The notes under the pieces are model-generated. The model was not told the origin of the DNA, searched no databases, and saw only the letters and a program-made list of their open reading frames with translations. Positions 1 to 25,904 of a stretch of DNA of 25,904 nucleotides are shown one piece after another. The stretch spans positions 1 to 25,904 of the IMG/VR virus record IMGVR_UViG_3300044843_000558; one strand, written 5' to 3'. Position numbers and translations under genes: made by a program. Within the stretch, counting starts at the first letter, position 1; every line of letters begins with the position of its first letter. This DNA is from a virus.

Positions 1-346
1 ATCGATTCGCCGCAGACGGCCAAAATGGCTTGCCTTGACCGCGCAGCTTCTCAAGACGTTCCCACAGCCGATCCACTAAATCACCTTGCGCCCTTTCCAC
101 AACCACCAGCGGTATACCGGCATCTTCGCAAATCACTTCACAGTGGGGCAAGCTTTGGGGCCATTCGGCGCGCCCCAAATGGCTATGAATGGCAAAGACG
201 GGGCCTGTCCACCCGTTGGCGTGATAGGCACTCATTACAGCGCTTACCATAGCTTGGCTGTCCTTGCCGCCACTAATACTAAGGGCCAATGCATAGCCAT
301 TTGATAAGGCAGCGCTGATCCCTTGTGGTATCGCAATATCCGTCAT
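1..346 (-). CDS. PAPS reductase-like / PP-loop ATPase family protein (3' end outside window)
   Basis: The gene reads leftward and runs off the left edge, so only the first ~115 residues are present. The translation starts MTDIAIPQGI and contains the PP-loop SISGGKDSQAM at about residues 23-33. This is the nucleotide-binding signature of the adenine nucleotide alpha-hydrolase/PAPS-reductase superfamily. The last visible residues, KPFWPSAANR, resemble the conserved WPS..NR region of phage PAPS-reductase-like proteins. Such proteins are common in phages, but their substrate is usually unknown (sulfur transfer or DNA/RNA modification are proposed). The ATG at 346-344 has an AGGGGA ribosome binding site and overlaps the stop of the upstream gene as ATGA, so the two are translationally coupled. 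The family call is firm; the reaction is not. Confidence 0.85.
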   Translation of the reverse strand, partial: MTDIAIPQGISAALSNGYALALSISGGKDSQAMVSAVMSAYHANGWTGPVFAIHSHLGRAEWPQSLPHCEVICEDAGIPLVVVERAQGDLVDRLWERLEKLRGQGKPFWPSAANR

Positions 347-621
347 GCTTTTCCCCTGGGGTACGTCACCCAACCACCAGCGGCAATACCAGTCATCGCC
401 GCCACAACCACTGGATTACTGATCCAGGCAATCCGCTGCATGATTTTAGAGATTGCTTCAGCGTCAGCAGAAGCAATGATATTTCGCATTACTACCCGCT
501 CGACCGACGCGTCATCCACCAGCTGATCTAGTATTTCCGCCGCTGTTACGCCCTCACGTTGCGCCAGTAAGGCAAGCTTCCGCTGGCGTTCCGGTGTTAA
601 CAAAAATGCTGTAACTTGCAT
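343..621 (-). CDS. 92-aa protein with N-terminal RHH-like helices and a hydrophobic C-terminus, unknown function
   Basis: The start is the ATG at 621-619, preceded by GAGGA at a good distance. A longer open frame exists upstream, but it is low-quality sequence crossing inverted repeats. Residues 1-40 (MQVTAFLLTPERQRKLALLA...GVTAAEILDQLVDD) look like a strand-helix-helix DNA-binding protein of ribbon-helix-helix type. Residues ~67-86 are hydrophobic and could be a membrane segment. The gene ends in an ATGA overlap with the PAPS-reductase-like gene. It sits directly downstream of the nested inverted repeats at 683-872, so binding to them is possible, but this is inference. I do not recognise a named family. 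Confidence 0.7.
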   Translation of the reverse strand: MQVTAFLLTPERQRKLALLAQREGVTAAEILDQLVDDASVERVVMRNIIASADAEAISKIMQRIAWISNPVVVAAMTGIAAGGWVTYPRGKA

Positions 622-682
622 AAATCCTCGACAGTTGTTTTTTGAATTTAGCCAAGAATAACAAAAATGATTAGCCAGAACT

Positions 683-872
683 AAAGTGCAGGCATGTAGA
701 CCGCAGACAGTAGGGTACACTTGTAAAAATTTTCATCTACTCGACTGAATCTTGTCTGCACTTTTAAAACCCTCAAATTTGCTCAAAAATCTCTTTTTAA
801 AAGTGCAGACAAGATTTACTCTAGTAAATTATTATTATTATTATTGATCTACAGTCTACATGCCTGCACTTT
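683..872. repeat. Nested perfect inverted repeats plus ATT run: candidate replication origin or operator
   Basis: The 255-bp gap between the DUF3987 gene and the 92-aa gene holds two nested perfect inverted repeats. The outer arms are 19 bp, at 683-701 and 854-872. The inner arms are 22 bp, at 748-769 and 795-816, with a 25-bp loop. All four arms share the 12-mer AAAGTGCAGRCA, so the region carries four copies of one site, two per strand. Six ATT triplets (about 828-845) lie between the inner and outer right arms, giving a local AT-rich stretch. Repeated sites plus an AT-rich segment next to a replication ATPase gene fit a phage or plasmid origin; an operator for the adjacent RHH-like protein fits as well. 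The inner pair could also form a terminator-like hairpin. Confidence 0.75.
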
Positions 873-876
873 GAAA

Positions 877-2325
877 CTATTCTGGCGGCACTTCCAGCCT
901 GTAACGCTCTGTCCGGCCATCCTTCATGTGCGCCAAGAACCCAGCATCGACCATTGATTTAACCAATATCCTAGCCTGCCCAGAATCGAGACCACGAACA
1001 TTCTGCACGATTTCACGGACGGTCAGCGGCCCCTTCTGACTGATAAGCTGCATAATCCTGTCTTCCATCGCTACAATTTTCGGCGTTTCTGCTTCGCCAA
1101 CAATTTGGTCATAAAGATTATGCAAGTTGAGTCGCCAGGTCTCTGCGACCTGCTGCGCTCGATGCCAGTGGCGTAGCTCGATGATGTCTTTGCCTTCCAG
1201 GCTGGCAAGCAGCATTGCTACCCGGAGCGCCTTTTCCGGCAACCGGGCATAGTTCCCATCGAGATCCGTTAGACGGCTTTGTGATACAATATCGATAAGA
1301 GCATCGTTGTAGCGGTAATAGGCGTCATAGACCCCATTGCCCATCCTGCAAAGTTGTGGTTGCTTGTGGGTAACAACCGCCTCGTACTTTGCCCCACGGT
1401 CTATCATTTGCACATCGGGAATACCCAACCGCTTGTGCCAGTCGGCAATGGGTTTGACGAGCGCAATAGGTGTGATTCGCTGCTCCTGGGGAAAGCGCTC
1501 GTTTTTTCTGACTGCGTTCAGCGGTGGCGTGACGAAGGCAAAGCGCGCCCAGAAGCCGTCATTCCACAGGGCCGCGCCCCGCTTGGCGTAGGGCTGCAAG
1601 TCAGCCGGCGTTAGATTCGCCAAGAGCGCCAAATAGGGCGAATATACAGTATCGTTGCCACGACCAATGGTTTCGTATTCGTAGGTATCTGGCGTGTCAT
1701 CGAACTTGCGCAGAAGGCTGCGAAAATCGGCCATAAATCCGCCATCGCGCATCATGGCCGACACTTTCTGTCCAAACTCATCAAAGTACCAGCCCTTCTG
1801 GGCAGCAAAGGCCACTTTGCGCTTGCGCTCTTCTTGCTTGTTGCTATCCATGTCGCCATATTCCATCGGGACTTGGTAGGTCATGCTGCGCACAAACGCC
1901 TGTGGCGTAGCGTCATCGGGCGCCAGCATGTGGGTCAGGCCAGCGCATTTTAATATGGCTTGCGCAATTTCCGCCGTTGTCGATTTTGCAAAAACCGACG
2001 TTCGGCTTGCCAGGGCAATATACAAACTCGTAAATCGGCGCTTGCCAAAGTCAATCGTGACACGCCGGGCCGCCACGGTGGACAGAAGCCATATCCCAAC
2101 CGATTCATGAAAATCATCATGGGCGCGCGGTGACCATATCCGGCTAAACGCGATATACTCATCAAGCCAAGCACAAGCCTTTGCGGCCAGAACAGGATCG
2201 TGGCGTGCGGCTTCCGGTAGGCTTGGCATAGCCGCACGTTCTGGCAATGCACGTGATGGCAGCAAATCTTCTGGCGTGTGATAGTTCCCATTTAGCAGTG
2301 TTGACACATGTGTTGACACATCCAC
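877..2325 (-). CDS. DUF3987-like replication ATPase (primase-helicase type) with C-terminal winged helix
   Basis: This 482-aa protein begins at a GTG (2325-2323) with AAGGAG eight bases upstream. The central region resembles DUF3987 proteins, which are phage and mobile-element ATPases linked to replication. There is a P-loop-like stretch at residues ~106-117 (SRTSVFAKSTTA) in which the usual Gly before Lys is Ala, an APDDATPQAF segment at ~135-144, and an acidic WYFDEFGQ motif at ~177-184 that may serve as Walker B. Residues ~415-475 (RIMQLISQKGPLTVREI...ILVKSMVDAGFL) form a winged-helix-like domain. The gene follows the XRE regulator and precedes the inverted-repeat region. Codons 112-124 are the exact source of the mini-array spacer at 3588-3624. 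The family call is by motif; helicase activity is inferred. Confidence 0.75.
   Translation of the reverse strand: MDVSTHVSTLLNGNYHTPEDLLPSRALPERAAMPSLPEAARHDPVLAAKACAWLDEYIAFSRIWSPRAHDDFHESVGIWLLSTVAARRVTIDFGKRRFTSLYIALASRTSVFAKSTTAEIAQAILKCAGLTHMLAPDDATPQAFVRSMTYQVPMEYGDMDSNKQEERKRKVAFAAQKGWYFDEFGQKVSAMMRDGGFMADFRSLLRKFDDTPDTYEYETIGRGNDTVYSPYLALLANLTPADLQPYAKRGAALWNDGFWARFAFVTPPLNAVRKNERFPQEQRITPIALVKPIADWHKRLGIPDVQMIDRGAKYEAVVTHKQPQLCRMGNGVYDAYYRYNDALIDIVSQSRLTDLDGNYARLPEKALRVAMLLASLEGKDIIELRHWHRAQQVAETWRLNLHNLYDQIVGEAETPKIVAMEDRIMQLISQKGPLTVREIVQNVRGLDSGQARILVKSMVDAGFLAHMKDGRTERYRLEVPPE
1956..1992 (-). other. Protospacer: 37-nt exact match to the mini-CRISPR spacer
   Basis: Positions 1956-1992 are identical, in inverted orientation, to 3588-3624. 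The match lies inside the DUF3987 gene and is in frame: it encodes FAKSTTAEIAQA, the P-loop-like region. On the spacer-identical strand the eight bases 5' of the match are CGTCGGTT and the bases 3' are TATTAAAA. Neither resembles the repeat ends that flank the spacer in the array, so under CRISPR self/non-self rules this site would look like a target rather than an array copy. Confidence 0.95.
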
Positions 2326-2447
2326 ATCGCAATCTCCTTTGTACGTTCGATGTCCGCAGCGATTAGCGTGTAGCGCAGCGTGAACGAATGACCTGACGCG
2401 GTGGTCATTACAACCTGTCGAACACCGGAGCCGTCATCATGCAGCAT
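2292..2447 (-). CDS. Possible 51-aa protein between XRE regulator and DUF3987 gene
   Basis: An open frame from the ATG at 2447-2445 to TAA at 2294-2292 encodes a 51-aa protein starting MLHDDGSGVRQVVMTTASGH and ending CQHMCQHC. It has a GAGG ribosome binding site. It overlaps the last codons of the XRE gene and the first codons of the DUF3987 gene in other frames, a packing typical of phage operons and one that fills the only gap in this leftward block. The C-terminal CQHMCQHC comes from a 12-bp direct repeat (GTGTTGACACAT twice, 2299-2322) that also encodes the N-terminus of the DUF3987 protein. I recognise no family. A chance open frame is possible at this length. Confidence 0.45.
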   Translation of the reverse strand: MLHDDGSGVRQVVMTTASGHSFTLRYTLIAADIERTKEIAMWMCQHMCQHC

Positions 2448-2700
2448 ATTCGACCTCATGCTTTTGTTCCTCCTGTTTCGCTCTACCAGTCAAGTAGTCG
2501 AGCGAAACTTCTAGTAAATCCGCTACCGCAACAAATACCGGCATGGAAATTCCGCGCCGTCCATTTTCAACATGCGACCAAAAGGATTGATCCGTGGCGA
2601 TGCCGTGCTGCTCATTCAGTAGTTCGGCCATTTCCTTTTGTGTCCAGCCCTTTCTTCTGCGGGCAATCATCAGCCGCCCGCCAACTGTGTTTAGATTCAT
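2437..2700 (-). CDS. XRE-family helix-turn-helix regulator (phage repressor-like)
   Basis: This 87-aa protein starts at ATG 2700-2698 behind GGGAG. Residues 6-72 form a Cro/CI-type HTH_XRE domain: VGGRLMIARRRKGWTQKEMA, then the recognition-helix region TDQSFWSHVENGRRGISMPV, then VAVADLLEVSLDYLTGR. There is no peptidase or oligomerisation domain, so it resembles Cro or a small repressor rather than a LexA/CI protein that self-cleaves. It is the first gene of the leftward operon. Its own promoter region carries symmetric AAAGTCAT/ATGACTTT elements, which suggests autoregulation and control of the replication ATPase gene downstream. Confidence 0.9.
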   Translation of the reverse strand: MNLNTVGGRLMIARRRKGWTQKEMAELLNEQHGIATDQSFWSHVENGRRGISMPVFVAVADLLEVSLDYLTGRAKQEEQKHEVEYAA

Positions 2701-2714
2701 CTCATTCTCCCATG

Positions 2715-2797
2715 TTCTAAAAAGTCATTTACATGACTTTATGTACATGTTACCATAGCATTTTATGCTTGTCAACAGGTAAATATGACTTTTAGAA
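2715..2797. promoter_or_regulatory. Candidate operator for the XRE regulator
   Basis: An 8-bp palindrome with a 4-bp spacer (AAAGTCAT 2721-2728, ATGACTTT 2733-2740) lies just downstream of the leftward promoter. It is followed by the self-complementary ATGTACAT (2741-2748). A third half-site, ATGACTTT, is at 2785-2792 on the other side of the promoter. The flanks extend the symmetry: TTCTAAAAAGTCAT at 2715-2728 faces ATGACTTTTAGAA at 2785-2797, with one inserted base. Sites on both sides of a promoter next to an HTH gene are the usual arrangement for autorepression. Confidence 0.65.
2747..2775 (-). promoter_or_regulatory. Leftward sigma70-type promoter for the XRE operon
   Basis: Read on the minus strand there is a consensus -35 TTGACA (2775-2770), a 17-bp spacer and a -10 TAACAT (2752-2747, four of six consensus bases). 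Transcription would start near 2740, inside the AAAGTCAT/ATGACTTT palindrome, about 40 bases before the XRE start codon. Confidence 0.7.
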
Positions 2798-2874
2798 TAG
2801 AACATAATTATGAATTTGGGATCATATCAGCAAAAAGAGGGTATACAATGCTAGAGTTGAAAACTTTTTATCAC

Positions 2875-2902
2875 AGGAGTGAAGGGACAGGAGTGAAGGG
2901 AC
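2875..2902 (+). repeat. 14-bp tandem duplication containing a ribosome binding site
   Basis: AGGAGTGAAGGGAC occurs twice in direct succession (2875-2888 and 2889-2902) immediately before the ATG at 2907. The duplication gives the downstream small gene two AGGAG motifs and two GAAGGGA motifs. It looks like a recent slippage duplication. Confidence 0.85.
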
Positions 2903-2906
2903 AGGC

Positions 2907-3131
2907 ATGGCACTAACCGGCGCAATGAACGCCAGCCGCTACAATCGACAGGTGAAACGAATAGAGGCGCAAATGTCCGAGGTCTACGAACGGCTGGGAG
3001 AACTGGACGGCATGTTGCGAGAGGAAAACCGCGCCGGGAATCGGCTGACTCGGTTAGATGGAATTGTTGCTGATGGCCGGGGGATCAGGCTGCCGGACAG
3101 GTCGTCCATCATCCGGCGCAAGGCGGCATGA
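2907..3131 (+). CDS. Small charged helical protein (74 aa), unknown function
   Basis: The ATG at 2907 follows the duplicated AGGAG/GAAGGGA segment. Residues 8-50 (ASRYNRQVKRIEAQMSEVYE...GMLREENRAGNRL) look like a genuine amphipathic, coiled-coil-prone helix. The last ~25 residues have the flavour of an antisense shadow of the convergent gene. The coding region overlaps the end of that gene (2984-3337) by about 150 bases. I recognise no family. It is the first rightward open frame beyond the XRE control region, where a Cro-like or early gene would be expected, but it shows no HTH. Confidence 0.45.
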   Translation: MALTGAMNASRYNRQVKRIEAQMSEVYERLGELDGMLREENRAGNRLTRLDGIVADGRGIRLPDRSSIIRRKAA

Positions 3132-3337
3132 TAAGCGGCGATGACTTCCGGCGCAACAGTCATGCGGGAAAACAGCGGCTTGAGCCGGGGCAGGTGCATG
3201 GGCGACAGGAGCCAAGCGCCGTTGTCGTAGGCAGCGCCGGCCATCGCCTTGATCTCATCCTTGCGCTTGCCGTCAAAGTTGTCCATGCGTAGCGCCATTG
3301 TGTTGCTGTCCACGTGGGTGATAGTCGCCGTCGTCAT
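2984..3337 (-). CDS. Hypothetical protein (117 aa), convergent with the small rightward gene
   Basis: The likely start is the ATG at 3337-3335, giving MTTATITHVDSNTMALRMDN. The open frame extends to 3544, but the extra N-terminus is low-complexity and Arg/Pro-rich. Residues 15-75 (FDGKRKDEIKAMAGAAYDNGAW...PRLKPLF) have a compact mixed alpha/beta pattern weakly reminiscent of HARP-like or helicase-associated domains. This is a resemblance, not an identification. The last ~35 residues are Ser/Arg/Pro-rich and overlap the opposing gene. There is no clear ribosome binding site. Confidence 0.45.
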   Translation of the reverse strand: MTTATITHVDSNTMALRMDNFDGKRKDEIKAMAGAAYDNGAWLLSPMHLPRLKPLFSRMTVAPEVIAAYHAALRRMMDDLSGSLIPRPSATIPSNRVSRFPARFSSRNMPSSSPSRS

Positions 3338-3547
3338 TGGTTCATCGACTGGACAACGCAGAGATAGACACTTTTTATTGCGTCGCTCGCCCTCAGGAGC
3401 GGAGTTGGCCGCAGGGGAAGCCGGGAGGGGTTTTAGATGGTTGGAACGGGCCCTTGCTCTGGTTTCTCCCGGGGGCATAACTCGGATCATTCTGTTCGTC
3501 CGCACTTTGATCCCCGCCCGCTCTTGAGCATGTTGCCACAGCACCGG
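3338..3547. other. Non-coding stretch upstream of the mini-array
   Basis: I see no convincing gene here. The open frames in this interval are Arg/Pro/Ser-rich and lack ribosome binding sites. I also see no AT-rich leader or clear promoter facing the array. The CACTTTTTATTG segment at about 3370 is the only AT-rich patch. Confidence 0.4.
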
Positions 3548-3666
3548 AGGGCCGGAATCAACATCAACCCAGTCGCGGGATTAAAACTTTGCAAAATCGA
3601 CAACGGCGGAAATTGCGCAAGCCAGGGCCGGAATCAACATCAACCCAGTCGCGGGATTAAAACTTT
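3548..3666 (+). CRISPR. Two-repeat, one-spacer CRISPR-like mini-array with a self-matching spacer
   Basis: A 43-bp sequence is present twice without mismatch (3548-3590 and 3624-3666), period 76. Its core runs from GGGCCGGAATC to GGGATTAAAAC (39 bp, 3549-3587 and 3625-3663). The ATTAAAAC end resembles the ATTGAAAC 3' ends of many type I and III CRISPR repeats, and CCCAGTCGCGGG inside it can form a short stem. The spacer is about 37 nt (3588-3624). That whole stretch is an exact inverted match to 1956-1992 in the DUF3987 gene of this same molecule. The TTT after both repeats and the A before both make the repeat/spacer edges uncertain by 1-3 bases. No cas gene, leader or third repeat is visible. 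Mini-arrays in viruses are known (for example in archaeal viruses) and have been linked to inter-virus competition. The direction of transcription is unknown. Confidence 0.75.
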
Positions 3667-3813
3667 CGGGTAATCTCGGTTATTCGGATTCTCGCAACGC
3701 TGGATCATGGCAGCCCATACCGCGTGTTGTGGGTGACGGGATAGGCCATGCCGCCGATTGTTGCCGTGTCGAAGACAGCCGCAACTGAACGTTGAACGGG
3801 ACTGACCTAAAAC
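3640..3813 (-). pseudogene. Remnant of an HNH/zinc-finger-type phage gene, truncated at the CRISPR repeat
   Basis: The minus-strand frame reads VLGQSRSTFSCGCLRHGNN, then HGLSRHPQHAVWAAMIQRC, then ENPNNRDYPK. This matches the widespread phage HNH-associated pattern in which SCGCL is followed by HG.S..P.Y..W..M..RC.NP.N..Y..YGGRGI. The expected NYGGRGI and everything after it are missing: the frame enters the mini-array repeat right after DYP (3667) and stops at 3640. No start codon is present either, because the upstream part is now promoter and operator sequence. It is a decayed fragment, and the repeat lies exactly at its broken end. Confidence 0.65.
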
Positions 3814-3873
3814 GTCATAATCTTGACAACTGCAATACGTTGTGATACTATCATGAAAACATGACGTTTAAGG
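3806..3873. promoter_or_regulatory. Inverted-repeat operator flanking the rightward promoter
   Basis: CCTAAAACGTCAT (3806-3818) and ATGACGTTTAAGG (3861-3873) match as inverted repeats at 12 of 13 positions and bracket the promoter at 3823-3851. The next gene encodes a ribbon-helix-helix protein, so autoregulation is the natural reading. The XRE protein is another candidate binder, since ATGAC is shared with its own putative operator. Confidence 0.65.
3823..3851 (+). promoter_or_regulatory. Strong rightward sigma70-type promoter
   Basis: A perfect -35 TTGACA (3823-3828) is separated by 17 bp from TACTAT (3846-3851). Transcription would start near 3858, about 30 bases before the RHH gene. This is the best promoter in the window and probably drives the whole rightward small-gene cluster. 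Confidence 0.8.
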
Positions 3874-3889
3874 TCTATCGAGGTGCTTT

Positions 3890-4099
3890 GTGGGTGAGAC
3901 AGTATCGTTCCGGTTGGAATCGGCAAATCTTGAAAAATTGCGTGAGATCGCAAGGGCTTGCGGCATTACGCCAAACCGGATGATTAACAAATTGATTGCC
4001 GTGGCCGAACTTACTGAAATTGTAAGCGTTCGTCCGGTCGCCGTGATATGGGTGGGTGAGCATGACCAGCGAGCAGCGCCAGTGGCTACAAGCGGTTGA
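3890..4099 (+). CDS. Ribbon-helix-helix DNA-binding regulator (69 aa)
   Basis: Translation starts at GTG 3890 with GAGGTG just upstream. Residues 3-35 (ETVSFRLESANLEKLREIAR, then the turn and second helix ITPNRMINKLI) form a typical CopG/Arc-type ribbon-helix-helix: a DNA-reading strand followed by two helices. The C-terminal ~30 residues are less conserved-looking and overlap the next gene. It is the first gene after the promoter and operator at 3806-3873, so it probably controls its own operon. Confidence 0.75.
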   Translation: MGETVSFRLESANLEKLREIARACGITPNRMINKLIAVAELTEIVSVRPVAVIWVGEHDQRAAPVATSG

Positions 4100-4223
4100 G
4101 CAGGAGCGCAAGGCGCTGGTTGCGGAAAACGCTCAGTTGCGCCGCCAGCGCCAACTGGCGGATTGGGCGCTCACTGTCTTGCTGATAGGCGCGGCGTGTG
4201 CGCTGGTGGTGTGGGTGTCGTAG
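4062..4223 (+). CDS. Small coiled-coil plus membrane-anchor protein (53 aa)
   Basis: The frame starting at ATG 4062, inside the end of the RHH gene, encodes a protein beginning MTSEQRQWLQAVEQERKALV. It has a charged, coiled-coil-prone region (residues 3-32) followed by one transmembrane helix (residues ~33-52, ADWALTVLLIGAACALVVWV) at the very C-terminus. The ribosome binding site is weak (GGTGAG). The layout resembles small phage membrane-associated accessory proteins such as Rz-type or anchor proteins, but no family is recognised. It is the first of a run of small membrane proteins extending to 8192. Confidence 0.65.
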   Translation: MTSEQRQWLQAVEQERKALVAENAQLRRQRQLADWALTVLLIGAACALVVWVS

Positions 4224-4307
4224 GTTATAGAAAAGGTCAGGCGATGGCGTAACATCCCTGACCGTGGTCGCCAGGAAAGTGGCAACAGTGGGATATTTTA
4301 TCACACA

Positions 4308-4349
4308 GGCTCTTTTCTGGCACAGTTCGGAAGGGAGCCTTTTGTTTTT
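4308..4349 (+). terminator. Rho-independent terminator
   Basis: GGCTCTTTTCT (4308-4318) pairs with GGAAGGGAGCC (4329-4339) over 11 positions, including several G-U pairs, followed by TTTTGTTTTT (4340-4349). It separates the RHH/53-aa pair from the membrane-protein cluster and may give partial termination, since I see no strong new promoter right after it. Confidence 0.7.
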
Positions 4350-4382
4350 ATAAACTTTGAAAACATCGGAGCGCCGGTCACG

Positions 4383-4598
4383 GTGGACTATCGCCACCAG
4401 ACGACCAGCTACACCAACGTCACCAACAATGTCACGACGCACAACCATAATAGCGCTGTGGCGATGGTGGCAATGGTGTTTATCGCAGGAATCACATCCC
4501 CGTTGTGGTTGACGGCTGGCGGACTGTATTGGCTTATCAAAACCGCATTTGGGCCGGAAGCGAAGCCGGTGCAAGCAAAATATTATTTGGATGGATAA
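4383..4598 (+). CDS. Small membrane protein (71 aa), unknown function
   Basis: The best start is GTG 4383 with GGAG 11-12 bases upstream. The N-terminus is polar and Asn/Thr/His-rich (SYTNVTNNVTTHNHNSAV). Two hydrophobic stretches follow (about residues 24-37 and 41-54), then a short charged tail. It overlaps the next gene by a few bases. I recognise no family. Confidence 0.55.
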   Translation: MDYRHQTTSYTNVTNNVTTHNHNSAVAMVAMVFIAGITSPLWLTAGGLYWLIKTAFGPEAKPVQAKYYLDG

Positions 4599-4884
4599 CA
4601 TGCGAACAATTGCAAGAATGATTCTGTTGACACTGATTGTTGTTCCCGTCGCCTACTGGCTGCTGGGCGGTTCGTTTGCCTTTGGCGGTGGGCAAGCTGT
4701 TGCTGGCAACAGTTCGTTGTGCGAACGAGTTAATTGGGTGCTTGCACCACTCGCGCTTGGCCGTCGAGAATGGGTTGCCAGCATGGAAGGCGAACAGTCC
4801 GACGTGCAAGTCATTCATTGGATGGCTATGGACGATGCCGAGCGGGGCGCTTTGCTCGCCCAATGCGGGAAGAAACGCCGATGA
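4591..4884 (+). CDS. Membrane or exported protein (about 97 aa), unknown function
   Basis: Two start codons are possible, ATG 4591 and ATG 4600; neither has a strong ribosome binding site, and GGATGG before 4600 slightly favours the latter. The N-terminus has a positive charge followed by a hydrophobic segment (MRTIARMILLTLIVVPVAYW), which could be a membrane anchor or signal sequence. The rest is soluble with two Cys (SSLCERVNW, LLAQCGKKRR). The end overlaps the next gene as ATGA. No family recognised. Confidence 0.6.
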   Translation: MDNMRTIARMILLTLIVVPVAYWLLGGSFAFGGGQAVAGNSSLCERVNWVLAPLALGRREWVASMEGEQSDVQVIHWMAMDDAERGALLAQCGKKRR

Positions 4885-5054
4885 ACGAATGGCTGTGGTT
4901 GCCGACTGTGCTAGGTCTGCTTGGACTACTGATTGACTGGTGGTGGTTTCGCAAGCCTCGGCGCAACACGCGGGCAGATGTGCTGTATCAGAACTGGCGG
5001 CTTTTACCGGGAGACCTGGAGTTCAACGATGATGAACGAGATTGCACTGATTAA
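4881..5054 (+). CDS. Small single-pass membrane protein (57 aa)
   Basis: ATG 4881 overlaps the previous stop (ATGA). One transmembrane helix (WLWLPTVLGLLGLLIDWWWF, residues ~4-23) is followed by a basic patch FRKPRRNTR and a soluble tail that ends DDERDCTD. The gene overlaps the FtsK-like gene by 26 bases. A short membrane protein directly before a soluble FtsK motor suggests a separately encoded anchor, since FtsK-type proteins normally carry their own membrane domain; this is inference. Confidence 0.7.
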   Translation: MNEWLWLPTVLGLLGLLIDWWWFRKPRRNTRADVLYQNWRLLPGDLEFNDDERDCTD

Positions 5055-6297
5055 TAAGTTCTTCTACGACCATGATGTTTGTGTCATAGTCGCCGCTCGT
5101 CATCCTAAGACCAGCAAGCCGACTGCTATCAAGACGCCGGGATATATTCGATACAAACTCATTCCCTATGCGGCTGGCATTGAGTTTGCGGATGTCTTTC
5201 GGCTAAAGACTGAGCTTGACAGCATGTTGGCAAATGTGCGACGAGATGGAACATTGCAAGTCCGCTTTGATAGCGTTGAATTTGCGGTGGAAGTGCCGCG
5301 CTCAGATCGGGTCAACCTGAACTTTGCGCTATCGCAACTACGGCCTTTTACAGCCCGTGTTGGTCGCAGCTACGCATTTGGCGAGGCTAGAGACAACTTT
5401 CTCTCTCTCGTTGATAGCAATAGCGCTCACACGCTGATTGCTGGCATGACTGGCAGTGGCAAAAGCGAGATGCTGCGCACGGTGGTTGCTGACCTGCTTG
5501 ACAATAATCCGCCGGCGCAACTACAAGCACTGATGATTGATCTGAAGAACCGTGGCTTGCGGCCATTCGCTAACGGTCCGCATGTTCTGGCCTATGCCAG
5601 CGAACCGGAACAGGCAACTGCTATCCTAAAATGGCTGCACGCTGAAATGAAGCGGCGCAAGGATGCTGGCGATGTATGCGAACCGCGTATTGTGCTATTT
5701 ATTGACGAATTGGCCGAACTTGCCAGTGAATGCGGTAAGGCTGTGATTGAGGGTGAATTGCCGTCACTGGCGCGCATGGGCCGGGAGTTGGGTATCAACA
5801 TCATTGCCACGGCGCAAAAGCCAGATTCATCACTCATCGGGCCGCAACTCAAGTCGCAGTTCGGCTGCAAGTTGATTGGGCTACTGGACAGCAGCACAAC
5901 CGCTTTTCACATCACTGGTCGCAAGCGCAGCGGCGCTGAGTCACTTCCAGGTAAGGGGGCCATGCTGTTGATTCGGGACGGTGTGCAGCCGGTGCGGGTG
6001 CAAGGTTACTTTGTCGGCGAGCGGGTAGCGGAAGTTGCCGCCGTTGTCGCTGCCAAGCACGAAGTGCAACGCCTACAGCCGATTGTTTTACCCCCAGCCG
6101 ATGAAGTGGCGAAGCTGGCTAGAAAAGCCAAGCCGGTTGTTGAGCAGTATACCCGTGATGGCAAATTGCAACGTGGGGGTGTGGGGGCTGTGGTTGTTGA
6201 GTTGTTTGGACGGGATGCGCGCAACGAGGGTCATAACAACCGCATGGCGCAACGAGTGATTAAATATTTAGGTGGAGGTATGGCACATGCAAACTAA
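5029..6297 (+). CDS. FtsK/SpoIIIE-type DNA translocase ATPase
   Basis: This 422-aa protein starts at ATG 5029 (GGAG seven bases upstream). Walker A GMTGSGKS is at residues 139-146, Walker B VLFIDEL at 222-228, followed by ARMGRELGINIIATAQKP (~248-265), the typical sensor region of FtsK/SpoIIIE/TraB-like double-stranded DNA motors. It lacks the N-terminal membrane domain of cellular FtsK. The last ~45 residues may form a small DNA-binding domain. In mobile elements such ATPases move DNA during conjugation (actinobacterial Tra) or act with replication and partition. Here it sits among several small membrane proteins that could tether it. The enzyme class is firm; its role in this phage is not known. 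Confidence 0.9.
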   Translation: MMNEIALINKFFYDHDVCVIVAARHPKTSKPTAIKTPGYIRYKLIPYAAGIEFADVFRLKTELDSMLANVRRDGTLQVRFDSVEFAVEVPRSDRVNLNFALSQLRPFTARVGRSYAFGEARDNFLSLVDSNSAHTLIAGMTGSGKSEMLRTVVADLLDNNPPAQLQALMIDLKNRGLRPFANGPHVLAYASEPEQATAILKWLHAEMKRRKDAGDVCEPRIVLFIDELAELASECGKAVIEGELPSLARMGRELGINIIATAQKPDSSLIGPQLKSQFGCKLIGLLDSSTTAFHITGRKRSGAESLPGKGAMLLIRDGVQPVRVQGYFVGERVAEVAAVVAAKHEVQRLQPIVLPPADEVAKLARKAKPVVEQYTRDGKLQRGGVGAVVVELFGRDARNEGHNNRMAQRVIKYLGGGMAHAN

Positions 6298-6826
6298 TGA
6301 GCAACCACGCATTGTTGATATGACACGCTCTGGCGCGCAAACGCAACCAACTGACCTCAACACGGTTAAAACCTTCGCAACTATCGTCATGGTTGCGGCA
6401 GTTGCGTGCCTACTTGTGCTAGTTGCGTTTTTGGGGGTTGTGGTTGCGTTTTTCGGCGAGGAAGGCGCACGTATCCTGTTGGTTGTGGTTGCGATGATGG
6501 GCGTCTTCTGGTTCGTGAGTCGCAACCAAGCGCAAGTGCGGCGCGAGAATCTACAGGATCTCACCCGTGTGCAAGAGGTTGCGGTACAATCCATCATCCA
6601 GCACCAACGTGCTGATGATCAGGGCGAAGTTGCACGCATGATACCAGCGGTGCTTAAGGCGCTGGTTGGGAATCAGCACAAGGGACAGCAGCTTGCGACC
6701 GAGATTGCGCGGCATGGTCGGTGGCTGGCCGATAGTGAAGCAAAAGTCGCTCGAAGCCAAAAACCGGCGTTTCCCTTTGAGATGGTCGGCGCCGATGCAG
6801 AGGAAGAGATGGAGGAACTAATTTAA
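6287..6826 (+). CDS. Two-helix membrane protein with cytoplasmic helical domain (179 aa)
   Basis: The start is ATG 6287 with GGAGG eight bases before it, overlapping the end of the FtsK-like gene. Two transmembrane segments lie at about residues 31-56 and 62-80 (LLVLVAFLGVVVAFF; ILLVVVAMMGVFWFV). A charged helical C-terminus rich in Gln/Arg/Glu follows (QAQVRRENLQDLTRVQEVAV) and ends EEEMEELI. No family recognised. Coupling to the FtsK-like gene suggests a shared complex at the membrane. Confidence 0.7.
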   Translation: MQTNEQPRIVDMTRSGAQTQPTDLNTVKTFATIVMVAAVACLLVLVAFLGVVVAFFGEEGARILLVVVAMMGVFWFVSRNQAQVRRENLQDLTRVQEVAVQSIIQHQRADDQGEVARMIPAVLKALVGNQHKGQQLATEIARHGRWLADSEAKVARSQKPAFPFEMVGADAEEEMEELI

Positions 6827-7089
6827 TGTTGGCTATTACTATTGTTTCATTGCTGATATTGGCCGGTTATGACCGGTTGCCCAATATGGCGCTGGCATTG
6901 GTGGCGCTGCTGGCATTCGTCGTCATTGAGCCAGCGCTGCTAGTTTCCGGTGTTGGGGCTTTTCTGGTGGCTGGTGCTTTCCTCTATGTATCGCTACAGT
7001 GGTTCTGCCCGGTACTAGTGGACGGAATCAAGCCGGTAAAAGTGCTGTGGGTGACACCCCGTTTTACGCTGGCGCTGGCGTACGCGTGA
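6826..7089 (+). CDS. Hydrophobic membrane protein (87 aa)
   Basis: ATG 6826 overlaps the previous TAA by one base. The protein is almost entirely hydrophobic, with three likely transmembrane helices (about residues 1-15, 20-40 and 41-60) and a short C-terminal part. No family recognised. It closes the first co-translated block that began at 4383. Confidence 0.65.
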   Translation: MLAITIVSLLILAGYDRLPNMALALVALLAFVVIEPALLVSGVGAFLVAGAFLYVSLQWFCPVLVDGIKPVKVLWVTPRFTLALAYA

Positions 7090-7269
7090 GGTAGATTGAG
7101 TAGAGTGTCAGGCGAAAAGTCTATCTGAAATCTACGTCAAATCTACCTCGTGTACCGTGTCAGACGCCAGAGGTGAAGGGTCAAATCTGTCAATCTACCC
7201 TGTATGAGACTTTTGTGGAATGATTGGGCGCAAAATGCACAGAACGTGTTGTAGGCAAATGAGGTAGAA
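7088..7269. promoter_or_regulatory. Repeated AATCTACC/GGTAGATT motifs before the membrane-winged-helix gene
   Basis: The 180-bp gap carries several copies of one motif. GAGGTAGATT at 7088-7097 faces AATCTACCTC at 7140-7149 as a perfect 10-bp inverted repeat. Near-copies AATCTAC at 7130-7136 and AATCTACCC at 7192-7200 follow, and the ribosome binding site of the next gene (GAGGTAGAA, 7261-7269) repeats its first half. GTGTCAGGCG and GTGTCAGACGCC (from 7106 and 7158) form a second repeated element. No convincing promoter was found. It looks like a control region, possibly for the downstream protein, which carries a winged helix. Confidence 0.55.
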
Positions 7270-8037
7270 ATGAAAGATGTTACGCTGAAATTAAAATCGC
7301 AGAGTGCGGTGGTTAGTGTGCTGGTGTTGGCGCTTTTGGCTCAGATGCCCCACGCTCAGTATGTGTTTTATACAAATGGGCATGAAAAAAACTGGTTTGG
7401 CTGGCTGCAATCGTGGGGCGGTGCAATTGCGTTTGAAGTAGCTGTGCTGGTGTTTGCTATCCGGGGCAACACGAAGGTTTCGTGGGGCTTTGCCGCGTTC
7501 AGCGTCGCCGTCAATTTGATTTACTACTATGACAGCACGGTCGCATGGTACGTGCCGCGTGCGTCATGGCTGCTTAGCGCTGGGTTGCCAGTTGCGATTG
7601 CTCTATACTCGCACGAAGTTGCGGATAGGCACGAATCTCCTGCACAACCAGTAGCACAACCGGCAAAGCCCAAGGCCAAATCGTTGGTTGCGCAGACAAC
7701 CATTGAGCCGCTGCCTGTAGTTGCGCCCGTCGCTGATACGGTTGAGCCTGTAATGGAACTAGCGCAACCAGCCGATGGTGTTGAAATGCAACCAGTTGCT
7801 ATCATGCCTGCACTACAGGCGCAACTAGATGAACTCGACACCAAAATATTGAATGCTGTAGGCAACGGCTCATATACCCCCTACGCAATCAGCAAGGCTA
7901 CCGGCGCGGCGCTGACCACGTTGAAGCGCAAGCAAGGCGACAAGGTCACGGGCCGCTTGCCCAAGTTGGTTGCGGCTGGGTTCATTCGCAATTCGTCTGG
8001 TGATGATGGTAGCGAGTATCGATTAGTGGAGGGCTAA
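7270..8037 (+). CDS. Membrane protein with C-terminal winged-helix domain (255 aa)
   Basis: ATG 7270 follows GAGGTAG. The first ~120 residues hold about four transmembrane helices (SAVVSVLVLALLAQM; GGAIAFEVAVLVFAI; GFAAFSVAVNLIYY; WLLSAGLPVAIALYS). Residues ~120-180 are a Pro/Ala/Val-rich linker (VAQPAKPKAKSLVAQ...). Residues ~190-252 look like a winged helix: LDTKILNAVGNGSYTPYAIS, ATGAALTTLKRK, then LVAAGFIRNSSG and EYRLVEG. A membrane sensor fused to a DNA-binding domain suggests membrane-linked regulation or tethering of DNA. The order (membrane part first) is the reverse of ToxR/CadC proteins. No named family recognised. Confidence 0.7.
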   Translation: MKDVTLKLKSQSAVVSVLVLALLAQMPHAQYVFYTNGHEKNWFGWLQSWGGAIAFEVAVLVFAIRGNTKVSWGFAAFSVAVNLIYYYDSTVAWYVPRASWLLSAGLPVAIALYSHEVADRHESPAQPVAQPAKPKAKSLVAQTTIEPLPVVAPVADTVEPVMELAQPADGVEMQPVAIMPALQAQLDELDTKILNAVGNGSYTPYAISKATGAALTTLKRKQGDKVTGRLPKLVAAGFIRNSSGDDGSEYRLVEG

Positions 8038-8192
8038 TGCTGGGAAGATCAAGGGCGAGTCGTGTTACAGTTGAGTATACTGGCGATGATGCTAATGGTA
8101 TCATCGGTAATGGATGTGGCTGCCTACCGTTGATTGAGGTGTCTTTGGCGATCCTGTTTATCGTCGGCGTCCTGGTGGTGTATTGGCAATGA
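8037..8192 (+). CDS. Small single-pass membrane protein (51 aa)
   Basis: ATG 8037 shares a base with the preceding TAA, and the TGA overlaps the next start as ATGA. A polar N-terminus (MLGRSRASRVTVEYTGDDAN) with a GNGCGC motif is followed by one transmembrane helix (LIEVSLAILFIVGVLVVYW). No family recognised. Tight coupling on both sides supports it as a real gene. Confidence 0.65.
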   Translation: MLGRSRASRVTVEYTGDDANGIIGNGCGCLPLIEVSLAILFIVGVLVVYWQ

Positions 8193-8452
8193 GTATTTAT
8201 AGAGTGTATCCCGACTATTTACAATCAAGGCGCTGGCGCTGGATTCGGCGCTGGCGCTTATTCTTGGATGACTACCGGTGTCGTGCTTGTCATGCAACCA
8301 AGCGTTTACAAATCCATCACGCAAGCTACGTTTGGTTTAATCGGTGGTGGCTTGTTGGTATGGCAATGGAGTTGTTAGACACCATCACCCTATGCGATAA
8401 GTGCCACGGCGGGGTGCATGGTGCGCAAAAGATAGAGGAATTTAGAGATTAA
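8189..8452 (+). CDS. HNH endonuclease-like protein (87 aa)
   Basis: The start is ATG 8189, overlapping the previous stop. The zinc-binding and catalytic pattern is CRAC (about residues 31-34), LQIHHASYVWFN (~40-51) and LCDKCHGGVH (~69-78), which fits the HNH fold with Cys pairs flanking the His-His core. HNH proteins cut DNA. In many phages one sits next to the terminase and aids packaging, but here it is about 6 kb away, before the exonuclease. The N-terminus is rich in Arg/Trp (SRRWRWIRRWR), derived from a small GCGCTGGCGCT repeat. Confidence 0.75.
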   Translation: MSIYRVYPDYLQSRRWRWIRRWRLFLDDYRCRACHATKRLQIHHASYVWFNRWWLVGMAMELLDTITLCDKCHGGVHGAQKIEEFRD

Positions 8453-8456
8453 AAAA

Positions 8457-8476
8457 CTCCCCATCCATACGGGGAG
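8457..8476 (-). terminator. Hairpin between HNH and exonuclease genes; leftward terminator geometry
   Basis: CTCCCC (8457-8462) and GGGGAG (8471-8476) form a 6-bp GC stem with an 8-base loop. The A-run lies on the left (8451-8456), so the U-tract would follow the hairpin only in leftward transcripts. Rightward it is a bare hairpin in the exonuclease leader. Confidence 0.45.
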
Positions 8477-8526
8477 CAAATTTGATACAATAGAATCATC
8501 GACTGCTATCAACGAAAGGGGAAATC

Positions 8527-9138
8527 ATGATCTACCTGGATATAGAAACGTTGGACTTTTTTCAAGACGAACACATCAAGGCGCTACCACGCACTGAGCA
8601 GCTAAAGGCTATCCGTTTCGGCTGTGCTGTGACCTACTGCGCTGATACCGATTGCTGGAAGGAGTGGGCAGCGAGTGAGACTTTAGATCTGTGGCGCTAC
8701 CTGTCCACCCATGCGCCGGTTGTCGGTTGGAACATTGCCGATTTTGATTTACCCATCATCTACCATCAATCCGGTTGGGCAGTTTGGGACACGACTCAAC
8801 CGGCAACCATTGACCTCTTTGCCGAAATCCGACGCACAACGGGGCGTTGGTACAAGCTGGAAGATGTGTGTCAGTGGAAACTGGGCCGTGGCAAGTTGGC
8901 TAATGGGCAGAAGGCGGCTGAGTGGTTGCGCAGCGGCGATTCTGCCCTGGTGCGCAAGGCGTTTGAGTATTGCCGCTACGATGTGGAGTTGACTGTCAGT
9001 CTACATAGCCGGCTGTTGAGCGGGGAACCGCTGCGTTTGCTACCGAGGCCAGTGCGTCAGGAGTTGAACGAACTGCGGTGGACGCTGGACGGTTGCGAGC
9101 GGTTGCCAGATGAGAGCGGCGCTGTGTCGATAAGATGA
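8527..9138 (+). CDS. DEDD-type 3'-5' exonuclease (RNase H-like fold)
   Basis: This 203-aa protein starts at ATG 8527 behind GAAAGGGG. The three exonuclease motifs are clear: Exo I YLDIETLD (Asp5, Glu7), Exo II VVGWNIADFD (Asn69, Asp74) and Exo III YCRYD (Tyr148, Asp152). The metal-binding residues of the DEDDy class are thus all present. The protein resembles stand-alone proofreading-type exonucleases of the polymerase-B/RNase H-like group found in phages and mobile elements. There is no polymerase domain. It probably acts in phage DNA metabolism and is the last gene before the lysis-like block. Confidence 0.85.
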   Translation: MIYLDIETLDFFQDEHIKALPRTEQLKAIRFGCAVTYCADTDCWKEWAASETLDLWRYLSTHAPVVGWNIADFDLPIIYHQSGWAVWDTTQPATIDLFAEIRRTTGRWYKLEDVCQWKLGRGKLANGQKAAEWLRSGDSALVRKAFEYCRYDVELTVSLHSRLLSGEPLRLLPRPVRQELNELRWTLDGCERLPDESGAVSIR

Positions 9139-9165
9139 CCTATGGATCAATTTGCAAACTAGATA

Positions 9166-9195
9166 TTGACGTATAGAGTCATATCGTGCTATCAT
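9166..9195 (+). promoter_or_regulatory. Rightward promoter before the lysis-like block
   Basis: TTGACG (9166-9171) is separated by 18 bp from TATCAT (9190-9195). Transcription would begin near 9202, only about 17 bases before the terminator hairpin at 9219. Full expression of the following genes would then need read-through or antitermination. Confidence 0.55.
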
Positions 9196-9218
9196 ATCGA
9201 TAGCCGTTGTACTCACTG

Positions 9219-9255
9219 CGCACATCATCGCCAGACGGTGGTGTGCGTTTTTTTT
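9219..9255 (+). terminator. Rho-independent terminator / possible attenuator
   Basis: CGCACATCATC (9219-9229) pairs with GGTGGTGTGCG (9237-9247) over 11 bp with a 7-base loop, followed by eight T (9248-9255). It ends the rightward replication/exonuclease transcript. Because a promoter lies just upstream and GGAGG plus ATG lie just downstream (9260-9273), it may also act as an attenuator for the lysis-like genes. Confidence 0.8.
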
Positions 9256-9270
9256 GTTTCGGAGGCAGAC

Positions 9271-9590
9271 ATGATAGACCTGTCAGACTGGAAATTAACG
9301 CTGCCAGTGGACTTAGCAGGCTTGCCGCAAGGCAAAGCAATGGATACGTGTTTATCTGCCCAACCAAGGGAGCGCGCACCGGTAACACTGAGAACTCGCG
9401 CACCGAATTGCGCGAGAAAAACGCCGATGGCACGCTGGCCGCCTGTACCGTCACCCACGAGGCGGTGAAGCCGGTTGATCCGCCGTCAGATGATTTTGCA
9501 AAGCGATTGGCGTCGCTTGAAGCGACGTTCTACGCGTACAAGGCGCTGACGGATGGCCGTTTTGATGCAATTAAGAAGGCGGTTCAATGA
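9271..9590 (+). pseudogene. Frameshifted PL7-like (alginate lyase-type) domain gene with C-terminal helix
   Basis: The ATG at 9271 (GGAGG upstream) begins MIDLSDWKLTLPVDLAGLPQ, the typical opening of polysaccharide lyase family 7. The family-like continuation is in the -1 frame: NGYVFICPTKGA, then NSRTELREKNADGT, matching the PL7 pattern in which a vF.aP segment leads to an RtELRE motif. The two parts meet near 9337-9345. I see no canonical slippery heptamer there, so a mutation or sequencing error is more likely than programmed shifting. The second frame ends with a helical segment (DDFAKRLASLEATFYAYKAL) and stops at 9590. The gene is also much shorter than a full PL7 domain (~220 aa), so it is probably not an active lyase. 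It may be a short virion or lysis-associated carbohydrate-binding remnant. Confidence 0.55.
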
Positions 9591-9658
9591 TTGCTTGGAT
9601 TATCGGCGGCTATTTCGCCGCGTGCCTTGTGGTAGCGGGTCGAAACAATGAATCATAA
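9587..9658 (+). CDS. 23-aa putative membrane peptide
   Basis: ATG 9587 overlaps the upstream TGA (ATGA), and the frame ends at TAA 9656-9658 inside the endolysin start. It encodes MIAWIIGGYFAACLVVAGRN plus three residues, essentially one transmembrane helix. Its position directly before an endolysin suggests a tiny lysis accessory peptide or a coupling leader. It is too short for certainty. Confidence 0.4.
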   Translation: MIAWIIGGYFAACLVVAGRNNES

Positions 9659-11195
9659 AATCGGTGTTCACTGGATTAAAACGCATGGACGGCCAGAAGA
9701 CCTGGACTATATCCGCCGTCTTCAGCCGCCTAGCGTCAAACTCGTGGCGGGTGACGTGCCCGACGTGCAGTGGATCAGCGACACTTATCAGGCCGCACCT
9801 AACACGCTGATCGTCTTGCGCTCACACGCCATGAGTGAGCAGAAAAGCGATATGGCCGCAGACCCGACGTTTACAGGGCGACGCCATGCGCAGGAATGGT
9901 ACGGCCACATCGAGAAGCTACGCAACGAAGCGAAGCGGCGCAATTTGCCGTTTCCCCCCGCAGAACAAATTGTCGTGCTGGGTATCAATGAGCCTGAAGT
10001 ATGGAATCACCTACAGCAGACCGTCGATTACACCGTGGCTTTTCTGGACGCCTGCGCAAAACTGGGTATGACAGCCGGGGCGCTTAACTTGTCGGTGGGC
10101 TGGCCTGCTAACACTGGCACCGACACGCCGCCGAACTGGACGCCATACGAACCGGTACACGCTGCGCTAATCCACGGGCGCCATTATCTGTTTCTGCACG
10201 AATATCACGACATCGCTGGGCCGGCTGAAAACCGGCGCTGGTGGTGTGGGCGTTACCTGCAATGTCCGTGGCAGGATGTACGCATCATCGTCGGGGAATA
10301 TGGCATTGATAGATTCGTCAAGGATGGCAACATTCACATTGATCGGCGCGGGTGGCGCGGGTGGCTTTCCGCAGATCAATACGCTGCTCAAATTAGGGAG
10401 TACCACGAATCGCTCTTGCAGGACAAGCGCATTCACAGCTTACAGATATACTCATCTGATTACAGTCATCCGTGGTCATCCTTTGACTTGCCCGACCTAT
10501 ACCCTGCTCTGCTGGCTTACGCTGGCGAAGTGCGCAACCGACCAGCGCAAACACAGCCACAGGGCTGGACGGGCTACGTGTCTGCTCCTGCTGGGCTAAA
10601 TCTGCGCAATTTACCATCAACTAACGGCGACATCCTCCGCATGTTGAAGTGTGGCGACGAACTGACCGTGCTGGGTAACGCTGGTGATTGGTTGACGGTC
10701 CAACACGAAGGCGCTACCGGCTACGTGTTTGCGCAGTGGGTGAGTCGGGAAAAGCCGGAGATCAGCGAAGGATCATCGAAGGATCAGCGGAGCGACTGGC
10801 AAAAAGCCATTACCTTTGTGCTGCGCTGGGAAGGTGGCCTTGCCGATAATCCCAATGATCCCGGTGGATTAACCAACTTCGGAATCAGTCAGCGCTCATA
10901 TCATGACCTGGACATTCGCAACCTGACCAAAGAGCAAGCCGTTGCCATCTACGAGCGCGACTACTGGCAGGCTTCCGGCGCTGACAAGTTGCCCTGGCCA
11001 TTGGCGCTTATCCACCTGGACAGCGCTGTCAATGCCGGTGTAGGCAAAGCGCAACAGTGGCTACAACAGTCAGGCGGCAATGCTACACATTACATGGCCT
11101 TACGTCTGGACTTCTACACTCGACTGAACACCTGGCAGCATTTTGGCCTTGCCTGGGTGCGGCGGATTGCTGACCTGATGAAAGAGGCGGCGTGA
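9648..11195 (+). CDS. Three-domain endolysin: GH-A-like glycosidase fold, SH3b, GH108 muramidase
   Basis: The protein is 515 aa. Residues 1-295 resemble a clan GH-A (beta/alpha)8 glycosidase: LGINEPEVWN puts a possible acid/base Glu115 after Asn114, and IIVGEYGID offers a nucleophile Glu217. Residues ~309-367 are a bacterial SH3 domain (LNLRNLPSTNGDILRMLKCG, then GYVFAQWV). Residues ~384-510 are a GH108 lysozyme domain: FVLRWEGG with catalytic Glu395, followed by DNPNDPGGLTNFGIS. The enzyme would cut peptidoglycan at host lysis. The N-terminal domain could be a second cell-wall hydrolase or a degenerate binding domain. Two glycosidase-like domains around an SH3b linker is unusual. The stop overlaps the next GTG start. 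Confidence 0.85.
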   Translation: MNHKIGVHWIKTHGRPEDLDYIRRLQPPSVKLVAGDVPDVQWISDTYQAAPNTLIVLRSHAMSEQKSDMAADPTFTGRRHAQEWYGHIEKLRNEAKRRNLPFPPAEQIVVLGINEPEVWNHLQQTVDYTVAFLDACAKLGMTAGALNLSVGWPANTGTDTPPNWTPYEPVHAALIHGRHYLFLHEYHDIAGPAENRRWWCGRYLQCPWQDVRIIVGEYGIDRFVKDGNIHIDRRGWRGWLSADQYAAQIREYHESLLQDKRIHSLQIYSSDYSHPWSSFDLPDLYPALLAYAGEVRNRPAQTQPQGWTGYVSAPAGLNLRNLPSTNGDILRMLKCGDELTVLGNAGDWLTVQHEGATGYVFAQWVSREKPEISEGSSKDQRSDWQKAITFVLRWEGGLADNPNDPGGLTNFGISQRSYHDLDIRNLTKEQAVAIYERDYWQASGADKLPWPLALIHLDSAVNAGVGKAQQWLQQSGGNATHYMALRLDFYTRLNTWQHFGLAWVRRIADLMKEAA

Positions 11196-11926
11196 GCATC
11201 CTCATCTTCGCTCCACCACAGCCAGATCTGGCGCAACAGTCCAGTGAGGTGGCGGCGCTCATTAATTGCTTCCACCGGCCCTTGCTGGCGCATAGTGAGG
11301 ATGAGCTGAGGCAATGTGTTGAGGCCGTCGATGAGCCGATTGAGGGCTTTTGGTTCGTGGGCCATAGTGGGGCAGCGGGGGTAGTAGCGGATGGACGAAC
11401 GATGGCCGTCCGCACGCTGGCGCAATATCTATCGACCGCTGCCATTGAGTGGAGCTTTTTCAACTCATGCGAATCGCTGCTTTTCATTGATGAATTGCAA
11501 AAATTGTATAGCCATGATTGCTACGCCTACATCACGGAAATAGCCGACATTGCAGCCTGGCGTACCGCGCGATTAGTGGCGCGAAACTACTCAAATGTCG
11601 GGAATATATTGCAGGCTGTACAGACGGCGGCACCAGCCGGTACAACGCCTCTGCGTTATTTCCCTAGTCCTGTTGGGGGACAGAGGATGTCACAGAAAGA
11701 TTTGGAATCGGTACAGGCGCTATCCGAACAGATAGCCGAACTGACAAAGGTGCTGACTGGCGATGGCCGCTATCAGCGTAGCGGCTTGATTGATAACGTA
11801 AGGCATCTTGAGAGCAGGCTTACGGCTATCATAAACGAACAGGAGCGGCAACGCACTTGGTTGCTGTTGACCAGCGCATTGATGGTGGCGATTCTCGTCA
11901 TCGAAATTTTTCTACGCTGGGGGTAA
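11192..11926 (+). CDS. CHAT/caspase-like putative protease with C-terminal membrane anchor
   Basis: This 244-aa protein starts at GTG 11192 (GAGG upstream), coupled to the endolysin stop. Residues ~51-68 (EGFWFVGHSGAAGVVADG) and ~86-97 (EWSFFNSCESLL) match the paired motifs of CHAT/caspase-fold proteases, in which strands end in GH.G and N(S/A)C. This gives a candidate dyad His58/Cys93. Residues ~120-150 (AAWRTARLVARNYSNVGNIL) fit the later helix of CHAT domains. Residues ~165-220 are coiled-coil-like, and 223-241 form one transmembrane helix near the C-terminus. A tail-anchored peptidase in a lysis block is unexpected. Possible roles are lysis timing, cleavage of a host defence protein or a toxin-like function. 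The fold is inferred from motifs only. Confidence 0.6.
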   Translation: MSILIFAPPQPDLAQQSSEVAALINCFHRPLLAHSEDELRQCVEAVDEPIEGFWFVGHSGAAGVVADGRTMAVRTLAQYLSTAAIEWSFFNSCESLLFIDELQKLYSHDCYAYITEIADIAAWRTARLVARNYSNVGNILQAVQTAAPAGTTPLRYFPSPVGGQRMSQKDLESVQALSEQIAELTKVLTGDGRYQRSGLIDNVRHLESRLTAIINEQERQRTWLLLTSALMVAILVIEIFLRWG

Positions 11927-11931
11927 TAAAC

Positions 11932-12066
11932 ATGCTCAACTTGATTAAGGGAGCCTGGGCGGGACTGGACGCCAAAGGGCGCACATGGCTGGTCATCTGC
12001 GTAGCGCTGATTATCATCGTGGCGATGGCCTATGGCGTTGACTTACCGATGTTGGAGGGACGATGA
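11932..12066 (+). CDS. Small membrane protein (44 aa), holin-like candidate
   Basis: ATG 11932 lies six bases after the CHAT-like gene. The protein (MLNLIKGAWAGLDAKGRTWL, then one strongly hydrophobic helix VICVALIIIVAMAYG) has a single transmembrane segment and an N-terminal amphipathic part. Its place after an endolysin makes it a holin or holin-accessory candidate, but at 44 aa this is only a positional guess. The stop overlaps the next ATG (ATGATG). Confidence 0.6.
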   Translation: MLNLIKGAWAGLDAKGRTWLVICVALIIIVAMAYGVDLPMLEGR

Positions 12067-12416
12067 TTGCAACTCAGGTATCCAAAATCAACGCCGTTAT
12101 CGGCACAAAAGCAGCGCCGGTAACGGGGATCATTTCGCAATCCGGGGGCACTGTCGTGGTAGCGTCCCCCGGTGACGGATTGCGAAATATTGTGGAGGGG
12201 TGGCAATGGCAGGCCACGGCGGACGGCGATAATACAATGCTGCTAAAAATTGGCTCTGTCGTATTCGATGGTGTTATCGTTGCGACGAAGGCGCATGGTC
12301 TTCGTTCGGTGGATGTAGAATACGTTGGTGCTGAGAATACGGCGGTAATCATCGACCTGGCGACGACTGTGCCTGGCAGATACTTCATATGGTACCGCGT
12401 TGAGCCAGCGGCCTGA
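12063..12416 (+). CDS. Beta-rich hypothetical protein (117 aa), candidate virion component
   Basis: ATG 12063 has GGAGG directly upstream. The sequence alternates short beta-prone segments (GTVVVASPGDGLRNIVEGWQ; MLLKIGSVVFDGVIVATKAH; TAVIIDLATTVPGRYFIWY) with no membrane helix or catalytic motif. Its place between lysis genes and a carbohydrate-binding protein suggests a small structural or appendage protein. I do not recognise the family. Confidence 0.6.
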   Translation: MIATQVSKINAVIGTKAAPVTGIISQSGGTVVVASPGDGLRNIVEGWQWQATADGDNTMLLKIGSVVFDGVIVATKAHGLRSVDVEYVGAENTAVIIDLATTVPGRYFIWYRVEPAA

Positions 12417-12425
12417 TGGGGGGAC

Positions 12426-12476
12426 ATGGCACGCAAAAACATCATTCACGCTGAGATTGCCCGCAACAACGTCTGA
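12426..12476 (+). pseudogene. 16-codon truncated duplicate of the next gene's start
   Basis: ATG 12426 with GGGGGGA upstream opens MARKNIIHAEIARNNV and then stops. The next gene begins MARKDIIKAEIDSNVA, and both nucleotide sequences are clearly related (ATGGCACG, AACATCAT/GACATTAT, GAGATTGC/GAAATCGA). This is a partial duplication whose remainder was lost, or a short expressed leader copy. Confidence 0.6.
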
Positions 12477-12559
12477 GGGCGGGATACTGCTGTGGTGGTA
12501 TTTGATTGACTTCGGCGGATAATCGCCTATTGTCGGTCGGAGAGTATGGGGAGGGGCTT

Positions 12560-13009
12560 ATGGCACGGAAAGACATTATCAAAGCAGAAATCGATAGCAA
12601 CGTCGCCATGCAGGCGCTGGGCGACAATTATCCCGCTGTGGCGGCGCTTTTCAACGAGCGACCACAGGTGGCGAATCCAACGCCACAGCAGCAGGTTGCC
12701 AAGCGCCTGGGCATCCGCGACCTATTCGGCGCAATCACGGCGGCAGAGGCGCGGGCATTGTACATGATCCCCGGCTATCGGGATGATGTGCAGAAGGCCG
12801 CTGAGGCTGGCGACCGCGTTGCGCTACAAATGTACGTGGCGATTGCCGCGCCTGATTTGAGTCAGCAGAGCCTTGCCGCCCTGACGGCGCTCATGCAGGC
12901 AACCGAACCCGATCCCGCATGGACGGCGACGATCCCCGGCGATTCGATTGCCATGACGCTGGGGTTGGGCGTCGTGAGCGCGGCGGATGTGCAGGAGGCG
13001 CTGAACTGA
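12560..13009 (+). CDS. Hypothetical protein (149 aa), candidate structural or appendage protein
   Basis: The start is ATG 12560 behind GGGAGGGG, which excludes the longer upstream frame. The protein begins MARKDIIKAEIDSNVAMQAL and is largely helical (AKRLGIRDLFGAITAAEARA; VALQMYVAIAAPDLSQQSLA). No transmembrane helix or known motif is visible. It is coupled to the next gene (TGATG). Its position next to a carbohydrate-binding protein hints at a baseplate or fibre-assembly role, which is inference. Confidence 0.65.
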   Translation: MARKDIIKAEIDSNVAMQALGDNYPAVAALFNERPQVANPTPQQQVAKRLGIRDLFGAITAAEARALYMIPGYRDDVQKAAEAGDRVALQMYVAIAAPDLSQQSLAALTALMQATEPDPAWTATIPGDSIAMTLGLGVVSAADVQEALN

Positions 13010-13989
13010 TGCTAGGCAATGGGTTTTTGCCGATGTTCGCGCCTGGTGGCGTGGCGTTGCCGGCCTGGACGGGTGCAACGTGGGCCGTGAGCGCTGGCAA
13101 CGCGTACAATACGCCGACGTTGGGCAGCGAGTTGCTGACCAATGGTGATTTCGAGGGAACTTTTACGGAAGGGTTGGCTAATGGCTGGCTAAAGGTTATT
13201 GGTAGTGAAGTTGTCGCAGTGGAAACCACCGCACCACGTAGCGGCAGCGCCGCACAAAAATTAAATACAGCAGCCAGTGGAGCGGGTATCTATCAATATA
13301 AAAATGCGTTTTTGGTCGCTGGACAATGGTACATGGCTAGCGTGTGGGGGAAACACAACACAGGTAGCGTCAGAATTTCAGTACAGGCGAATGGAGCGCT
13401 GGCAAAAAACGTCAATTCAACAACGGATTGGCAACAGTCAATGGCTACATTTCGCTTTGCATCTGGCAGCACTGGCATATATGTCTACGCCAGTGCTGCA
13501 ACCGCTATGGAATTTTTCGTAGATGATGCCACACTTACTCAACTTCCCCTGACGCAACTGCTCGCTACCATCGCCGGAGCATCGTCCAACCAGACCGCCG
13601 CGGCCAAGATCGTCACGCTGACCAGCGGCATACAGTCCGGCGTTGTGGCACTACTGGACAGTGCCAGTAGCCCGCAAAGTTTCTTAAACGCCTACCATGA
13701 TGGCACAGGCGTGACGCTGGATAAATGCGTTGCAGGTATATGCACCAACGTTGTCCCGCGTGTGACCGTGGCCTTTGTTGCCAACGCTCAAATCGAGATC
13801 CGCCGACCATCGGGCAACACTTTTCAACTTTGGTACAACGGCGTTCAACGCGGAACTGACCAGACGGTCGCCGACACCAGTATTATCAACAACACGCGGT
13901 ACGGATTGTTCAGCACCCACAGCGGTGGCACGTTCAGCGAATTTAGTCTCGGCGGCGTCGTGATTCCGTTCAATTTGCCGGGGGCATAG
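13009..13989 (+). CDS. Carbohydrate-binding module protein, likely receptor-binding or appendage protein
   Basis: This 326-aa protein starts at ATG 13009, sharing a base with the previous stop. Residues ~43-182 resemble a CBM4/9-like jelly roll: ELLTNGDFEG, LANGWLKV, APRSGSAAQKL, GQWYMASVWGK and MEFFVDDATLTQL are its usual landmarks. Residues ~190-320 look like a second beta-sandwich of LamG/concanavalin type (AQIEIRRPSGNTFQLWYNGV, then YGLFSTHSGGTFSEFSLGG). Two sugar-binding-type domains and no catalytic pattern suggest adsorption to host surface glycans. The assignment as an adhesin rests on domain type and position. Confidence 0.7.
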   Translation: MLGNGFLPMFAPGGVALPAWTGATWAVSAGNAYNTPTLGSELLTNGDFEGTFTEGLANGWLKVIGSEVVAVETTAPRSGSAAQKLNTAASGAGIYQYKNAFLVAGQWYMASVWGKHNTGSVRISVQANGALAKNVNSTTDWQQSMATFRFASGSTGIYVYASAATAMEFFVDDATLTQLPLTQLLATIAGASSNQTAAAKIVTLTSGIQSGVVALLDSASSPQSFLNAYHDGTGVTLDKCVAGICTNVVPRVTVAFVANAQIEIRRPSGNTFQLWYNGVQRGTDQTVADTSIINNTRYGLFSTHSGGTFSEFSLGGVVIPFNLPGA

Positions 13990-13993
13990 TTTC

Positions 13994-14018
13994 GACCGAC
14001 AAGAACCGCTTGTCAGTC
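13994..14018 (+). promoter_or_regulatory. Hairpin in the intergenic leader before the packaging genes
   Basis: GACCGACAAG (13994-14003) pairs with CTTGTCAGTC (14009-14018) with one mismatch and a five-base loop. No T-tract follows, so it is not a standard terminator. It may be an RNA-processing or translational element ahead of the 60-aa gene. Confidence 0.45.
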
Positions 14019-14032
14019 GAAGGGATAGATTT

Positions 14033-14215
14033 ATGAATTACGTCAACACGGAACTCGTGACCTATGACCCGGAACAGGTTGGCACCGATCTGGAGGAGCT
14101 GCGACTGGCCATCGGGGATACGGAAACGGGCATTGGGCAACGGCGACGACAAACTAAAGGAAGGCAAGCATGGCAGCACGCCAGAGCTATGATGACTCGA
14201 CCAAGGCGGCGGTGA
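14033..14215 (+). CDS. Small protein (60 aa) before the terminase genes
   Basis: ATG 14033 has AAGGGA nearby. The first ~40 residues (MNYVNTELVTYDPEQVGTDL, EELRLAIGDTETG) look like genuine protein. The Arg-rich tail is read through the start of the terminase small-subunit gene (46-base overlap). The frame may be a real short gene with a fortuitous tail. No family recognised. Confidence 0.5.
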   Translation: MNYVNTELVTYDPEQVGTDLEELRLAIGDTETGIGQRRRQTKGRQAWQHARAMMTRPRRR

Positions 14216-14571
14216 TGGCTGCGTTGTTGGCTGGTCAGGCGGTGAGCGCTGTCGCCAAAGAGTACAACATTCCACCGGCGACCATTCGCACCTGGAAGAG
14301 CGCGGCGAAGTTAGGGCAGGCGGTTGGGCAGGAGCAGCGCTACGAAATTGGCGATATGCTGTTGAGCTACCTGCGTGAGATTCTAAATGCGCTACGACTC
14401 CAAGCGATCCAGTTCGGCAAAGAAGATTGGCTCCATACTCAGAACGCCGCTGATCTTGCCGTCTTGCACGGTGTCGCAACAGATAAGGCAATCAGGATTA
14501 TCGAGGCTCTTGCCGGGGACAGCAAGGATTCAGGACAAGGCGACGGAGGCGGCGCAGAAGCGGCTGGCTGA
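14170..14571 (+). CDS. terS: Terminase small subunit-like HTH protein
   Basis: The start is ATG 14170 with GGAAGG upstream. Residues 6-44 form a helix-turn-helix (YDDSTKAAVMAALLAGQAVS, then VAKEYNIPPATIRTWK), as in small terminase subunits and transposase-type HTHs. The middle is helical and suited to ring formation. The last ~15 residues are Gly/Asp/Ala-rich and overlap the start of the large subunit. The position immediately before the large terminase supports a role in recognising phage DNA for packaging. Confidence 0.75.
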   Translation: MAARQSYDDSTKAAVMAALLAGQAVSAVAKEYNIPPATIRTWKSAAKLGQAVGQEQRYEIGDMLLSYLREILNALRLQAIQFGKEDWLHTQNAADLAVLHGVATDKAIRIIEALAGDSKDSGQGDGGGAEAAG

Positions 14572-16003
14572 GTTTGTGCGGCAAGCATGGCATGTTTTGG
14601 AACCGGCGACCGACTACATTCACGGTTGGCATGTGGATGTTATCTGTGACCATCTAGAGGCGGTGACACGGGGCGAAATCAAGAACCTCATTATCAACGT
14701 GCCGCCGGGGATGATGAAGAGCTTGCTCGTTTCTGTTTTTTGGCCGGCGTGGGATTGGATTCAGCACCCACACCGGCGCTACCTGACAGCGGCTTATGCA
14801 CAGACGCTCTCGACCCGTGACGCCCTGAAGACGCGCCGGCTGCTTGAATCGCAATGGTATCAAGAGCAATGGGGCGACCGCTTCCGGCTTTCGACTGAGC
14901 AGAATCAAAAAACCCGCTACGAGAATGACAAGGCGGGTTTTCGGGTGGCGCTCTCCGTTGGCGGTTCTGTCACTGGCGAACGTGGGGATGTACGCATTTT
15001 GGATGACCCGCAAAACGCCGATGGCATCAAGAGCGACGCTCAACGGGAAAGCACCATCGAATGGATTAGCACAGTTTGGCCGACGCGCAAAATGAGCAAG
15101 GACAGTACCGAGGTGGTCATCATGCAGCGCCTGCATGAGCGAGACGTGACCGGCTATCTGCTCAGTGAGGGGTTAGGTTACGAACACCTGGTCTTTCCCA
15201 TGCGTTTCGGGGGCATTCCGTGCGTGACGGCATTGGGCAAGGCTGATCCCCGAACCGAGCCGAACGAATTGCTTTGCCCGGAGCGCTACGACGAAAAAGA
15301 GGTGGCCGACCTGGAAAAGCGGCTGGGCAGCGATGCGTCAGGGCAACTGCAACAGCGACCGACCAGTGCCGAGGGTGGCATCTTCAAGAAGGATTGGTGG
15401 GTAGTTGACCAGGGGCGCAACCGCTATGACCTGGGCGATTCGGTCATCCGCAACAAGGTCATTGCCCGCTGGTTGGTCTACGATACGGCGTTCAAGGATA
15501 AGTCGCACAACGATCCGTCCGCCTGCTGCGTGTGGGAGTTGTGGCCGGATTACCGGCTGGCGGTGCGTTCCATGTGGCAAGAGCGGATACAGGCAGCGCT
15601 GTTGCCGGTGCGCATGGAAAAAGACGCCAAGCGCTGGAACAGGGATGGCAAGCTCAGGGCTGTGATTATCGAGGACAAGGGCAGCGGCACAACCAGCATA
15701 CAGACGCTGCGCATGAGCGCTCCGGCATGGCTGGCAGAGATGATTACTGAGTTTCAGCCGCATGGTACAAAAGAGTATCGGGCCAGGCTGGCGTCGGTGT
15801 GGTGTGAGCGGGATTGCGTTCAACTGCCCTGGCCGACGGATGACAATGCGGACTGGTACAGCGACTTTATTGACCCAGAGCGGGGCCAGTTGTGGATGTT
15901 CCCGAACGCAGCGCATGATGATATGGTTGATGTGTTTACTAGTGGCATCATCTTCTTAGAACATTTTTTGGCCGAAGGTTGGCAGGCAAGGAACGGTAGA
16001 TAG
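14510..16003 (+). CDS. terL: Terminase large subunit
   Basis: The frame is open from 14387. The likely start is TTG 14510 (GAGG shortly before), giving 497 aa and an overlap with the small subunit. The ATPase part shows VPPGMMKSLL as Walker A-like and VRILDDPQNAD as Walker B-like, with the typical opening LAEFVRQAWHVLEP, then GWHVDVICDHLEAV. The nuclease part has acidic landmarks at LVYDTAFKDKSHNDPSA, AVIIEDKGSGTTSIQTLR and AAHDDMVDVFTSG. The enzyme drives DNA into the prohead and cuts the concatemer. Length and motif order are normal. The non-ATG start is a guess. Confidence 0.92.
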   Translation: MPGTARIQDKATEAAQKRLAEFVRQAWHVLEPATDYIHGWHVDVICDHLEAVTRGEIKNLIINVPPGMMKSLLVSVFWPAWDWIQHPHRRYLTAAYAQTLSTRDALKTRRLLESQWYQEQWGDRFRLSTEQNQKTRYENDKAGFRVALSVGGSVTGERGDVRILDDPQNADGIKSDAQRESTIEWISTVWPTRKMSKDSTEVVIMQRLHERDVTGYLLSEGLGYEHLVFPMRFGGIPCVTALGKADPRTEPNELLCPERYDEKEVADLEKRLGSDASGQLQQRPTSAEGGIFKKDWWVVDQGRNRYDLGDSVIRNKVIARWLVYDTAFKDKSHNDPSACCVWELWPDYRLAVRSMWQERIQAALLPVRMEKDAKRWNRDGKLRAVIIEDKGSGTTSIQTLRMSAPAWLAEMITEFQPHGTKEYRARLASVWCERDCVQLPWPTDDNADWYSDFIDPERGQLWMFPNAAHDDMVDVFTSGIIFLEHFLAEGWQARNGR

Positions 16004-17551
16004 ATGGCGACGCTAATCGGTGCTTTCAATTCCTACAGTGCGTGGTGGAATTACGTGACGCTCACGGCGCAACGTAAAGGCGACCAGGCGGCACCGTGGA
16101 CAGATCAGTACAATTACTTGCGCGCCTACGTTCTCAGTAATGGACTGTATGATGTGCTACGCGCCACCTTAACCGGCATGGGATTGCGCAAAGATAGCCT
16201 GCGTCCTTTGCGCAATCCGGCCTATCGGGTGGTCAGTTTCTACTCTGCCAAGCTCTGGCCGGGAACCTTGCCCCATGCGCTCCCCATCGAAACGGACAAT
16301 CAGCGCATCGTTCCGGCCATTGAACGGTTGTGGCAGTGGTCGAACTGGAACAGCGAGAAACAGAGCGTGGCGCGCTCCTTTCCCATGTATGGAGATCTGT
16401 TCCTGAAAGTGGCAACCAGGAGTGATGGTGTCAGGGTCAACCTCGTTTACCTTCAAAATCTGGAACCGCAGACCGTGACGGATTTCAGCGCTGATGAACG
16501 GGGGTACTTGACCTATGTCCGTATCGACGTGCCGCAGGTGAGACGCAATCAAGACGGCAAGACGGAAAGCTATACGCTCACCGAGGTTTGGGATAAATCA
16601 ACCATGCTCTTTCGTCGGTGGGAACATAGGAAGGGCGCAGCGACCGACCTGGGGCAACTGGGTACGCCAGCCAGTGAACAGCCGTTCGGGGCGTTTGGCA
16701 TTGACTTCATCCCTGTTGTTTGGCAGCCGTTCATTCACATCGGCGACGAGCGTGGTATGGCGGCGATTACCCCGGCCATTGACAAAATTGACGAGGCGAA
16801 CCGGCAAGCGACACGACTACACCAAATGCTCTTCCGCTACAACAAACCGCTGTGGGCGGCGTCGGCGGGTGGCATGGATAGTAGTGGGCGACCGCTACCA
16901 CCGCCGCGACTGAACAGCAGCGACGGGACTGCGTTGGAACTGAGCGACGACCCGGCGACCGATGATGTGGTTAGAATGCCGGGGGCGACGGCACTCAATG
17001 CGCTCGTGCCAGCGCTCAACTACGATAGCGCCTTGAATGTATTACGCGATATGATGGCGGAAATCCGCCGCGACCTGCCCGAAATGACCTACAGCGAATT
17101 ACAGGAGCGCACCGACCTATCTGGCGTGGCGATTCGCTACCTGATGGAAGCGGCGGTAGACCGGCTGACTGAAGCGCGTGGCAACGCAGAAGCGGCGCTC
17201 ATCCGGGCGCAACAGATGGCGCTGACCATTGGGCAGGCAACGGGGCTGTTTTCTGGTCTGGGTAGCTATGAGGCCGATGACTTTGCTCACACGTTCAAAG
17301 AGCGCCCCGTGCTGACGATGGCCGAACTGGAACGAGCGCAGATTACGCAAACCTATGTTAGTGCCGGCGTCCCCATGCAGACGGCGACACGGCGCGCTGG
17401 GTGGAGCGATGCGGAGCGTGATGAGATGGAGACGGAGCGCCAGCAGGAACAGGTCAATCAGGCCAGCGGCCTGGGGACGGCGCTCCTGAATGCGCAGACG
17501 GCGTTTGACCAGGAAAGCAATGAGGTAGTCAATGCCACCGCTCGTAGTTGA
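16004..17551 (+). CDS. Portal protein (SPP1 gp6-like)
   Basis: ATG 16004 follows the terminase stop directly. The 515-aa length and features fit SPP1 gp6-type portals: an N-terminal PAYRVVSFYSAKLWPG segment, a central VNLVYLQNLEPQTVTDFS beta region, then IDKIDEANRQATRLHQMLFR and a long helical crown (ERTDLSGVAIRYLMEAAVDR). It would form the dodecameric ring at the head vertex through which DNA passes. Its place between terminase and a MuF-like protein is standard. The call is by pattern and synteny. Confidence 0.85.
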   Translation: MATLIGAFNSYSAWWNYVTLTAQRKGDQAAPWTDQYNYLRAYVLSNGLYDVLRATLTGMGLRKDSLRPLRNPAYRVVSFYSAKLWPGTLPHALPIETDNQRIVPAIERLWQWSNWNSEKQSVARSFPMYGDLFLKVATRSDGVRVNLVYLQNLEPQTVTDFSADERGYLTYVRIDVPQVRRNQDGKTESYTLTEVWDKSTMLFRRWEHRKGAATDLGQLGTPASEQPFGAFGIDFIPVVWQPFIHIGDERGMAAITPAIDKIDEANRQATRLHQMLFRYNKPLWAASAGGMDSSGRPLPPPRLNSSDGTALELSDDPATDDVVRMPGATALNALVPALNYDSALNVLRDMMAEIRRDLPEMTYSELQERTDLSGVAIRYLMEAAVDRLTEARGNAEAALIRAQQMALTIGQATGLFSGLGSYEADDFAHTFKERPVLTMAELERAQITQTYVSAGVPMQTATRRAGWSDAERDEMETERQQEQVNQASGLGTALLNAQTAFDQESNEVVNATARS

Positions 17552-18320
17552 CATTATGACAGCCAACAAGCAGGCCATGTTGCGTCAAGAGCAGCAGCAG
17601 ATGCAAGCGATGGCGCAAGCGGGGATTGCGCAAGCAGGGCAGGCGATTCAAGCCGTGGCGACTGACGCGGGTGTTAGAATCGCCTTTGACATCCTGCCCG
17701 TATCCGCCGTTGAAAACATGATTGGGCTTGCCGGTGATGGCTCCCCGTTGCGTACCGTACTGCAAAATAGCTACGGCGCCGGGGCCGATGGGATGCTCAA
17801 TCAGTTGATACGCGCCACGGCGCTGGGGCAGAATCCACGGGCTACAGCGTGGGCAATGATGCGACAGGGATTATCGCAGTCACTCAATCACATGATGGTT
17901 GTTGCGCGGACAGAGCAGTTGCGCGTCTTCCGTGAATCAAGCCGGATGACCTACCAGCAAAGTGGCGTGGTCAGTGGGTACAAGCGGCTGGCGACAAAGG
18001 ACAGGCGGACTTGTCCGGCGTGTCTATTCAGCGACGGCGAACTATACAGGCTGGATGAACCATTGCGGGAACATGCGCAGGGCAGATGCGCACTGCTTCC
18101 TGTTGTTGATGGCCTACCGCCTGTGTCCTGGCAGACAGGTCAGGACTGGTTCCAAGAACAGCCGCCGTCTACGCAACGCTCGATTTTGGGACAGGGGCGA
18201 TTTGAGGCATGGCAGCAAGGGCGCTTTGACCTGGATGCACTCGTAACTGTGCGACAAAATGCAACATGGGGCGATTCGGTGCAACCCACACCGCTACGGG
18301 AGTTGATCAGTGGAAACTAG
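17532..18320 (+). CDS. Head morphogenesis protein (MuF / SPP1 gp7-like)
   Basis: The start is ATG 17532 with GAGG upstream, overlapping the portal by 20 bases. The protein is 262 aa. The MuF signature lies at residues ~120-200: VVARTEQLRVFRESSRMTYQ, then GVVSGYKRLATKDRRTCPAC, and EHAQGRCALLPVV with its Cys/His arrangement. The N-terminus is Gln/Ala-rich and helical. Such proteins are minor head components bound to the portal and may be injected with DNA. No extra toxin domain follows. Confidence 0.85.
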   Translation: MPPLVVDIMTANKQAMLRQEQQQMQAMAQAGIAQAGQAIQAVATDAGVRIAFDILPVSAVENMIGLAGDGSPLRTVLQNSYGAGADGMLNQLIRATALGQNPRATAWAMMRQGLSQSLNHMMVVARTEQLRVFRESSRMTYQQSGVVSGYKRLATKDRRTCPACLFSDGELYRLDEPLREHAQGRCALLPVVDGLPPVSWQTGQDWFQEQPPSTQRSILGQGRFEAWQQGRFDLDALVTVRQNATWGDSVQPTPLRELISGN

Positions 18321-18513
18321 GCTATTGCAAATTGACAAAAACTGTGCTACAATAGATGGCAACACCGCACCATCACCGCAGGGCCACGTTTGGGTTAGTC
18401 GCGCAGACTTGGAAGATGAACACATGATGCTGATTAGGCGCCTTCACACGCTGCGCAAATTATTAGGCTATCCACCGCTGTTGACCGGAAAAAAGCGTAG
18501 GGAGCAACGATGA
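18310..18513 (+). CDS. Small hypothetical protein (67 aa)
   Basis: GTG 18310 follows GGGAG and overlaps the MuF-like gene by 11 bases. The protein begins METRLLQIDKNCATIDGNTA and has a charged helical C-terminus (DLEDEHMMLIRRLHTLRKLL) ending GKKRREQR. No family recognised. It carries a promoter-like sequence inside its start region and ends in an ATGA overlap with the next gene. Confidence 0.6.
   Translation: METRLLQIDKNCATIDGNTAPSPQGHVWVSRADLEDEHMMLIRRLHTLRKLLGYPPLLTGKKRREQR
18325..18353 (+). promoter_or_regulatory. Internal promoter candidate upstream of the tRNA
   Basis: TTGCAA (18325-18330), a 17-bp spacer and TACAAT (18348-18353) lie inside the 67-aa gene. The local AT-richness contrasts with the surrounding GC-rich coding sequence. 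It could supply the 56-aa membrane protein and the tRNA, with transcripts ending at the terminator at 18806. Confidence 0.5.
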
Positions 18514-18680
18514 AGTTTCTAAAATGGTTGTCAGCGATTACCAGCATTCTGGCTTTCATCATTTTGTTGGCGACGTTGGCGGCACCGGGGGCCGATGGAC
18601 AAACAGCCATATTAGGCGCTATCGGGCTGGCGGTCATTCCTTACGTGATTGTGGGTGCGATTGAACGACTGAACACATAG
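18510..18680 (+). CDS. Small two-helix membrane protein (56 aa)
   Basis: ATG 18510 has GGGAG upstream and overlaps the previous stop. Two transmembrane segments are evident (MKFLKWLSAITSILAFIILL; AILGAIGLAVIPYVIVGAI), separated by APGADGQT, with a short charged end. Two-helix topology and size fit a holin or a small inner-membrane protein, but it lies in the head module. Its TAG stop overlaps the first bases of the tRNA. Confidence 0.65.
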   Translation: MKFLKWLSAITSILAFIILLATLAAPGADGQTAILGAIGLAVIPYVIVGAIERLNT

Positions 18681-18750
18681 CGAGGTAGAGCAGGGGTAGC
18701 TCGATAGGCTCATAACCTATAGGTCGATGGTTCGATTCCATCCTTCGCTA
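18679..18750 (+). tRNA. tRNA with anticodon CAT (Met, or Ile2 if lysidinylated)
   Basis: A full cloverleaf can be drawn. The acceptor AGCGAGG/CTTCGCT has one G-U pair. The D-stem is GAGC/GCTC with loop AGGGGTA. The anticodon stem is ATAGG/CCTAT with loop CTCATAA (anticodon CAT). The variable region is AGGTC. The T-stem is GATGG/CCATC with loop TTCGATT, and the discriminator is A at 18750. CCA is not encoded. The paired first base and the lack of three G-C pairs in the anticodon stem argue against an initiator. Elongator Met and the AUA-reading Ile tRNA cannot be told apart here. Confidence 0.92.
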
Positions 18751-18805
18751 CTTGCATGGTGAGTAAAGCCGTGCGCTAATTACATAACTCGCCATCAGGG
18801 AAACC

Positions 18806-18856
18806 AAGCGGCGGAAGCAACAGAGTGACATCTGTTGCTTCCGCCGCTTTTTCTTT
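18806..18856 (+). terminator. Very strong rho-independent terminator
   Basis: A perfect 19-bp inverted repeat (18806-18824 and 18831-18849) with loop GTGACA is followed by TTTCTTTT. It ends the transcript carrying terminase to tRNA, or processes it, before the scaffold/capsid genes. A weaker hairpin, ATGGTGAGT (18755-18763) with ACTCGCCAT (18787-18795), sits between the tRNA and this terminator. Confidence 0.9.
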
Positions 18857-18894
18857 TACGTCAAACTGGGACGGTCTAAACCAGGGAGTAAGAC

Positions 18895-19503
18895 ATGCTT
18901 ATTTGGAAAAACCTCCTCTACGAAGCCGACAAAGGCAATGGGGGATCGGAAGACGGCAAGCAAAACACGGATGACGCCTCCGGTAAAACAGGCGGGGATA
19001 ACAAGCCTTTTGCTGTCTTCAAAGACGAAAAAGAGTTTCAGGATGCGATAGACAAGCGGCTGGCTGACCGGCTGGAACGTGAGCGCAAGAAATCGGAAGT
19101 GACTGCCCAGAAGGCGCGCGAGGAGGCTGAAGCGAAATCTTTGGCCGAACAGCAGAAGTATCAGGAACTCGCCGAAAAGCGGGCAAAGGCGCTGACCGAC
19201 TTGGAAGCTTCCACCGCCGACCTGACCGGCAAATTCGAGGCTGAACAGGCCAGAGCGCAGCGCTATGAAAAAGCGCTGACGGCCATGCTCACGGAACAGC
19301 GGAAACGCGTACCGGAGCATCTGCATGGTCTACTGGACAAGCTGCCAGTTGATGAGCAGTTGACCTGGATTGCAACCAACGGCGACAAGCTGACCAGCAG
19401 CGTGGGGGTTCCTGCTACGCCAAAGCAGCAGCAAGCGCCCACAGCCGAACAGGTTGCAGAAGCTCGGCGGCGCGCTCAATCGCATCTGCAGAGTACCTTC
19501 TAG
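18895..19503 (+). CDS. Capsid scaffold protein
   Basis: ATG 18895 follows AGGGAG. The 202-aa protein is acidic at the N-terminus (DKGNGGSEDGKQNTDDASGK) and has a long charged coiled coil (about residues 45-150: FQDAIDKRLADRLERERKKS and onwards), then a short C-terminal helix (EQVAEARRRAQSHLQSTF). This is the usual architecture of phage head scaffolding proteins, which template capsid assembly and then leave. The position before decoration and capsid genes agrees. Confidence 0.85.
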   Translation: MLIWKNLLYEADKGNGGSEDGKQNTDDASGKTGGDNKPFAVFKDEKEFQDAIDKRLADRLERERKKSEVTAQKAREEAEAKSLAEQQKYQELAEKRAKALTDLEASTADLTGKFEAEQARAQRYEKALTAMLTEQRKRVPEHLHGLLDKLPVDEQLTWIATNGDKLTSSVGVPATPKQQQAPTAEQVAEARRRAQSHLQSTF

Positions 19504-19514
19504 GAGAGTGGATC

Positions 19515-19925
19515 ATGGCTGTTATCGCAGTCACTGTAGCCGGGAAAATCCGGGTTGTAGAGAGCATCATTCAGGATACGCATGTCGCGGCGGAAGCGAT
19601 TGTCGCCGGTGCGCCGGTGCGTATCGATGTCGCCAACGGAAGATTTACGAATGCCAATGCGTCTACCGCTCCCGAAGCGCGCGTTTACGGCATTGCGAAA
19701 GCGACCGTGGCGACTGGGGAACCGGTGACGGCCATCCGCAAGGGTGTGCTGGACGGCTTTACGCTGGACGCCCTTGCCTGGGATGCCGCTGTCTTCCTGT
19801 CCAACACCGATGGCCGGTTGGACGATGCCGCTGGTACCGTATCCACGGTGGTGGGGCGTGTCGTTGGCTCAGACAGCCAGGCGTTAGGTACGGCGGCAGA
19901 CAAACTGCTGTTCGTAGACCTGTAA
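19515..19925 (+). CDS. Head decoration protein-like (DUF2190-type)
   Basis: ATG 19515 has TAGGAGAG upstream. The 136-aa beta-rich protein shows the pattern of DUF2190/decoration proteins: AAEAIVAGAPVRIDVANGRF, then ARVYGIAKATVATGEPVTAI, GFTLDALAWDAAVFLSNTDG and GRVVGSDSQALGTAADKLLF. Such proteins bind the outside of the capsid and stabilise it. It lies between scaffold and major capsid genes, as in many siphophages. Confidence 0.75.
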   Translation: MAVIAVTVAGKIRVVESIIQDTHVAAEAIVAGAPVRIDVANGRFTNANASTAPEARVYGIAKATVATGEPVTAIRKGVLDGFTLDALAWDAAVFLSNTDGRLDDAAGTVSTVVGRVVGSDSQALGTAADKLLFVDL

Positions 19926-19939
19926 GAGAGGTGTGAACT

Positions 19940-21010
19940 ATGCCAAATGCTGTTGCTTACGGGTTCTATGACCTGCAACAAGTTTTTTCACAGCGTGTCA
20001 CCGAAATTGGCGTCGAAGTAGTAAATCGCGCCATTCAGAATACGCTGACCGAACACAACCGCCAAATGGATGCGCTTATGAGCCTCTTCGTCATGCCGAC
20101 GACCAAGTTCAAGCAACGCTATTTATCTTCTGTGGCCGCTCGCTTGCAGCCTATTGATGAGGTTGGGAGAGCGCGCCCCATTCAGACGGCAGGCTATTAC
20201 GAAGTCGCATGGCCGATTCAGCGCGGCGGGACGGCCTGGGGGGCCACCTATGAAGCACGGGTCAAGATGACCGTAGCGGAAGCCAACAACACCATCAACA
20301 CGCTGACTAATGCCGATATTCGGTGGATGCGTGACCACATTCTAGCCGCGCTCTACGCCAATGCCGCCTGGACGTTCAGCGATCCTGAACATGGCAGTTT
20401 GAGCGTAAAGGGACTTGCCAACGGCGATACGGACACTTACCAGATTTTGACCGGCGCTGATATGCCGGCGACCGATAATCACTATTGGGGGCAAGCTAAC
20501 GCCATTGATAACAGCAATGACCCCTTTGCGACCATCTACACCGAATTGACCGAACATCCCGAAAACAGCGGGGAAGTGATTGCACTCATTCCGTCGAACC
20601 TAAAAACGGCGGTTGAGGCGCTGTCCAACTTCTATCCTCTGGCAGACGGCAATCTGCGGTTGGGCAGCGGGCAAACCGAACTGGTGGGCAATCTGGGTGT
20701 GCAGCTTCCCGGTCAGCTTCTCGGCTATCACGCCGAGCGGGTCTGGATTGCCGAGTGGCGCTCTTTGCCGAGCAATTACATTGTTAGCTTGACTACTGGC
20801 GGCGAACGTTCGCTTGCTATGCGCCAGGAGATGGAACCGCAGTTGCAAGGCTTCAAGCAGGTTGCCGAGCGAGATGATCATCCGTTCTGGGAAGCGCAGT
20901 ATATGCGCAAGGCGGGCTTCGGCGCTTGGAATCGGGTAGGCGCGGCTGTGACCAGAATCGGCAATGCTACGTACGCCGTGCCGACCAACTACAGCAGTCC
21001 GATGGGCTAA
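19940..21010 (+). CDS. Major capsid protein
   Basis: ATG 19940 has GAGAGGTG upstream. The 356-aa protein follows the scaffold and decoration genes. An N-terminal helical arm (VTEIGVEVVNRAIQNTLTEH) leads to an E-loop-like region with AGYYEVAWPIQRGGTAWGAT and a C-terminal domain with IALIPSNLKTAVEALSNFYP and RDDHPFWEAQYMRKAGFGAW. The size, lack of enzymatic motifs and gene order support an HK97-fold capsid subunit. No protease gene is visible, in line with scaffold-based assembly. Confidence 0.85.
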   Translation: MPNAVAYGFYDLQQVFSQRVTEIGVEVVNRAIQNTLTEHNRQMDALMSLFVMPTTKFKQRYLSSVAARLQPIDEVGRARPIQTAGYYEVAWPIQRGGTAWGATYEARVKMTVAEANNTINTLTNADIRWMRDHILAALYANAAWTFSDPEHGSLSVKGLANGDTDTYQILTGADMPATDNHYWGQANAIDNSNDPFATIYTELTEHPENSGEVIALIPSNLKTAVEALSNFYPLADGNLRLGSGQTELVGNLGVQLPGQLLGYHAERVWIAEWRSLPSNYIVSLTTGGERSLAMRQEMEPQLQGFKQVAERDDHPFWEAQYMRKAGFGAWNRVGAAVTRIGNATYAVPTNYSSPMG

Positions 21011-21021
21011 TGAGGTGAGGA

Positions 21022-21330
21022 ATGCACCCGAAGATCCTGATTTACGAATCGGCAACGGCGACTGACCGCATTCTAGCGGCGGCAAAAGCACTGGCAGAAC
21101 GGTACGAACTCGGCGACCAGGCGCAAGCGCTTGCCGTGTCACACCGTGACCCAGAGGTCGAGCGACTAGAGCAGTTGAAGGCCATTGCCGGTTTTCTGGA
21201 AGCGCTGGCACTGGTAGAACCGGGGCCGCGGATTGGGGAGATCCTTGAAATCGAGGGACTCTCCAAGACTTCCATCAAGGCCATCATGAAGCATTTCCAT
21301 CTGGAAGAGGCTGATGGCAATACCGAGTAG
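21022..21330 (+). CDS. Hypothetical protein (102 aa) between capsid and connector genes
   Basis: ATG 21022 follows GAGGTGAGG. The protein is helical (DRILAAAKALAERYELGDQA; RLEQLKAIAGFLEALALVEP) with a possible helix-turn-helix-like end (IEGLSKTSIKAIMKHFHLEE). It may be a head-associated or regulatory protein. It overlaps the next gene by 17 bases. No family recognised. Confidence 0.6.
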   Translation: MHPKILIYESATATDRILAAAKALAERYELGDQAQALAVSHRDPEVERLEQLKAIAGFLEALALVEPGPRIGEILEIEGLSKTSIKAIMKHFHLEEADGNTE

Positions 21331-21736
21331 CTACACCGAGATCTCCCTACGCGATTACATGTTATCGGTCACGGCGAACGTGGCCGGCGCGGTTGGCTGG
21401 ACAGCGGTGAACTTCACCGAGGCTGCTAACGATGCGCTGGTTGCCTACGGCGTGACCGACATTGCCCTAGCGACGGACATTGCCAAGTTGCGCTGTCTTG
21501 CCAGAGCAGAGGCGTGGCGGGCGCTGGTGGCGGCGACGGCGGCGGACATCAAGTTCACAGCAGATGGGGCCACCTTTGAGCGTCAACAGTTTCATCAGCA
21601 GTGCGTAGCGGCGTTGGAACGGGCTGAGGGCGAAGCGGTAGATCGGGGGTACATGGAACTCTTCTCCGCTACCATCAGCCTGGGCAGCATAAAACATAGT
21701 GACCCATACCTGACCGATGAGAGCCTTTACCAGTAG
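21314..21736 (+). CDS. Head-tail connector/adaptor-like protein (140 aa)
   Basis: ATG 21314 has AAGAGG upstream. The protein (ISLRDYMLSVTANVAGAVGW; IAKLRCLARAEAWRALVAAT) is mainly helical, with the size and position of gp6/gp15-type adaptor proteins that sit beneath the portal. It overlaps the previous and following genes. The assignment depends on synteny more than on a specific motif. Confidence 0.6.
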   Translation: MAIPSSYTEISLRDYMLSVTANVAGAVGWTAVNFTEAANDALVAYGVTDIALATDIAKLRCLARAEAWRALVAATAADIKFTADGATFERQQFHQQCVAALERAEGEAVDRGYMELFSATISLGSIKHSDPYLTDESLYQ

Positions 21737-22088
21737 TGAACTTACCCGAATGCGCGCCACGGCGGACAAAGCCTTGTCAGATAGTTGCACTATCCGGCGG
21801 GCAACACCAGTCAGTGACAGCGCAGGAGGGCAAACCCAGACCTGGGCCGATGTAGCAACAGTCGCCTGTCGGCTCATGCCACGGTCGAACCAGCCACAGG
21901 ACAAACAGGACAAGGTGACGGCGGACAGGGCGTCGAACGTCAGCGGCTGGGTTGTCACCTTGCCCTACGCTACGGATGTGACTGAAAAAGATGTGATCGC
22001 CATCGGTTCCCGCTTGTTCGAGGTGGATAAGGCTCAGGCGCATAGTTGGGAAATTTCGCGGCGGGCACTGGCAACGGAGGTGGTGTAA
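21717..22088 (+). CDS. Head-tail joining / stopper-like protein (123 aa)
   Basis: ATG 21717 overlaps the preceding gene. The sequence DSCTIRRATPVSDSAGGQTQ, then WADVATVACRLMP, followed by WVVTLPYATDVTEKDVIAIG and RLFEVDKAQ, matches the layout of phage head-tail joining (stopper) proteins, small beta-barrels that seal the DNA-filled head. It has two Cys. Next to it lies the gp10-like gene, as usual. Confidence 0.75.
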   Translation: MRAFTSSELTRMRATADKALSDSCTIRRATPVSDSAGGQTQTWADVATVACRLMPRSNQPQDKQDKVTADRASNVSGWVVTLPYATDVTEKDVIAIGSRLFEVDKAQAHSWEISRRALATEVV

Positions 22089-22426
22089 TGGCCTTTGGGG
22101 AAATCAAGATTCTATCCAACCGTCTCCCGGCGATGGATCCACGAATGCGCCAGGCGGCGGCCAGGGTAGTCAAATCGACGGCCTTACAGTGTGAGGCGCT
22201 GGCGAAAACCAAAGCGCCTGTTGACACCGGAGCGCTGCGCACTTCCATCCAGGCGCAACCGGAGACGGAACTATCCTGGGTAGTGGGGCCAGGGGTCGAT
22301 TATGCCATCTATGTTGAGTACGGGACTGTCCACATGGTGCCACAACCCTACATGACGCCGGCGGCGGAGCAGTTGCGCGGGCCTTTCATCCAGCGCATGA
22401 ATGACGCTATGGAGAGAGCGGCGTGA
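22088..22426 (+). CDS. HK97 gp10-like tail-connector protein (112 aa)
   Basis: The start is ATG 22088, one base overlapping the previous TAA, with GAGGTGGTG upstream. AKTKAPVDTGALRTSIQ, then VDYAIYVEYGT and PQPYMTPAAE, are the hallmark segments of HK97 gp10-like proteins, which help complete the head-tail junction. The length is normal. The TGA overlaps the following GTG start. Confidence 0.88.
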   Translation: MAFGEIKILSNRLPAMDPRMRQAAARVVKSTALQCEALAKTKAPVDTGALRTSIQAQPETELSWVVGPGVDYAIYVEYGTVHMVPQPYMTPAAEQLRGPFIQRMNDAMERAA

Positions 22427-22839
22427 TAGAGGTTGTCTACGCTGACCAGTGGCTCTATAGCAAGCTTTCCACTGATGCCACGCTGATTAGCCTGGTCGGA
22501 ACACGTATTTACAGCTACGTTGCGCCGGCAGGAACGCTCACGCCTTTTGTGGTCTACGCGTACCAAGGGGGGCAGGACATTGCGGAGGTGGGTAATTACC
22601 GCATCTTCAATAGCGGCCTGTACCAGATCAAGGCCATCGGCCAGGGATTGAGTATGGCGGCGATTGCGCCGATTGCAAACCGGATTGATGCGCTTCTACA
22701 GCGCGCCAGCGGTAGCGTTGTTGGTGGCAGTATCCTGGCCTGCGTGCGTGAGCAGCCGATTAGCTATCCCGAACTGTCAAATGGTGTGCGCTACAACCAC
22801 TTGGGCGGCATTTACAGAATCATTGTACAGGAGTCCTAG
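22423..22839 (+). CDS. Tail completion/terminator-like protein (DUF3168-type)
   Basis: GTG 22423 overlaps the previous stop. The 138-aa protein has the form of tail-terminator proteins: an N-terminal helix (ADQWLYSKLSTDATLISLVG), TPFVVYAYQGGQDIA, YQIKAIGQGLSMAAIAPIAN, and an end GVRYNHLGGIYRIIVQE. These cap the tail tube and bind the head connector. The family is inferred from pattern and position. Confidence 0.7.
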   Translation: MIEVVYADQWLYSKLSTDATLISLVGTRIYSYVAPAGTLTPFVVYAYQGGQDIAEVGNYRIFNSGLYQIKAIGQGLSMAAIAPIANRIDALLQRASGSVVGGSILACVREQPISYPELSNGVRYNHLGGIYRIIVQES

Positions 22840-22842
22840 CGA

Positions 22843-23172
22843 ATGGACTACATTACCGTTAAGTCTAACGTGGAAAACCGTGTTGCATTGTGGGAAAAGA
22901 ACCCTGCCCATCCTGGCGGGGAGGTGTTCGTGGCAAGTGCCATTGTGGCAACGGTGGCGCTCACAGATGAGGTGCAAACTCGCTTGAAGAATGAGTTTCT
23001 TGTCACCACAGACGAGCCGCCAACACCGCCTTTTTCTGGCTACGACGAAATGGACGTGAACGACATCAGGGCCGCAACCAACGGCATGGGCGAAACCGAA
23101 CTGATTGTCGTGCGGCAGTACGAAGCGTTGAACAAGAACCGCAAAAGCGTTATGCGGTTAGGAGTGAGCTAA
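22843..23172 (+). CDS. Hypothetical protein (109 aa) before the tail tube gene
   Basis: ATG 22843 follows AGGAG. The protein begins MDYITVKSNVENRVALWEKN and contains EVFVASAIVATVALTDEVQT and a Pro-rich turn DEPPTPPFSGYDEMDV. There is no transmembrane helix or known motif. It lies where phages often encode a small tail accessory protein. Its stop abuts the next start. Confidence 0.6.
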   Translation: MDYITVKSNVENRVALWEKNPAHPGGEVFVASAIVATVALTDEVQTRLKNEFLVTTDEPPTPPFSGYDEMDVNDIRAATNGMGETELIVVRQYEALNKNRKSVMRLGVS

Positions 23173-24153
23173 ATGCCTGAACGAGCTACACTGCTACAGA
23201 CTACCCAACTAGGCGTGGAAACGACGATGGGAACATCTGTAGCGGCTAATAGATTACTACTTGGCACCAATATTGAAGTTGATATCAAGGCCGAAGTTAA
23301 CACCTATCGACCTTTCGGACAAAAGTTTTCGACCGTGACCACGTTGGGCAAGGAGTGGTCAGAGGCGAAGATTTCCGGGCCGTTGACCTACACTGATTGG
23401 ACATATTTGATGGCGGGGGGCATCGCCTTTGCCGCGCCAGCGCAGCAGGCCACCACGGCAGCCTACAAGTGGACATCGACCATGTCGCAAACGGCAGAGG
23501 ATACAATCAAATCCTATACTGTGGAATCGGGATCTGCATTTCGCGCACACAAGCTGACACATGGCCTTGTCAATAATTTGGGCTACAGTATCAACCGGAA
23601 AGAGGCGACTATCAAGGGCAGCATGATCGGTCAGCGCATCAGTGATGGTATCACGATGACAGCTTCTCCAACTGCCGTTGCGCTTATCCCTGCCATGCCC
23701 ACGCATTTTGAAGTTGATCTAGATCATACCTTTGGCACGTTGGGTACAACCAAACTGCTGCGTGTGTTAGAGATTGACTTTGAAACCGGCGACCGCTACA
23801 GCCCTGTATGGGCGGTCGATTCGGCGCAAACCAGTTTCACCACCTACACCGAGAAGAAACTAGACCCAAAGCTTAAGCTGAAGATGGCGGCGGACGCGAT
23901 CGGCATGGCGCGCTTGACCGAAATGCGCAATGGCACAAAAGCCTTTATCCGGGTCAAGGGAATGGGTGCGCTTATTGCCTCCACCTATTTCTACACCTTC
24001 CAGCACGACCTGTGCGGCATCGTCTCCGATGTCTCGGATTTCTCCGACGAAGATGGCCTGTATGCCATTGAGTGGACGTTCACGCCGGTGCATGATGCTG
24101 CCTGGGGTAAAGCGATGGAATTTCAAATTACCAACACCCTAACGGCACTGTAG
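23173..24153 (+). CDS. Major tail (tube) protein
   Basis: ATG 23173 directly follows the preceding stop. The 326-aa protein resembles siphophage tail-tube subunits: an opening LLQTTQLGVETTMGTSVAAN, GPLTYTDWTYLMAGGI, KSYTVESGSAFRAHKLTHGL, and a closing GLYAIEWTFTPVHDAAWGKA with the final FQITNTLTAL strand. It is followed at once by the frameshifted tail-assembly chaperone genes and the tape measure, which fixes its identity by synteny. Confidence 0.85.
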   Translation: MPERATLLQTTQLGVETTMGTSVAANRLLLGTNIEVDIKAEVNTYRPFGQKFSTVTTLGKEWSEAKISGPLTYTDWTYLMAGGIAFAAPAQQATTAAYKWTSTMSQTAEDTIKSYTVESGSAFRAHKLTHGLVNNLGYSINRKEATIKGSMIGQRISDGITMTASPTAVALIPAMPTHFEVDLDHTFGTLGTTKLLRVLEIDFETGDRYSPVWAVDSAQTSFTTYTEKKLDPKLKLKMAADAIGMARLTEMRNGTKAFIRVKGMGALIASTYFYTFQHDLCGIVSDVSDFSDEDGLYAIEWTFTPVHDAAWGKAMEFQITNTLTAL

Positions 24154-24160
24154 GAGAAAT

Positions 24161-24508
24161 ATGGCAAAAATTTCGCATCTACTGAAAGACAAACGGCCCT
24201 TGGCTATTGACCTGGGCGAAGGCGAAACACTCAACGTCGTTTATCGCCCCGGTGTGTTGACGCCTGCCCGCCATGACGAGGCCATCGACCTGGTAGAACA
24301 GCAGCGGGTTGGGGCGGCGCTGGCAAAGTCTCTGTCGCTCTCCCTGGTCTCCTGGGATCTGACCGGCGAGGAGGGAGAGCCTTACCCGGTGGATGAAGAC
24401 ACCTTGCGCGAATTGCCGGTGCGCTTCTTGGATATGGTGTTTAGTGCTATCCAGGACGATAACGTCCCAAACGGGAAGAAGTCCAAGCAATCCGCCGGTT
24501 CCTTCTAA
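24161..24508 (+). CDS. Tail assembly chaperone, short form (gpG-like, 115 aa)
   Basis: ATG 24161 follows AGGAGA. The unshifted product is 115 aa (MAKISHLLKDKRPLAIDLGE...). It is acidic and helical, with a C-terminus KKSKQSAGSF read only when the ribosome stays in frame. It sits between tail tube and tape measure, where lambda-like phages encode gpG. It should hold the tape measure protein during tail assembly. Confidence 0.85.
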   Translation: MAKISHLLKDKRPLAIDLGEGETLNVVYRPGVLTPARHDEAIDLVEQQRVGAALAKSLSLSLVSWDLTGEEGEPYPVDEDTLRELPVRFLDMVFSAIQDDNVPNGKKSKQSAGSF

Positions 24509-24681
24509 CCGACGAAGCCTTGGGCGAAATGCAGGATTGGTATCGATTGATTCGGGCGGCGCGTTACCTGCACGTTGCGCCGTGGGAACTGGCCGAACAG
24601 CCTGTTTTATGGATGAATTGGGCGCTCTCTGCCGAATCGATTGATGCGGCGGTAGAGTCGGCAATGAGGCAGCGCAAGTGA
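24161..24681 (+). CDS. Tail assembly chaperone, -1 frameshift fusion (gpGT-like, 173 aa)
   Basis: The first 104 codons are shared with the short form. At CCCAAAC (24466-24472) ribosomes can slip back one base and continue REEVQAIRRFLLTDEALGEM through WYRLIRAARYLHVAPWELAE to the TGA at 24679. The downstream frame has no good start of its own and reads as real protein (EQPVLWMNWALSAESIDAAV), so it is best explained as the T domain that recruits tail-tube subunits. Total length is about 173 aa. The stop overlaps the GTG start of the tape measure gene. Confidence 0.85.
24466..24472 (+). promoter_or_regulatory. -1 programmed ribosomal frameshift slippery site
   Basis: CCCAAAC has the X XXY YYZ form and is in phase with the upstream frame (codons CCA AAC). 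After slippage the reading CCC AAA CGG enters the second chaperone frame. Its position near the end of the G-like gene is exactly that of known tail-chaperone frameshift sites. Confidence 0.85.
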
Positions 24682-25904
24682 CAACCGTAGCAGATTTACG
24701 AGTTCGGTTTTCTGCGGACATCGGCAATGCGATTTCGGGGATTCGCAAGGTCAATGACAGCATTCATAGGCTGCAAGCCGGGGCATACAGTGCGCTGCGC
24801 GGTATTGACTTTGGACAAATGTTCAATGTTGCCGGGGGCAACCTCATTGCCAATGGCATCCGCAACATTGCCAGCAGCGTTGTGGGGTTGGGTGGTGAGG
24901 CGCTGAGTATCTACAGCGACTATGAGCGCCTCACCATGTCGCTGGAAACCTTCGCTGCACAGGAGCTAATTGTCGCTGGCGGCGCTGATAACATGAGCGA
25001 GGCGCTTGCGCTGTCTGGTGAGCGTGCGCAAGAGGTGCTGGGGTGGATTGAGAACCTAGCCGTTCAGTCGCCCTTTGAATCCACCGAAATCTCTAGCGCC
25101 TTTCGTCTGGCCCAAGCCTACGGCTTTACCAGCGACCAAGCCATGCGGCTGACGCAGGCGACGGTGGACTTTGCCACCGGCGCTGGCTTTACCGGCGCCA
25201 TGATGGACAGAATCTCGCTGGCGTTGGGTCAAATCCAGGCACGTGGCAAGGTTAGTGCGCAGGAACTGAATCAACTCAGCGAAGCGGGTATCAACGCCCG
25301 GAGCATTTTGGCTAACGCCTTTGGCGTTTCCACGGCCAAGATCACGGAGATGATTGAAAAGGGGCTCGTCCCGGCTGACCTTGCTGTGGAAGCGCTTATT
25401 CAGTCGCTGGAAAAAGATTTCGGCGGCGCTGCCAAACGCCAGGCTAACACCTTCTCCGGCCTCATCTCCTCCTTGTCTGACCTCAAAAGTATCGGACTGC
25501 GTGAGTTCTTCCGTGGCACCTTTGAAGCTATCCAGCCGTCGCTACAGCGCTTTGTTGAGTTTGTGACTAACCCAGCGGTCAAGGAGAATCTACGGGCCTG
25601 GGGTGACAGCATCGGCAACTATATTGGTGGGGCGCTGGCTGGCCTGGAAGAACGGGCCACGCGGGCCTATGCCACATTTAACCTGTTGTCCAGTCAAGGC
25701 GATACTGTCGGCGGCTTGCTGGCAGGGGTGGGGCAATTCACCGGTGGCGACGTGACCATCGACACGGCGGCAAAGGTGACCAGCGTCGATTGGGGCATCT
25801 GGGCCTGGACGTATGATGCTACATCGAAGATTCTCTCCGTTGATTGGGTCGGTGGTTTACTAGGTGGTGTGGGTGGCTTTACCTATGATGCTGCTGCAAA
25901 AGTG
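24678..25904 (+). CDS. Tape measure protein (N-terminal part; runs off right edge)
   Basis: Translation most likely starts at GTG 24678, which overlaps the chaperone stop. The visible 409 residues are open to the edge. They contain the conserved tape-measure N-terminal region: AFRLAQAYGFTSDQAMRLTQ, ATVDFATGAGFTG, LALGQIQARGKVSAQELNQL and SEAGINARSILANAFGVS. Earlier residues include hydrophobic glycine-rich stretches (FNVAGGNLIANGIRNIASSV). The last ~50 residues carry a repeated T.D...K..SVDW motif. The protein sets tail length and probably reaches the host membrane during DNA entry. Confidence 0.9.
   Translation, partial: MTTVADLRVRFSADIGNAISGIRKVNDSIHRLQAGAYSALRGIDFGQMFNVAGGNLIANGIRNIASSVVGLGGEALSIYSDYERLTMSLETFAAQELIVAGGADNMSEALALSGERAQEVLGWIENLAVQSPFESTEISSAFRLAQAYGFTSDQAMRLTQATVDFATGAGFTGAMMDRISLALGQIQARGKVSAQELNQLSEAGINARSILANAFGVSTAKITEMIEKGLVPADLAVEALIQSLEKDFGGAAKRQANTFSGLISSLSDLKSIGLREFFRGTFEAIQPSLQRFVEFVTNPAVKENLRAWGDSIGNYIGGALAGLEERATRAYATFNLLSSQGDTVGGLLAGVGQFTGGDVTIDTAAKVTSVDWGIWAWTYDATSKILSVDWVGGLLGGVGGFTYDAAAKV

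Follow-up and report, generated by a model that had tools for sequence, protein, structure and literature searches.

Mini-arrays carried by viruses have so far been found to target related viruses, with the carrier's own version of the site mutated or deleted (PMC6858448), and according to a modelling paper a carrier would be inactivated by a spacer identical to its own sequence (PMC7099407). Those of SPV1, SPV2 and phages contain one or two spacers between host-type repeats, lack cas genes and have their spacers aimed at a viral gene close by; the ones in bacterial phages are also without leaders. Whether leaderless, stand-alone repeats accept spacers was stated as unclear in that work (PMC6858448). 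Racr and other solitary repeat units consist of a single host-type repeat with a diverged 5' handle, found between phage genes and unaccompanied by cas genes. Among host systems, type I-D recognizes a GTN or GTH PAM (its Cascade structure was solved with GTT), uses spacers of 35 plus or minus 5-6 nt and makes a crRNA whose 5' handle is the last 8 nt of the repeat (PMC10212523).

The locus described here is laid out like the phage mini-arrays, with one spacer, host-type repeats, a viral target gene nearby, no leader and no cas gene found among the window proteins scanned. It differs from them in that the carrier is itself a perfect target with an adjacent PAM, and no other virus matching the spacer was found. 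It likewise resembles the Racr-like units in its host-type repeat, intergenic position, lack of cas hits and diverged handle, but it has two identical repeats and a genuine spacer. On the one contig in which it was observed, the perfect self-match is an exception to the published avoidance by virus mini-arrays.

A one-spacer array that copies a piece of the phage's own replication gene

The analysed sequence (the window) spans an entire linear virus record of 25,904 bp, possibly a phage fragment, in which terminase, portal and tape-measure genes are present. Two identical repeats of sequence GGGCCGGAATCAACATCAACCCAGTCGCGGGATTAAAAC, 76 nt apart, enclose a single spacer that is the reverse complement of a segment of a replication gene in the same record, with 37/37 bases matching. 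This confirms the self-match first noticed in a sequence-only reading, as no such match arose in 100 shuffles even when up to 3 mismatches were tolerated. The two repeats and the spacer form a tiny CRISPR unit, the layout of which is given in Table 1.

Table 1. Layout of the array, its self protospacer and the adjoining genes in the window.
Feature	Position	Strand	Description
CRISPR-like repeat copy 1	3549..3587	+	39 nt; 37-nt type I-D-like core at 3551-3587 plus GG
Single spacer, 37 nt	3588..3624	+	identical over its full length to 1956-1992 read on the minus strand
CRISPR-like repeat copy 2	3625..3663	+	identical to copy 1
Self protospacer	1956..1992	-	codons 112-124 of the DUF3987 protein, FAKSTTAEIAQA
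GTT directly 5' of the protospacer	1993..1995	-	seen in the sequence; type I-D PAM (GTN/GTH; PAM from PMC10212523)
DUF3987 protein	877..2325	-	predicted MCM-like AAA+ fold, probable replication helicase
HNH-endonuclease-like gene fragment	3667..3792	-	homology ends at the edge of repeat copy 2

The flanks of the array were inspected for the elements expected of a host array. The 200 nt upstream are 41% AT, in place of the AT-rich leader with a promoter found in type I-D, and have no similarity to array-flanking DNA; no promoter-like site was detected near the array on either strand. None of the 10 window proteins scanned, the array neighbours included, matched a cas gene, on a contig that is possibly incomplete. 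The HNH fragment on the right is truncated at both ends, and the window lacks its C-terminal half. A second spacer in the right flank was considered and is weakened by the length of the HNH homology, which at 126 nt is well beyond that of a spacer.

Several other elements were recorded in the window. An inverted repeat (AACGTCAT / ATGACGTTTA) surrounds a TTGACA-TACTAT promoter-like site at 3811-3870, upstream of a small ribbon-helix-helix-like ORF (3890-4099), and looks like an autoregulated operator. A tandem 14-nt repeat of 2.4 copies, ACAGGAGTGAAGGG, lies at 2873-2905, immediately upstream of the ORF at 2907. Between structural genes, at 18806-18849, there is a perfect 19-nt inverted repeat with a 6-nt loop, a possible terminator.

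The target gene and the reach of the spacer

The protospacer lies in frame in its ORF and encodes FAKSTTAEIAQA plus one base. The protein matches the Pfam family DUF3987 and PHROG primase families, and the sequence-only reading had placed the site on P-loop codons. Lysine 114 is invariant in an alignment with six Chloroflexota homologues and conserved to 90% or more in a set of 13 sequences drawn from the window and viral contigs. An AlphaFold model (mean pLDDT 83.5) surrounds K114 with a strand at 102-106, a loop and a helix at 111-127. The best structural neighbours of the model are MCM helicase ATPase domains (Z of 18-20), with an rmsd of 3-5 A over 255-290 residues in nearly all comparisons. 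The Walker A motif of MCM proteins is typically A-K-S, not G-K-S, and the predicted AAA+ fold with an AKS-type Walker A would agree with an MCM-type helicase. The P-loop assignment is thus borne out by K114 conservation in two alignments, by the strand-loop-helix model and by an MCM-type fold at Z ~19, and the predicted identity can be made more specific, namely an MCM-like AAA+ replication ATPase that may be the phage's replicative helicase. Downstream of the gene, the AT-rich segment at 683-872 contains nested imperfect inverted repeats (46 nt at 83%, 25 nt at 92%) and is possibly a replication origin or terminator.

It had also been proposed that the spacer would match related phages, given the site it copies. 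This expectation was not upheld: across 25 homologous DUF3987 sites, some of them near-duplicates, at most 23/37 bases are shared, and none of the viral contigs searched has a coding sequence that closely matches. The reach of this spacer would therefore be limited to very close relatives.

Homologues of the DUF3987 protein were found in 14/301 Chloroflexota genomes, the best at 48% identity, and in 0/244 cyanobacterial genomes. One Chloroflexota genome (G376) contains a prophage whose genes from terminase to tape measure are colinear with those of the window, with identities of roughly 30-50%. These homologues and this prophage, combined with the repeat family described below, make a member of the Chloroflexota the likely host.

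Repeat family, reading direction and PAM

Exact and near matches to the repeat were absent from the viral contigs, genomes, phages and plasmids, and no host array with exactly this repeat was found. The family was recovered only by a degenerate double-repeat scan, which in both Chloroflexota and cyanobacteria returned 37-nt repeats containing AACCC-N6-GGGATTGAAAC. Among the arrays in Chloroflexota, two, from Anaerolineae and Caldilineaceae (L028, L046), are linked to type I-D genes: L028 adjoins Cas1d, Cas3d, Cas4d, Cas5d and Cas6d, and L046 adjoins Cas1d and Cas7d. The 37-nt core of the phage repeat has AACCC-N6-GGGATT at the same hairpin position as in these two arrays, and it is up to 28/37 identical to the repeats of L021, L030 and L049. 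At 37 nt, the phage spacer has the length expected of type I-D and falls in the 35-38 nt range of 59/63 Chloroflexota spacers. The phage array thus shares repeat architecture, spacer length and GTN PAM with L028 and L046, and differs from them in having no leader, no adjacent cas genes that could be found, a single spacer and the 8-nt tag ATTAAAAC for ATTGAAAC. The deviating tag is present in both copies. The deviating base is a G in 1112/1114 cellular repeats and an A, as in the phage, in only 2/1114, and ATTAAAAC is not the consensus tag of any array collected. When 1062 spacers from arrays with similar repeats were compared with the window, only short chance matches resulted.

No repeat like that of the phage was found in the 13 viral contigs that encode DUF3987 relatives. 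A 24-nt direct repeat with the same 76-nt spacing does occur beside a DUF3987 gene at L140:8340-8439, near AACTGAAGA iterations, and was rejected as iteron-like, not CRISPR-like.

The alignment with type I-D repeats also points to a reading direction. Since ATTGAAAC is the 3' end of the aligned repeats, and the last 8 nt become the crRNA 5' handle, the array probably reads rightward; the guide would then equal the DUF3987 mRNA strand and could pair with DNA only. Of the two orientations that the sequence-only reading had left conditional, this favours the first. If the array were transcribed and processed in this direction, a 72-nt crRNA would begin AUUAAAAC-UUUGCAAAAUCG. A type III reading was set aside because the guide equals the mRNA strand and the matching repeats adjoin I-D genes.

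The protospacer is preceded by GTT, and a GTN precedes only 5.6% of positions in this genome. As GTT is a canonical I-D PAM, the target is licensed; the refuting condition named in the sequence-only reading, a required PAM that is absent here, accordingly fails. The spacer copy inside the array is preceded by AAC and so is not itself a target. Between the 8-nt flank of the protospacer, CGTCGGTT, and the repeat end, ATTAAAAC, 1/8 positions match, and the proposal that tag-based self protection would not spare the site accordingly stands. In a host with an active type I-D system, expression of the guide should lead to cleavage of the phage's own DNA. Recovery of the genome implies a silent or mis-tagged array, interference that is absent or blocked, or a contig that does not represent a single molecule.

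Two rival explanations assign the array a role of its own. The first is that the transcribed repeats act as an RNA decoy, as in Racr, occupying host Cas proteins while the content of the spacer is incidental. Solitary CRISPR-inhibiting repeats are widespread in phages, and RacrIF1 stays largely active despite 8-nt handle changes (PMC10651486); a decoy would explain survival of the self-target and is compatible with acquisition of the spacer in place. We nevertheless consider it improbable, as there are two repeats instead of a solitary one, no promoter was found and the repeat hairpin is predicted to be weak. The second, in which the crRNA serves to act on the phage's own helicase gene, controlling copy number or lysogeny, or to attack competing phages, appears very improbable. 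The PAM and seed are intact, the target looks essential, and published viral mini-array spacers target nearby genes (PMC6858448), but a full match with a PAM should cut and not regulate, relatives share at most 23/37 bases at the site, and known virus-borne spacers are accompanied by escape changes in the carrier (PMC6858448).

Origin of the array

The explanation that we favour, tentatively and at somewhat less than even confidence, is that adaptation proteins of a host type I-D system captured the phage's own DNA in place, at a leaderless, diverged repeat. A type I-D-like repeat without leader or cas genes would be carried into a Chloroflexota host at infection, where host Cas1-Cas2-Cas4 would take a GTT-flanked 37-nt piece of the replication-helicase gene. 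Insertion at the phage repeat would duplicate the repeat together with two neighbouring bases and leave an array with a single spacer, from which, given transcription and processing, a crRNA would lead the host I-D Cascade and nuclease to cut phage DNA. Since the genome has persisted, such interference probably does not act on it; it may fail because the array is silent, the tag diverged, or the host effector absent or inhibited.

Besides the perfect match, the I-D-like repeat architecture and the Chloroflexota relatives, several observations argue for acquisition in place: the source is flanked by GTT, the length is the canonical 37 nt, and the duplicated unit is 39 nt and includes GG, compared with host repeats of 37 nt. 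The protospacer continues with TA where the duplicated unit has GG, although the bases that precede the 37-nt host repeats are not conserved. The rare tag base A occurs in both copies, and thus one repeat was probably made from the other. This use of the GG would fail if the true host repeat were 39 nt. Both repeats are followed by TTT. In the Caldilineaceae L046 array (G007), TTT starts 7/41 spacers where 0.6 is expected, and across all arrays collected it starts 57/1062, possibly through an extended PAM preference or slippage; given the enrichment at Caldilineaceae I-D spacer starts, TTT at the start of the phage spacer is unremarkable. Against acquisition in place are the lack of a recognisable leader or promoter, the lack of a host array with the exact repeat, the restriction to a single contig, and the HNH homology, which stops exactly at the repeat edge as it would at a recombination or assembly junction.

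That last observation bears on two further explanations. The record could be an assembly chimera, in which phage DNA was joined to a stretch of host array targeting the phage, or a composite of two strains, one bearing the array and the other retaining an intact protospacer. A host array spacer aimed at its phage would be ordinary, and no relative was found that spans both the left (DUF3987) and the right (FtsK to tail) modules; the 13 viral contigs with DUF3987 share no right-hand module. Such an assembly would, however, require two jumps through identities of roughly 37 nt. A PAM would be expected in the left flank, but there is no GTN at spacer distance (lengths 28-47), and on the right five HNH homologues have TAT where a GTN needs TAC, that is, ATA. 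Composition is continuous across the array, with the left part fitting the right part, and the protospacer lacks the GG seen at the spacer end. We therefore regard a chimera or composite as unlikely. Alternatively, a ready-made repeat-spacer-repeat could have been captured from a host array by recombination, its self-match reflecting host spacers that targeted this phage. Recombination with host arrays has been proposed for leaderless phage mini-arrays (PMC6858448), and the array abuts a broken HNH gene. The GG before both repeats would arise by chance about 1/16 of the time and is absent from the protospacer, and the tag ATTAAAAC has no counterpart among host consensus tags; capture from a host seems somewhat less likely than a chimera or composite.

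Barring a misassembled record or a guide that is never put to use, the phage seems to carry the guide to its own destruction. If the contig is correct, it represents a natural case in which a viral repeat without a leader took up a spacer and the phage survived with a licensed self-target. A further reading, plausible but less likely than not, is that the leaderless phage repeat was a live landing site for host type I-D adaptation, that it recorded the phage's own DNA and that the phage survives the resulting PAM-licensed self-targeting guide, either because repeat RNA or another phage factor disarms I-D interference or because the guide limits the phage's own replication. A correct contig would suggest that the phage, or the state of its host, blocks type I-D interference.

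Follow-up and report, generated by a model that had tools for sequence, protein, structure and literature searches.

A fragment of a tailed-phage genome carries a single repeat-spacer-repeat unit, and the spacer is a perfect reverse complement of a part of the phage's own primase-helicase-like gene. We consider, with a probability of roughly 0.5, that this unit is a leaderless mini-CRISPR array without cas genes, in which the one spacer was derived from the phage's own DNA, probably through insertion at a solitary repeat by the Cas1-Cas2 proteins of the host. Within this reading, the CRISPR identity of the unit is very likely, and, once that identity is accepted, self-acquisition in the phage is somewhat favoured over other origins of the spacer.

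Structure of the array and its self match

The analysed window is the entire linear record of an uncultivated virus from environmental DNA, with a length of 25,904 bases. The genes in it encode a terminase, a portal protein, a head-morphogenesis protein, major head proteins and an endolysin, as well as FtsK-like, exonuclease-like and HTH repressor proteins. The terminase, portal and capsid genes show that the window is a genuine fragment of the genome of a tailed phage, and the host of the phage is presumably bacterial. A tRNA-Met (CAT) gene (18679-18751), followed by a perfect 19-bp hairpin (18806-18849), is located amid the structural genes. In addition, positions 11192-11926 of the plus strand encode a 244-aa protein with a hydrophobic helix at the C-terminus, and its GHSG and NSC motifs resemble a caspase/CHAT-like His-Cys pair. 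This protein had no match in Pfam, PHROG, PADLOC or NCBIfam, and its AlphaFold model (mean pLDDT 40) was set aside.

A direct repeat of 43 nt is present in two identical copies, at 3548-3590 and 3624-3666, with a start-to-start distance of 76 nt. When the unit is parsed with a 39-nt repeat, GGGCCGGAATCAACATCAACCCAGTCGCGGGATTAAAAC, repeat 1 occupies 3549-3587, the 37-nt spacer 3588-3624, and repeat 2, identical to repeat 1, 3625-3663, all on the plus strand. The spacer is the reverse complement of positions 1956-1992 with 37/37 identity, and the distance between the array and the target is 1,595 nt. In this parse, the self match comprises the whole spacer and no letter beyond it. The A at one edge and the TTT at the other, four nucleotides in all, fit both the repeat and the match, and therefore all parses from 39/37 to 43/33 agree equally well with the sequence. 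By simple counting, an inverted identity of 37 nt is expected in 26 kb with a chance of about 1e-14, and it is very unlikely that the array and its self match are a chance product. The preliminary description had claimed two identical repeats of 39-43 bp around one spacer, a perfect 37-nt inverted match about 1.6 kb away, and a negligible chance of such an identity; all of these were borne out, and the presence of the repeat-spacer-repeat with its self match in the assembled sequence is confirmed. The 32-nt core of the repeat was detected at only these two sites in the window even when up to 3 mismatches were allowed (expected 0.00). By a scan for close repeat pairs, this was the only repeat-spacer-repeat unit of the CRISPR type in the window, and the same scan detected none in the retrieved phage loci.

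The array is located in a stretch of about 550 nt without a clear gene (3339-3889), as judged from the ORF list and a codon-usage scan. This stretch is bordered on one side by a small ORF directed leftward (2984-3338) and on the other by an RHH-like ORF directed rightward (3890-4099), which has a weak match to RHH_4. A sigma-70-like promoter, TTGACA-17-TACTAT, is found on the plus strand at 3823-3851, 3' of the array and directed away from it. At the threshold used, no promoter-like site reading into the array was found close upstream on either strand, and no leader was seen beside the array. On the other side of the leftward ORF, the region 2700-2907, which adjoins the HTH repressor gene (2437-2700), has promoter-like sites on both strands and is likely a divergent control region; it contains a 14-nt tandem repeat at 2873-2905.

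The targeted gene (877-2325, minus strand) encodes a DUF3987/phage primase-helicase-like protein of 482 aa, which matched Pfam PF13148 (E 8e-9) and the DNA primase family phrog_3022 (E 9e-13). The protospacer (1956-1992, minus strand) begins in frame at codon 112 and codes FAKSTTAEIAQA(I) from this residue. The encoded peptide FAKSTTAEIAQAI resembles, and may be, the end of a nucleotide-binding loop with its lysine and serine/threonine. An AlphaFold model of the target protein was set aside, with a mean pLDDT of 37. The 5' flank of the protospacer, read on the protospacer strand, is ...GTCGGTT, and a GTT 5' flank would fit the TTN- or GTN-type PAMs that several type I systems use. Nested inverted repeats (outer 25 nt at 92% and inner 46 nt at 83%) are located at 683-872, with the ORF at 343-720 on one side and the primase gene, by its end, on the other. 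As single-stranded DNA, this region gave a folding energy of -40.9 kcal/mol (z -8.4 against shuffles), and it may serve as a replication origin of the hairpin type or as a priming site.

CRISPR-like features of the repeat

The 3' end of the repeat on the plus strand reads ...GGGATTAAAAC. It terminates in an 8-nt tag, ATTAAAAC, which is one letter different from ATTGAAAC and directly abuts a CCC-N6-GGG stem. For comparison, arrays were extracted from Synechocystis pSYSA, where they lie beside I-D and III cas genes, and from Thermus pTT27, beside III-A cas genes. In these reference arrays, the repeats measure 36-37 nt and the spacers are commonly 34-42 nt long; the 39/37 sizes of the phage unit are close to these values. 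The layout of a stem plus a tag was shared by three of the four reference repeats. Among 300,000 shuffles of the repeat, 11 had a boundary tag with at most one mismatch and an abutting stem, and no such case was present among the 25,672 43-mers of the window outside the array, although the true weight of this result is smaller, perhaps ten- to thirtyfold, because the feature was picked after the sequence had been seen. In the plus orientation, the alignment score between the phage repeat and one pSYSA repeat was reached by 5 of 2,000 shuffles, while the other three reference repeats showed no significant similarity. The 5' end of the repeat, GGGCCGG, is atypical. RNA folding of the unit was no better than that of shuffles, and therefore folding gives no support. 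The unit thus has near-identical repeats of 39 nt and a spacer of 37 nt, a stem-and-tag repeat architecture, and a location in a virus genome with no cas gene among the 10 window proteins scanned, as in virus-borne mini-CRISPR arrays. We regard it as very probably a mini-CRISPR, with putative production of crRNA.

Searches for the repeat and for related phages

The repeat was searched with two patterns in 84,980 genomes, a set in which the true host is possibly not included, and no match was obtained. Exact and degenerate patterns also found no match in the virus contigs of IMG/VR, blastn against phages and plasmids returned chance matches only, and nothing relevant was found in a literature search with the repeat string. 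A search with the 39-bp repeat for a CRISPR of the host, which had been suggested as a check, was thus empty in all of these collections. Identity with a host repeat is the decisive feature for membership among the mini-arrays, and no such repeat was present among the genomes, plasmids and phages searched. Consequently, the earlier proposal of a phage mini-CRISPR with a self spacer is supported in its anatomy, i.e., the architecture, the sizes, the TT-containing 5' flank and the site without a clear gene, and its membership in a host CRISPR is putative.

A terminase search revealed one clear relative, IMGVR_UViG_3300006417_000228, which is the nearest phage found, with protein identities of 69% for the terminase and 57% for the portal protein. 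It has neither a repeat-spacer-repeat unit nor a homologous early region. No relatives of the primase and FtsK proteins were detected in IMG/VR, and no relative carrying the protospacer site was found.

Proposed origin and alternative explanations

From these observations, we infer the Cas1-Cas2 origin of the unit, its transcription and processing, and the production, function and tolerance of a guide, in the following way. The phage would have held a solitary CRISPR repeat of the host type in its non-coding DNA. On infection, Cas1-Cas2 of the host would take 37 bp from the primase gene of the phage itself and integrate them at the solitary repeat, by which the repeat would be duplicated. Rightward transcription would then produce a crRNA with the 5' tag ATTAAAAC followed by TTTGCAAAATCG, which is in the sense of the primase gene. 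Because of this sense, the mRNA would offer the crRNA no complementary sequence. Pairing would take place with the template strand of the DNA, and an RNA-targeting effector would therefore miss the mRNA. Solitary repeats are common in intergenic phage DNA, where they act as RNA anti-CRISPR decoys, and a functional crRNA was obtained when a spacer and a second repeat were added to a solitary phage repeat (PMC10651486). Alternatively, the host may have acquired the phage-derived spacer before its transfer to the phage by recombination from the host array, which would give the same product here. Phage mini-arrays have been proposed to gain spacers by such recombination with host arrays, a route that is favoured because leaders are absent from them (PMC6858448, PMC7099407). 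That the spacer is self-derived, by acquisition in the phage or via the phage, has about an even chance. A perfect self target is expected to be harmful if the guide works, and this counts against the mini-array reading. We propose that the phage persists since the guide is ineffective, owing to the lack of a matching or active host interference system, an unlicensed flank, low expression or an anti-CRISPR.

On the technical side, the assembly gives rise to the most serious doubt. The record is linear and from an uncultivated virus, and the array and its match are 1.6 kb apart; in a strain-mixed or faulty assembly, an array from one strain could have been joined in the contig with the matching primase allele of another strain that it targets. 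The doubt arises from SPV1 and SPV2, in which exactly such a pattern exists between relatives: the carrier has a mutated site, and that of the relative is intact (PMC6858448). However, the sequence appears continuous on both sides of the array, without interruption of a clear gene, and we consider this explanation unlikely. Its simplest form, a chimera of a host array and the phage at the shared 37 nt, would break at the match and not 1.6 kb away; the junctions are located elsewhere, and it was rejected. The array could instead be a weapon, the spacer of which blocks close relatives sharing the primase site, while the carrier is shielded by the timing of expression, an anti-CRISPR or a non-permissive flank. 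Most known mini-arrays do target relatives, often near the position of the array (PMC6858448, PMC7099407, PMC11656645), but the perfect site here is in the carrier itself and a relative with the site was not found, which makes a weapon quite improbable.

An origin outside CRISPR was also considered. In this scenario, template switching during replication, with TTT and A as microhomologies at the joints, would have placed an inverted copy of 33-37 nt of the primase gene in the intergenic region, and about 40 nt would have been copied a second time. The overlap of 4 nt (3 + 1) at the two joints would occur by chance in about 1.6% of cases under plain insertion, and the repeat was found nowhere else in the searches and has no leader. 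Template switching nevertheless leaves unexplained the sizes of the unit and the CRISPR-like tag and stem exactly at the boundary, and we judge it to be distinctly improbable. An invertible segment with arms of 37 bp was rejected, as it leaves the direct repeats unexplained. Finally, the unit could have a role for the phage itself. It is very doubtful that the phage keeps a working self-guide and employs the Cas proteins of the host to regulate its replication, or to keep its own copies in check, instead of attacking others. The least probable version is a regulator, in which host Cas proteins with the guide would repress and not cut the primase gene, and thereby tune replication. The perfect self match is in a replication gene and the template strand would be the one bound by the guide, and PMC10989794 describes the regulation of genes in haloarchaea by a type I effector together with an RNA that resembles a crRNA; on the other hand, full complementarity over 37 nt favours cutting, and no conservation was seen in relatives.

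Comparison with known virus-borne arrays

Mini-arrays in viruses are of a known kind (PMC6858448, PMC7099407, PMC11656645), and have been explained as weapons against relatives, with the theory that the carriers avoid perfect self matches because they would be inactivated by them (PMC7099407). A phage whose spacer matches its own genome perfectly over the full length either contradicts this assumption of self-avoidance or indicates that such guides can be silent. If the mini-array reading is correct, the array could also document a direct insertion by Cas1-Cas2 into the genome of a phage, an event that has been questioned for phage arrays lacking a leader.

The intergenic mini-arrays of SPV1 and SPV2 (Portogloboviridae) are similar to the present unit in having one or two spacers, no cas genes and a target near the array, but they have host-like leaders, and their spacers match a relative while their own sites are mutated or deleted (PMC6858448); in the present phage, no leader was seen and its own site is perfect. 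The phage and prophage mini-arrays of Faure et al. 2019, as far as they are described in PMC7099407 and PMC6858448, also have few spacers and no cas genes; their leaders are unlike those of the hosts, and their spacers match adjacent genes of relatives and not the carrier, unlike the case here. The Racr and solitary repeat units share with the present unit a CRISPR-like repeat that is located between phage genes and away from cas genes, but they are solitary, mostly match the subtype of the host and act as decoys (PMC10651486). In contrast, the repeat described here had no match in the searches and is duplicated around a spacer, with its two copies 76 nt apart, and it lacks, on either strand at the threshold used, the predicted promoter directly upstream that is frequent, though not universal, in Racr units.

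The preliminary description had regarded a self spacer as different from what is known. This is valid with respect to SPV1/SPV2 and the reported phages; however, perfect self-matching spacers had already been published for mini-array 1 of Chiyouvirus, an archaeal virus of Bathyarchaeia, where their role was left unexplained (PMC10848311), and this is the one published virus with perfect self spacers that we found. Chiyouvirus mini-array 1 is likewise virus-borne, but has four repeats and three spacers, a repeat identical to that of the host, and a Cas2 homologue in an archaeal virus (PMC10848311), whereas the present phage is tailed, has sigma-70-like sites, and carries one spacer and a repeat without a match in our searches. 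The new point here is accordingly a tailed, presumably bacterial phage with a single full-length self spacer, in a kind of mini-array that is itself already known. This phage and Chiyouvirus, taken together, suggest that self spacers recur in virus arrays, which can be tested by a survey of virus collections.
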